From positions 1-49,573 of the forward strand of contig JAJRWU010000202.1 of assembly GCA_024276655.1 (NCBI GenBank): a stretch of 49,573 nt of DNA. Reading direction: 5' to 3'. Of this stretch, positions 1-49,573 are shown piece by piece (position 1 is the first letter of the stretch; each line of letters starts with the position of its first letter). The notes under the pieces are model-generated. The model had not been told where the DNA came from. It saw only the letters and a list, made by a program, of their open reading frames with translations, and did no database searches. The translations under genes were made by a program, and so were the position numbers. This DNA comes from Planctomycetota bacterium. GTDB taxonomy: Bacteria > Planctomycetota > Planctomycetia > Pirellulales > Pirellulaceae.

Positions 1-1
1 G

Positions 2-157
2 CCGCGCGGGCGTGTGGCGGTCGATCACGATGGCTTCACCCGCTTCACCCCTGGCGTGCTGGGCCGCGACCGATACCTGAAAATGGACCGCCGCCAAGCG
101 GTGCGCGTGGTTGCAACCCAGCGAACGCTCGGCTCGCAACCGCCAAGGCGCCCCTAA
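2..157 (+). CDS. C-terminal end of an unidentified protein (5'-truncated by window)
   Basis: An open frame runs from the window edge to a TAA at 155-157 and gives 51 residues (ending QPPRRP). The GC-rich codon use resembles the neighbouring genes, and the frame contains a GRVAVDHDGFTRFTPGVLG segment that looks like folded protein sequence. I do not recognise the family. The stop codon is also the first base triplet of a dispersed 98-bp element (155-252), a relationship also seen at hemQ. The reading frame is chosen by codon character only, so moderate confidence. Confidence 0.5.
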   Translation, partial: PRGRVAVDHDGFTRFTPGVLGRDRYLKMDRRQAVRVVATQRTLGSQPPRRP

Positions 158-252
158 GGACCGTTCGCGAAATAGGTTCCCGGTTGCTGTTCGGAAAAGC
201 CCGGCATTTTCAAAATGCCGGGATTTTAATGCGGAATGTAAATTCGGAACTG
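155..252 (+). repeat. Dispersed 98-bp terminator-like element (family R1), copy 1
   Basis: The element starts with the TAA stop of the upstream gene. It carries a near-perfect hairpin (CCCGGCATTTT at 200-210, AAAATGCCGGG at 212-222) followed by ATTTTAA, so it could act as an intrinsic terminator. It aligns without gaps to the reverse complement of 30358-30455 (both 98 bp), and partly to 9671-9744 and 14158-14240. Similarity extends well beyond the hairpin on both sides, so it is a repeat family and not a chance terminator. Confidence 0.75.
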
Positions 253-456
253 TTCCTCAGTTATTGGACAGCCGCTAATCGTTCGGCGTCTTCCCTGACG
301 CTGCCCTGGCCGATTTTGGTTTTCGGCGAATTCCGCGAGTGTTGCCTATTTCACAGACGCTGCCGGGCCGGCGTGCAATGATACAATTCCAAAGTGCTTC
401 TCTTGTGAGATGCTATAGGCGATGTTTTTTGTTTATGTTCTTTTGAGGAAAACTCC
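253..456. other. Non-coding spacer upstream of the YHS-like gene
   Basis: Nothing convincing is coded here. The only useful signal is a purine-rich GAGGAAAA stretch about 6-12 bases before the ATG at 457, which acts as ribosome binding site for the next gene. Short open frames on both strands are compositionally unlike the neighbouring genes. Confidence 0.4.
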
Positions 457-1428
457 ATGTTACGTACGACTTTTTCACCACGGAAACATTTTGGCCAGCC
501 GGTGGTTTTGGCTGGTCTTTGTACTCTTTTGTTGTTGGGCGGCGATGTTTTTGGGCAATCTCGTTCTCCGGCCCGGCGCGGCTCCTCCAACCGAACGCTG
601 CAAGGCTCCGCCGCCCGGCCCATGGCCGCCGGCGGCGGCGTGGCGATGGAAGGATATTGCCCCGTTTGCATCGTGGGAATGAAGAAATGGGTGAAAGGTT
701 CGCCGGCCTTTCAGGCCAAGTACGACGGCAAAACGTACTACTTTCCCGGCGACAAACAGCGAGCCATGTTTCTGGCCGACCCGGCCAAGTATGTTCCTGC
801 ACTGGGCGGCGACTGTACGGTGTGTCTGGCCAAGATGGGAAAACGCGTTCCCGGTTCGATTCGTCACGCCGCGATGAGCAACCAACGGTTGTTTCTTTTT
901 CCCAGCGCCGCCCAGCAGCAGGAATTCCTAGCCAACTCCGCGAAGTATCTCGATACCGATTTGGCGTTCGGCGGCAAGTGTGCGGTGTGCCTGGTGGAAA
1001 TGAAAAAAGACGTACCCGGCAAACCGGAATTTTCGGCCTACTATCGAGGCATGCGTTACCTGTTTCCGTCGGAAAAACAACGCGGCATGTTTTTGGCCAA
1101 CCCGGCTAAGTACGCCGCGCCGCCAACGCAAGGTAAGCAAACGTCGGCCAAAACCCAGGCGGCAGACCAGTTTGTGACGGTCCAGGGAAAGAGCGGCTGC
1201 GCTGGTTGCGATTACGGCGTCGCGCCGATTGGCGCCCCAGACGAACTGGGGCTGGCCATCAATACGCCGGACGGCCGGATTTTCGTGATCGAGAACGCTC
1301 ACATTATGTACCCCAAACTCTACGAGCAGCGCTTTGAAGGCGGTGAGTTGGAGGTCTCTGGAAAAGTGTTGAAGCGAGACGGGAAATTCACTTGGATTGA
1401 ACCGAGCGAAATCAAAACATTGAATTGA
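457..1428 (+). CDS. Secreted protein with three YHS-like Cys repeats and a C-terminal CxxC domain
   Basis: 323 residues. A basic N-terminus followed by a hydrophobic stretch (residues 15-33) suggests export. Three repeats of about 50 residues follow, each with a CxVC motif (CPVC 68-71, CTVC 120-123, CAVC 175-178), a YxF or LF strand and a closing FLA-x-PAKY or similar. This matches the YHS-domain pattern of metal-associated proteins, but with tandem CxxC motifs. The last 85 residues open with CAGC (248-251) and look like a small beta-rich domain. The start is set by GAGGA just upstream. A metal-binding or metal-sensing role outside the cytoplasm is inferred; no partner gene is adjacent. It is followed by a palindromic repeat at 1464-1496. 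Confidence 0.7.
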   Translation: MLRTTFSPRKHFGQPVVLAGLCTLLLLGGDVFGQSRSPARRGSSNRTLQGSAARPMAAGGGVAMEGYCPVCIVGMKKWVKGSPAFQAKYDGKTYYFPGDKQRAMFLADPAKYVPALGGDCTVCLAKMGKRVPGSIRHAAMSNQRLFLFPSAAQQQEFLANSAKYLDTDLAFGGKCAVCLVEMKKDVPGKPEFSAYYRGMRYLFPSEKQRGMFLANPAKYAAPPTQGKQTSAKTQAADQFVTVQGKSGCAGCDYGVAPIGAPDELGLAINTPDGRIFVIENAHIMYPKLYEQRFEGGELEVSGKVLKRDGKFTWIEPSEIKTLN

Positions 1429-1445
1429 AGCGTGGAACTGTGAAA

Positions 1446-1505
1446 CCCCGTATTGGCGGCGCGAGAATCCCGGCTTTTTGAAAAAGCCGGGATTCTGAGC
1501 GGGGA
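1446..1505. repeat. Palindromic repeat (family R2), copy 1; possible terminator
   Basis: A perfect 16-bp inverted repeat (1464-1479 with 1481-1496, one-base loop) lies 35 bases after the stop of the YHS-like gene. Its flanks (ccCGtATTGGCGGC on the left, GA-CGGG on the right) recur around a degenerate hairpin at 32298-32355, so it is a dispersed element. Its position suits transcription termination, but no T-tract follows. Confidence 0.6.
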
Positions 1506-1560
1506 GGTGGTTTTTCCACGCTTCCTCAATCATGCGGCGCCGCACAACGTGTATTACACT

Positions 1561-1704
1561 TCACACGGCTGACAATGGCTCGTTTAACGGCAAGCCGAAG
1601 GCGACTGTGTTTTTCCTTCTTGCCCGAACGGATTGGCGCCAAACGCAGTCGCCTTCGGCTTGCCGTTAAACGAAAAACGCGACATTTTCAACCGTGAGCA
1701 GTTT
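1561..1704. repeat. Long palindromic element (family R3), copy 1
   Basis: Perfect 27-bp inverted arms lie at 1581-1607 and 1646-1672, separated by 38 bases. The element recurs in opposite orientation at 12317-12456, with shared flanks outside the arms (CACACGGCT.. and ..CAACCGTGAGCAG). A single arm with one flank occurs at 29256-29312. No coding potential is evident. It sits directly before fpr. Confidence 0.8.
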
Positions 1705-1731
1705 ACGCCTCTCGACCGATAGAGCGACCGC

Positions 1732-2550
1732 ATGGGGAAGTATGAACTGAATGCTATTGTCACGCAGCGAATTGAAATTGCCCCGGGGCTTTTGATTCTT
1801 CGCGTGGCGCCCGATGGCTGGAAATTGCCGGAGTTTGCCGCTGGGCAGTTCGCGGTGTTGGGTTTGCCGGCGGAGGCGAAGCGATTTCCCTTTAGCGACG
1901 AGGAAAATGGCGCCCCTCCCCCCGACCGCCTCATTCGGCGGGCGTACTCCATTGCATCGTCGTCGGTCGATCGTGAGTACCTCGAATTTTACGTGGTGCT
2001 GATGCGGTCCGGCGCCTTGACGCCCAGACTCTTCGCGCTTGCCATGGGCGACCGCGTGTGGCTGGGATCGAAGTTTTCCGGAGTTTTCACGATCGACGAA
2101 GTGCCGCCTGAAAGGCACGTCGTGCTGGTCGGAACCGGAACGGGTCTGGCGCCTTACATGAGCATGCTGCGCACGCATCTTGTCTGCGGCGGCACGCGAC
2201 ATTTCGCGGTGCTGCACGGCGCCCGCCACAGCTGGGATCTGGGCTATCGCGGTGAACTGGAAACGTTGGATCGGATGTGCCCCAATTTCAGTTACATCGC
2301 CTGCATCAGCCGCCCCCAAGAGGAAGACGCTCCCTGGGGCGGCGAAGCGGGGTATATTCAAGACGTCTGGCGCCGCCAACCGATTAAAACGCGATGGGGT
2401 TTCCAGCCGACGCCTGAAGATACGGACATTTTTGTGTGCGGAAACCCCGACATGGCCGAGACCATGGTCGACGTTATCGGAGAAGAAGGGTTTCGCGAAC
2501 CCTGCAAAAAGCAGCAGCGCGGCAACGTCCACGTTGAGCGGTACTGGTAA
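1732..2550 (+). CDS. fpr: Ferredoxin/flavodoxin-NADP+ reductase
   Basis: 272 residues, the usual size of the compact bacterial FPR family. The FAD-binding signature RAYSIASS is at 70-77, the NADP-binding VGTGTGLAPYMSML at 133-146, and the NADP-side motif HGAR follows. The C-terminus VHVERYW ends in an aromatic residue, which stacks on the flavin in this family. The enzyme exchanges electrons between NADPH and ferredoxin or flavodoxin in the cytoplasm. The ATG at 1732 is preceded by a weak GAGCGA. The gene converges with the glycosyltransferase pair on the minus strand (6-base gap). Family assignment is firm; the physiological direction of electron flow cannot be told from sequence. Confidence 0.9.
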   Translation: MGKYELNAIVTQRIEIAPGLLILRVAPDGWKLPEFAAGQFAVLGLPAEAKRFPFSDEENGAPPPDRLIRRAYSIASSSVDREYLEFYVVLMRSGALTPRLFALAMGDRVWLGSKFSGVFTIDEVPPERHVVLVGTGTGLAPYMSMLRTHLVCGGTRHFAVLHGARHSWDLGYRGELETLDRMCPNFSYIACISRPQEEDAPWGGEAGYIQDVWRRQPIKTRWGFQPTPEDTDIFVCGNPDMAETMVDVIGEEGFREPCKKQQRGNVHVERYW

Positions 2551-2556
2551 CGATGG

Positions 2557-4374
2557 TCATTGCTCATTGTGAGCGACCGCTTTGCGAAAGGCAAAGCTGA
2601 GAGCCAGGCAGACAAACCAGGGCGCGAATTCGATCCACGTCACGACGAAGTCGAAGAACACGGATCCGACATAAGGGCCGCCCAAGATCGGCGTTTCGGT
2701 CCAGTGGTAACTCAGCCAGAAACGCAGGTAATACAACAAGGCCAGACCGCTCACCGCCAACCAGACACGGCTGCGAGCGAACGGCAACAGCGGCAAGGCC
2801 CATGTCCAATACCAGGGGTTTTGCGTCGGACACAGCAACCAAAACCAGGCCAGAGTGAGAAACCCCGCTTCACATAAGTTCGTGGGGTTCGATGTTCTTG
2901 CGGCGCGCCAGGCCAGCGCAATCGCCACGACCAAAAACACCGCCGCCGTGATTGCCCGCGCCGTGAAGAAGGGCGCCTCCCGCATTTCGACTCCAAAAAC
3001 TTCGGCGACTCTTTTCCTGAGCGATACACGCCAAGCCTCCGGCGCCACGGAGAACCAGGCGACGTGGTCTGCGGCAACTTTGTGCATCGGTTTCAAGTTT
3101 TCCACCAGCACCAGGAAAATCAAATCATTCATCTCCCAACGCCGCAAGAATGTCTTCATGCCCAAACTGGGGTCGACCAGCGCGGCGGGCGTTTGAATCG
3201 CTGGCGGCGGCAGGCTTTGCGTGGACTGAAGTTGCGAACCAGGGCCTGCGTCATGGGCGCCTTCGTTTTCACGCGTCTGCGATTCTAACGCGGAGGTGTT
3301 CAAAACCACGTTTTTCGGAGTTTGCGGAATTGGCGCCGCGCGTGGCAGCATCGGCCAAAGAACGAGGACGGTGATCGCGGCGAACGCAGCCGATGGCAAA
3401 AGCACGCGGCGCCAGCCAAGTTGGCGGGCGAATACTAAAAAAAACAGCGGCGCCAATACGATCGGGTAAAGTTTCGCCCCCACCGCCACCGCCAAAACGA
3501 TGGCTGCGAGTGTTGGCAAAAACCTCGCGGTCGCCGACCGACGCCGTCTGCCATCGGCGCTCGGCAAACCGCTCGCGGCGAGATAAACCGCCAACGTGGT
3601 CAGGAACACAGCCACGGCGTCGAGGTGCCCGCTATTGGCGATTTCCTTGAGCAACAGCGGACACCAGGCGTAGATCACACACAGTTCGACCGGCTTTTGG
3701 CACAGTTTCAGAAGTTGCATCACGACCAACAGCGTGGCTAAATCGAAACCGAGCAACCAGGCTTTCATGATGAACAGACGAGTATAAACCGGCGCTTCGC
3801 CGGGCGTTGTTAGCGCCGCGGCGGCGAACACCGCCTGGCTGGCGGGCGGATAGACCGTCGGCAGTTCGGCGAAATGAATCCTGGAAAGAATGGAGCGCAA
3901 AACGGGGTTATTATCTCGTAGTCGAACGACGCGCAACAGTTGCTCATCGTGGGTGGCGGCCGCCTCCGCTTCCAGAACTTGTTGGGGACTATATCGAAAC
4001 GGGCTCACCCCGGCGGTGAGCGTGGCGCCATCCCATAGATAACGATAGATGTCGATCTCTTGGATCGGAACCGAAAACAACAGCACCACGCGAAAAATTA
4101 CCGCAAACCAGAGGATCAACCCTAACAATTTCCGGTTGTGCGCCGTTTGCAACGCCGCGCGCACCGCGAACAGATACCCGGCGAAGGCGGCCGCAAAAAG
4201 GAGCAACACCGGAACAATCGGCCGTTGCGTAACGGAGAGGTGGTAATCGAACCGCCAACTTAGAATTGCGATGATTCCATAGATGCAGGTCGAGAGCGCC
4301 GCCACGACCGCCAAGTAACCCATACGATTCTTTTCGGCCGCCTGTTCGCTGGCTGGCGCCTCCTGCTGACTCAC
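2557..4374 (-). CDS. Multi-spanning membrane glycosyltransferase, GT87/DUF2029-like
   Basis: 605 residues from a GTG start at 4374 that overlaps the TGA of the upstream glycosyltransferase by 4 bases (GTGA), indicating translational coupling. A longer in-frame extension to 4575 is only the shadow of the upstream gene. There are roughly ten hydrophobic helices, beginning MGYLAVVAALSTCIYGIIAI after a short acidic head. An RYLWDG motif lies in an early periplasmic loop, as in polyprenol-phosphate mannosyltransferases of the GT-C fold, and ASQAVFAAAA follows YPP. A long Pro/Ala-rich loop sits mid-protein. Together with the GT2 upstream, which would make polyprenyl-phosphate sugar, it plausibly transfers a hexose on the outer face of the membrane. 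Confidence 0.75.
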   Translation of the reverse strand: MSQQEAPASEQAAEKNRMGYLAVVAALSTCIYGIIAILSWRFDYHLSVTQRPIVPVLLLFAAAFAGYLFAVRAALQTAHNRKLLGLILWFAVIFRVVLLFSVPIQEIDIYRYLWDGATLTAGVSPFRYSPQQVLEAEAAATHDEQLLRVVRLRDNNPVLRSILSRIHFAELPTVYPPASQAVFAAAALTTPGEAPVYTRLFIMKAWLLGFDLATLLVVMQLLKLCQKPVELCVIYAWCPLLLKEIANSGHLDAVAVFLTTLAVYLAASGLPSADGRRRRSATARFLPTLAAIVLAVAVGAKLYPIVLAPLFFLVFARQLGWRRVLLPSAAFAAITVLVLWPMLPRAAPIPQTPKNVVLNTSALESQTRENEGAHDAGPGSQLQSTQSLPPPAIQTPAALVDPSLGMKTFLRRWEMNDLIFLVLVENLKPMHKVAADHVAWFSVAPEAWRVSLRKRVAEVFGVEMREAPFFTARAITAAVFLVVAIALAWRAARTSNPTNLCEAGFLTLAWFWLLCPTQNPWYWTWALPLLPFARSRVWLAVSGLALLYYLRFWLSYHWTETPILGGPYVGSVFFDFVVTWIEFAPWFVCLALSFAFRKAVAHNEQ

Positions 4375-5276
4375 GCCGCCGCCTTTCCATCGTTTTGCGG
4401 GACGCCGCCATGCCGATTCGCGCTTGGCCCGCGCTTGGAGAAGCCGTGCTTCGATAAGCCGTATTTGGCGATGGTGTAAAGGATTTTCGTTCCGGCTTTG
4501 AACGTTCCGCTGATCGTTCCGCTGATTTTGCTGGCGCCGATGCGTTTTCGATAGGGGACGGGAATTTCCCGCCAACGCAGCTTGGCGCGAACAGCCTTGA
4601 TTTGCATTTCGATGGTCCAGCCGAAGTTATCGTCGGCCATCGCCAAGTGGTACAAATCGTGGTAGGCGATAGCGCGAAAAGGGCCGAGGTCGGTGAATTT
4701 GGCGCCGAACAAGGCCCACATGAGAAAACAGGCCAGCTTATTTCCGTAGACGCTTTGCGGAGGCATGGCGCCCGGTTCCCGTTTTCCCAAGAGTCGTGAG
4801 CCGAGCACGAAATCGGCGGCGCCGTCTTGAATCGGCCGCACGAGTTCGGGCAGCATGTCGGGATGATCGCTGTAGTCGGCGTCGACAAACACCACGATGC
4901 GCGGCGCCGTTTGGCCGGTGTTCACGAGCGTGCGAATCTCGGCCAGTCCGCGCAAACAGGCCGCGCCATAACCTCGACGAGGCTCCGCCACCACGCGTGC
5001 GCCGTGCCGCTTGGCAACTTCGGCGGTGGCGTCGGTGGAGCCGTTGTCGACCACGATCACCCGTCCTACCGCGGGCAGGTCGTGGAGCACCAACGGCAAC
5101 GACTGCTCTTCGTTCAACGCCGGAATGATCACCCACACCGCGTCGAGAGAAGGCGCCTGTTGTTGGGAACCCTGTTGCTGGGGGCCCTGTTGCTGGGGGC
5201 CCTGTTGCTGGGGGCCCTGTTGCTGGGGGCCCTGTTGCTGGGGGCCGTCTGCTTGGTTGGTCCGAATCGTTTCCAT
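4371..5276 (-). CDS. GT2 family glycosyltransferase, polyprenyl-phosphate hexose synthase-like
   Basis: 301 residues. The core from about residue 50 reads VWVIIPALNEEQSLP, then VVDNGSTD and the metal-binding VFVDADYSDHPD, the GT-A signature of DPM1/DPG-synthase-type enzymes. A GSRLLG segment and the conserved C-terminal FGWTIEMQIKA and PVPYRKRIGASKISGT follow. It lacks a clear transmembrane anchor. The N-terminal 45 residues are a low-complexity tail of repeated QQQGP encoded by a perfect 15-bp tandem array (5171-5245). The product would donate polyprenyl-phosphate sugar to the GT87-like protein encoded immediately downstream with a 4-base overlap. The sugar specificity is unknown. Confidence 0.85.
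   Translation of the reverse strand: METIRTNQADGPQQQGPQQQGPQQQGPQQQGPQQQGSQQQAPSLDAVWVIIPALNEEQSLPLVLHDLPAVGRVIVVDNGSTDATAEVAKRHGARVVAEPRRGYGAACLRGLAEIRTLVNTGQTAPRIVVFVDADYSDHPDMLPELVRPIQDGAADFVLGSRLLGKREPGAMPPQSVYGNKLACFLMWALFGAKFTDLGPFRAIAYHDLYHLAMADDNFGWTIEMQIKAVRAKLRWREIPVPYRKRIGASKISGTISGTFKAGTKILYTIAKYGLSKHGFSKRGPSANRHGGVPQNDGKAAA
5171..5245. repeat. 15-bp tandem repeat, five perfect copies, inside the GT2 gene
   Basis: Five identical 15-base units (CCCTGTTGCTGGGGG on the plus strand) run from 5171 to 5245, with a degenerate sixth just before them. The unit is a multiple of three, so it encodes QQQGP repeats in the protein's N-terminal tail and copy-number change would keep the frame. 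It sits outside the conserved glycosyltransferase domain. Confidence 0.95.
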
Positions 5277-5374
5277 GGCCGCTACCTTGGGAGTGACGTT
5301 CTGATGGCCGATCTAGTATTCTAGGCGAAAAGGCGATCTGACGTCAGTGAAGTCGGGCACACAATTCCGCTAAG

Positions 5375-5492
5375 CATCGAGCGGAAAATTAGTGTCGTAG
5401 CCATGCTCGCCAGAGCGTGGGATGGTTCACCACTCACCCACCGTCTGGCGACGATGGCTACACAAATGCGACCGTTATTTATCGAGCGGCGC
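5375..5492 (-). repeat. 118-bp palindromic element (family R5), copy 1
   Basis: It is the reverse complement, with few mismatches, of 9426-9543; both are 118 bp. Each copy is itself an imperfect inverted repeat: the arm GTAGCCATGCTCGCCAGA.. pairs with ..TCTGGCGACGATGGCTAC around a central GGTTCACC. It is flanked by TAAG on the left and AAG on the right, and ends seven bases before the stop of the small lipoprotein gene. No coding content is seen. It probably moves in trans. Confidence 0.85.
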
Positions 5493-5498
5493 CAAGTG

Positions 5499-5771
5499 CT
5501 AGCGTGAGCCGGAGCCTTGGTGCTGGTGTTGCGCCGCTGGACTTCCCGTTGTCGAACCCGCCATCGGCGCGGACACACCGCCAGCCGAACCGCCAAAACC
5601 CGACGACGCCGTTGGCGGCGCGTATACGGGCGGCGTATAGGTTTGCGGCGCATACACCGGCGGCGCCGGGCGAGGGTGGCAACCCAACAGCGAAAAACCG
5701 AGGAACGAAAATAATAGAAGTGAAAAACCCGTTGCACGGGCGCCCATCCTGGCGAATAAATATCTTCTCAT
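5499..5771 (-). CDS. Small Pro/Ala/Tyr-rich lipoprotein
   Basis: 90 residues. The hydrophobic segment FSLLLFSFLGFSLLGC ends in a lipobox (LLGC), predicting lipid attachment at the Cys and location in the outer or inner membrane. The mature part is a short low-complexity chain rich in P, Y, A, S and Q (VYAPQTYTPPVYAPP), typical of small planctomycete envelope lipoproteins. The ATG at 5771 is preceded by AGGAAGG. It lies 50 bases after the DUF547 reading frame on the same strand and may be cotranscribed. No function can be assigned. Confidence 0.65.
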   Translation of the reverse strand: MRRYLFARMGARATGFSLLLFSFLGFSLLGCHPRPAPPVYAPQTYTPPVYAPPTASSGFGGSAGGVSAPMAGSTTGSPAAQHQHQGSGSR

Positions 5772-5821
5772 GGTTAGCTACCTTCCTGGAGGAATTTGAA
5801 ATGGTTTCTACTCGTGTGTTG

Positions 5822-6724
5822 CTACTCGTTTGGTATGGAGCCTGATCCAAACTCGGCCGATTTTGCGGGCGCCGCCACACTGGCGCCCACGGCCGGCGCT
5901 TGCGAATTGAGCGACCAATCGTAAGCGAAGTAGGCGACCGGAACGTCGCCTCGCGCGGCCGCTTCAATCGCGGCTTGGAGCGCCGGCTCTTGAACACGAC
6001 GCGCCAGCCAGGGCAAGTAACCGCCCGCCGCCGACCAATCGTCGCCGTACCACTTCAAAATCGGGCTCAGAAACAACTTGCCTTTCTCGGCGTCGAACGC
6101 CACATACTTAGGGTTGTTGGCGAACTGAACGCTTTGATCTTCGAGTTGCTGCGAGAGTCGCGAACCGACGTACGCTTCGGCGCGAATCTACGGGCAACTC
6201 CGCGCCGCGCACACCAAAGCCACATGCATCTTGGGCTCCTTGAAACGCTTGCGGACGATTTCATGTTCAATGTGGTTCAAACTCATGGTTTGCCCACAAA
6301 AAATATGCTCGGGAACATCGAAGAATTCTTTTCCCTCGAAGCGAAAATTCATCACGGAATCGTGAATGTCATGCGTGGTAACGCCATTGATCACGAAGGC
6401 GTTGTAGGCGTTGCAGAGCAAGGCGAGTTTGTCGGCGGAGGAAGTCAGCTTGCGGGGGTCGGCCTCTGAGAGTTGCCGCAGATAGGTTTGAAAGAGGTAG
6501 TCTCGCGAGATGCCGTCGTAATCGATGAGGCCGTTTTCGACATGCGTTTTGAGCAGGTAATCCCAGATGGCGTGGTCGACGCCCGAAGCGTCCAAATGCG
6601 GCGTGGGCCGGGTAGTCAGGCGAACTTCATGAAACGCCTTGGCCGCCACCGCCAAGGGGACGAGAAAAGAAACAGCCGCTACCCAAAAAAACGGGCCGTA
6701 ATAACTCATTTTATCTTTAGACAT
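5822..6724 (-). pseudogene. DUF547-family exported protein interrupted by one in-frame TAG
   Basis: The frame reads MSKDKMSYYG and a hydrophobic export segment, then the DUF547 core with LLCNAYNAFVINGV and ALVCAARSCP. A TAG at 6188-6190 follows the SCP motif directly. Translation in the same frame continues with IRAEAYVGSRL, KYVAFDAEKGKLFLSPI and KWYGDDW, which is exactly the remaining family core, and ends at 5822. There is no frameshift; only one codon is changed. The start at 6724 is supported by AAAGGA eight bases upstream. It lies 27 bases after the flavoprotein/polyferredoxin gene, so likely one transcript. Options are a recent nonsense mutation, an assembly error, or read-through. Confidence 0.8.
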
Positions 6725-6751
6725 GTTACGAATCCTTTCGATCACAAAGTC

Positions 6752-9235
6752 TTACGCCACGCGCCGCCGAATGGGCGCCGGCTCATTCTCGCGCCGCGCG
6801 GGCGGCGGGTCGATGATCGGCAAGTTCGGCGAGTCGGCCCGCCCGCCTGCCGGTAATTCGCCCAGGTGGAGAATCTCCATGGGGCACCGCACCACGCATT
6901 CCGCACAGCCCACGCAGGGCGTATCGACCAGCGTTACCGGCCGCCCCTGCAACGCCCGCGATTTGATATCAATACCCATCTGGCAATATTGATTACAAAC
7001 ATTGCAGTCGATGCACTTGCCTTTTTCGGGCGTGATTTTGAATTTCGACCAACGCCCCCAGAAGTTCATCCAGAACGCCAACGGGCACCACATACGGCAC
7101 CACACGCGTTGCCCCAGAAACGGATACATGCCAATAGCCACGGCGCCCGCCAGCGCCGTGCCGACCCACTTGTTGTAAAGCCCCAGCGGCCCGGTGAATC
7201 CGTACAGGTCGGCCACCGTGGCGAGACTCGCCAAGGCGATGAAAACGAACCCCATCCGTTCCAGCTTGCGCGGTAGATCGCCTTTCGGTCCACGATGCCG
7301 GTAGCTGTTGCCAACCGTTTCCGCCAACGCGCCGCACGAACAAATATACGAACAATAGATTTTGCCCCAACGCAGCGTGACCAACGGAATCACGATAAAC
7401 GTGAGCACCGCCGCCCACACAACTCCCACCACCGCCACGGTATGCCACCAAGCCGGGTCGGCCGGGCCTACAGCCGGAGCGAGCTTGAAGGCGCCCATGT
7501 TGAGCGGCCAAGCGTTCAGCGAACGCATGACTAGCGGCGTCCAAGGATTGCGGCCCAAGTACACCGCCATGAACGTGGGCGCGCCCCACCAGAGCGTCCA
7601 TTGGCTGGCAATGATCGTGAGGTTGCGCCGCCATACGAGGCGATGCCCCGAGCGGCGGGCCCAGTACAATCCAAAACCTGCGATCGCGGAAAAATACATC
7701 AGGTAGTACAGGCCATACAGGTTCGTGAAATATTTCGGCACGACCCAATACAGCCAAGCAAAGCCGGGCAAATAGTAAGGCCCCGCGCCGGCTTCGTTCG
7801 GGTTGAGTGTGAGCACGCTTGGCGCGACCAGCGAAACGGCGTACGCAACAGCGCCCAATAACAACCATGATTTTGCGTTCCGCAATGGCGCCAGCGGTTG
7901 GCGCTCGCGTGCTTCCAAGTTGTCGTTGATCAGTTTCACGGCCAGTCCGCCCAGCCAGGCAATCGGCAAGACGGCTCCCGCCAGAAATCCCAGAAAACCG
8001 AGCAGCCCCGTGCTTGTTAGCCAGGTGAGGCCGGGGAGCAACAGTTTCCCTTCGCCGGCGGCTTCTGGCCGCAGTACAAAATGCTTGGCGAAAAAGTAGA
8101 TGAATACGCCCACCGCCAGTCCGACCATCGACCAGGCAACCCGCTTTCGGGTCCAGACGCCGTCGAGTTCGAGACCCATGTCGAGCAGGAAGTCGACCGG
8201 CGGCAACGTGCCAATTTGAACGATTACATGGTGATTAGGCAGCGTTTTCATCTGGCCCGCGATGTCGATATCGAGTTCGTTGTCGCGCACCGCCTTGACG
8301 TTGCTCTTGTAGAGAATCGTGATGCGACCGGCATGTTCGGCTTGCTCCAGCAGGCGGCGGTTCTCTTCCTTGGCCCGGAAGAAGTCGTCGCCCCGGTAGG
8401 CCAGCGTGACGCGATTATTCGGCGCCAGCAGCAACGCCGCTTCGATGGCCGAATTGCCGCCGCCGACAATCAGCACGTCTTTATCACGATAATCATCGGG
8501 CGAGTGCAGCCGATACATGACTTTATGCGCCATGTCGGCGCCGGGGCAAGTCAACAGACGCGGCTGCCCTTGCCGACCAATGGCCACCAGAACCTGCCTT
8601 GCGGGGAACGATTTGCCGTCGGCCGTCTCGACTTCAAAACGCCGCTCTCCCAGTTTTCGCACCTGCGAGACTTCCGTATCTTCCTTGATGTACAGATTCT
8701 TTTTCCGCACCAGGGTTTGAATGCGGTCGAGAAACTCGTCTTTATCAAGATCTTGGTCGACGTCGAGGTCGCTCACGTTGCGCACAAACTGCGGTTCGGC
8801 GTAGACCTTCTTCCCCGGCGGAAAGCTGCGTACGGTGCTAGCGACTTTGTTGCGTTCGAGCACCACGTATTTCAGGCCGCGCTTCTCCGCTTCCGCCGCC
8901 GCCGACAAGCCCGCGGGGCCGCCGCCGATGATCACCAAATCGAGCCGTTCGTCGTCTGATTTACCACGACTAAAAAGACCGCCGGCCTCCATCTTGGCGA
9001 TCACCGCAACACCCTGATTCGCCGCAACTTTCACCAGCGGCAAACCGGTGACATCGCCAATCACATAAATTCCGCCCACGCTCGATTCGAAGCGGCTATT
9101 TACAATCGGCAGCACTTCCTGCGGCGGAACCGTGGCGAAGTAACCCGGTTTTCCGGAGCGGCCAGATTTCGTCGGGCCAGTCGTATTGGCGGGGTTCGTA
9201 TTGGCCGCGTTCGTCGTGCTAGCAGGGGCCGACAT
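6752..9235 (-). CDS. Fusion of a permuted thioredoxin-reductase-like flavoprotein with a NapH-like membrane polyferredoxin
   Basis: 827 residues. After a Thr/Asn/Ala-rich head, residues 55-75 (GIYVIGDVTGLPLVKVAANQ) carry the FAD motif normally found at the C-terminus of thioredoxin-reductase-like proteins. The N-terminal FAD motif VIIGGGPAGLSAAAEAE (101-117) and the NAD(P) motif VLIVGGGNSAIEAA (254-267) follow. About six membrane helices (370-700) come next, with CSYICSCG (628-635) and CRMWCP (713-718) as in NapH/CcoG-type proteins. Two ferredoxin clusters close the protein: CIDCNVCNQYC (741-751) and CVGCAECVVRC (774-784). No CxxC active site is seen in the flavin part, so electrons probably pass from NAD(P)H through FAD to [4Fe-4S] centres in the membrane. 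AAGGAAG precedes the ATG. The physiological acceptor is unknown. Confidence 0.85.
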   Translation of the reverse strand: MSAPASTTNAANTNPANTTGPTKSGRSGKPGYFATVPPQEVLPIVNSRFESSVGGIYVIGDVTGLPLVKVAANQGVAVIAKMEAGGLFSRGKSDDERLDLVIIGGGPAGLSAAAEAEKRGLKYVVLERNKVASTVRSFPPGKKVYAEPQFVRNVSDLDVDQDLDKDEFLDRIQTLVRKKNLYIKEDTEVSQVRKLGERRFEVETADGKSFPARQVLVAIGRQGQPRLLTCPGADMAHKVMYRLHSPDDYRDKDVLIVGGGNSAIEAALLLAPNNRVTLAYRGDDFFRAKEENRRLLEQAEHAGRITILYKSNVKAVRDNELDIDIAGQMKTLPNHHVIVQIGTLPPVDFLLDMGLELDGVWTRKRVAWSMVGLAVGVFIYFFAKHFVLRPEAAGEGKLLLPGLTWLTSTGLLGFLGFLAGAVLPIAWLGGLAVKLINDNLEARERQPLAPLRNAKSWLLLGAVAYAVSLVAPSVLTLNPNEAGAGPYYLPGFAWLYWVVPKYFTNLYGLYYLMYFSAIAGFGLYWARRSGHRLVWRRNLTIIASQWTLWWGAPTFMAVYLGRNPWTPLVMRSLNAWPLNMGAFKLAPAVGPADPAWWHTVAVVGVVWAAVLTFIVIPLVTLRWGKIYCSYICSCGALAETVGNSYRHRGPKGDLPRKLERMGFVFIALASLATVADLYGFTGPLGLYNKWVGTALAGAVAIGMYPFLGQRVWCRMWCPLAFWMNFWGRWSKFKITPEKGKCIDCNVCNQYCQMGIDIKSRALQGRPVTLVDTPCVGCAECVVRCPMEILHLGELPAGGRADSPNLPIIDPPPARRENEPAPIRRRVA

Positions 9236-9402
9236 CGTACTTCCTTGTACCTGTTGGACGCCGCATTCCAGGCGGGCCGGGCGATGAGTTTCAGGCAGTA
9301 TTGTCGTGAAACCGCAATTTTACCTCTGTGAGGTTGCTCACAACAGAGCAGAATATACTCCGCAACGGTGCGGAACAGTCCTGTAATTTACACGCCGAAT
9401 TA

Positions 9403-9669
9403 GGCGGGCGGCGGAAAATAACTTAGCACCGCTCGATAAATAACTGTCGCATTTGTGTAGCCATCGTCGCCAGACGGTGGGTGAGCGGTGAACCATCCCA
9501 CGCTCTGGCGAGCATGGCTACGACACTCATTTTCCGCTCGATGCTTACCCGCAGGCAGCGGGAGTTCGTGAGTTTTTTTGGGCTCCCGCCTAGGCGGGAA
9601 TGACCGTTTACAGATTCACTCGCTTGCGCTTCGTGCTGGTATTAGGTATATTTCCATCTGCCGCTCACC
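9403..9669 (-). mobile_element. 145-bp MITE-like element (family R4), copy interrupted by a 118-bp element
   Basis: The ends are GGCGGGCGG and CCGCTCACC, close to the GGCGAGCGG/CCGCTCGCC termini of the copy at 18330-18474. Removing 9426-9543 and one CTTA leaves exactly 145 bp, the length of the other two full copies. It holds an internal CCCGCCTAGGCGGG palindrome. TTA precedes the left end. There is no open reading frame of note, so movement would need a transposase in trans. The region 9236-9741 has no gene; this element and the R5 and R1 copies account for most of it. Confidence 0.85.
9426..9543 (+). mobile_element. 118-bp palindromic element (family R5), copy 2, nested in R4
   Basis: The element is flanked on both sides by CTTA (9422-9425 and 9544-9547), while the uninterrupted R4 copy at 18330-18474 has a single CTTA at the same place. 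It matches the reverse complement of 5375-5492. The arms pair as an imperfect hairpin over nearly the full length. This looks like a non-autonomous insertion with a 4-bp target duplication. Confidence 0.85.
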
Positions 9670-9670
9670 T

Positions 9671-9744
9671 AAAAAGCCCGGCATATTGAAAATGCCGGGC
9701 TTTTCTGAACCGCAACCGGTAACTTATTTCAGGACAATTCCTTA
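9671..9744 (-). repeat. R1 terminator-like element, truncated copy at the hemQ stop codon
   Basis: Read on the minus strand, the element begins TAAGGA, whose TAA is the hemQ stop codon, and runs through the CCGGTTG box to a hairpin (AAAAGCCCGGCAT at 9672-9684 pairing with 9692-9704). It ends abruptly against the R4 copy at 9669, so the distal third seen in the 98-bp copies is missing. It could terminate hemQ transcription. Confidence 0.75.
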
Positions 9745-10587
9745 GCCGACACGGCAGTGCTGAAGAATGTCGGCCGCCGACGCCACATAGCTGGTGTAGA
9801 ACGGACCAAATTCGGCATAGCGCGCGCTGGCTTCGTCGAACCGCATTTTATAGACGATTTCGGTTAGGAATTCGGGGTTGCGCGCCCACAGCGTGACGCC
9901 CCATTCCCAGTCTTCCACACCCAACCCGACGGTGATCAACTGGGTTACGCGTCCGGCGAACTGCATGCCGCTGCGGGCGTGCTCCGACATCATCTCATTG
10001 CGGCGGGAAAACGGCGTGAGGAACCAGTTTTCGCCCACTTTCCGCTTCTTGTTCATGGGATAAAAACACATCGCCGGCCATTCGGGGAATTCGGGCGTCA
10101 GGCGTTGTTTCCGCATGATCGGGGCGCGGGCTTCATACGCCTTTACTTTGGCTTGATACGCCGGGCCGCCCTCGGTTTCGCCCTCTTTCAGCAAACGCGC
10201 TGCGTATTGCTCCACCGACGGAACATACTCCGATATTTCGGAAAGCGAAACGAACGAGTACGTCGTTCTCAGCGCGACGCCCAACGGGCTGGCCATGATC
10301 TGCTGGTGCAACGCGTCGATTTTCAAGGGGCAGGGGTCCATCAGAACGAGACTGAAATCGGCCTTGTGGCCGCTAACAATGCCGGTTTGCAAACGCGCCG
10401 GAGCGGTTTCACCTTGGGGGTCGAGCAGAGAAATCAGTTTTTCACGGCCGGCCGCCACCGCTTCAGACGACATCGCCGCCAAGGCGCCGCGATCAAACTC
10501 GTAATACAGATGCGTGCAGTGCCAGCCTTCGCTGGGCGTGAGCGAATTTTCCGGAGGAGGGCTGGCGGGAGGACGGCCGTGCGACAT
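9742..10587 (-). CDS. hemQ: Coproheme decarboxylase/chlorite-dismutase family protein
   Basis: 281 residues in the chlorite-dismutase fold family. The HemQ-type landmarks are FYPMNKKR (175-182), WFLTP, and the segment MMSEHARSGMQFAGRVTQL, where His203 aligns with the proximal haem ligand. Tyr176 in the YPM motif is the probable catalytic tyrosine. GLGVEDWEWGVTLW is typical of the HemQ group rather than true chlorite dismutases. It would convert coproheme III to protoheme in the coproporphyrin-dependent pathway. A Pro-rich 20-residue head precedes the fold. The ATG has only a weak GAGAT upstream. The 3' end abuts the R1 repeat, which provides its stop. No other haem gene is adjacent. Confidence 0.9.
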   Translation of the reverse strand: MSHGRPPASPPPENSLTPSEGWHCTHLYYEFDRGALAAMSSEAVAAGREKLISLLDPQGETAPARLQTGIVSGHKADFSLVLMDPCPLKIDALHQQIMASPLGVALRTTYSFVSLSEISEYVPSVEQYAARLLKEGETEGGPAYQAKVKAYEARAPIMRKQRLTPEFPEWPAMCFYPMNKKRKVGENWFLTPFSRRNEMMSEHARSGMQFAGRVTQLITVGLGVEDWEWGVTLWARNPEFLTEIVYKMRFDEASARYAEFGPFYTSYVASAADILQHCRVG

Positions 10588-10740
10588 AGTCAGTATCTCA
10601 TTGAGTAAGGGTTTGAAGCTTGCTTGTTAGCACAGGGCAATCATAACAAAATCGGCCAAGGCGAAGTAGGAGCAACCAAGCTGCACAACAGCTTTTGTAT
10701 TGGCTCGGGTTCACTGAAAGGGAGCAATTGCCGGTTGCAA

Positions 10741-10885
10741 GGCGAGCGGCGGATGAACATTTTCCTAATACAAGCGCGAAGCGCAAGCGAGTGAATCTAC
10801 AAACGGTCATTCCCGCCTAGGCGGGAACCCAAAAAAAATCCCGGACTCCCGATGCGCGCGGGTGCGTTATTGTCCGCCGCTCGTC
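10741..10885 (+). mobile_element. 145-bp MITE-like element (family R4), copy 2
   Basis: It begins GGCGAGCGG and ends CCGCTCGTC, with an internal palindrome TTCCCGCCTAGGCGGGAA. Its length equals that of the copy at 18330-18474. The triplet immediately after its right end (TTA, 10886-10888) is the stop codon of the CopZ-like gene read on the minus strand. The remainder of the hemQ upstream region (10588-10740) holds nothing I can identify. Confidence 0.85.
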
Positions 10886-11338
10886 TTACGCCTTTTTTTG
10901 GTCAATGAGCTTCAAATAGAGACGCTGCACTTCCTGCAAACAGCACTTTCCGTCGGCGGCCAGCGTTCGGCAGCGGGCTTCCGCAGATTTTGATTTAGCC
11001 AGAAGTTCGCGGATGCGCGTGGGGACGCCGTCGTCGACGTCGGCTTCTATCTCGCGGCGTCCGAAGCCGAAGCACGCGCAAATCGGTGTTTCGAGATCCA
11101 TCGGATACACCGGCGTTTTTAGTTCGTCCACCCTGACAAGGGTATCGAACTCGTTGAAATAGGCCACGTCGCACCGCGCGAAGCTACAAAACCAAGCGGC
11201 GTCTCCCATTTTCTTTCGCGAGCCTTCCGCGATGTGAGTATCCATCGGCTCGGCCGCGACCGCCACGCCGAGCGCGCCGCACCGAGGGCAATACCCTCTT
11301 CCATCAGATTCAGGCTCGCGGACAAACGCTTTATTCAT
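10886..11338 (-). CDS. Cys-rich CopZ N-terminal-like metal/Fe-S protein
   Basis: 150 residues. The order of motifs, CPRCG (17-21), FCSFARCDVAYF, a CAC pair near residue 93 followed by FGF, and C-terminal KCCLQEV, follows the N-terminal zinc/[2Fe-2S] domain of Archaeoglobus-type CopZ. The HMA copper-chaperone domain that follows it in CopZ is absent. Soluble and probably cytoplasmic. A role in metal or Fe-S handling is inferred from family resemblance only. The start ATG has no strong ribosome binding site. It is transcribed divergently from the secreted Cys-rich protein at 11583, sharing a 244-base upstream region. Confidence 0.65.
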   Translation of the reverse strand: MNKAFVREPESDGRGYCPRCGALGVAVAAEPMDTHIAEGSRKKMGDAAWFCSFARCDVAYFNEFDTLVRVDELKTPVYPMDLETPICACFGFGRREIEADVDDGVPTRIRELLAKSKSAEARCRTLAADGKCCLQEVQRLYLKLIDQKKA

Positions 11339-11582
11339 GGACCACGACTCAACGTTTTGAAAACAGAGGTTTGCGGGTCGGCGCAGGAAACGTGAACGAT
11401 TTTTCCGGCAATACCTTTTTTCGCAAGACGGCTTTTACATCTGGCCGAATAACTTCTTTATACACCCGTTCAATCAGATTCGGCCAGCCAACGTTCACGA
11501 GTCATTGGACCCCGCCCCAGCATCAACGCTGGCGCCGATGGCTGAGCAAGAAGCACGGCTGTGGTTTAAGGAGGAACTCCAG

Positions 11583-12242
11583 ATGAATCGACGAGCTTGC
11601 ACTTGGCAGGTGCTCCTGGCTTCTATTGTGCTTGTTTCCAGCACGATAACGCCAGCAAATGCCGGCAATCCGTTCAATCTCATTAGTTGGCTGACCGGCA
11701 AGGGCGCTGATGTTCATCCTTATGAGTGCCCAGATTGCGGCGGCGCGCATGCCGAAGACGGCCCCTGCATCACCCGCGTTCGAGTTGAAGACTGCGTGGT
11801 GGGCAAGAAAAAAGTGTACGACGCGGAAGTTCGGTATGAATATGTATCGATTCCAGAGACTCGGTACCGCTGGGTAAATAAGCACATCACGAAAGAGATT
11901 CCCTGCGAGTATTGCAAGCCGGTATGCGTGGCGGAAAAGTGCGTGCAGTGTTACGGGGAAGAGGAATGGATAAAACATTCCGACAACGGCTGCGTGTCGA
12001 CGCACTGCAAGCATATTGTGCCAAAATATGAAAACGTTCCCACGAAGCACTGCGAACACGCTCCAGGCGAAACCACGATCACGGTTCACTACAAGAGTTG
12101 CGTGAAAGAGGCTTACACCATGTACCGCCGTGTGAAAAGAGAAGTCTGCGTCAAGCTGCCTCGCTACGAAAAAGTCAAAGTGCCCATCACGCGGTACGTC
12201 TGCGAGAATTGCCACGGCGGCGGTTGCAGCCTTTGCAAGTAA
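11583..12242 (+). CDS. Secreted Cys-rich protein of unknown function
   Basis: 219 residues from an ATG preceded by AAGGAGGAACTCC, which favours this start over an in-frame one at 11505. The signal peptide ends near TPANAG (residues 23-28). The mature chain has about 25 Cys, many in CxxC pairs (CPDCGG, CEYC, CVQC, CENC, CSLCK) interleaved with Tyr/Val/Lys strands such as KKKVYDAEVRYEYV. This pattern recurs in planctomycete extracellular proteins and suggests disulfide or metal cross-linking. I know no biochemical function. Confidence 0.7.
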   Translation: MNRRACTWQVLLASIVLVSSTITPANAGNPFNLISWLTGKGADVHPYECPDCGGAHAEDGPCITRVRVEDCVVGKKKVYDAEVRYEYVSIPETRYRWVNKHITKEIPCEYCKPVCVAEKCVQCYGEEEWIKHSDNGCVSTHCKHIVPKYENVPTKHCEHAPGETTITVHYKSCVKEAYTMYRRVKREVCVKLPRYEKVKVPITRYVCENCHGGGCSLCK

Positions 12243-12316
12243 TCGTTTCGGCCAGTCATCGGAAAGAAACCATCACGCGGCTGTCGCGAACGTTTTTGCC
12301 TGAGATCGATATATAT

Positions 12317-12456
12317 TGCTCACAGTTGAAAATGGCGCATTTTTCGTTTAACGGCAAGCCGAAGGCGGCTGCGTTTTTCTGTCTTGCCCAAACGGATTAG
12401 CTCAAAACGCAGCCGCCTTCGGCTTGCCGTTAAACGAGCCATTGGTAGCCGTGTGA
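12317..12456. repeat. Long palindromic element (family R3), copy 2
   Basis: Perfect 33-bp inverted arms lie at 12345-12377 and 12404-12436, separated by 26 bases. Arms and outer flanks match the copy at 1561-1704 in opposite orientation. It lies between the Cys-rich gene and the cytochrome/porin gene; the rest of 12243-12588 has no recognisable content apart from the ribosome binding site of the next gene. Confidence 0.85.
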
Positions 12457-12588
12457 AGCCTGGAAAATCGGATTCAGGCCGCTCGAAAATAAGATCACCA
12501 ACAATAATCGTCGTTCCGGAACGGACTTTCGGATTCGGCCGGCTTGCTTCGGCTAGCCATGCAAGAAACTCCAAGGAGGGGTAATTTG

Positions 12589-14067
12589 ATGGACTGCACT
12601 CCAACCCGCGCTATTGCTCGGCGCCGCGTGCGTTTGCTGGCGGGTTTACTGGTTTGTTTCGCCGTACTGGCGATTGTGGAGCCAGCACACGCCATTCCGA
12701 CGTTCTCCCGCAAATACCGCACCTCGTGCATCACCTGCCATAAGGCGTTTCCGGTGTTGAATAACGTGGGCGAGGCCTTTCGCCGCAACGGGTATCAATT
12801 TTCCACCGACGATGACCTACTGGTGCGAGATGAGCCGATTCCGTTCGGGGGCGACGCCTACAAGGACATGTTCCCGAATTCGATTTGGCCCTCCGATTTG
12901 CCCCACCTGCCGCCTATCTTCATTCGCGCCCAGCAGCGGATGATTCTTAATACCGACCCAGGGCCCGACGGCATAAAATGGGATCAGGATTTCCCCCACG
13001 AAGTTGTGCTTGGCGGCGCCGGCACGTTTGGCCGCGATATCTCGGCTTGGTGGGAAATCGAAGCAGCGCCCTCGGAAGACGAAATTGGCGTCGAGCGTGC
13101 GTTTGTTCAATTCAGCAACCTTTTCGCCTGGGATTCTGAAGAAGACGACGACGGAATGCACGAAGGCAACCGCTGGCTCACGTTGCCGAAGCATGCCATG
13201 AACTTGCGGCTGGGGAAAATGCAGCCGCAAGTGTTTAATCATGTATTGTCGCAACACGCCCGCCTGGGTGTTCAGCAGGGGCTGGCGATTCGCCAGAGGA
13301 TTGGCAACAACCTCTTTCGTTTCGAGCCCGTGCAAAGCGCGGCCATCGAACTGCATGGCATCGTCAGGCAACGCAACTCCTACGTTATTGGATTAGCGAA
13401 CGGCGGCAACGTCAGCGGCGCACAGTTGGAAGACAACAATAACAAAGACGTCTACTTTCGTGTCTCGCGTAAATGGTTCGGCTATCCGCTGGACGGCGTG
13501 ATTGGCTCCTCGGATCCTGTCGATGCCGATGGCAACGAAGTCGCCGCGCAAGGACAAGGCGAAGACGACGACGCCCTCTATTCAATGCCAGGGCTCGATT
13601 TCTGGCGCGCTTGGGATCTCGAAACCGGCCTTTTTGGCTGGTATGGCGTGTCGCGACTGACCGACTTGGGAGTGAACCGAAACGACTACTTCAACCGCAT
13701 TGGAGCAGATGTTCGCCTGCAATGGTTCAACTGGGATATCTATGGACTTGCCTACTGGGCCAACGATAGTTTTGCCGGGCGGGTCGGAGGTGTTGACCTC
13801 GGCGGCGAGCAATTCTTCAGCTACTCCATCCAGGCTGATTATTACTGGAAACCCTGGATCGTGAGCTACCTTCGTTTAGAACAAACCGATTTCCGAGAAG
13901 CCGCCCGCACCTCCATGGAGGAAGGACGCGTCGTTCCGGGAATGGTGTTCATCATTCGCCAGAACATGAAACTCCAAACCGAATGGGTCATTGACACCAC
14001 CGGCAAGGATACCGGCGGCGGACAAGCCACCGACCAGATTCTCGTGCAACTGGACTACGCCTTTTAG
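12589..14067 (+). CDS. Exported monoheme c-type cytochrome/porin-like outer-membrane protein
   Basis: 492 residues from the ATG at 12589, which follows AAGGAGGGG at good spacing. The signal peptide ends at EPAHA (31-35). One haem-binding CITCH (47-51) sits in RTSCITCHKAFPVLNNVGEAFRRNGYQF. The rest, about 430 residues, consists of alternating amphipathic strands with many aromatic residues and ends in DYAF, the terminal Phe expected of an outer-membrane beta-barrel. The layout is that of fused cytochrome-porins such as Cyc2, which move electrons across the outer membrane. Function here is inferred. Its TAG stop overlaps the TTAG end of an R4-type repeat fragment. Confidence 0.8.
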   Translation: MDCTPTRAIARRRVRLLAGLLVCFAVLAIVEPAHAIPTFSRKYRTSCITCHKAFPVLNNVGEAFRRNGYQFSTDDDLLVRDEPIPFGGDAYKDMFPNSIWPSDLPHLPPIFIRAQQRMILNTDPGPDGIKWDQDFPHEVVLGGAGTFGRDISAWWEIEAAPSEDEIGVERAFVQFSNLFAWDSEEDDDGMHEGNRWLTLPKHAMNLRLGKMQPQVFNHVLSQHARLGVQQGLAIRQRIGNNLFRFEPVQSAAIELHGIVRQRNSYVIGLANGGNVSGAQLEDNNNKDVYFRVSRKWFGYPLDGVIGSSDPVDADGNEVAAQGQGEDDDALYSMPGLDFWRAWDLETGLFGWYGVSRLTDLGVNRNDYFNRIGADVRLQWFNWDIYGLAYWANDSFAGRVGGVDLGGEQFFSYSIQADYYWKPWIVSYLRLEQTDFREAARTSMEEGRVVPGMVFIIRQNMKLQTEWVIDTTGKDTGGGQATDQILVQLDYAF

Positions 14068-14095
14068 GCGAGCGGCGGCCGAAAATTCACCACTC
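14067..14095 (+). repeat. End fragment of an R4 element at the porin stop codon
   Basis: TTA|GGCGAGCGGCGG at 14064-14078 followed by CGAAAATT matches the right terminus of the R4 family read inwards (TTA-GGCGAGCGGCGGAAAATAAC). The rest of the element is not recognisable. The gene's TAG stop is formed across the junction. Confidence 0.5.
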
Positions 14096-14157
14096 GTAAG
14101 ATGGGAGCTCCTGACACGTTTCGACGTATCAGGAGCGACCGTCGTACAGGTAGGGAG

Positions 14158-14240
14158 CCGTCCCGAATTTTCATACCGAATTAAAAGCCCGGCATTTTCA
14201 AAATGCCGGGCTTTTAATAATGAACCGCAACTAGGTTTTG
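14158..14240 (-). repeat. R1 terminator-like element, copy 3
   Basis: A perfect 18-bp hairpin (14181-14198 with 14200-14217) has flanks CCGTCCCGAATTT-CATACCGAATT on the left and a diverged copy of the GTTGC box on the right. It is in the same orientation as 30358-30455, opposite to the flanking genes. The remaining spacer 14096-14380 holds an inverted repeat CTCCTGACAC/TATCAGGAG near 14107-14135 and no gene. Confidence 0.7.
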
Positions 14241-14380
14241 GCCACAATATAGCGTCTGTATTCGCACCCAACTTGCGTATAAATGGCCGCTTGGAGGGCG
14301 TTCGGCCTTCCCTGCGAAGCGAATGTGGCGATAATGGCAACCATCGCAACCTGTTAATGGCTTCGTTCGAGGGATGGTCG

Positions 14381-15391
14381 GTGAAATACGCAAATGTTGG
14401 CCCAATAGCGGTTTATCTCCCGGAGAACGTCGAGACAAACGAGCAGCTCCAGGCGGAATGCCCCAAATGGGACATGAAACTGATCGCCTCGAAAACGGGA
14501 ATTCACCAGCGACATATCGCGGCCGCTGGCGAGTGTTCGTCGGATCTGGGCGTCAAGGCGGCTCGTAAACTGTTTGAAGAAAACAATATAGACCCGCTCT
14601 CGATCGACTTCCTGTTGGTCTGCACCCAAACCCCAGACTACCCGCTCCCGACCACCGCCTGCCTGATGCAAGACCGTTTGGGTTTGGCCAAACGCGTCGG
14701 CGCACTCGATTTCAACCTCGGCTGTTCGGGCTTTGTTTATGGGCTTTCCTTGGCCGACGGCCTGATTCGCTCCGGCGTCGCGCGGCGCATTTTATTGATT
14801 ACCGCCGAAACCTACTCAAAATTTATCCATCCTCAAGACCGCAGCCTGAGAACCATTTTCGGTGACGCCGCCGCCGCGACACTCATCGATGCGGCCGAAG
14901 AACCGACGTTGTCGGGGTTCCAATTCGGCACCGACGGCTCCGGCGCCGATACGCTCATCGTCGCCAAAGGCGGCGCCAGGCCGCTGGCCGACGCCATCAA
15001 ACCTCGCAACCGGCACCGATGGCCCAGCGACCTCTACATGGACGGCCCCAGCATCATCGACTTCGCCATCGGCGCCATTCCGCAACTCGTGGAGAGCCTG
15101 CTGACGGAAAATCAATTGACGCGCGAGGAAATCTCGCTTTTCCTGATGCATCAGGCGACCGATAAAATGCTGGTTCAACTGCGAGAGCAGTTGCATGTGG
15201 AAGCCGAGCGGTTGCCGATTCGCCTGTCGGACGTCGGCAACACGGTTTCGTGTACGCTGCCCATATTGATTGACGATTTGCGTCGCGAAAAGAAGATGAC
15301 GGCCGGCCAAACGCATTTGATGATCGGCTTCGGCGTGGGCTGGTCTTGGGCGGGCTGCGTTTGGAAAGATACGAGAATTAAAGGGGATTGA
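14381..15391 (+). CDS. fabH: 3-oxoacyl-ACP synthase III (KASIII/FabH family)
   Basis: 336 residues from a GTG at 14381 preceded by GAGGGA; this puts KYANVGPIAVYLPE at the N-terminus as in other FabH proteins. An ATG 24 bases upstream is an alternative. The catalytic triad is visible: Cys115 in LGCSGFVYG, His257 in MHQAT, Asn287 in DVGNTVS. The family condenses acetyl- or acyl-CoA with malonyl-ACP to start fatty acid synthesis, or does related decarboxylative or non-decarboxylative chemistry. Only 6 bases separate it from the DHOdehase-like gene, and no other fab gene is nearby, so a specialised role is possible. Confidence 0.85.
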   Translation: MKYANVGPIAVYLPENVETNEQLQAECPKWDMKLIASKTGIHQRHIAAAGECSSDLGVKAARKLFEENNIDPLSIDFLLVCTQTPDYPLPTTACLMQDRLGLAKRVGALDFNLGCSGFVYGLSLADGLIRSGVARRILLITAETYSKFIHPQDRSLRTIFGDAAAATLIDAAEEPTLSGFQFGTDGSGADTLIVAKGGARPLADAIKPRNRHRWPSDLYMDGPSIIDFAIGAIPQLVESLLTENQLTREEISLFLMHQATDKMLVQLREQLHVEAERLPIRLSDVGNTVSCTLPILIDDLRREKKMTAGQTHLMIGFGVGWSWAGCVWKDTRIKGD

Positions 15392-15397
15392 ATTTCC

Positions 15398-16450
15398 ATG
15401 GCCGAATCCCTGCCGCGCTACGACCGCCGCCAAACATACCAGTGGAACTACGAACAGCCGCCGCCGCCGGTCGAAATCGAAATCCCGCCGATGGCGGGTG
15501 AATGGAGTTTTTGCGGCCGCCGCGTTTCTTCGCCGCTGGGCATTGCGGCGGGTCCTTTATTGAATGGCGGGTGGTGCCTGTATTACGCCTCGCTGGGTTT
15601 CGATGTCGTGACCTACAAAACGGTGCGCGGCGTCGAGCGGGAATGTTACGCCCCGCCCAATTTGCAGCCGGTTTCTTGTGCCGACCTGCACGGCGGCGAA
15701 TCGCGTTTGCCGGCGTCGGAAACGATGCAAGGCAGTTGGGCGGTGTCGTTCGGAATGCCCTCGAAATCGCCCGACGTTTGGAGGGCCGATATTGAGCAAA
15801 CTCGCAAGCAATTGCCTGGGGAAAAGCTGCTCTCCGTTTCGGTAGTGGGAACAGTGCAGCCGGGTTGGGGCCTTGAAGACTTGGCCCAGGACTATGCGCG
15901 TTGCGCCAAGTGGGCGCTCGACGCCGGCGCCGATTGTATCGAGACCAACTTCTCCTGCCCCAACGTCGCGACCTGCGATGGCCAACTTTACCAGCAGCCG
16001 GAAGCGGCGCGCGTGGTGGCCCAGTGTGTGCGGCAGAGTATCGGCCAGACGCCCTACTTGGCGAAGATCGGCCATGTGGCGTCGGCCGACGAAGCCCGCC
16101 CGTTTTTGGAAAGCGTGCAGGAGTATGTCGACGCGCTGGCCACCACCAATAGCGTCGCCGCGACCGTGGCCGACTCCCAAGGAAATCTTATGTTCGAGCG
16201 GCAAAAACGCGGTATTTGCGGGGCCGCCACCTTGGAGGCGTCGCTTGCGCAGGTCGCGATGTTCGCCCGCCATATTCAAGACATGCAGGCCGACGTGACA
16301 CTCATCGGCGTGGGCGGCGTCGGCGCGTGGGCGCACGCGGCGCGCTACCTTGCCGCTGGAGCGGAGGCGGTGCATTTGGCCTCCGCCGCGATGGTGAATC
16401 CTTTGGTTGGGATCGAAATACGGCGAGATTTTTCCGCCAGCGCTGTCTGA
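15398..16450 (+). CDS. Dihydroorotate-dehydrogenase-like FMN oxidoreductase
   Basis: 350 residues with the TIM-barrel pattern of the DHOdehase family. SSPLGIAAGPLLNG is at 44-57, FDVVTYKTVRG at 68-78, and ETNFSCPNV at 182-190 with Cys187 at the position of the catalytic Cys in class 1 enzymes. LIGVGGVGAWAHAARYLAAGAEAVHL forms the C-terminal phosphate-binding strand and helix. It differs from canonical PyrD in its extra N-terminal 40 residues and in the substrate-facing segments. It follows fabH with a 6-base gap and lies far from pyrE, so I would not assume a pyrimidine role. Confidence 0.7.
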   Translation: MAESLPRYDRRQTYQWNYEQPPPPVEIEIPPMAGEWSFCGRRVSSPLGIAAGPLLNGGWCLYYASLGFDVVTYKTVRGVERECYAPPNLQPVSCADLHGGESRLPASETMQGSWAVSFGMPSKSPDVWRADIEQTRKQLPGEKLLSVSVVGTVQPGWGLEDLAQDYARCAKWALDAGADCIETNFSCPNVATCDGQLYQQPEAARVVAQCVRQSIGQTPYLAKIGHVASADEARPFLESVQEYVDALATTNSVAATVADSQGNLMFERQKRGICGAATLEASLAQVAMFARHIQDMQADVTLIGVGGVGAWAHAARYLAAGAEAVHLASAAMVNPLVGIEIRRDFSASAV

Positions 16451-16491
16451 CGGAACGGCCCGTTGGCGTCTATCCCTGGCTGTGTCTACTA

Positions 16492-17052
16492 CTAGCTCTG
16501 GTGAGGCTTTTTACGCCCGCGAGGATTCTTGATCACGAACGACGCCAGCAAGGATACGATGCCCATCACAAGCACGCCGTAGAAAATGCGTCGGAATAAA
16601 AACAGCCGTTGTTCGAGATGCTGATGCACCAGATAAACCGGCCTTCCAGGACGGCTCAATCCCTCTTCGATGATCTCTTTATGCCAGACATCGAGGTTTT
16701 TTTCGGGTGTGTTGGTATCGATTTCAGCCAAAAAATGTTTTAGAAATTCCGGATTGAGCACCGGTTCCTGGGGGTGTAGACCGCCCAGATAAAGAGACAC
16801 CATGGCTAAACAGACCGCAGAAACGCCGATCAACCCCGCGCCCAGACCAAATGCCGCGCCTTGCAGCGGATTCCACGTCCCACCAGCCGACCGCTTTTTT
16901 TTCGATTCCTCCGGGGCGACTTCCAAGTTTTTTAGATCGCGAAACGCTGGCGCGTGCAATGAAGCGCCGCAGGAACACGGGAGCGACTGCCCTGCCTGCG
17001 ATGCCGTCAGGCGGTGTTTTTGGCCACATTCGCAGGGAAGCAGGTACTGCAT
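16492..17052 (-). CDS. Membrane protein with N-terminal Cys-pair motifs
   Basis: 186 residues. The head CECGQKHRL..GQSLPCSCGASLHAP holds two CxC-G pairs, a zinc-ribbon-like pattern common at the start of planctomycete proteins. Two membrane segments follow (AAFGLGAGLIGVSAVCLAMVS at about 65-86 and IFYGVLVMGIVSLLASFVI near 156-174) around a soluble loop of about 65 residues. The C-terminus is basic. No enzymatic motif is visible, and I do not recognise a named family. It converges with the DHOdehase-like gene. Confidence 0.6.
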   Translation of the reverse strand: MQYLLPCECGQKHRLTASQAGQSLPCSCGASLHAPAFRDLKNLEVAPEESKKKRSAGGTWNPLQGAAFGLGAGLIGVSAVCLAMVSLYLGGLHPQEPVLNPEFLKHFLAEIDTNTPEKNLDVWHKEIIEEGLSRPGRPVYLVHQHLEQRLFLFRRIFYGVLVMGIVSLLASFVIKNPRGRKKPHQS

Positions 17053-17199
17053 GGGAAAGCGATCAAGGAAAGAGGATAAAAATTGTGGTGACGTCGGGCG
17101 GGCGGCATTCCTTCGGTACTACGCGGAATGCCAGCGTTCCGTTCGCTGCAGCGTCTGGTTTTTAACGCCTTTTCCGCAAGGTTTCCCCGGAATTCGCCA

Positions 17200-17994
17200 T
17201 CAACCAGGGGCGGCTGAGCCGCGAGAAGCCCACCAAGGCAGGCTAATGCCGCCATCAACCAGTAAGGTGGCGCCGGTCATGTAGGGCTGCGAATCGCTCG
17301 ATAAAAACAAGATCGCCTCGGCCATTTCTTCCGGCGTTCCCAGCCTCCCCAGCGGAATTTTCACTCCCGCTGTTTCGAGCGTTTCTTCACTGGCGAATTT
17401 GCGTTCACCGGGGGTGTCGGTCCAACCCGGTTGGATCATGTTCACCCGCACGCGGTGTTCGGCCAATTCAATGGCGGCCGTTTTGGCCATGTGCTCCAAA
17501 GCCGCCTTCGACATATTATACGCCATCGCCCTGGGCGTGGCGATGAACGCGTGGGGCGAACTCACCAACACCACCACGCCGCCTTCACCTTGCTTCACCA
17601 TCTGCTTGGCGGCGGCTCGCAAAAGATAAAACGCGCCCCACATCGTGACATCGACCGTGCGGCGAAAGCCGTCCATATCGGCTTCATAGAAGACTTCGCG
17701 GTCGCTGAAGGCCGCGTTGCTCACGGCCACGTCTAGGCGGCCAAACTCCGCTACCGCCCGTTCGACCAAGCCTTCAACCGCCTGCTGGTCGGAAACATCG
17801 CCTTGCACGGCAATCGCGCCGACGCCCAATGCCTTCGCGGCGTCCGCCACCTCTTCCGCCGCTTCCGCGTGAGAACGGTAATTGACCACCACATTCGCGC
17901 CGGCTTTGGCGTAGGCCAGCGCCGCGGCGCGCCCAATTCCCAAACTCGCGCCGGTTACGAGCACTGTTTTTCCCTGAAAATCAGCTTTCGACAT
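17200..17994 (-). CDS. Short-chain dehydrogenase/reductase (SDR)
   Basis: 264 residues, classical SDR length. The cofactor motif TGASLGIG is at 14-21; NYRS at 38-41, following the second strand, suggests NADP(H) preference. SNAA is at 92-95, the catalytic Ser145 or Ser146 lies in VLVSS, and YNMSK at 159-163 supplies Tyr159 and Lys163. The tail LLVDGGISLP is usual for the glucose-dehydrogenase/FabG-like subgroup. The substrate cannot be read from sequence. It stands alone, with 147 bases between it and the Cys-motif membrane protein upstream of which nothing is coded. Confidence 0.85.
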   Translation of the reverse strand: MSKADFQGKTVLVTGASLGIGRAAALAYAKAGANVVVNYRSHAEAAEEVADAAKALGVGAIAVQGDVSDQQAVEGLVERAVAEFGRLDVAVSNAAFSDREVFYEADMDGFRRTVDVTMWGAFYLLRAAAKQMVKQGEGGVVVLVSSPHAFIATPRAMAYNMSKAALEHMAKTAAIELAEHRVRVNMIQPGWTDTPGERKFASEETLETAGVKIPLGRLGTPEEMAEAILFLSSDSQPYMTGATLLVDGGISLPWWASRGSAAPG

Positions 17995-18329
17995 AAGGCC
18001 GTTCCACCACTATCCATCTAGAACTGTTCACTTGGATTACGAAGGAAGCGTACAAAATCGCGGCCTCCCCGGGCACGATATATACCTCCCCAAGCCGCAG
18101 CCAACAACCAGACCGGCGGCCTAAAAAAACCAACGGCCCGCCGCCTCCCCTTCCGCGAGCGCAACAATAAGCTCGAAAAGACGCTGCATCCGCTGGAGTT
18201 CAGCCCTGTGCGGTTTTCCGTGCTAGGCATCCCACGAAACATGCTGAAGCATGAACCCCAACGCCGTCCAACGCCGTGTTCTTCCTCTGGTTGGTGCGTT
18301 TCGGGAAATGCGGTAAATTGACGTCCTTA
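17995..18329. other. Intergenic region between SDR and R4 element
   Basis: No gene is seen. At 18236-18265 lies a short hairpin-bearing segment (CATGCTGAAGCATG followed by AACCCCAACG) that recurs with changes at 38319-38350 (CACGCTGAAGCGTG, AACTCCAACG), so it is a minor dispersed repeat. The rest is unremarkable. Confidence 0.45.
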
Positions 18330-18474
18330 GGCGAGCGGAAGATGGAAATTTACCGAATACAAGCACGAAGCGCAAGCGAGTGAATCAGCGAACGGTCATT
18401 CCTGCGTAGGTCGGAACCCCAAAGAAATCACGGACTCCCGCTGCACGCGGGTAAGTTATTTTCCGCCGCTCGCC
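18330..18474 (+). mobile_element. 145-bp MITE-like element (family R4), intact copy with TTA duplication
   Basis: It begins GGCGAGCGG (18330-18338), ends CCGCTCGCC (18466-18474), and is flanked by TTA on both sides (18327-18329 and 18475-18477). This is the cleanest copy and shows 9-bp terminal inverted repeats with a 3-bp target duplication. It contains the uninterrupted GGGTAAGTTATT site that is split by R5 in the copy at 9403-9669. Non-coding. Confidence 0.85.
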
Positions 18475-18553
18475 TTAAAGTAATCTGAAAAAACGTCAGG
18501 TCAGACTGTAGGAACAGCGGCGGCGCACGCACGCCCAAGAACACAAGGATTTC

Positions 18554-20659
18554 ATGAGCACCATCTCTTCGGATATCGACCAACTCTCCATCAACACGAT
18601 TCGCACCCTCTCGATGGACGGCGTGCAAAAAGCCAACAGCGGCCACCCCGGAACGCCCATGGCGCTGGCGCCGGTAACCTACGGCCTGTGGAACAATGTG
18701 CTGCGGTACGATCCTCAACAACCGCTGTGGCCCGCTCGCGACCGCTTCGTGCTTTCCTGCGGCCACGCCTCCATGCTGCTCTATTCCGTGTTGCATCTGG
18801 CGGGCGTGCGGAAGTTAAACGACCAACAACAACCGCTCGATGCGCCGTCTATCTCGCTCGACGACTTGAAAAATTTCCGCCAACTGGGCAGCCCTTGTGC
18901 GGGGCATCCTGAACACGGCGACGCAGCCGGCATCGAAACCACGACCGGTCCTCTGGGGCAAGGCGTGGCCAATAGCGTCGGTTTGGCGATGGCCGCCAAG
19001 TGGCTCTCGGCTCGTTACGACCGCCCCGCTTTCGATCTGTTTGACTACAACACCTACGCCCTCTGTAGCGATGGCGATCTAATGGAAGGCATTAGCTCCG
19101 AAGCCGCCTCGCTGGCCGCACATTTGAAACTGAGCAACCTCTGCTGGATCTATGACGATAACCGCATCACGATTGAAGGCCGCACCGATTTGGCCTTCAC
19201 CGAAGATGTCGGCCGTCGGTTTGAGGGGCACGGCTGGAATGTGCTGCATGTCGACGACGCCAACGACCTAGACGCCATTGCATCGGCATTTGAAGCGTTC
19301 AAAAACACGACCGACCGCCCCACGCTGATCGTGCTGCGGAGCATCATCGGCTTCGGTTCGCCGAACAAGGCCGATTCGTCGGGCGCACATGGTTCGCCGC
19401 TGGGGCCGGAAGAAGTCGCGTTAACGAAAAAAGCCTACGGCTGGCCGGCCGAGGATTTTCTCGTGCCGGAAGAAGTCGTCCAACATTTTGCCGCAGGCGT
19501 TGGCGCTCGCGGCCAAAAACTTTACGCCGCCTGGCAAGCCAACTTCGAAAAGTACGCAGCCGAGCATCCTGAACTAGCGGCGCAGGTGAACACGCTGCTC
19601 CAAGGCGAACTGCCCGCCGGCTGGGACGCCCATCTCCCGGAGTTCGCAGCCGACGCCAAGGGCCTCGCCACGCGCGTCAGTTCCGGAAAAGTGCTCAACG
19701 GTTTAGCGCAAGGCCTGCCCTGGCTGGTCGGTGGTTCGGCCGACTTGGCGCCCTCCACCATGACCATGCTCAACGATGTTGCCGCCGACAACCCTGCCGC
19801 TAATGACCCTGCCGCCGACGGCGCGAAAATGGGCCATTGCAGCGCCGAGAACCATGGCGGCCGCAACCTGCACTTTGGCATCCGGGAGCATGCCATGGCG
19901 GCCATTTGCAACGGCCTCGCCCTTTCAGGCCTGCGCTCCTTCGGGGCCACGTTTTTTGTCTTCACCGACTACATGCGGCCTTCGATGCGGTTGAGCGCCA
20001 TCATGCACCTGCCGGTGATGTACGTGCTCACTCACGATTCCATCGGCCTGGGAGAAGACGGACCGACCCACCAACCGGTGGAGCAATTAGCCGCCTGCCG
20101 TGCTATTCCGGGTTTGATTGTGCTGCGTCCCGGCGACGCCAACGAAGTCAAGGAAGCGTATCGCACGGTGGTCTCGCAAGGCCACCGCCCGGCGGCGATG
20201 GTGCTCACCCGCCAAGCCTTGCCGACGCTGGACCGAAAAGAATATGGCCCCGCCACCGGCCTTGCTCGCGGCGCCTATATTCTTTCCGAAGCCGCCGGCG
20301 GCGAACCGGAGGCCATCCTCATCGGCACGGGCAGCGAAACCACCATTTGCCTAGCGGCCCAAAAACTTTTGGCGGCCGACGGCGTTCGTGCGCGTGTGGT
20401 GAGTATGCCGAGTTGGGAGCTGTTTGAAGAGCAAGACCAAACCTACCGCGAAGAAATTTTACCGCCACAAATCTCGGCCCGCGTGGCCGTGGAAGCGGGC
20501 ATTGCACAAGGTTGGGACCGCTACCTCGGCCCCCAAGGCCGGTTCGTCGGCATGAGCAGCTTCGGCGCATCAGCGCCGATAGCCGTTTTGTACAAACACT
20601 TCGGCATCACGCCCGAAAACGTCGCGCAGCAAGCCAAGGAAGCGTTGGGGAAAGGGTAG
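18554..20659 (+). CDS. tkt: Transketolase
   Basis: 701 residues, full family length. The N-terminal NSGHPGTPMALAP gives the substrate-binding His, and GPLGQGVANSVG the TPP region. GDGDLMEGISSEAASLA in the form SDGDLMEG precedes the IYDDN metal site of the TPP motif. The pyrimidine-binding domain has HFGIREHAM, DSIGLGEDGPTHQPVEQLA and the C-terminal domain starts near ILIGTGSE. It transfers two-carbon ketol units in the pentose phosphate pathway. An Ala/Asp/Pro-rich 20-residue insertion lies at about 410-430. AAGGA precedes the ATG. It stands alone between long spacers. Confidence 0.95.
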   Translation: MSTISSDIDQLSINTIRTLSMDGVQKANSGHPGTPMALAPVTYGLWNNVLRYDPQQPLWPARDRFVLSCGHASMLLYSVLHLAGVRKLNDQQQPLDAPSISLDDLKNFRQLGSPCAGHPEHGDAAGIETTTGPLGQGVANSVGLAMAAKWLSARYDRPAFDLFDYNTYALCSDGDLMEGISSEAASLAAHLKLSNLCWIYDDNRITIEGRTDLAFTEDVGRRFEGHGWNVLHVDDANDLDAIASAFEAFKNTTDRPTLIVLRSIIGFGSPNKADSSGAHGSPLGPEEVALTKKAYGWPAEDFLVPEEVVQHFAAGVGARGQKLYAAWQANFEKYAAEHPELAAQVNTLLQGELPAGWDAHLPEFAADAKGLATRVSSGKVLNGLAQGLPWLVGGSADLAPSTMTMLNDVAADNPAANDPAADGAKMGHCSAENHGGRNLHFGIREHAMAAICNGLALSGLRSFGATFFVFTDYMRPSMRLSAIMHLPVMYVLTHDSIGLGEDGPTHQPVEQLAACRAIPGLIVLRPGDANEVKEAYRTVVSQGHRPAAMVLTRQALPTLDRKEYGPATGLARGAYILSEAAGGEPEAILIGTGSETTICLAAQKLLAADGVRARVVSMPSWELFEEQDQTYREEILPPQISARVAVEAGIAQGWDRYLGPQGRFVGMSSFGASAPIAVLYKHFGITPENVAQQAKEALGKG

Positions 20660-21119
20660 GCTGGTAAATAACCCGGAAGATGGCGCGAATGGGGACATTG
20701 GAATGAGTGAAGTTATTGCGGATCCCGAAGGGATCATCAGCCATTAGCCGTTGGCTGAGCGTAGCGAACACCGCCGGAGGATCGGGGCCAGCCGAAACGG
20801 AGTCTCAAGACATCTGAGGTTATCACCAACACACCCTCGCAACAAAACCCGCCGCCGCCGCTAGCAGACATTTTTACCGGCCCGGCGAAGGCGGCCCCTC
20901 GGAAACCCCGCTTTATCGAGCCTGAACAGGGCGTTTTTGGCGTTTGGCGGCGAAATTGCCCTTGTTCCTGGCCGTGAACCTTGGTAGTTTTCCCGCCGCT
21001 TAACCGCGCGGCGGCTGGGGGGAAATACAGGCTCCAGAGAACAGTAGGCCCTCAACTCGCCGGAGCGCGGACGTCAGCGACCATCACGCGATGGGTTCGT
21101 CGGTGTTTTGAAGGTAGTC
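20660..21119. other. 460-base spacer upstream of the exopolysaccharide cluster
   Basis: No gene is seen on either strand. Two small hairpins are visible: GATCCC-GAA-GGGATC at 20721-20735, 62 bases after tkt, and CCGCCGC/GCGGCGG at 20993-21014. Promoter elements for the downstream cluster probably lie here, but I cannot place a convincing one. Confidence 0.35.
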
Positions 21120-22196
21120 ATGATTTCATTGTTCGCCAAACGATCTTTGCCGCCGCGCCGCAAGGTTCTCGCTTGCCTAGCTGTGTTGTTCTTGTTGGCG
21201 CCGACGGGCTGCCGTCAGAGCGTGTTTTACCAAGCTAATAATCTTCCTCCCGACCTCATGGCGCCGCACGTGGGTAGTTTGCGGCGCGTTGATTTGTCGC
21301 AATTCGCCCGGCATGTGGGCAACAGCAAACGGCTCCGCGTGGGCGACAATATCGAAGTTTCGATTGTAACCGGCGTGAACAAGGGCTCGGTGACATCGGC
21401 CATATTGCGACTCGACGAAAACGGCATGGCCAACGTTCCCTTGATCGGCGCCGTTCGTCTTGCGGGTTTGGAGTTGGTGGAAGCGGAGCGGGCCATCAGC
21501 GAGCAAAGCATTCGTGCTGGGAAATTCGTGAACCCGAATGTGACGGTGCAACTCGACAAGCGGCGCACCAACCGGGTGACGGTCGTCGGCGCGGTGCAAG
21601 AGCCCAATACTTACGAACTTCCCGCCGGCGGCAGCGACCTGCTCGACGCCTTCGCCGCGGCTGGAGGCTTGGCGCAAAACGCCGACACGATCGTCGAAAT
21701 ACGCCACCCGCCCGAGCCGGCGCCGGTACAACCGGCGGGTTATCGGGGCGGTCCTCCGTTGATGAATCCTCCGCAAACGATGCGCATCGATTTGGCGCAC
21801 CCCGCGCCGGCCGATTACCGCCTGCGCGATGGATCCACGGTGATGGTGATGACACGTCCCAAGCGGTTCGTGCATGTGATTGGCTTGGTCAACCGTCCCG
21901 ACCAAATCGAGATACCGGCCGAACAAGATCTGCGGCTGCTCGACGCCATCTCCCAGGCGGGCGGCCGCACGTTGAGCATCGCCGACAAAGTCCACGTGAT
22001 TCGCAAGGTTCCCGACCGCGCCGAACCGGTGGTGATCGAGGTCTCGATCAAGGAGGCCAAACGCAATGGCAAAGCGAACTTCCGTTTAGCCGCTTCCGAC
22101 GTCATCAGCGTGGAGGAAACTCCCACGACATTCGTGGTTGGCACGCTCAAGGATTTTATCCGCTTCGGATTCACCAGCGCCATTCCCGGGATCTAG
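21120..22196 (+). CDS. Polysaccharide export lipoprotein (Wza-like)
   Basis: 358 residues from the ATG at 21120 (AAGG just upstream; a TTG 12 bases earlier is the alternative). The hydrophobic segment ends in a lipobox LAPTGC. A Poly_export domain follows (LRVGDNIEVSIVTG.., LDENGMANVPLIGAVRLAGL, NPNVTVQL), then two SLBB-like segments (RVTVVGAVQEPNTYELP and FVHVIGLVNRPDQIEIP) each with LLDA-x-x-x-AGG. This is the outer-membrane exit channel of Wzy-dependent polysaccharide export. It is first in a plus-strand cluster; the Wzc-like kinase follows after 12 bases. Confidence 0.9.
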   Translation: MISLFAKRSLPPRRKVLACLAVLFLLAPTGCRQSVFYQANNLPPDLMAPHVGSLRRVDLSQFARHVGNSKRLRVGDNIEVSIVTGVNKGSVTSAILRLDENGMANVPLIGAVRLAGLELVEAERAISEQSIRAGKFVNPNVTVQLDKRRTNRVTVVGAVQEPNTYELPAGGSDLLDAFAAAGGLAQNADTIVEIRHPPEPAPVQPAGYRGGPPLMNPPQTMRIDLAHPAPADYRLRDGSTVMVMTRPKRFVHVIGLVNRPDQIEIPAEQDLRLLDAISQAGGRTLSIADKVHVIRKVPDRAEPVVIEVSIKEAKRNGKANFRLAASDVISVEETPTTFVVGTLKDFIRFGFTSAIPGI

Positions 22197-22208
22197 GGCT
22201 TTTGCTCC

Positions 22209-24476
22209 ATGACGCAACTTCTTGAAGGTCAACCCACAACCAGCCCGGTCCAGACGGTCGTTCATCTACTGCGCGCGATCCGATACCACAAGGCGTATCT
22301 CGTGACGTCGCTGATCGTGGCGGGCTTGCTGGGCTCGGTCTATTTTTTCACGGCCACAAGAATTTACGAAGCCAACGCCTCGATTCTGATCACGAAATCA
22401 AACTCCGGCGTGTGGAGCGATCCCTCCAGTTCCGACGAAGGCCGCAACGGCCTCGTTCCCACCTACGAGATGCTGTTTTCCAGCAAGGTGGTGTTGGAGC
22501 GCGCGATCAAAACGTTGCAGCAAAAGCCGCCCAGCGCGAGAATCGATTTGGCCGCCCACCGGCGAGACCTTTGGGTTGATATCCTGCGCAACAACCTGAC
22601 CGCGAAAGGCGTGCGAAACACCAATATCATTCAGCTTTCTTATCGCTCGCAGGCGCCCGAAGCCGCGACCGAGGTCGTGGCCGCCATTCTGGATTCCTAC
22701 ATGAGCTTCATGGAGAAACATCACAAAGACGTTTCCATTGAAATCATGACGATTCTGGAAACCGAAATGAAAGACAACGAAAAACGCCTGCGGGAAAAGC
22801 AAGCCGAACTGCTGGCTCAAAAGAGCGCCGCTGGTGAAATCAGCCTGGATGAAGGCGGCAATCATGTGCATCCAATCGTGGAGCGCGTCATCGAATTGAA
22901 TAAGTCGTTGCTGAGCGCCGGCAAAAAGCGGATCCAACTGCATTCGTCGCTGGTTGCCGTTCGGGCCGCGATTCAAAACGGCGGAGACCTACGGCAGCAT
23001 CTGATCGCCTTTGAGCCGGAAGTCGGCCAGGAAGTGATCATGAGTTCGCTCGGCATGAATCCCCAGTTGGCCGCCGCAGCCGACAAAGAAGAGCGGGAAT
23101 TGCGCGGGTATCGCATCGAACTCAACCGGTTGCGGCCGCATTTAGGGCCGACGCACCATGAGATCGTTCTCTTGCATCAGAAAATATTGGCTGCCGAGCA
23201 ATACCTTCAAGATTACTACGCCAAGATCAACAACCGGCAGCAAACGATGGGCCGCAGCCAGCTGGGGCCGCTGCTTGTAACGATGATTCAGGAGCGGCTT
23301 GCACAAACGACCGCCCATGAAAACGAATTGCGGCAGCAGTACGAGGCCTTCAAGGCGGAGGCCCTGCAATTGAACGACCGCCAGGCGCAATTGCAGATGG
23401 TGACCAACGAAGTCGGCCGCCTGCAAAACTACCACAACACGTTATTGAATCGCATTGCCAATATCGACATGGGGCAAGACAACACCGGCGTGCGGGTGGC
23501 CGTCGTGAGCGACCCCACTGCAATCAAAGGCCCCGTTGCGCCCCGGCTCTCGATTATCGGCATGCTCAGCTTACTGAGCGGGCTGGGGATTGGCGTCTCG
23601 ATTGTGTATGTGCTCGACCTGCTCGACGATCGCTTCAGTTCGCCCCAAGAGTTGAGCGAACACCTGGGAGTTCCGGTGCTGGCAATCGTGAAGAAGTTGA
23701 TTGCCAATGGCGACGAAGACGCCCGCCTGCTGCCGACCTACGACGACCCGCTCTCGGTGGAAAGCGAGGCGTTTCGCACCTTGCGCACCACGCTCACACT
23801 CTCCAGCCAAGATACGCAGCGCGTGGCGATTACCAGTTACGAACCGGCCGATGGCAAAACAACCGTGCTGGCCAACTTGGCGGTTTCCTACGCCCAGGCC
23901 AATAAGCGCACTTTGCTCATCGACGCCGACCTGCGCCGACCCGGCCTGACCAAGTTCTTCAACGTTCGCGGCTGCGAGGGGCTGGCGGAAATCCTCCGAT
24001 CCGACGAAAGCATTGCTCTCATGGCGCCGGCTCGTCTCCAGCCGACCGGCGTCGACGGTTTGGACATTCTGCCCTGTGGAACCCGGCCGCCCAATCCTTC
24101 GGAACTGTTGAGCGAGTCGCGTTTGGCGGAAATCGTGGCTTGGGCCGAAACCCGATACGATCAAATATTTATCGACTGCCCGCCGATTTTGGCCGTCAGC
24201 GACGCCGCCATGGTGGCCCGCCACACCGATGGCATGCTGCTGGTCGTGCGGCCCGATAAAAACCACCGGCGGCGCGTGATTCAATCGGCGGAAGCATTGG
24301 CCTCGCTGGACGTCAACCTGCTGGGCGTGGTCGCGAACCGGGTGGACAACAAAAAGAACGGCGGCTACTACGACTACGCCTACGGATACGGCGGCGAATA
24401 CCACTACGTCGAAAACGAAGAGCAAGACGCCCCGCCGCCGCCCGCCACCGAACCCCGAAGACGCCGCGCTGCTTAA
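22209..24476 (+). CDS. Polysaccharide co-polymerase with tyrosine autokinase domain (Wzc-like)
   Basis: 755 residues. A Wzz domain lies between two membrane helices (about 30-47 and 440-463), with a long periplasmic coiled region. The cytoplasmic BY-kinase follows, with a Walker A-like ITSYEPADGKTT near 541-552, Walker A' LLIDADLRRPG near 569 and Walker B IFIDCPPIL near 652. The Walker A loop has PADGKTT where PGEGKST is usual. The C-terminus holds a tyrosine cluster (YYDYAYGYGGEYHYVE) expected to be autophosphorylated. It controls chain length and export with the upstream Wza-like protein. It ends 8 bases before the polymerase/ligase gene, so one operon is likely. Confidence 0.9.
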   Translation: MTQLLEGQPTTSPVQTVVHLLRAIRYHKAYLVTSLIVAGLLGSVYFFTATRIYEANASILITKSNSGVWSDPSSSDEGRNGLVPTYEMLFSSKVVLERAIKTLQQKPPSARIDLAAHRRDLWVDILRNNLTAKGVRNTNIIQLSYRSQAPEAATEVVAAILDSYMSFMEKHHKDVSIEIMTILETEMKDNEKRLREKQAELLAQKSAAGEISLDEGGNHVHPIVERVIELNKSLLSAGKKRIQLHSSLVAVRAAIQNGGDLRQHLIAFEPEVGQEVIMSSLGMNPQLAAAADKEERELRGYRIELNRLRPHLGPTHHEIVLLHQKILAAEQYLQDYYAKINNRQQTMGRSQLGPLLVTMIQERLAQTTAHENELRQQYEAFKAEALQLNDRQAQLQMVTNEVGRLQNYHNTLLNRIANIDMGQDNTGVRVAVVSDPTAIKGPVAPRLSIIGMLSLLSGLGIGVSIVYVLDLLDDRFSSPQELSEHLGVPVLAIVKKLIANGDEDARLLPTYDDPLSVESEAFRTLRTTLTLSSQDTQRVAITSYEPADGKTTVLANLAVSYAQANKRTLLIDADLRRPGLTKFFNVRGCEGLAEILRSDESIALMAPARLQPTGVDGLDILPCGTRPPNPSELLSESRLAEIVAWAETRYDQIFIDCPPILAVSDAAMVARHTDGMLLVVRPDKNHRRRVIQSAEALASLDVNLLGVVANRVDNKKNGGYYDYAYGYGGEYHYVENEEQDAPPPPATEPRRRRAA

Positions 24477-24484
24477 AAGAAGCA

Positions 24485-27307
24485 ATGACCATCACGCCCC
24501 ATACGATTCCAGCACTGCACGCCAACCGCCGCTCGCCCAGCCGGTTCGATACCGATTTCAGCCAAACGCTGCAACGGCTGATCGATTTTGGGCTGGCCGC
24601 AATTATCATAGCGGCCCCTTTCTTCATGGGCGGACTGGGCCCGATCGGCAAGTTCGTGTTTGTCGCGATGGTCGGATTTGTGGCCGTTTCGTGGGGGCTC
24701 CGCCAGTGTCTGGTGAAGAAGTCGCGTTGGCGGTGGTCGGGCGCCGAAGTGTTGATCATCGCCGGTATGCTGGCGCCGCTCTTGCAGTTGGCGCCGCTAT
24801 CGCCCGATTGGCTCGAGCGACTATCGCCGCATACCGCCGCACTGTTGCCGCTCTGGACCGAACACAGCCAGACGCTGGGGCAAACCGGTCCATGGAGCAC
24901 GATCTCGCTCACGCCACAGATGACGCGTGAAAGTTTGGCGGTCTATATCGCCTACGCGATGCTGTTTTTGGTGGTCGTGCAACGGATTCGCTCGCTCGAA
25001 GACGTAGAAAGAATATTGCGTTGGATCGCCTGGGTGGCGGTCGGCATGGCGGTGCTCGGGTTGGCGCAGTTTCTGTTTGGCAACGGCAGGTTTCTCTGGG
25101 TCTATGAACATCCTTCGCGCGACACCTACCACCAGGTCAAAGGCGCTTTCGCCAACCAGAATCACTTCGCCCATTTCCTCGCCCTGGGGACCGCCCCGCT
25201 GATTTGGCTGCTGGTCCGATTACAACAACAGGCCTCCAGCGAAACCGAAGCGGGTGCTGCAAAAGGGGGCGGGCATCGGCGGTCGTCGAGCGGGCGGAGA
25301 CGAAAACACAAGCGCTCGGACAAGTTCCGCCCGAGCAACCGCACCCTGTTGTTCGCTTTGTTAATTGGCGCCGGAGTGGTGGCTTTCTCGGGACTGCTCA
25401 CGTTCTCTCGCGGCGGCATTTTGGTGCTGGCGCTGGCGGCGCTACTGTGCCTGGGCCTCTATTGGTGGAAATCGATTCTCGATAAAAAGTGCCTGCTCGT
25501 GATCGGGCCGATGCTGCTGCTGGTGGGCGTGGCGTTGGTCTTTTATGGATATGAACCGCTGACCCGCCGGCTCGGCGCCGCGTTGAACGCCCGCTCGCTC
25601 GATGAACTTTCGCATGGGCGCCAAGAACTTTGGAACGCAGACCTCACCGCCATTCCACAATTTCCGCTGTGGGGGTCGGGCTTCGGCAGCCATCGGGAAA
25701 TATACCGCGTTTTCATGCGCGAACATTTCGACAGGGAATTCACGCACGCCGAAAGCGGTTACCTGCAAATTCTGGTCGAAGGCGGCGGCGCCTCTCTGTT
25801 GCTCATGCTGGCGGGAATTGGCCTAGTGCTGTTTTGGTGCTTTCACGCTTGGCGGCGTTCGCCCACCGCGGCGTATTCAGCCGCGGTTGGCGCGGTCATT
25901 CCCGGCATTGTGGTTAGCGTTGTGCATTCCCTCTGTGATTTTGTTTGGTGTCTGAGCGCGTGTATGTCGGTGGCCATCATACTGGCGGCCTGCGTTTGCC
26001 GATTGTCGCAACTTGCCGCCTCTGGAGAGACGGCGCCCGCTGGCGATGAACCCGCGCCCCGCCGAACGAAAAGGCGATCCGCCAGTTCAGCCGATGCCGC
26101 TTCGGGGTTTTCGTTCGGCATGCTGCAACGGCCCGCCATCGCCTTGGGAGTCTTTGCTATTTGCGCCGCTGTTTCGGCGGCCTTGCTGCCGCACGCCATG
26201 GCCGCACCGCATTATGAGCATTATTACAAATTGTCGAAGATGTCTTCACCTGATGCCGTCGTCGCCGAAGGCGCACTGCCCCAAGACGCCACGCCCGATC
26301 AAGTCGTGATGGAACAAACGGCATTGTTGAAAGCGCTCGCGCACTATCCCCAAGACTACCGCGCCAACCTGCGGCTGGCGGCCGTTCTATTGCAACGTTT
26401 CAATCAGGAACAAGCCGCTTCTAAAAACCCCATGGAACTCGTGCATATTCGCGACGCCGCCGAGGCCTCGCGGTTCTCTTCGCGGGCGGCTCAAGATAAA
26501 TGGTTGGCGGCGGCGGTTGGCAAGCGGCGCCAGTTGCTCGACCGCGCTTTGTTGCATTGCCGGCGGGCGTTGCGGATGTGCCCGCTTCGAGGAACGGGCT
26601 ACGTGCAGTTGGCTGAACTGTCGTTCCTGGAAGGCGCCAGTCGTCGAACGAAGGCGGCTTGTTTTTCGCAGGCGATCAAGGTGAGGCCCAATAACTCTGT
26701 GGTGCTTCTGGCCTTTGGCCGTGAAGCGGCGCTCGCCGGAGATCCTGAAACAGCCTTTGTCTCATTTAAGAAAGCGGCTCTTCAAAACCCGAAAACAGAG
26801 CGGCAATTACTCAATACGTACGGTCCCATGCTGCCGGCGTCATATATTCTCTCAAAACTTGAACCCAGCCTGGCAGGCCTAACCCATCTCTTAAAAATCT
26901 ATCGCCAACAGGGTCGGGAGCAAGATGCGGCCCATGTTGGCGGGCGTTTGGTGGCTGGGCTGGAAGGTCAAGCGAAAACCGCCGAACCGGCCGAAGCGGC
27001 GCGGCTCTGGTTTCAAGTCTATTCGATCCACCTGTTTCGGCACGATCGCGATCGGGCTCTTTACAGCCTGCGAAAAGCGGCCGAATTGGCGCCCGACGTT
27101 TTTATCCATCGCAGAACCTTGGCGCTGTTCTTAATGGAACAGGAGCAGTACGACGAAGCGATTGGGCATTTGCAATGGTGCCTGCGAAGAAAGTTGGCCG
27201 ACCGGCAACTCAAAAACCTGCTCGCCGCCGCCACTCGAAAACGAATCGAACAGAAAGTGAGCGCTGGCGAACAACTGTCGCGCCGCCCCGCGCCGCCCAT
27301 AAGGTGA
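24485..27307 (+). CDS. O-antigen ligase/polymerase-like membrane protein with C-terminal TPRs
   Basis: 940 residues. The N-terminal 510 have about 12 membrane helices with the Wzy_C/WaaL signature: FANQNHFAHFLALG, LLTFSRGGILVL, PLWGSGFGSHREIY and HAESGYLQILVEGG. A basic loop (RRSSSGRRRKHKRSDK) interrupts it near 260-280. After a further helix at about 550, the C-terminal 330 residues form helical TPR-like repeats, such as RALLHCRRALRMCPLRGTGYVQLAEL and RDRALYSLRKAAELAPDVFIH. It would polymerise or ligate lipid-linked repeat units on the outer membrane-facing side. TPR fusion is common in Planctomycetes. Confidence 0.85.
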   Translation: MTITPHTIPALHANRRSPSRFDTDFSQTLQRLIDFGLAAIIIAAPFFMGGLGPIGKFVFVAMVGFVAVSWGLRQCLVKKSRWRWSGAEVLIIAGMLAPLLQLAPLSPDWLERLSPHTAALLPLWTEHSQTLGQTGPWSTISLTPQMTRESLAVYIAYAMLFLVVVQRIRSLEDVERILRWIAWVAVGMAVLGLAQFLFGNGRFLWVYEHPSRDTYHQVKGAFANQNHFAHFLALGTAPLIWLLVRLQQQASSETEAGAAKGGGHRRSSSGRRRKHKRSDKFRPSNRTLLFALLIGAGVVAFSGLLTFSRGGILVLALAALLCLGLYWWKSILDKKCLLVIGPMLLLVGVALVFYGYEPLTRRLGAALNARSLDELSHGRQELWNADLTAIPQFPLWGSGFGSHREIYRVFMREHFDREFTHAESGYLQILVEGGGASLLLMLAGIGLVLFWCFHAWRRSPTAAYSAAVGAVIPGIVVSVVHSLCDFVWCLSACMSVAIILAACVCRLSQLAASGETAPAGDEPAPRRTKRRSASSADAASGFSFGMLQRPAIALGVFAICAAVSAALLPHAMAAPHYEHYYKLSKMSSPDAVVAEGALPQDATPDQVVMEQTALLKALAHYPQDYRANLRLAAVLLQRFNQEQAASKNPMELVHIRDAAEASRFSSRAAQDKWLAAAVGKRRQLLDRALLHCRRALRMCPLRGTGYVQLAELSFLEGASRRTKAACFSQAIKVRPNNSVVLLAFGREAALAGDPETAFVSFKKAALQNPKTERQLLNTYGPMLPASYILSKLEPSLAGLTHLLKIYRQQGREQDAAHVGGRLVAGLEGQAKTAEPAEAARLWFQVYSIHLFRHDRDRALYSLRKAAELAPDVFIHRRTLALFLMEQEQYDEAIGHLQWCLRRKLADRQLKNLLAAATRKRIEQKVSAGEQLSRRPAPPIR

Positions 27308-27429
27308 TATTTTCCAGATACTCCGTACGACAGCCTGCCAAGGCCGTCGCATGCGTCGATTCATTCGTTTCCCGATAAAAACCTTTCACGATCAAAAAAC
27401 CAACGCGATAGCAACTGGAGTTTGAACCG

Positions 27430-28605
27430 ATGCGCGAGACCCATCTTCCGTTTTCGCCCCCGCTGATTGGCCAAGAAGAAATCGACGAAGTGGTCGATAC
27501 GCTCCGCTCCGACTGGCTCACCACCGGCCCCAAAACCAAGCAGTTCGAGCAAGATTTCGCCCGCTTTACGCAGGCTCCGGCCGCCTTGGCTTTGAACTCC
27601 TGCACCGCCGGCCTACACACCGCGCTGGTGGCGCATAATATCGGACCCGGCGACGAAGTTATCACCACGCCGCTGACCTTCGCGGCGTCGGTCAATGTGA
27701 TTGAGCATGTCGGCGCGCGGCCGGTGTTGGTCGACGTGGAGCCAGATACGTTGAATATCGATCCTCGTCAAATCGCGAGGGCGATTACCGATCGCACCAA
27801 GGCGATTTTGCCTGTCCATTTTGCCGGCCATCCGGTCGACCTTGACGCCATCAACGCCTTGGCCGAGGAAAACAACCTCTGTGTCATTGAAGATGCCGCC
27901 CACGCGCCCAGCGCTCAATACAAGGGGCGCATGATCGGCTCCGGCGACAACCCAACCGCGTTCAGTTTCTACGCCACCAAAAACATGACCACCGGCGAAG
28001 GCGGAATGCTCACCGGAAGCCCGGAGTTTCTCGAACAGGCTCGCGTGATCAGCCTGCACGGCCTCAGCCGCGACGCCTGGCAAAGGTACGACGAAAAAGG
28101 AAGCTGGAAGTATGACGTCGTCTGCCCCGGATTCAAATACAACATGACCGACCTCCAGGCCTCGCTCGGCATTTGGCAATTGCGAAAGCTGGAGTCGTTC
28201 CAGCAGCGGCGGGTTCAAATCGTGGCCGCCTACCAAGAAGCGTTCGCCGAATCGTTGGCCTTTCAACTGCCTGCCGAACGGGAGGAGGTCGTGCATGCCT
28301 GGCACCTGTACGTATTGCGTCTGCTGCCGAATGCCTTGCCGATTTCGCGAGATGAATTCATTCAGGAAATGAAAAAACGCAAGATCGGCGTGTCCGTACA
28401 TTTCATTCCCATTCACTTGCACTCCTACTACCGCAACAAATACGGTTACCGCGCCGACGACTTCCCCGTCGCCCACGATAACTACCAGCAATCGTTCAGT
28501 TTGCCGTTGCATCCTGGCATGACCGATCAAGACGTGGCCGACGTGATTCACGCCGTGCGGGAAATCGTCACGCAGTGCCGAAGAAAACGCGGGGCGGCGG
28601 CATGA
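27430..28605 (+). CDS. DegT/DnrJ/EryC1-family sugar aminotransferase
   Basis: 391 residues. The fold-type I PLP pattern is complete: LNSCTAGLHTALVA at 55-68 binds the cofactor phosphate, IEDAAHAPSAQYKG contains the Asp that contacts the pyridine ring, and SFYATKNMTTGEGGM carries Lys184. Such enzymes transaminate nucleotide-linked keto-sugars, giving amino sugars for surface polysaccharides. GGAG lies 9 bases before the ATG. The gene overlaps the sugar-phosphate transferase by 4 bases (ATGA), which suggests coupling. The 122-base spacer before it might hold a separate promoter. Confidence 0.9.
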   Translation: MRETHLPFSPPLIGQEEIDEVVDTLRSDWLTTGPKTKQFEQDFARFTQAPAALALNSCTAGLHTALVAHNIGPGDEVITTPLTFAASVNVIEHVGARPVLVDVEPDTLNIDPRQIARAITDRTKAILPVHFAGHPVDLDAINALAEENNLCVIEDAAHAPSAQYKGRMIGSGDNPTAFSFYATKNMTTGEGGMLTGSPEFLEQARVISLHGLSRDAWQRYDEKGSWKYDVVCPGFKYNMTDLQASLGIWQLRKLESFQQRRVQIVAAYQEAFAESLAFQLPAEREEVVHAWHLYVLRLLPNALPISRDEFIQEMKKRKIGVSVHFIPIHLHSYYRNKYGYRADDFPVAHDNYQQSFSLPLHPGMTDQDVADVIHAVREIVTQCRRKRGAAA

Positions 28606-29189
28606 AACGCGTATTCGATATAACCTTCGCGCTGTTGGGCGTTTTGCTGCTCAGTCCGGTGTTGCTGCTGATTGGCGGCCTCATCATCGTTCTGGAAGGC
28701 CGCCCCATTTTCTTTCGCCAGGAGCGCGTTGGCCGTTGCGGCAAGCTGTTCAAAATCTGGAAGTTTCGCAGCATGACGCCCGACGCCGAGAAACGCGGCG
28801 CCCAAATCACGGCCACCGGCGACGCCCGCATCACGCGTATCGGGGCCTGGTTGCGGAAAACAAAACTCGACGAACTGCCGCAACTCTTCAACGTGCTCAA
28901 GGGCGAAATGAGCTTTGTGGGGCCGCGTCCTGAAGTGCCGCGTTACGTGGCGAAGTACAGCCGCGAACAGCGGCGCGTGCTCGAATTCACGCCCGGCATC
29001 ACCGACCCCGCCTCTTGCCGATTTCGCCATGAAAACGACCTGCTCGCCGAGGCGCAAGACGCCGAAACGCTGTATGTCGGCGAGATCATGCCGGAAAAAA
29101 TCCGCCTGAATCTGGCCTACGCCGACCGCCGAAATCTCTGGACCGACGCCTGTTGCGTGCTCAACACCGTGCGCCGTCTGGCCGGTTAA
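28602..29189 (+). CDS. Undecaprenyl-phosphate sugar phosphotransferase (PglC/WcaJ-like, short form)
   Basis: 195 residues from the ATG at 28602 that overlaps the preceding stop. One N-terminal membrane helix (ITFALLGVLLLSPVLLLIGG) is followed by the bacterial sugar transferase core: FFRQERVGRCGKLFKIWKFR, KTKLDELPQLFNVLKG and MSFVGPRPEVPRYV. It attaches the first sugar-1-phosphate to undecaprenyl phosphate at the inner membrane, starting repeat-unit synthesis. The short form lacks the extra helices of WcaJ. It is the last gene of the cluster; no glycosyltransferases or flippase follow, so those must be encoded elsewhere. Confidence 0.9.
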   Translation: MKRVFDITFALLGVLLLSPVLLLIGGLIIVLEGRPIFFRQERVGRCGKLFKIWKFRSMTPDAEKRGAQITATGDARITRIGAWLRKTKLDELPQLFNVLKGEMSFVGPRPEVPRYVAKYSREQRRVLEFTPGITDPASCRFRHENDLLAEAQDAETLYVGEIMPEKIRLNLAYADRRNLWTDACCVLNTVRRLAG

Positions 29190-29255
29190 GGCCGTTCGAT
29201 CAATTTTCGATCAATTACTGTCGCCTTTTGCGCCAGCGCGTACGGTCAAGGAAAC

Positions 29256-29312
29256 AACGCAGTCGCCTTCGGCTTGCCGTTAAACGAAAAGTGCCGTTTT
29301 CAACCGTGAGCG
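29256..29312 (-). repeat. R3 palindromic element, half copy
   Basis: One arm (CGCAGTCGCCTTCGGCTTGCCGTTAAACG within 29258-29286) and its outer flank (CAACCGTGAGCGG) match the copies at 1561-1704 and 12317-12456. The second arm is missing. It lies between the sugar transferase and the hydrolase. Confidence 0.8.
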
Positions 29313-29326
29313 GTATTGAACAGCCG

Positions 29327-30307
29327 CTAGGAAAACGCGGCGAGCACTTGTTCGACAATGCGCCAGTCGAGCCAACGTCGGTCGGAATCTTGTCCGCTGC
29401 GGCCGACGTATCCGAGATGCCCGCCGGAAGCCGTGGTTTCCAGTTGGACGGCGTCCGAAGCGGGAGTGTCGAACATATCGGCCGGAACGAGGGGATCGTC
29501 GGCTGCGGTAAAAATGAGCGTGGGCAGATGAATCTGTTCCAGGAGCGGCGCTGCGCTGCATTGGGTGTAATAGTCGTGAGCATCGGCGAAGCCGGCCATC
29601 GGGGCCGTGATTTTGTCGTCAAACTCGAATAGCGAACGCGGCGTTCTGGAAATCGCGACGTATCGACCAGAGTCGATTTCCCGCCGGCGTTTCCAAAGCC
29701 GCAGCAACGCGCGCAGAAACGATTGATCGTAAACCCGGTTCAGACCGCGTTGCAGGTTTTGCGCGCAGTAAGCCAAATTCACCGGCGGCGCGGCGGCAAT
29801 CACCGCTCGCAAACCAGCCGGCGGCTTGGCGCCCACTTCTCCGGCAAGTTTCAATGCAATATTGCCGCCCATCGAGAACCCGACCAATACCAGCGGCGCT
29901 CCAGGGCAACGCTCCGCGATAAAATGAACGGCGGCCAGGGCGTCGTCGCTACGGCCGGCGTGGTACGTTTTGCGGGCCAAATGAAACCCTGCGCCGCTGC
30001 CGCGAAGGTCCATGCGGAAGGAGCGCACGCCTCGCGCGGCCAACTTGGCGGCGGTCCGCCGCATGTAGCCCGACTCATAACAGCCGCAAAGCCCATGCAC
30101 CAAGAGCACCGTCCCGTGGACGGCTTTCCAGCCGGGCGGGCGTAAATCGTGCAAGACGATTTTATCGCCTTCCGAAACCTCAACCTCACACATTTCAGCC
30201 GGTTGCGGCTGATGCCCGCCGTGAAAAAAGTAAGCGCCGGCCACGGTTTGTGCGTGGCCGCCCCGCACGGCCCGATGTGCTCGAAAGGTGGGAATAGGGG
30301 TCCACAT
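29327..30307 (-). CDS. Alpha/beta hydrolase, YheT-like esterase
   Basis: 326 residues. The nucleophile elbow GFSMGGN carries the catalytic Ser, an oxyanion-side LLVHGLCG motif precedes it, ADDPLVP supplies the Asp and GGHLGYV the His. The opening PIPTFRAHRAVRGGHAQTV is characteristic of the YheT/EMB8 group of predicted hydrolases (TIGR/COG0429 type), whose natural substrate is not established. Cytoplasmic by lack of a signal peptide. It is not obviously linked to the flanking genes. Confidence 0.85.
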   Translation of the reverse strand: MWTPIPTFRAHRAVRGGHAQTVAGAYFFHGGHQPQPAEMCEVEVSEGDKIVLHDLRPPGWKAVHGTVLLVHGLCGCYESGYMRRTAAKLAARGVRSFRMDLRGSGAGFHLARKTYHAGRSDDALAAVHFIAERCPGAPLVLVGFSMGGNIALKLAGEVGAKPPAGLRAVIAAAPPVNLAYCAQNLQRGLNRVYDQSFLRALLRLWKRRREIDSGRYVAISRTPRSLFEFDDKITAPMAGFADAHDYYTQCSAAPLLEQIHLPTLIFTAADDPLVPADMFDTPASDAVQLETTASGGHLGYVGRSGQDSDRRWLDWRIVEQVLAAFS

Positions 30308-30357
30308 GGATCAGCCATTGGTAAGGAAACACACGCTTCAGGCATTCGCTTGGGATA

Positions 30358-30455
30358 CCGTCCCGAATTTACATACCGAATTAAAAGCCCGGCATTTTGA
30401 AAATGCCGGGCTTTTCCGAGCTACAACCGGGAACTTATTTTGGGACTGCTCCTTG
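30358..30455 (-). repeat. R1 terminator-like element, copy 4, intruding into the FkbM gene
   Basis: It aligns without gaps to 155-252 (reverse complement, 98 bp each). The hairpin is TTAAAAGCCCGGCATTTT at 30381-30398 with its partner ending at 30416. Its proximal end, which is TAAGGA in other copies, reads CAAGGA here and lies inside the FkbM reading frame; translation runs on to the next TAA inside the element. Confidence 0.8.
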
Positions 30456-31262
30456 GTGGATGGCGAAAATATCGAAATGCCGCCAGTTCATGAGGTCGTT
30501 TTCCACTAACTTTTCGCCGGGCGAGTGGCAGTGGTCGTCGAACTTGTAAACGGTGTAGCCGAGCTCCCGCAGCGCCTGGTACTGCGCCACGCGTTGTGGT
30601 TTGGTCAGATGAAGATAAACTTCGCTGCGAACGTAGGGCCGGCATTCGAGCAACAACTCGCGCAGCGATTCAATCACCTGCCGATCAAACCCTTCGGTAT
30701 CGATCTTGATATAGCGAATTTTCTTGGCGTACTCAGCGTGTTCCCGCCGTAGGTACGTCTGCACGTTCTTGCCCACGACCTGTAACTTGAAGAAGCAGGT
30801 GTGTTTGCCGGCGGCGATGCTATCGAGATTGCCGCCGTTGCAAAATCCTGGGTCGGTGTAGTCGAACTCGAAAGCGCCGTCTTCGGGCATGGCGGCGAAA
30901 TTCAGCGGGAAAATGTTTGTTTTGGTGCGATTCATCGCGGCGTTCGCCAACAACACCTTGAACACGTAGCCGTTGGGCTCCAGCGCGAATACGGCCCCGG
31001 TTCTTCCCGCCGCCAAGGCCAGCGGAACGGAGGTGTCGCCGACATGGGCGCCGATGTCGATTGCGGCGTCGCCCTCGCGAACAAATTCACGCAGAGCGTC
31101 GACCGCTTCCTGCGTGATCGGCCGTAAGCTTTCCTTAGGATGCCGCCAGTGCGCGTATTGCACTTCTCCGTCGGTGGGGAGGAAAAAAGACTCCAAGTCG
31201 TAGGTGTATTCTCGCACGCCCGGACGAATTCCGCAGCGGTAAAAATATTCCTTGAGTTTCAT
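30435..31262 (-). CDS. FkbM-family methyltransferase
   Basis: 275 residues from the ATG at 31262, preceded by AGGAG; the longer frame to 31382 lacks a ribosome binding site. The SAM-binding motif AAIDIGAHVGDTSVPLALA is followed by VFALEPNGYVFKVLLANAAMN, a typical acidic loop, and YIKIDTEGFDRQVIESL, which together define the FkbM fold. C-terminal residues (EVYLHLTKPQRV..) complete it. These enzymes O-methylate sugars or other small molecules, so a link with the polysaccharide cluster 1.2 kb away is possible but not shown. The last six or seven codons are encoded by the R1 repeat. Confidence 0.85.
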   Translation of the reverse strand: MKLKEYFYRCGIRPGVREYTYDLESFFLPTDGEVQYAHWRHPKESLRPITQEAVDALREFVREGDAAIDIGAHVGDTSVPLALAAGRTGAVFALEPNGYVFKVLLANAAMNRTKTNIFPLNFAAMPEDGAFEFDYTDPGFCNGGNLDSIAAGKHTCFFKLQVVGKNVQTYLRREHAEYAKKIRYIKIDTEGFDRQVIESLRELLLECRPYVRSEVYLHLTKPQRVAQYQALRELGYTVYKFDDHCHSPGEKLVENDLMNWRHFDIFAIHQGAVPK

Positions 31263-31354
31263 CTGAGATTCTCCTGGAATCTTGGCGTTCCGCGAGACGC
31301 GGGTTTCCCGAGCGACGATTTCAGGGACGTTGAAGAAAGCTTGGGCTTGTTTGG

Positions 31355-32206
31355 CTACTTCGACTCGTCGGCCAACTTCCACTCCAGCTTGGTGATTTTG
31401 CCGGCTGCGTCGACACGATAGATTCCGCCCGCGCGAGGATCGGCCACCAGCAGAGCGTCGCCTTGCAACGCCAACCCCACCGGGTTATCGAGCGGCGCGC
31501 CGGAAGCAAGTTTCTCCGGCTTCTTTCCCGGTTCAATTTTCCAGATCGTCTTGGCGTAACCATCGCACACATAGGCCACGCCGGCGTCGTCCACTTCCAC
31601 GGTGTGTGGGAATTGGAACGGGCGGCCTTCGACAATCGTTTCAACCTGGGCGTCGGGCGAAAGCCGCAAGAGTTGGTTCTTGCCATGTGAAACAATCCAC
31701 AACCGATCTTCGGCATCGATGAAAATCCCCCTGGGCGCGGGAACCGCCGCGAATTCCTCGGGCGTTCCGCCTTCCGGCGGCACTTTCCAAATACGGTGCA
31801 GTTCAAGATCAGCCACGAAAATATTGCCGGCGGAGTCGAGAGCGATGCTCATCGGAATACCGATGCCGCCGTTGGTCAGCGGCGTCGCCTGGCCGGCGTC
31901 GGAAATGCGATAAACTTCGCGCGTGGCGCTATCGCCGGCAAGCACTTGGCCTTTTTTATCAATCGCGACGCATCGCACGGCGTTCAGCGGCGTGCGAAAT
32001 TTTTTCGACCCCTGGAAAAACACCGAGAGTTCGCCATCGGCCAGTTTCCAAACGCCCGGCAGATTCCGGTCCGCCACAAAAATCGAGTTGTCTTTCTCCC
32101 GCACGGCCACCGAGAGCGGATATTGGAACCCTGGTTCGGCGTACGCTTCCGGGAGTAGCGTCAAACACCCACAGAGAAAAAGCAAGCAGCGCAGGGGTAA
32201 TGTCAT
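31355..32206 (-). CDS. Exported NHL/SMP-30-like beta-propeller protein
   Basis: 283 residues from the ATG at 32206, which opens a signal peptide (LPLRCLLFLCGCLTLLPEAYA). Six blades follow with recurring phrases such as PLSVAVREKDNSIFVADR, PMSIALDSAGNIFVADL, APRGIFIDAEDRLWIVSHG and PVGLALQGDALLVADPRAGG, each ending in a YRI or WKI strand. This is the NHL repeat pattern. No catalytic residues stand out, so a binding or lactonase-like role cannot be decided. It lies 92 bases before the FkbM gene on the same strand. Confidence 0.75.
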   Translation of the reverse strand: MTLPLRCLLFLCGCLTLLPEAYAEPGFQYPLSVAVREKDNSIFVADRNLPGVWKLADGELSVFFQGSKKFRTPLNAVRCVAIDKKGQVLAGDSATREVYRISDAGQATPLTNGGIGIPMSIALDSAGNIFVADLELHRIWKVPPEGGTPEEFAAVPAPRGIFIDAEDRLWIVSHGKNQLLRLSPDAQVETIVEGRPFQFPHTVEVDDAGVAYVCDGYAKTIWKIEPGKKPEKLASGAPLDNPVGLALQGDALLVADPRAGGIYRVDAAGKITKLEWKLADESK

Positions 32207-32297
32207 GAGACGCTCGGAACCGAATGAGGGTGAGCGCGTTATACTTCGAGCGGCGGGGAATCCGACATTCGCTGAAGAAAGTGTGTAACAACAAGAT

Positions 32298-32355
32298 CCC
32301 GCATTGGCGGCCGAGAAGCCCGATTTTTTCAACAAGCCCGGCTTCTGAACGGGAA
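32298..32355. repeat. Palindromic repeat (family R2), degenerate copy 2
   Basis: Flanks CCCGCATTGGCGGC and CTGAACGGG match the copy at 1446-1505. The hairpin has decayed to AGAAGCC/GGCTTCT around a mismatched centre. A separate hairpin, GCGTA-AATAGC/GCTATT-TACGC, lies at 32425-32451. Both are 3' of the small lipoprotein gene on the minus strand. Confidence 0.6.
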
Positions 32356-32488
32356 ATAATTTTCCGCACTTTCTAAGCTACGATGCGATTGTGTCGAATC
32401 TCACTGAAGGAAGCATACGCATTTGCGTAAAATAGCTTTGCTATTGTACGCAATCCTAGCGGCTCCCGTGAAGCGGCCTTCCCCCACG

Positions 32489-32592
32489 ATCGTGGGGCTC
32501 AGGGCTGTTGCAGAATCGTGGGGCTCAGGGCTGTTGCAGAATCGTGGGGCTCAGGGCTGTTGCAGAATCGTGGGGCTCAGGGCTGTTGCAGA
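32489..32592. repeat. 26-bp tandem repeat, four perfect copies
   Basis: Four identical 26-base units run head to tail and end inside the last codons of the lipoprotein gene. Each unit carries, on the minus strand, the codons for LQQP and TGA. The first unit starts within a palindrome CCCCACGATCGTGGGG at 32482-32497. Copy number may vary between strains. Confidence 0.95.
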
Positions 32593-32810
32593 TTTTGCTC
32601 GGCTTTGAAGGCGTTCATCGCCGCGGCTTCGTTGGAAAGCTTGAATTCAGTGCCTGGCGCAAAATACTGGACATCGTCCGACATATAATAAGCACTTGGC
32701 AGCGTTTGTCCGCCGGTGCTCACCTGGCATCCAACGGAAGAGACCAGCAAGGCCAAACCGATTCCGCCAAAAGCCGCCCGCAGCCAGGTGGGTTTGTTGC
32801 TAGTGGTCAT
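32577..32810 (-). CDS. Small planctomycete-type lipoprotein
   Basis: 77 residues from the ATG at 32810 (GGAGA about 10 bases upstream). A hydrophobic segment ends in the lipobox VSSVGC, predicting a lipidated Cys. The mature part is short, GGQTLPSAYYMSDDVQYFAPGTEFKLSNEAAAMNAFKAEQ. I recall similar LPS-x-YY-x-DDVQYF lipoproteins in Planctomycetes, without known function. The last four codons and the stop lie in a 26-bp tandem repeat. Confidence 0.7.
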   Translation of the reverse strand: MTTSNKPTWLRAAFGGIGLALLVSSVGCQVSTGGQTLPSAYYMSDDVQYFAPGTEFKLSNEAAAMNAFKAEQNLQQP

Positions 32811-33161
32811 CGGTAGCCGTCTCCGAAGTTCTTTTTTTCTGGGATAGTTTAGATACTTTTCGCCTCGCTTCCGGAAAATGGGAAGCGGCGAAGAATAGGG
32901 AGGCACACTCGTTTAACCGGAATGTGCGTTATAGGCGTTATCGTCCTCACAACCCCCCCGACTTTGAGTCAAATAAGGAAAATGCCAAATCGCGCCGGGT
33001 TACGGAAATTCGGCCTGTTATGAACAAAATTTGCGGTGAATCTTCGCCGCTGGTGTTGCCAGCAGACACATTTCGGCGGTAAGCTACGGCGCGTGAATAA
33101 AATGAAGCGGCGCGGAAGGCGCCGCGAAGCGCGCGTTTGGTAACTATTGAAGGAGTAGAAC
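32811..33161. other. Divergent spacer between the lipoprotein and isomerase genes
   Basis: Promoters for both flanking genes should lie here. A hairpin CGCTTCC/GGAAGCG (32866-32887) sits in the leader side of the lipoprotein. AAGGAG at about 33149 is the ribosome binding site of the isomerase. Nothing else is recognisable. Confidence 0.4.
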
Positions 33162-33914
33162 GTGTTAGTCGCCGCTTCAACGGAGTGTTTTCGTCATCTT
33201 GAACTGCAAGATGCGCTGGATAAATTGGTCGATCTTGAGTTCAGCAACGTCGAAATCGCCCTGCATGAGGAACTTAATCATCTCAAGCCCTCCGATGTGG
33301 CCAAGGATCTCGAACGCGCGGTGTTGGTGTGCCGCTCCACCAATCGGCTGGATGTTGTCGCTTTCAGCATCGAGATTCATGCCCAGGGCGAGGCGTATTA
33401 CGACCAATTTCGCGCCTGCTGCAAACTAGCCAAGGCGACCAAGGTCGTTACGCTCACGATTCCATCCGCCGAATTTGGAACGCCTTTCAACGAGGAAGTG
33501 GAGCGTTTACGCAAGTTGGTGGCGATAGCCGAGTTAGACGGCGCCCGGGTCAGCATTCGCAGCCAAATCGGCCGCCTCTCCGAAGACCCCGACACCGTGG
33601 GCGTGCTCTGTAATAATGTCAAGGGTTTGGGGCTGACGCTCGACCCCAGCCATTATTTATGCCGGCCAGACGGCAAACAGAAGAGTTTCGACAAACTCAT
33701 CAAGTACGTTCATCACGTGCATCTGCGAGATTCGACGAAATCGAAACTTCAGGTCAGAATCGGGCAGGGAGAAATCGAGTACGGCCGCTTGGTGAATCAG
33801 CTTTCTCAAGCCAATTTTAACCGAGCGCTGACGGTTCACCTCGACGAACTAGAAGGTCTTGATCACATGGCGGAAATGCGAAAAATGCGGCTCCTTCTCG
33901 AGAGCTTGCTTTAA
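33162..33914 (+). CDS. Sugar phosphate isomerase/epimerase-like TIM-barrel protein
   Basis: 250 residues from a GTG with AAGGAG 7 bases upstream. The pattern is that of the xylose-isomerase-like barrel: ASTECFRHLELQDALDKLVDLEFSNVEIAL at the start, VVTLTIPSAEFGT in the middle, and LGLTLDPSHYLC, VHHVHLRDSTKSKLQVRIGQGEIEYGRLV at the metal-binding C-terminal half, where Asp, His and the GxGEIEYG motif would ligand the metal. The substrate is unknown; sugar or polyol epimerisation is the family norm. It appears monocistronic. Confidence 0.8.
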   Translation: MLVAASTECFRHLELQDALDKLVDLEFSNVEIALHEELNHLKPSDVAKDLERAVLVCRSTNRLDVVAFSIEIHAQGEAYYDQFRACCKLAKATKVVTLTIPSAEFGTPFNEEVERLRKLVAIAELDGARVSIRSQIGRLSEDPDTVGVLCNNVKGLGLTLDPSHYLCRPDGKQKSFDKLIKYVHHVHLRDSTKSKLQVRIGQGEIEYGRLVNQLSQANFNRALTVHLDELEGLDHMAEMRKMRLLLESLL

Positions 33915-34450
33915 GACGACAGCAATGGCTCGAACGGTCGTTTGGCGTTCGGCGGGTCCGATGATTTGTTGTCAAATCAATTGGCTCAGTTTGAGCGATT
34001 GACGGAACAATTACAGCCTGTACCCCCGCTCGAAGTAAGTCTGATGATTCCGTGCGCTCGCCCCCGATTCCAAAGCGGCGCTCAAAACGCGGTCGAGTCC
34101 AGCACAAGGCTGCGCAACAGCAGCGGCGCGTGGGCGGTCTTCGGGGGTCGCATTGGTCGACTCCTCGAAATCAGCGTCGCCGATTTAGGTTTTGACGAAT
34201 CGCTCGCGTTTGAACTTCTTTCTTAGTCGCTGGAGCAGTGAATCATTCCGCGAGAGGATTCGCGCCGGGAGCATACGAAATGACGGCCTCGCCAACCGAT
34301 TTCAGTACAGCCGCCGCCTCCAGCAAAGGCGTCGAACAAGTCGGCCGATGAACCGACTGTAACGCAGGTTTGATTCGTCGGCCAGCAGCACGCCAAGCAT
34401 CGTTTTGGGCCTTCGATGATGCTCGCATCGGATAGTTTATCGAACGCTCC
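33915..34450. other. 536-base region without a confident gene
   Basis: Short open frames exist on both strands (for example 33942-34226 plus, 34243-34428 minus) but they start with weak codons, lack ribosome binding sites and do not resemble a family I know. The composition is close to coding DNA, so this may be a decayed gene. I cannot show which. Confidence 0.3.
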
Positions 34451-35437
34451 CTACTTGCCGCCTTTGAGCGAAAATCGGCTCAGGTAGCCCGCCGCCATTC
34501 CACTGAGCAGGCCCACCGCATGCGCCCAGTTGCCGATTTTTACATTCGGCCCCATCATGAGATCAAGCACGCCAAACACGCCCAGTCCCAACCAAACGAG
34601 CAAGATAAGAATAGTGTTGGGGTGGAGCGGCACGGCGTTGGAGGGGTCCCACAGCATCTTGGCCCAAAGATACCCCAGTATGCCGAACAATACGCCCGAC
34701 ATTCCCGCGCCAAAGGGCGAACCTCCATCGCCAGTGAGTGGAATGATGAGGCGAAACGGCATTAGCGAAGAGACCACCACTGAAATCACTCCAGTGAACA
34801 GCACGATCAGAGCCACGCAATTCGAACCGTAATATTCCTCCGTCAAGCCGCCCAGTTGGTACAGCATGTACATGTTAAAAACGAGGTGCATAATGCCGTA
34901 ATGCACGAAAATCGGCGTCAGCAACCGCCAGACCTGCCCCTGCTTGATGTTGATCAGGCGGTCGGACGTGGAAAGATGATTCGAATTGAGCCTTTCCCCC
35001 CATTCCACCGTTTGAACCGTGTCGCAGAACAGCAAACTCCGCATGACCGCGCCCCCGCGGTTCTTGCTCATGCCCGACATGACCGTCACGACAATCGAGA
35101 TGACAATCAGCGCTATTGTAATCGGGCGCCGCTGCGAAACAGGCCGGTTCCACCGTTGCCGCATTTGCACCTGCTGCTTCTGGACGCGTTGGGCCTGCTG
35201 GCGTTTTTCCACACGCAAGGCATCCGCCAGACGGGCGGCGCGAAATTGCTCGGCCCGCGGGTTTTTCATGAACTCGGCGAGTTTCTCCTGGGCCGGTTCA
35301 AGCAGATTTTCATCCCGGACCCAAATCGCCCAGCCGTCGGCGGCTTGATCGGCTTGCGCGTCGATATCGAGCGTAAACAAGTAATCAATAAATTGAGCGG
35401 CCTCTTGTTCGTCGGGTAATGTTCCCACCTGTCGCAT
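34451..35437 (-). CDS. Rhomboid-family intramembrane serine protease
   Basis: 328 residues from the ATG at 35437, giving the N-terminus MRQVGTLPDEQEAAQF. A cytoplasmic domain of about 100 residues resembles the N-terminal domain of GlpG, then a linker rich in Gln and Arg, then six or seven helices. The catalytic dyad is Ser247 in GAGMSGVLFG and His306 in NWAHAVGLLSG. The HxxxMHLVFNMY helix (His179-His184 region) supplies the oxyanion residues. It cleaves transmembrane substrates in the inner membrane. Full length and apparently active. Upstream in-frame codons to 35641 lack any signal. Confidence 0.9.
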   Translation of the reverse strand: MRQVGTLPDEQEAAQFIDYLFTLDIDAQADQAADGWAIWVRDENLLEPAQEKLAEFMKNPRAEQFRAARLADALRVEKRQQAQRVQKQQVQMRQRWNRPVSQRRPITIALIVISIVVTVMSGMSKNRGGAVMRSLLFCDTVQTVEWGERLNSNHLSTSDRLINIKQGQVWRLLTPIFVHYGIMHLVFNMYMLYQLGGLTEEYYGSNCVALIVLFTGVISVVVSSLMPFRLIIPLTGDGGSPFGAGMSGVLFGILGYLWAKMLWDPSNAVPLHPNTILILLVWLGLGVFGVLDLMMGPNVKIGNWAHAVGLLSGMAAGYLSRFSLKGGK

Positions 35438-35686
35438 GGAATGCTCGCTATTTATGAGGAGGCCGACCCAACGGGGCGCCGGCGCCAAGTGCAAACTTGG
35501 AATTGTAGAACGTTTCGACGCACTTGAACACACGCAGCCGCTCTGGTGTTCTTTTGAGTTCCCGCCTCCCGAGACTGTTGCTGCGCGTGTCGCCTCGGTT
35601 AGAATATCGGCTCGCTGCCTCCCGTCCGCTCGCCGGGCCAATGATTTGCGCTAGGCCCATTTTTGCCTTTGTAGAGAGCCGCCTCC

Positions 35687-37084
35687 ATGAATGAGACTGT
35701 CGCCATTCGCTTGTCGATCATGATGTTTGTCCAGTTTTTCGTGTGGGGCGCCTGGTATGTAACGGCGCCCAACTATTTGGGAACCATCGGTTTCGGCGCC
35801 AACGATTTTGGTTGGACCTATTCCGTGGGGCCGATCGCGGGAATGATCTCGCCGCTGTTCGTGGGGCTGATCGCCGATCGCTTCTTCTCCGCGCAGCGCG
35901 TATTGGGCGTGATGCATTTGGCGGGCGGCGGCATCATGTTCGCCGCCACCACGCTCATGCAAGCGGCGGAGCCCTCGCCGAACATGATCAATTTGGTCTT
36001 CTTCGGCTACATGCTGACATTCTTCCCCACGCTCTCGTTGACCAACACCATCGCCATGCGCAACATGACGAATTCAGAAAAACAGTTCCCGCTGATTCGC
36101 GTCTTCGGCACGATCGGTTGGATTGCCGCCGGTATCTTGTTGTCGTACCTGGGTCCGGAAGGCGCCAAATGGGAAACCACCATTTTCATGTTCTATTTGT
36201 CGGCAGGCGCGGCAGTGTGCTTAGGGCTTTTTTCCTTCGCCCTCCCCGACACGCCGCCGGTCAAGCAAGGCAAGGTGACAGCCCGCGAACTGCTGGGGCT
36301 CGACGCCCTCGTGCTGCTGAAAAACCGATCTTACTTGGTGTTTTTGGTAAGTTCGATTTTGATCTGCATTCCCTTGGCGTTTTATTACCAGATCGCCAGC
36401 CGCGTCGTCGAGATGAACGGCCAGCCTATCGGCCTGACCATGAGCTACGGGCAGATGTCCGAGATTATTTTCATGCTCGTCATGCCGCTGTTCTTCGCCC
36501 GCTTGGGCGTTAAGTGGATGTTGGCCGTGGGCATGTTGGCTTGGGTGGTGCGATACACGCTATTTGCCTTCGGCGCCTCGAATGATGTTTTCTTGATGAT
36601 ATTGGTGGGCGTCGTGCTGCACGGAATCTGCTACGACTTTTTCTTTGTCACGGGCCAAATCTACACCGATCAAGCCGCCCCCAAGGATCTTCGCGCTCAG
36701 GCACAGGGTTTGTTGGTGCTCTTCACGTTGGGACTCGGCATGTTCGTGGGCGCCAAGTTCGCCGGCTGGGTTGAGGGAAAAGCCACTCCGCAAGTTTCCC
36801 GGGGTTACGGCGCCCAAGTCGAAGAGCTTGGCGAGCAGATTGCCGTCTTGGAAAAACAACTCGCCGCCGGCGGGGCTGACGCCGCCGAACTGAACACTGA
36901 AATCGAATCGCTCAATGTGAAAAAAATGGAGAGCCGCCATCAGCAACTTCGCACGATGGATTGGAGAAATCTGTGGGGCGTTCCCGCGATTTTCGCCGCA
37001 GTCGTGCTGATGTTCTTCGTCACGCTTTTTCGCCCCACGCCCGGCGTTGTGGAAGAAAAATCGCCAAAGCCGGCGACCACATAG
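35687..37084 (+). CDS. MFS transporter, nucleoside:H+ symporter (NupG-like) family
   Basis: 465 residues and about 12 membrane helices. The N-terminal half, [39 protein letters not shown] and [18 protein letters not shown], follows the Nuc_H_symport group. The conserved [16 protein letters not shown] is also present. A cytoplasmic or periplasmic coiled insertion of about 50 residues ([24 protein letters not shown]..) lies before the last helix, which is unusual for E. coli NupG. Import of nucleosides or related sugars is inferred. It converges with the histidine kinase; AGGCGAG/CTCGCCT forms a palindrome at 37119-37133. Confidence 0.8.
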
Positions 37085-37191
37085 TCTTTGTTCGGCGTAG
37101 CCCCGTGCGGGAATTCTCAGGCGAGGCTCGCCTTAATCCGGCGATTCGCTTACGGCCAACTCCGAAATCGGAGGCCTTAAAATTGCCGCCT

Positions 37192-37932
37192 TCAGGCGCC
37201 GGCAATTCTGGTGGGCGTAGGGAATTCGAGCGTGAATTTTGTTCCGTGATTAATCGCGCTTTGAACGTCGATGCGGCCGCCGTGGGCTTCGATCACTTTG
37301 CGAGCCGTGGGCAGCCCCAATCCCGAACCGCTTTCCTTGGTCGAAAAGAATGGGTCGAACATGTGCATGGCGGTGTTTTCATCCATGCCTAGACCGCTGT
37401 CGATCAAATCCGCCGCCACGCCCTTGCGCGTCACGCGCGTGCGAACCGTTAGTTGGCCGCCTTCAGGCATGGCCTCCAGCGAATTCTTAACAAGATTCAC
37501 CAGCGCCGCCTGAATGGCGTTGGGGTCGAAGAGCACCGAAGGCAGGTCTGGGTCGAGGTAGCGAATCACCTCGACGCCCGCCTCCGCAGCGCGAGGCGCA
37601 AAAAAATCGAGTACGTTTTCCAATTGACGATTCAGATTCCCCGGCGTCATGTTCAAATGTTGGACACGCGAAAAACGCAGGAAATCGTTCAGCAGCGACT
37701 CCAAGCGAGCACACTGATTCGTGACAATTTCAATCGTCTGCATGGCCCGCCGATCACGACCCGACTCGGCGCCGGCGAAATCTTCGGCCAGCAGGTCCAT
37801 GTTCATGCGAATGACCGACAGCGGGTTTTTGATTTCGTGGGCCAGTTCTCCGGCCAGCCGCGCAAGCTCATGATATTGCTCGCGGAGCTGTTCGATGTGG
37901 GCCTCTTTTTTAGGGTCAAGATGTTGATTCAT
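37192..37932 (-). CDS. Soluble histidine kinase without a sensor domain (NtrB-like)
   Basis: 246 residues. After a 25-residue coiled start, the H-box is LAGELAHEIKNPLSVIRMN, the N-box LVNLVKNSLEAMPEGG, the G1-box DSGLGMD, the F region MFDPFFSTKESG and the G2 region SGLGLPTARKVIEAHGG. No membrane helix or PAS domain is present, so input must come from a partner or the coiled N-terminus. No response regulator is adjacent; the nearest is at 41437 on the other strand. The ATG has only a weak upstream purine run. Confidence 0.85.
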   Translation of the reverse strand: MNQHLDPKKEAHIEQLREQYHELARLAGELAHEIKNPLSVIRMNMDLLAEDFAGAESGRDRRAMQTIEIVTNQCARLESLLNDFLRFSRVQHLNMTPGNLNRQLENVLDFFAPRAAEAGVEVIRYLDPDLPSVLFDPNAIQAALVNLVKNSLEAMPEGGQLTVRTRVTRKGVAADLIDSGLGMDENTAMHMFDPFFSTKESGSGLGLPTARKVIEAHGGRIDVQSAINHGTKFTLEFPTPTRIAGA

Positions 37933-38393
37933 GGTTTTTTGGCCACGGAGAGCGCAGCGCGGCCGCTGGCCGCAGCCAAATTCACATGCGCCCTTCGTAA
38001 AGAGTATTCACAAAACACAAACGAACAACCAACAAATTTATCAATCGTTATTTTTCATCAGTCATTTGTTTGGAGAAAGAGAAACAAAGATGCGAGCAAA
38101 CAGACAGCTAATAACAAATGACCATTAACTACCGAAGAAACAGAGAGACCATAACCGACGCAAAAAACCAATTGGCGGACGACGAGGAAGTATTTTAACC
38201 ACGGATGGGCGCGGATGCCGGCAGCCACGACTCTTCTTCATCCGTGTGATCCGTGGTTCATTTATTATACTGTTCGTCGAACAGGGCGGTCCGAACTTGC
38301 CGGCGCCTTCTGCCAGACGAAAACACGCTGAAGCGTGAACTCCAACGGTGGGCGGCAAAGTGCGCTCCCGCACCCCATGAGCGCCTATGAAAA
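37933..38393. other. Repeat-bearing intergenic region
   Basis: No gene is seen. 38197-38258 is an inverted repeat described separately; 38319-38350 repeats a hairpin segment also found at 18236-18265. The AT-rich stretch 38020-38120 is unlike its neighbours and may include the promoter of the histidine kinase. Confidence 0.45.
38197..38258. repeat. Inverted repeat with ACCACGGAT arms
   Basis: AACCACGGATGGGCGCGGATG pairs imperfectly with CATCCGTGTGATCCGTGGTT at 38239-38258 around a 21-base loop. The phrase ACCACGGAT..ATCCGTGGT recurs in intergenic DNA of several bacterial phyla as a dispersed palindrome. Only one copy is present here. Confidence 0.7.
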
Positions 38394-38421
38394 CCGCCCG
38401 GCGACTTTTGTCGCCGGGCGG
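38394..38421 (-). terminator. Intrinsic terminator of the rpsO-pnp operon
   Basis: A perfect 12-bp stem (CCGCCCGGCGAC / GTCGCCGGGCGG) with a 4-base loop is followed on the minus strand by TTTTC. It lies 40 bases after the pnp stop codon. This is a textbook Rho-independent terminator. Confidence 0.9.
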
Positions 38422-38460
38422 TGAATTCTTCAATGCAACGTACAGGCTTCCAGCCGCCGA

Positions 38461-40620
38461 CTAGCGTCGCCGACTAGCACCGCCGCCCGCCTTCTCTTTT
38501 TCCTGCCCGCCTTCGGCCGGTTTTTCGTCCATCAGACCGAGTTCGATCATAGCGGCCTTGCGGCTGAGTTTGACGCGGTCGTGGCCGTCGACGTCGATCA
38601 CCTTGACTTTAATTTCGTCGCCCACGCTGCAAATGTCAGCCACGTTGCCGACATACTCGTTCGAGAGCTCGCTGATATGGCAAAGCCCATCGCGGCCGGG
38701 CAAAATTTCCACAAAGGCGCCGAAATCCTTGACGCTGGCCACGCGGCCATCGTAAATTTTCCCGATCTGGACCGTGGCGGTGCAAGCTTCCACCAACGCC
38801 AAGGCTTTATCCGCCCATTCGGCGTTGCTGCTGGCAACGGTCACGGTGCCGTCGTCATCGACTTCAACCACCGTACCGGTCGATTCCTGAATCGAGCGAA
38901 TGTTTTTTCCGCCAGGACCAATCAAGAGGCCAATCTTTTCGGGATCGATCTTGGTGCGAAGCAAACGCGGTGCGTGCTCCGACGTCGCTTCACGCGGCTC
39001 GCGAATGGCGGTCAGAATGCTGCGTAGAATGTCTAGGCGAGCATCTTTCGATTGCGCCAAGGTGGCGCGAATGATCTCTTCGCTGACACCCTTGATTTTG
39101 AGGTCGAGCTGAATGCCCGTGATGCCGTTTTGTGTTCCGGCAATTTTGAAATCCATATCGCCGTGGTGATCTTCGGAGCCGAGAATGTCGGTCAGGAGCA
39201 TCCATTGGTCGCCCTCCTGAACCAGCCCGACGGAAATGCCGGCCACCGGGTTGGTGATTTTCACGCCGGCGTCCATCAACGCCAGCGTGGCGCCGCAAAC
39301 ACTCGCCATGGAAGACGAACCGTTCGATTCGAGGATTTCAGAAATCACGCGAATCGTGTAGGGGAAGTCTTCGGGGGCGGGCAAAATCGGATTGACGCTG
39401 CGTTCGGCCAGGGCGCCATGACCAATTTCACGACGGCCAGGACCGCGAATCGGCCGGCATTCTCCCACCGAAAACGGCGGGAAGTTGTAGTCGAGCATGA
39501 AGCGTTTCGTGTATTCCTCGAACATGCCATCGACGCGTTGTTCGTCGCGACCGGTGCCGAGCGTCACGGTTACGAGCGCTTGCGTTTCGCCGCGTTGGAA
39601 GATCGCGGAGCCATGCGTTCTGGGCAGAACACCGGTGTAACACTCGATGGCGCGGAGCGTTTTGCCGTCGCGGCCATCGGAGCGCGTGCCGGCGAGAATC
39701 AAATCTCGCACGACGCGTCCTTCCAAATCGTGCCAAGCATCGCCGAAAGCCCGCTTGCAAATGGCGCCTTCGGCGTCGGGGTCGGGAATAACTTCGGCCA
39801 GAGCCCGCTCCTTCAAGCCCCGCACGGCATCGGCGCGAGCCTGCTTGCCATCGGTTTGCTGGGCGGCTTTGTAGTCTTCGTAGTAGGCGTCCTTGAGGCG
39901 ATCGTAGAGGCCATCGCTTTCGGGAATATCGTACTGCGTTTTGACGACATTGACCTTGGCGTAAAATTCCTGTTGCAGTTCGCAAATTTCCTTCACCACG
40001 CCGTGGGCGAAAGCCAGGGCGTCGAGCATTTCGTCTTCGGGCATTTCCCGGGCGAAACCTTCAATCATTAAGATCGAATCTTGATTTCCCGAGACGATCA
40101 AATCCAGATCGCTTTCTTCTAGTTCGTCGGCCGTGGGAAAGGCCACCAGTTCATCGCCCAGGCGACCGATCCGGACCGACGACACAGGTCCGTCGAAGGG
40201 CAGCGAGGAAATGTGGGCGGCGGTGGCGGAGCCGTTCATGGCGAGCATGTCGGCGTCGTTTTGTTTGTCGTGCGAAAGCACAATCGACTGGCATTGCACT
40301 TCGTCTTTGAACCAACTGGGAAACAACGGCCGGATGGGTCGGTCCATCAGACGAGCCGTGAGCGTTTCCTTCATGGTCGGCGGCCCTTCGCGCTTTTTGA
40401 AGCCTCCAGGGAATTTGCCGACCGCCGAAGTGCGTTCGCGGTAATCGCACATCAGGGGGAAAAAGTCGATACCGGGCCGGGGCGAGCCGGTCACGATGGC
40501 ATTGAGAACAACGGTCTCGCCGTATGCACACATGACACAGGCGGTGGCCTGCTTGGCGAGGAAGCCCGTCTCGAAGGAGAGGACAAAATTTCTGATTTTC
40601 TTTTCTACGCGTACCTTCAC
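38461..40620 (-). CDS. pnp: Polyribonucleotide nucleotidyltransferase (PNPase)
   Basis: 719 residues from a GTG at 40620 (GGAAAG upstream), which fits the family N-terminus VKVRVEKKIRNF. The longer frame to 40749 has no support. There are two RNase PH domains (GSPRPGIDFFPLMCDYRER..; then SDGRDGKTLRAIECYTGVLPRTHGSAIFQRGETQALVTVT with the active-site GRREIGHGALAERSV), an intervening helical domain, a KH domain (IGLLIGPGGKNIRSIQESTG) and an S1 domain (GKIYDGRVASVKDFGAFVEILPG). It degrades RNA 3'-to-5' by phosphorolysis. It follows rpsO at 204 bases in the classical order and ends at a strong terminator. Confidence 0.95.
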   Translation of the reverse strand: MKVRVEKKIRNFVLSFETGFLAKQATACVMCAYGETVVLNAIVTGSPRPGIDFFPLMCDYRERTSAVGKFPGGFKKREGPPTMKETLTARLMDRPIRPLFPSWFKDEVQCQSIVLSHDKQNDADMLAMNGSATAAHISSLPFDGPVSSVRIGRLGDELVAFPTADELEESDLDLIVSGNQDSILMIEGFAREMPEDEMLDALAFAHGVVKEICELQQEFYAKVNVVKTQYDIPESDGLYDRLKDAYYEDYKAAQQTDGKQARADAVRGLKERALAEVIPDPDAEGAICKRAFGDAWHDLEGRVVRDLILAGTRSDGRDGKTLRAIECYTGVLPRTHGSAIFQRGETQALVTVTLGTGRDEQRVDGMFEEYTKRFMLDYNFPPFSVGECRPIRGPGRREIGHGALAERSVNPILPAPEDFPYTIRVISEILESNGSSSMASVCGATLALMDAGVKITNPVAGISVGLVQEGDQWMLLTDILGSEDHHGDMDFKIAGTQNGITGIQLDLKIKGVSEEIIRATLAQSKDARLDILRSILTAIREPREATSEHAPRLLRTKIDPEKIGLLIGPGGKNIRSIQESTGTVVEVDDDGTVTVASSNAEWADKALALVEACTATVQIGKIYDGRVASVKDFGAFVEILPGRDGLCHISELSNEYVGNVADICSVGDEIKVKVIDVDGHDRVKLSRKAAMIELGLMDEKPAEGGQEKEKAGGGASRRR

Positions 40621-40824
40621 TTGATTTTCTTTCCTACAATTTTCCAACGTTTCAACAAGTCCGACCCCAAGCCTCAATAGAGCGCAGCAGATCAACTTCG
40701 GCCGCAAGAACAACCCGACCGAAAGCACTGCCTGCGCGCAGCAAGCCACCGATCAAACCGGCGAAAGAGGACGACGCCAGTACGGGCGAAGAGAGAAGAA
40801 GACGACGGGAATGGCCGTACAGGA

Positions 40825-41094
40825 TCACTTACGAATCGACAGTTTCTGGATAATTTCCACGTAACGCGTCGGTTCGATTTCCTTCAGATAGTCGAGCAAC
40901 CTTCGGCGCTGGCTGACCATGCCCAGCAAACCACGCGTGGTGGCGTGGTCTTTCTTGTTCGCTTGCATGTGAGCGGTAAGGTTGTTAATTCGCGTAGTAA
41001 GAATCGCGATTTGCACCTCAGGCGACCCTGTGTCGTTGTCGCCGCGTTTGTGCTCCAGGATCAGTTCTTGCTTGCGGTCTTTCGTAATCGTCAT
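40825..41094 (-). CDS. rpsO: 30S ribosomal protein S15
   Basis: 89 residues, the standard size. The sequence [47 protein letters not shown] and the C-terminal [13 protein letters not shown] match S15 closely. It binds 16S rRNA and nucleates the platform of the small subunit. The gene heads the rpsO-pnp operon. The first Met is at 41094. The upstream region to 41436 is shared with the divergent response regulator, so promoters for both lie there, but I cannot identify them with confidence. Confidence 0.95.
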
Positions 41095-41436
41095 ATGCTA
41101 CCATACAGCCTTCGCGTCGACGACGGCTACTCCCTACGCCAGCCGACGAACGTCTCCGATTCGCTGAATCTCCTTAATTTGGCTACTACTTACCTATTTG
41201 GGCGAGTATTGCCGGCCTGAAATATCTTATACCTACAACCAACACAACAACTTAGGAACGATAATTTACCAACGGTGATCGATTTTGCAACCGCAGTTGG
41301 CCGGAATTCCTCCGAGAAATCGACCCCGCCGACGCGAATAGGCATTTCAAAATGTGGTAAAATCTGAATCTCCCCACTTCCCTCGGAAAGGGGGCTTGGC
41401 CAAAAAGTTGTTTTTGCCGCTCTGACAGGAACTCCC
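41095..41436. other. Divergent promoter region of rpsO and the response regulator
   Basis: 342 bases without a gene. An AT-rich core (41218-41275) is the likely site of promoters. AGGA at about 41427 is the ribosome binding site for the GTG start at 41437. Confidence 0.4.
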
Positions 41437-42192
41437 GTGATTGAGCGTAGTCATATATTGGTGGTCGAAGACGAACTGCATCTCGCGACCGGCATCAAAT
41501 TCAACCTGGAGCGTGAGTCCTATCACGTTACGGTGGTCAGCGACGGCCCGGCCGCGCTGCGGCTGATGGACGAAAACCCCAACGATATCAGCCTAATTCT
41601 GCTTGATCTGATGCTGCCGGGCATGAGCGGTTACGAGGTTTGCGAAAAGATTCGCGACACCAACCACACGACGCCCATCCTGATTCTCAGCGCCCGAACC
41701 CTGGCCGAAGACCGGGCCCGTGGTTTCGACGTCGGCGCCGACCAATACATGATGAAGCCCTTCGATCTTGACGAGTTGCTCAGCCGTGTGAAAAATCTGC
41801 TTCAGTTGTCGTTACGGCGGGGGAGTTCGGTCAATCCGCCTTCCACCGAGATCATCGCCTATGTGGGCAAATCCAAGGTCGATTTCACCACCTACGAGGC
41901 GCATGTCCGGGGCGCGGTGGTGCGTTTGACGCCGCTCCTGGTGAAACTCTTGCAATTTTTTGTCGCGAATGAAGGCCGGGTTATTCCCCGGGAGGAACTG
42001 CTGGAGAACGTTTGGAACTTGCCGGGGCATGTCAACACGCGCGCGCCGGACCAATTCATGCGGCGTCTGCGAAAAATTTTCGAGGACGACCCCGCCCAGC
42101 CGCGCCATTTCCTCACCATTCGCGACACCGGTTATCGTTTTATCGCCCAGCCGGAGGATTCGGTTCAACAAGAAACTCCGGCCAACGATTGA
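41437..42192 (+). CDS. OmpR/PhoB-family response regulator
   Basis: 251 residues from a GTG (AGGA upstream). The receiver domain has the acidic pair in VVEDE, the phosphoacceptor Asp in LILLDLMLPGMSG, the Thr/Ser position in LILSAR and the Lys in MMKPFDLDELL. The winged-helix domain follows (VRLTPLLVKLLQFFVANEGRVIPREELLENVW, then RRLRKIFEDDP and FLTIRDTGYRFIA). It is a DNA-binding regulator. It precedes the kinase-chaperone fusion by 87 bases on the same strand, so cotranscription is possible; no histidine kinase is adjacent. Confidence 0.9.
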   Translation: MIERSHILVVEDELHLATGIKFNLERESYHVTVVSDGPAALRLMDENPNDISLILLDLMLPGMSGYEVCEKIRDTNHTTPILILSARTLAEDRARGFDVGADQYMMKPFDLDELLSRVKNLLQLSLRRGSSVNPPSTEIIAYVGKSKVDFTTYEAHVRGAVVRLTPLLVKLLQFFVANEGRVIPREELLENVWNLPGHVNTRAPDQFMRRLRKIFEDDPAQPRHFLTIRDTGYRFIAQPEDSVQQETPAND

Positions 42193-42279
42193 GCATCGCC
42201 CTCATGCCGCCACTATAATTCAAGCTCGTTGTTTTTCGGCGCCGTCTGGGGAGGTTGCATCATATCCGCCACGATCGAA

Positions 42280-45171
42280 ATGATTGTCGCCTTCTTGTCT
42301 CGAAGCGAGCAAGCATCGAGCGCCCAGGCCAAGTCGCTGGTGAACGCTATTGCCACCTCGCTCCAGGAAGAACTTTCTGAACCCAAGGCGGGCGGCGCTT
42401 CTCAAGCCCGGCTGTTGGAAGGTATCGTCGGCCAGTTGGTGGATCGTGAATTCCTGACCGACTACCAGGCTTCGCAGCTCATACGGAACCGGGGCGGGAA
42501 GTTGCTTCTGGGGAATTATGTGATCCTCGATCACATTGGCTCCGGCGGCATGGGCTCGGTATTTCGGGCTCGTCATTTGGTGATGAAACGCATTGTGGCG
42601 CTCAAAACGTTGAACGCCAAGGAGATGGGTTCCAAAAGTGCAGTCCGACGATTTCACCGGGAAATGGAGGCGGCGGCGAAACTGGAGCACCCCAATATCG
42701 TGGCCGCGTACGATGCCGATGAATTTCAAGGCGTCCATTTTCTGGTGATGAAATTCATAGACGGCCACGACCTTGCCCGCCACTTGAGCCGGCATGGCCC
42801 GCTGCCGGCGGCGGAGGCGGTTGGCTATATTCTGCAGGCGGCGCGTGGCTTGGATTACGCCCACGAACAAGGCGTGATCCACCGCGATGTCAAACCTTCG
42901 AATCTGCTGCTCGACAAACAAGGCTCGATCAAAATTCTTGATCTGGGGCTGGCGAGTATTCACGCCGCCGCCAAAAGTAACACCGCCGCCGGCAGTAGAA
43001 ACACCGCCGCCGGCGGCGCCTCGGATGTGTCGAATCTCACCAAACGCGAAAATATTCTCGGCACGCTCGATTATATGTCGCCGGAGCAGGCCGAAGACAC
43101 CAGCAGCGCCGACCAACGTTCCGACATCTACGCCCTCGGTTGCACGCTCTATTTTCTGTTGACGGAAAATCCGCCTTATGCCGCCAACACACTCGTGGCC
43201 AAACTCTTGGCGCATCGGGAGGCGGAAATTCCCTCCCTGCGAGAGGCCGCCTCGGACACGCCCCAGGAGTTAGACGACATCTTCCGCCGCATGGTCGCGA
43301 AGCAACCTGCTGATCGGTTTCAAACGATGGCCGACGTCAGCGCTGCCCTGGAAAGCTTACAGTTCGAAGTCGACGCGCAACCGCAAACCATCGGCGGGGC
43401 GGCAACCGAAGGCGCGCCAACACGCCCGCGCGAGGCGGTCCGAGACGAACGCACCCGCCTCCTGGCGCCCGCCGCCGAGGTGTCGCGATTGCGGGCCTGC
43501 CAAGCCGTGGGCATCGATTTAGGCACCACTTATTCCTCGCTGGCGTATATTGATCCCCAAGGAACGCCGCACGTAGCGACCGACTCTTCAGGACAAACGC
43601 TCACGCCGAGCGTGTTGTTCTTTGGAGACGAACAAATTCTCACCGGAGAGTTGGCTTTGCAGTTCGCCCGCCACGACGCCCAAAGAACCGTGCAATTCGT
43701 GAAGGCCCGCATGGGCGACGCCTGGGAATACGAAGTCGATGGCCACCGCCATTCGGCGGAAAGCCTTTCGGCAATCATCCTGCGTCATCTGCTCGGCGAA
43801 GCGGAGCCGCAAATCGGCCCTATTTCCACCGCCGTTATCACGGTTCCCGCCTATTTCACCGAAAAACGCCGCCAAGCCACCGAACAAGCCGGCCGCATCG
43901 CGGGGCTAAAAGTGCTGGGCGTTTTGAACGAACCCTTGGCCGCCACCCTGGCCCAGGGACTACATTCCTCCGAGGACCAGCGGAATGTGGTCGTCTACGA
44001 TTTGGGCGGCGGCACGTTCGACGTGACCGTGGTGCGTGTTGGCGCTGGTGAAATCAGGGAATTGGCCACGCACGGCAACCGCACTCTGGGCGGCCGCGAT
44101 TGGGATCAACGTTTGCTCGATTGGGCGGCCGACGATTTCCAACGCACGCACAACGCCGACCTCCGCCACGACCCCCAAGCCGTGCAAGACCTGCGCATCG
44201 ATTGCGAACAGGCGAAACGTCGGCTGTCGCAATCTGAGACGGCGCAAATCACGATGTTCGCGCAGGGGAAAAGGCATGTCGCGACGATCACGCGCGCGCA
44301 GTTTGAAGACGCCACGGCCGATCTCATTCAAACGACAAAACTGACTGTCCGCATGGCGCTCGACGACGCCTCGCTCACGTGGGCCGATATCGACCGCGTG
44401 CTGCTCGTTGGCGGCGCCACGTACATGCCCGCCGTGCGGGAAATGCTCGCAGCCGAGGCCGGCTTCCCTGCCGATTGTGGCGTGAACCCGATCGAGGCGG
44501 TGGCCAAGGGCGCCGCTATTTACGCACAAATGCTGGAGTTGGAAAGCGCCGCCGTGATTTCACCCTTGGCGGAAAACCGCCCCGACCCACCGCCAACGGC
44601 GGTGGGCGAGGTTGACGAGTCTGCTCCAGACTCCTCACCGCCGGAGGACCATTTACCAGCCAGCGGCGCGTACACGCTGGCGCCCGCCGAGGAGTCGGAA
44701 CGTCGGCAAAAAACGGCGGCCGAGCATCCTCCGCGGCTACGGTTCGTTACCGCGCATGGCGTGGGTGTGAAAGTGCTCAGCGGCGGCCAATGGAAGAACT
44801 CCGTGCTGATACCCTCGAATTCCCTCACGCCGGTGGAGGCTCGCAAACGATTTGTCACGGCCTCGAAAACGCAAACCGGCGTGCGCATTACTTTTGAAGT
44901 CACGCAAGGAGACACCGACGACGCCGACAGCGCCGAAGTGTTGGGCGTCGGACGTCTCGACGACTTCGGCGGCCTCGAACCGGCCGGACGATCGATCGAT
45001 GTCATCATGCGGTTCGACGAACAAGGCCGCCTGACCGTCAGCGCGCAGTATGAAAACCAAGAAGCGGAATGCGTCTTGGCGATTGAAATCAGCAACGGCC
45101 TCCAGGAACAAGACATCGCCCGACACAACGAGCACCTCCACACGGCCGGGCTGTTCGATAAACGTGAGTAG
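42280..45171 (+). CDS. Ser/Thr protein kinase fused to a DnaK/Hsp70-like chaperone
   Basis: 963 residues from the ATG at 42280. A planctomycete-type helical head ends in LTDYQASQLIRNRGGKLLLGNYVI. The kinase has GSGGMGSV (87-94), VALK (Lys109), HRDVKPSN (201-208), DLG in place of DFG (221-223) and SPE (267-269). A 35-residue linker leads to a Hsp70 nucleotide-binding domain: GIDLGTTYSS (411-420), VPAYF, YDLGGGTFDVT and LLVGGAT. A substrate-binding beta-domain follows (SVLIPSNSLTP.., DEQGRLTVSAQ). The alpha-lid is missing. GGGGAGG lies 25 bases before this ATG, and an in-frame ATC at 42259 or TTG at 42229 could be starts. Role inferred: kinase-gated substrate binding. Confidence 0.9.
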   Translation: MIVAFLSRSEQASSAQAKSLVNAIATSLQEELSEPKAGGASQARLLEGIVGQLVDREFLTDYQASQLIRNRGGKLLLGNYVILDHIGSGGMGSVFRARHLVMKRIVALKTLNAKEMGSKSAVRRFHREMEAAAKLEHPNIVAAYDADEFQGVHFLVMKFIDGHDLARHLSRHGPLPAAEAVGYILQAARGLDYAHEQGVIHRDVKPSNLLLDKQGSIKILDLGLASIHAAAKSNTAAGSRNTAAGGASDVSNLTKRENILGTLDYMSPEQAEDTSSADQRSDIYALGCTLYFLLTENPPYAANTLVAKLLAHREAEIPSLREAASDTPQELDDIFRRMVAKQPADRFQTMADVSAALESLQFEVDAQPQTIGGAATEGAPTRPREAVRDERTRLLAPAAEVSRLRACQAVGIDLGTTYSSLAYIDPQGTPHVATDSSGQTLTPSVLFFGDEQILTGELALQFARHDAQRTVQFVKARMGDAWEYEVDGHRHSAESLSAIILRHLLGEAEPQIGPISTAVITVPAYFTEKRRQATEQAGRIAGLKVLGVLNEPLAATLAQGLHSSEDQRNVVVYDLGGGTFDVTVVRVGAGEIRELATHGNRTLGGRDWDQRLLDWAADDFQRTHNADLRHDPQAVQDLRIDCEQAKRRLSQSETAQITMFAQGKRHVATITRAQFEDATADLIQTTKLTVRMALDDASLTWADIDRVLLVGGATYMPAVREMLAAEAGFPADCGVNPIEAVAKGAAIYAQMLELESAAVISPLAENRPDPPPTAVGEVDESAPDSSPPEDHLPASGAYTLAPAEESERRQKTAAEHPPRLRFVTAHGVGVKVLSGGQWKNSVLIPSNSLTPVEARKRFVTASKTQTGVRITFEVTQGDTDDADSAEVLGVGRLDDFGGLEPAGRSIDVIMRFDEQGRLTVSAQYENQEAECVLAIEISNGLQEQDIARHNEHLHTAGLFDKRE

Positions 45172-45421
45172 TCGACTCGAGTGGCATGAAGAAAAAATCA
45201 AGACCATCGCTTTGCCTTCGCCGTCATGAGCGGTCCTGCGCCCCGCACTTGAGGGCCGCGCGTGTTGGCGAAGACGACCGGGCCCCTTTCAAGAAATACC
45301 GCCCTTTGTCGAGCCCGAAATGAGGTGAGCATGACGCGTCCACATTCCGGAGCGACCTATTAAAATCACGGAAGAACCGATTTCTCATTCTGGAAAGATA
45401 ATAGCCACCGGCTAAAGGGCG
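45172..45421. other. Convergent spacer
   Basis: 250 bases between the kinase-chaperone gene and the PD-(D/E)XK-like gene. No gene, hairpin or repeat that I can support. Confidence 0.3.
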
Positions 45422-46087
45422 TCACGCCGCGCGGCGCAACTGGTACAGCAGCAAGTTCCCTTGCTTGCCCACTTGCCGGGCGGCGCCCGTGTGGCGGAGG
45501 CAATAGGCGATCCGCTGCGCCATCCATTGTTTGACGCCCAACGCTTCGGCCAACTGCGCGGTGCTGAACGTCGGCGGAAGATCGGGCGGCAGCAACGCTA
45601 ATAAATCGTGCGGCGTGCATAACCGATGCGTCTGCCGGACACCCAACAGTTTCAAATCTTGCACGTGAAATTTCTTCCCTCGCCGCGAGGGCCGCGCGCG
45701 CGGGTAGCGGTGCTCTTCGACGTCGACCAGCACGATTTCCAGCGTCAGCCTGGGGTGGGGGAAGGTTTTGGTGAAGTAGACCAGTTCGTTGAAGAGGTCG
45801 AGCAGACAGCCTTTTTTAGGACTCCGCCGCCGCTGCAACACTTTCCCGCCCTTCCGCTGGAGTTTGACGAGCGTTTTCGCGGCCACGATCGGCTTCACCA
45901 CCAGAACTTCGCGCTCTTGGAGTAGATCGCGCACTTTATCGCGAATGGCCGACAGCGAACCGTGTTGGATTTCGATCAGTTGTTGGCCAACCACGACGTC
46001 GATCCGATAACGCCCCAACACGACCTCAAGTTCGGCGCCTTCGCCGGCGTAGTGAGTTTTGAGCTGTCGATGAAGCGATGTCTCCAC
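45422..46087 (-). CDS. PD-(D/E)XK-nuclease-like protein with C-terminal winged-helix-like region
   Basis: 221 residues from a GTG at 46087 with GGGAGGACC directly upstream; the longer frame to 46138 lacks a signal. The N-terminal half has the layout of restriction-fold nucleases: Glu in ETSLHRQLKTHY, Asp in GRYRIDVVV and Glu-x-Gln in LIEIQHG, then a helix with Lys. In canonical enzymes the last motif is ExK, so activity is uncertain. The C-terminal part (FSTAQLAEALGVKQWMAQRIAYCLRHTGAARQVG) resembles a helix-turn-helix. The middle is strongly basic (RKGGKVLQRRRSPKK). It lies 76 bases after pyrE on the same strand. No known partner. Confidence 0.6.
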   Translation of the reverse strand: METSLHRQLKTHYAGEGAELEVVLGRYRIDVVVGQQLIEIQHGSLSAIRDKVRDLLQEREVLVVKPIVAAKTLVKLQRKGGKVLQRRRSPKKGCLLDLFNELVYFTKTFPHPRLTLEIVLVDVEEHRYPRARPSRRGKKFHVQDLKLLGVRQTHRLCTPHDLLALLPPDLPPTFSTAQLAEALGVKQWMAQRIAYCLRHTGAARQVGKQGNLLLYQLRRAA

Positions 46088-46163
46088 GGCGGTCCTCCCG
46101 ACCCGAGCGCGCATCCTGCGTGTTGGTGAGCGGGCCAAGACCCCAAAAGCGGCGCTGCCCTGT

Positions 46164-46718
46164 TTAACCCGCCGCCGGTTCGATGCCGAAATCTCGCACG
46201 GTTAGCAACGTCTGCAAAACAAGGCCTTCCGCGGCGAATGCCTCCCGCCCGCCTTCCAAGCGGTCGACAATAGCCACCACCCCTTCAATTTGCAAGCCGA
46301 ACTCCTTGGCGTGGGCCACCGCCCGCAGCGCGCTGCCGCCGGTGGTGACGGAATCTTCGACGATGATGACTCGGTCTCCCGGCTGAACCGGGCCTTCCAC
46401 CATGCGCCCGACGCCGTGCTGCTTGACCTCTTTCCGCACGATGAACCCACGCAAGGGAATGTTCCGCTGCCCGGCTAGAGTGACCACCGAAGCGGTGATG
46501 GGGTCGGCCCCGATTGCCATGCCGCCGATGGCGTCGGGCGGATTCTCGCCCAATAATTCCAGAATTCCCTCCGCAATCAGGTTCGCGCCCACGGGGTGCA
46601 GCGACACCTTGCGGCAGTCGAGATAAAAACTCGCCTTTTTTCCCGATGCGAGCGTGAAATCGCCAAAAGTGAGCGCTTTTTCGCGGACGATTTCAATTAA
46701 CGCTTGTCGGTCGTACAT
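46164..46718 (-). CDS. pyrE: Orotate phosphoribosyltransferase
   Basis: 184 residues. The PRPP-binding motif VIIVEDSVTTGGSA is at 117-130, and the substrate loop RKEVKQHGVGR at 95-105 contains the catalytic Lys. DFTLASGKKASFYLDCRKVSL is the family's N-terminal signature. It forms OMP from orotate and PRPP in pyrimidine synthesis. The start is the ATG at 46718. Upstream 226 bases contain no gene and carry AT-poor unremarkable sequence. It may be cotranscribed with the nuclease-like gene downstream. Confidence 0.95.
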   Translation of the reverse strand: MYDRQALIEIVREKALTFGDFTLASGKKASFYLDCRKVSLHPVGANLIAEGILELLGENPPDAIGGMAIGADPITASVVTLAGQRNIPLRGFIVRKEVKQHGVGRMVEGPVQPGDRVIIVEDSVTTGGSALRAVAHAKEFGLQIEGVVAIVDRLEGGREAFAAEGLVLQTLLTVRDFGIEPAAG

Positions 46719-46944
46719 GGGCCTATCCGGTTCGATGGGGCGGTGACGTGAACGGCTCAGGAATCGTTGGGGAGGATCTCAGGTGGCGTTTATAACGCAC
46801 CCACCGAACGTTGCAAGACGACGTCTGGCCGTTGGGAAAGGGTATGTCCCGATAGTTGAGCCGAAACGACGTGCTCGTCGATACGTAGACGTCTTTCCGG
46901 CGAGCGGTAGATGGTTTTACATGGGAACGATCAAAGATTTACCT

Positions 46945-48645
46945 TCAGCCGCCCGATCGCATGCGTTCAATATCGCGAGCCGACAACGCGCGGTCGTAGA
47001 TTCTCAGGTCTTTCATCTTCCCGTTGAAGTAGTCGTGTTGGCCGAAGCCAATTTTCAGCGGACCCGTGGCGCTCAGGTCGTATTCGAGTGGATCAAACTC
47101 CGTGCTTTCGGCGACGCGTTTTCCGTCGACATACAAACTGAGTCGGCGGTTCGATTTTACCGCGACCACATGCCGCCAACCGGCAGCCAGGCTTCGATCA
47201 TGGGTCACGCTTTTGCCGGCTTCCAACGAAAGCACGCGTCCTGAGGGAAGCACGCCGCAGAAGAGCTTTCCATCGAAGACGGCCATCGACCACGCCCGCC
47301 GATAACGCACGTTGGGGGTGTTGTCGAGCCGGCCCGTCGAGACCCACTTGTCGCCGCCATCGTAACGATACACGTCGGCAAACGGCAGGGTTCCCGCGTA
47401 GAGCTGGCCATTATAAACGGCCATGCCCATCACTTCTTTCTCTTCGCCCAGCCGGCCGACATGAGTCCACTTTTGTGGCCCGCCGTATCGGAATACGGAG
47501 CCGGTCGGCCACGTTCCCGCATGAAGACGGCCTTCGTAGATGGCGGTTGCGTAGACTTGCGTGGTATCGGGCAGGGGGCCCAGCCGTGTCCAGTTTGTGC
47601 CGCCATCGTAACGAAAGAAGCCTCCGGCGTCGTAGCTCAAGCCGAACAGGCTTCCGTTGTGAACGCTCAGATGCGTCACCCGCAGACCGGGGCAACCGCA
47701 AGACGTCCAATTGCCATCGCCGTCGTAGCGATACATGCCGCGCGTTCGCGGTGTGTCGCGCCAGGCGCCCGTGGTTCCGGTTCCGGCGTAAAGCTTTCCG
47801 TTGAATACGGCCAATCCGCTGACGCTTCGCACGTCCGCGATTTTCCCGCAGTTCGTCCAGCGTGAGCCGCCTTCATATCGAAACACGCTGCCGCCGTCGT
47901 TTTCGTTGGGCGATAACGGCAGCGACGACCCGCCGCCGCTGTACCTTTCCGAACCAACGTAGAGTTTTCCGTTAAAAACGGCCATGCTCGCGATTGCGTT
48001 TGCTTTGTCGGGGCTCCCACAATCGATCCAGCGTTTGCCGCCCGCGTAACGGTAGACATGGCCGGTTTGGTTTTTGCCCGGCTCCCAGACCGCCGCGTAG
48101 AGATCTCCGTCGAAGACGGTCAGCGACTTGACCTGCTGGTTCGTTCCTGGCCGGCCGCAATCGGTCCATTGAGAATCGACGCGCCCGGCATCGATTCCGA
48201 ACAGCAGGTTGCGCCAGTTCGATTGCGCGTTTGTCACGCCGGCGTAATTCATCAGGCTCAGCGTGAAGCCCGTTCGCGTGGCTGGGTCGTAACAAGTCAG
48301 TAGATCGCCCAGTACATCGTCCAGCCGCTGGTCGGTGTGAATCCAGACGGCAATCGAGAACGGTTTTTTAGCGAGTTTGAGCGCGCCGGAAACGGGAACC
48401 TCCAGCCAGGCGTCTTTCCCATTGAACACCGCGCTGCCTTCGGCATCGAATCGAACGCCATGATTCACCGCATGGCGCCCGCCGCCCGAGATGTCTTGGG
48501 CGTCTGACTGCAATTTCCAGTGACCGATCAGCCCTTCTTCGCCATGCGCCGCGGTTGTCAACCCAATGACCAGAACCGCCACCCATGCGAGCGTTGTGCG
48601 ATTGGCGTGCGACAGGCTTCTTGAACGAGGGTTTGGTGTCATCAT
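46945..48645 (-). CDS. Exported LamG-type protein with an inserted beta-propeller
   Basis: 566 residues with a signal peptide (LAWVAVLVIGLTTAAHG). The first half of a LamG/concanavalin-like domain follows (GLIGHWKLQSDAQDISGGG, AVFNGKDAWLEVPVSGALKLAKKPFSIAVWIHTDQ). Then come about seven repeats of the form SMAVFNGKLYAGT..VYRYDGGDKWVSTG, a propeller. The second LamG half closes the protein (GWRHVVAVKSNRRLSLYVDGKRVAES, PLKIGFGQHDYFNGKMKDLRIYDRALSARDIERM). The propeller therefore sits inside the lectin fold. It is likely an extracellular carbohydrate-associated protein; substrate unknown. It starts 12 bases before the DUF2461 stop side, on the same strand. Confidence 0.8.
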   Translation of the reverse strand: MMTPNPRSRSLSHANRTTLAWVAVLVIGLTTAAHGEEGLIGHWKLQSDAQDISGGGRHAVNHGVRFDAEGSAVFNGKDAWLEVPVSGALKLAKKPFSIAVWIHTDQRLDDVLGDLLTCYDPATRTGFTLSLMNYAGVTNAQSNWRNLLFGIDAGRVDSQWTDCGRPGTNQQVKSLTVFDGDLYAAVWEPGKNQTGHVYRYAGGKRWIDCGSPDKANAIASMAVFNGKLYVGSERYSGGGSSLPLSPNENDGGSVFRYEGGSRWTNCGKIADVRSVSGLAVFNGKLYAGTGTTGAWRDTPRTRGMYRYDGDGNWTSCGCPGLRVTHLSVHNGSLFGLSYDAGGFFRYDGGTNWTRLGPLPDTTQVYATAIYEGRLHAGTWPTGSVFRYGGPQKWTHVGRLGEEKEVMGMAVYNGQLYAGTLPFADVYRYDGGDKWVSTGRLDNTPNVRYRRAWSMAVFDGKLFCGVLPSGRVLSLEAGKSVTHDRSLAAGWRHVVAVKSNRRLSLYVDGKRVAESTEFDPLEYDLSATGPLKIGFGQHDYFNGKMKDLRIYDRALSARDIERMRSGG

Positions 48646-48657
48646 GTTATTCGGATC

Positions 48658-49344
48658 TTATTGGACGAGCATCGTTTGCCAGTCAACCACGAGCGATAGT
48701 TTCTTAAATTCACGGATGCAAAGTTGCACGAGCGATCGGGAATGAAACTCCTTGGGAATTGAAATGTCCTTGGCGACGAACAATCCGGTATGGCGCAGCA
48801 AGTCGGCCCGCTGGTGGTCTGGGTCGTAGCCGCGGGGCACGCGTTTGAGTTGCTCGCCACCGGTTTGGTAGTTGGCTTTTTCCGCCTTCCGGATAGCGGC
48901 CGCCAGTATATTGCCTTCTGATCCCGCGACGGCGTCGCGGTACTTATCCAGCACCCGCCTCATGCAGTACATGCCGGCGCCAATGCCTAAGGAATTGGCT
49001 TTGATCGCGAGATAATAACCGGGCCGATATTTTCCCTCCCCCTGGAGGAAGTGAAACTCCAAATGCGTTTTGTACGGCGTTTTATCTTTCGAGAACCGTG
49101 TGTCGCGATGGATGCGGCGGATCGAACCGTTGACTCTCGGTTCGGCGCGAATGTCTGGCGAGATGCTCGGCAACTTGGCGCCCAGCGCCTCGACGAACGC
49201 TTTGGCCGGCGCCATGAATTCGGCGTCGTACGTTTCGCGGTTTTTTTGAAACCATTCTCGATTATTGTTGCGGCCGAGTTGGTCGAGGAACTTCAAAAGT
49301 TCTGGTGAAAAACCTTGAAAGGTTGGCGTGTGGGTTGTGGCCAT
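48658..49344 (-). CDS. DUF2461-family protein
   Basis: 228 residues covering the whole DUF2461 (TIGR02453) domain: GFSPELLKFLDQLGRNNNREWFQKNRETYD at the start, SIRRIHRDTRFSKDKTPYKTHL in the middle, and RVPRGYDPDHQRADLLRHTGLFVAKDI near the end. The family is widespread and has no established function. The Met at 49344 starts a fitting N-terminus. Its stop lies 12 bases upstream of the LamG/propeller start, so the two may share a transcript. The spacer 49345-49535 is unremarkable. Confidence 0.9.
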   Translation of the reverse strand: MATTHTPTFQGFSPELLKFLDQLGRNNNREWFQKNRETYDAEFMAPAKAFVEALGAKLPSISPDIRAEPRVNGSIRRIHRDTRFSKDKTPYKTHLEFHFLQGEGKYRPGYYLAIKANSLGIGAGMYCMRRVLDKYRDAVAGSEGNILAAAIRKAEKANYQTGGEQLKRVPRGYDPDHQRADLLRHTGLFVAKDISIPKEFHSRSLVQLCIREFKKLSLVVDWQTMLVQ

Positions 49345-49556
49345 GTTTGTGAGTTTTACTTTTCAAATGAGAGGGCCCAGACAAAAACAATTTACCAACG
49401 GCGTTCACCCCTTCGCAAGAGGGATGCAAGATGCGGGTGCAGGAACGCACTTTGCCGCCTCGGGAGGAGATGGGATTTGGATTCCTGCATTTGTCGCGTT
49501 GTGCTATGCTTTTTCGGTTGGTTGGTGAATCTAGCATGTTTAGGAGGGAATCTAGC

Positions 49557-49573
49557 ATGGGCAAGGACGCTCA
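49557..49573 (+). CDS. Start of a gene cut by the window end
   Basis: ATG at 49557 follows AGGAGGGAATCTAGC, a strong ribosome binding site at proper spacing, and opens MGKDA before the window ends. A second in-frame ATG at 49536 belongs to a 12-base direct duplication (GAATCTAGCATG at 49527-49538 and 49548-49559). Product unknown. Confidence 0.5.

Follow-up and report, generated by a model that had tools for sequence, protein, structure and literature searches.

The window, a stretch of 49,573 nucleotides of planctomycete DNA, carries two adjacent genes in the same orientation on its forward strand. The first, defined by its ORF, NCBIfam matches and comparison with a sister species, encodes an OmpR/PhoB-type response regulator of 251 amino acids (positions 41,437–42,192); the second, defined by its ORF, Pfam and the same comparison, encodes a Ser/Thr kinase fused to an Hsp70 (42,280–45,171, 963 amino acids from an ATG start). 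The ORF listing gave one uninterrupted frame from 42,229 to 45,171, or 980 amino acids if a TTG start is used, and this was the span given in the preliminary description. The frame is indeed continuous, but its first coordinate has to be moved. In the sister species (genome G001, of the same genus), the ATG at 42,280 is conserved, while the stretch preceding it contains an indel and a TAG near the position of the TTG. We therefore preferred the ATG. Counted from this codon, the regulator ends 87 bases upstream of the fusion, the distance originally reported. The regulator matched PhoB-like NCBIfam families, the best 25 of 100 matches all being below their curated cut-offs. In G001 it is 98% identical, with a dN/dS of 0.10, and also adjacent to the fusion.

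Both Pfam families, Pkinase and HSP70, matched far above their curated cut-offs within the one frame, in agreement with the earlier proposal of a single chain joining the two proteins. The linker region between 43,350 and 43,500 contains neither a stop nor a frameshift, and the G001 orthologue has the same frame and is 95% identical. The two proteins differ in length by three whole codons, located in the linker between the nucleotide-binding domain (NBD) and the β substrate-binding domain (SBDβ) of the Hsp70. Purifying selection between the sister species acts on each of the three folded parts, with dN/dS values of 0.14 for the kinase, 0.16 for the NBD and 0.13 for the SBDβ, compared to 0.64 for the NBD–SBD linker. 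The fusion is a maintained gene. The 31 Pkinase matches in its own genome make a chance kinase neighbour conceivable, but an assembly or sequencing error that merged two separate genes is practically out of the question, given a second genome with the same fusion and the same neighbours, 60 in-frame fusions in our alignment, and a length change confined to whole codons in a linker.

The protein starts with a helical region (residues 1–76; 42,280–42,507) that has low confidence in the AlphaFold2 model. Matches to planctomycete proteins consisting of a kinase only begin at query residues 46–52; the sequence from residue ≈46 onwards is common to other planctomycete kinases. The kinase domain, delimited by Pfam, alignments and PDB sequence matches, comprises residues 77–360 (42,508–43,359), with the PF00069 match at residues 80–349 (E = 2.1e-51). 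It is followed by the kinase–NBD linker (residues 361–405; 43,360–43,494), again modelled with low confidence and covered in the dN/dS analysis. The NBD, with its ATPase residues intact, spans residues 406–755 (43,495–44,544), as judged from Pfam, alignments, the model and fold matching. After the NBD–SBD linker (residues 756–820; 44,545–44,739), mostly disordered and rich in Pro and acidic residues according to its pLDDT, alignment, length and dN/dS, comes the SBDβ (residues 821–941; 44,740–45,102), and the chain ends with a single helix (residues 943–955; 45,106–45,144). The HSP70 match (PF00012; E = 4.6e-106, 355.8 bits against a cut-off of 20.6) covers residues 409–753 and a second stretch, which a profile search of the genome placed at 44,761–45,168, corresponding to profile positions 394–524, the β substrate-binding domain.

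The AlphaFold2 model, calculated from an input of 45 sequences, had a mean pLDDT of 76.7. Averaged over blocks of ten residues, the pLDDT was 83–97 in the NBD and 54–96 in the SBDβ, where most blocks were above 70. It fell below 50 at residues 760–782 and 784–800, within the NBD–SBD linker. The C-lobe of the kinase was poorly modelled (pLDDT 41–56 for residues 301–360), because only four kinase rows were present in the alignment, and the fold searches, uninformative on the kinase, bear on the Hsp70 half only. That half could be superimposed on a truncated DnaK (7kzu) over 485 residues with an rmsd of 2.2 and a VIA-align Z of 51.3. Together, the Pfam match over both domains, the model and the fold match confirm a complete Hsp70 NBD and SBDβ, as had been read from the sequence.

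The kinase, too, is complete, as the preliminary description had it: the Pkinase match scored 175.3 bits against a cut-off of 31.7, and alignments identified the GSGGMGSV loop, K109, E128, D203 of the HRD motif, N208 and D221 of the DLG motif. The best PDB sequence matches were bacterial Ser/Thr kinase chains (9e-50), including PknB (4e-45) and StkP (6e-46). Unlike these two, the fusion has an Hsp70 after the kinase, and no PASTA match was found with Pfam. The presence of DLG instead of DFG had been singled out earlier; the motif is there, but it is no peculiarity. The 31 Pkinase matches in the genome correspond to 30 loci. In 21 of the genome's kinases, a pattern search gave DFG in five, DLG in four (including the fusion), DMG in three, and DYG, DIG and DWG once each; of the six that the pattern left unscored, three have DFG and three DFN or DFS by eye, making DFG the commonest form (8/21), with DLG at 4/21. 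DMG and DLG outnumbered DFG both in 29 fusions (17 DMG, 10 DLG, 2 DFG) and in 25 background kinases (13 DMG, 4 DLG, 4 DQG, 3 DFG and 1 DNG), the latter being not a random sample, but those kinases present in the fetched loci, mostly from other families. The possibility that DLG marks an odd or dead kinase was thus rejected, since the motif is neither rare nor a defect in this genome. It is the Asp of the DxG motif that matters, and this residue is present in the fusion.

The suggestion that the fusion has counterparts in other planctomycetes was borne out in the host family, where at least 58 of 119 genomes contain a kinase–Hsp70 fusion. These fall into two classes: class A, which includes the fusion described here, in 18 of the 119 genomes, and class B in 40. 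The total is a lower bound; among the class B genomes, one has the gene split across frames and a few have it cut by contig ends. One further class A fusion (genome G028) was found in another family of the order. A first search of 40 genomes, including that of the fusion, had yielded 15 with at least one uninterrupted kinase–NBD chain, and one (G021) in which the chain is broken. In a spread of 392 genomes across the phylum, with two candidates scored per genome, there were at least three spanning matches among those listed (G391, G312 and the genome studied here). Seven loci (L046, L220 and L223–L227) were passed over in ORF picking; L220 and L223–L228 were re-examined.

An alignment of the active sites in 60 fusions (21 class A and 39 class B) separates the two classes. 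The kinase catalytic residues are present in all 60, save for alignment gaps in two rows: one of class A, at K109, and one of class B, at both K109 and E128. The ATPase residues of the Hsp70 are kept in all 21 class A fusions, whereas 35 of the 39 class B fusions have lost both K70 and E171, and the other four have Lys at T199. By these residues, class A is the class that keeps both putative active sites, and class B the one in which the kinase residues are kept and the ATPase residues have decayed. No genome with both classes was seen among the matches listed for the 119 host-family genomes. For class A and class B in 18 and 40 of 119 genomes, the chance of such non-overlap was 3e-4, and 0.005 for 15 and 18 of 68 genera, but these figures are hand counts among the matches listed that ignore kinship, and nothing was concluded from them.

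We compared the Hsp70 half with DnaK in a set of 53 proteins with this type of Hsp70, consisting of the 21 class A fusions and 32 stand-alone proteins. (One protein tagged “solo” in the tree, L202, is a DnaK and is outside the set.) Only 22 residues follow the end of the SBDβ in the fusion, compared to 130–145 in three DnaKs, and the model shows one short helix; the absence of the α-helical lid noted previously is therefore real. We use “lidless” for the group on the basis of the short tails in 47 of the 53 (≤78 residues after the SBDβ, including all 21 fusions), whereas the other six have tails of 159–320 residues. In DnaK, the interdomain linker docks onto the NBD and transmits the allosteric signal, according to the available text of PMC6843406. 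The DnaK linker motif DVLLLDV, present as KDVLLLDV in the genome's own DnaK, is replaced in the fusion by the 65-residue Pro/acidic stretch. The distance from the GAA motif to position 393 is 20 residues in three DnaKs, 21–35 in 48 of the 53, and 79–117 in the remaining five: the fusion, its orthologue and three stand-alone relatives.

Motifs in a Melainabacteria DnaK (L132) served to assign the residue positions, in what we take to be the DnaK numbering of sites such as R167, Q378 and D393. The fusion has G, Y and F, respectively, at these three positions. None of the three DnaK residues is present in any of the 53 proteins, and position 378 is never Gln. Positions 167 and 393 are D/N in 47 proteins, G/F in five and D/Q in one, so that 48 of the 53 have D at 167. 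The control consisted of 79 proteins from 80 DnaK-like loci. Position 167, a column read independently of the pattern used for the other two sites, was R in 73, D in two and S in one of 76 readable proteins. All three residues were present in 66 of the 66 proteins readable at all three sites, a count that leans towards canonical proteins because the pattern for D393 and Q378 expects a DnaK-like linker. Two of the three exceptions at 167 are the planctomycete proteins L094 and L110, whose linker is of the same kind as in the 53. In DnaK, D35 of the J-domain bonds with R167 and Q378 (PMC8215388, in the part available), and an interaction of R167 with the linker residue D393 is described in the accessible text of a paper in which R167D was also simulated (PMC7289447). 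The loss of R167, Q378 and D393 suggests, at the level of sequence, that these Hsp70s are independent of J-proteins.

The ATPase residues K70, E171, D194, T199 and D201 are kept in all of 52 proteins of this type; L198 is outside this count, and its ATPase site is intact in the separate alignment of 60 fusions. In the fusion itself, they correspond to K475, E551, D574, T579 and D581, respectively, in addition to D413. In the peptide-binding pocket, V436 is I, V or L in all 53, P419 is kept in all 53 and F426 in 49, while the rim positions M404 and A429 are variable, unlike in DnaK. Peptide binding is thus not assured, because the residues of the pocket rim differ from those of DnaK. The preliminary description did not contain the 65-residue disordered linker, the loss of the J-domain contacts or the existence of a stand-alone relative encoded in the same genome.

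This relative (locus C320) is 54% identical to the fusion over residues 400–959 and shares with it the long NBD–SBD linker and the G/F pair at 167/393. It differs in having no kinase, and lies in a gene run that includes a MotA/TolQ/ExbB-type gene. In a tree of the NBD with 58 rows, three stand-alone Hsp70s, including this one, form the sister group of the fusion and its orthologue (support 100/100). (The tree was calculated without eight class B loci, the broken G021 gene (L033, L211), L228 and the duplicate L230.) A single origin of class A by its Hsp70 half was considered and rejected on this tree, where a clade of all 21 class A fusions had a p-AU of 1e-9; the group tested had been defined after a first tree. 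In the kinase tree, which is poorly resolved, a common origin of 18 of the class A kinases (without L037, L045, L198 and class B) was not rejected (p-AU 0.18), and the fusion kinases cluster beyond what is obtained with shuffled labels (5 changes, compared to 18.1). The Hsp70 half of the L037 fusion is sister to a stand-alone copy from its own genome (100/100), and its kinase groups with an unrelated kinase (100/100), away from the other fusion kinases. The L037 kinase is likely a second kinase lineage, and we put this no higher because both rows of the clade are long branches. For the Hsp70 halves, several joinings are the simplest interpretation. A small number of joinings followed by losses of the kinase is possible, since the kinase tree allows one origin and the fusion kinases cluster.

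The pairing of a kinase with an Hsp70 has been known since 2005, when such an architecture was tabulated for Pirellula sp. (gi|32474490; Krupa and Srinivasan 2005, PMC1262709). By the architecture given in the accessible part of that paper, the Pirellula protein resembles the fusion: it, too, is a single planctomycete chain with a kinase ahead of an HSP70-family domain. The same part contains no analysis of the lid, the linker, the ATPase site or the distribution of such proteins. What is new is the frequency in the host family and the existence of two classes. Among the matches listed in a search of the openly licensed literature, there was no experimental study of a kinase–Hsp70 fusion, and neither the two classes nor the exchange of R167 and D393 in these Hsp70s was described. 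A 2024 survey counted 105 accessory domains on planctomycete kinases and suggested repeated origins of their architectures; “hsp70” has no occurrence in the available text of that survey (PMC11032199). Compared to DnaK/Hsp70 chaperones, the fusion shares an NBD with the ATPase residues and the SBDβ fold, but lacks the lid and DVLLLDV, has R167, Q378 and D393 replaced, and carries a kinase in front. The stand-alone proteins L094 and L110 combine D at 167 with NVSSHDLG or NVNSHSLG in the linker, have long tails and no kinase.

The earlier proposal that the fusion couples phosphorylation to peptide binding fits the predicted parts of the protein. Our preferred reading, which we hold tentatively and would place a little short of an even chance, is that of a soluble PknB-type Ser/Thr kinase with a lidless, probably J-protein-independent Hsp70 that acts as a substrate-recruiting or sensing module. 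With no lid to hold them in place, exposed hydrophobic peptide segments would bind to the SBDβ quickly and weakly. Thanks to the flexible linkers, the kinase would be able to reach a client bound there or the chain of which it is part, and the amount or the target of phosphorylation would be set by the occupancy of the Hsp70 half with peptide or ATP. Phosphorylation would then be the output conserved across the family, with the Hsp70 half serving the kinase, because class B keeps the kinase residues while its ATPase residues decay.

The dependence might also run in the opposite direction, with the kinase phosphorylating the Hsp70 half in cis and thereby switching its ATPase or peptide binding, so that chaperone activity is the output; as a guess, the sites could be, for example, in the Ser/Thr-bearing linkers. 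The retention of the ATPase residues in all 21 class A fusions, the similar constraint on both enzymes of the fusion, and disordered linkers within possible reach of the kinase in the AlphaFold2 model are consistent with this arrangement. It is possible for class A but a bad fit to class B, which has kept the kinase residues and in 35 of 39 cases lost K70 and E171, and we consider it rather unlikely, though by no means negligible. An Hsp70 half that served as a scaffold or oligomerization module without peptide clients, acquired through the general shuffling of planctomycete kinases, is quite unlikely. The many accessory domains on these kinases in the accessible part of the survey (PMC11032199), which mean that a fusion by itself says little, the missing lid and canonical linker, and the variable pocket rim all agree with a scaffold, but the intact NBD site of class A and the low dN/dS in the NBD and SBDβ argue for a working ATPase and β domain.

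Returning to the Hsp70 half as a sensing module, the reading can be extended to a more specific one that we regard as unlikely in its entirety, though not far-fetched: a planctomycete lidless, J-protein-independent Hsp70, perhaps recruited repeatedly, would be an intracellular peptide or misfolding sensor wired directly to a Ser/Thr kinase. It would in effect be a cytosolic proteostasis receptor made of a single protein, with the ATP cycle of class A still serving as a timer and class B having become a pseudo-ATPase peptide receptor. If the Hsp70 half does feed the kinase, exposed protein segments would be linked directly to bacterial Ser/Thr phosphorylation, with neither a J-protein nor a stress sigma factor nor a separate chaperone in between. 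The role of the chaperone half for the kinase is testable because the fusion is common in the host family and comes in two forms, and the classes with and without an ATPase site amount to a natural experiment on the need for ATP cycling in signalling. The family also raises the question of how an Hsp70 works without the R167/D393 switch that J-domain proteins use in DnaK.

The pairing of the regulator with the fusion is conserved within the genus (two genomes). No counterpart of the regulator was found beside other fusions when 30 loci were compared by BLAST clustering, and the idea that regulator and fusion make up a functional operon was rejected, the pair being kept in the two genomes of the genus and without a counterpart among the other loci of this comparison. 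Twenty neighbour genes were scanned with Pfam; no recurrent partner gene of the fusions was found among them, and neighbours were common only to some close relatives. Separately, two of the stand-alone Hsp70s have MoeA-type genes nearby and another two lie next to GGDEF regulators; two loci gave GYF_2 matches, one of them below its cut-off.

Among the matches listed, none of the 119 genomes sampled from the host family contained both a class A fusion, in which the ATPase residues are kept, and a class B fusion, in which the kinase residues are kept and the ATPase residues have decayed; this count is not corrected for kinship among the genomes. Two kinase-Hsp70 genes, L033 in genome G021 and L277 in genome G504, were broken across frames.

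The genome that carries the fusion also encodes a stand-alone Hsp70 paralogue (L042), which belongs to a same-strand gene run (G000:C320, 8781-15231). The run includes a MotA/TolQ/ExbB-type gene, two genes with no Pfam match above the cut-off, and a gene for a protein with GYF_2 and squalene-hopene-cyclase-like matches. The neighbor clusters of this paralogue also adjoin its counterpart (L043) in the sister species (G001).

Hsp70s of the paralogue's type, and one Hsp70-like protein, occur in further arrangements. One Hsp70 of this type (L228) has a long C-terminal extension and adjoins a kinase-like gene (E = 4.5e-17) that lies on the opposite strand and shows no obvious copy of the usual HRD motif; the two together look like a split version of the kinase/Hsp70 pair. 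In a Planctomycetales protein (L127), an Hsp70-like nucleotide-binding domain and β-domain share a single chain with a further tail domain, which by its sequence resembles a von Willebrand A domain. The Hsp70s of this type at L224–L227, which belong to deep-branching planctomycetes, have long repeats at the C-terminus, with Gly, Tyr, Ala and Glu/Asp/Gln as the abundant residues. Another (L047, 7438-9888; 816 aa) has a long tail, which finishes close to a probable transmembrane helix.
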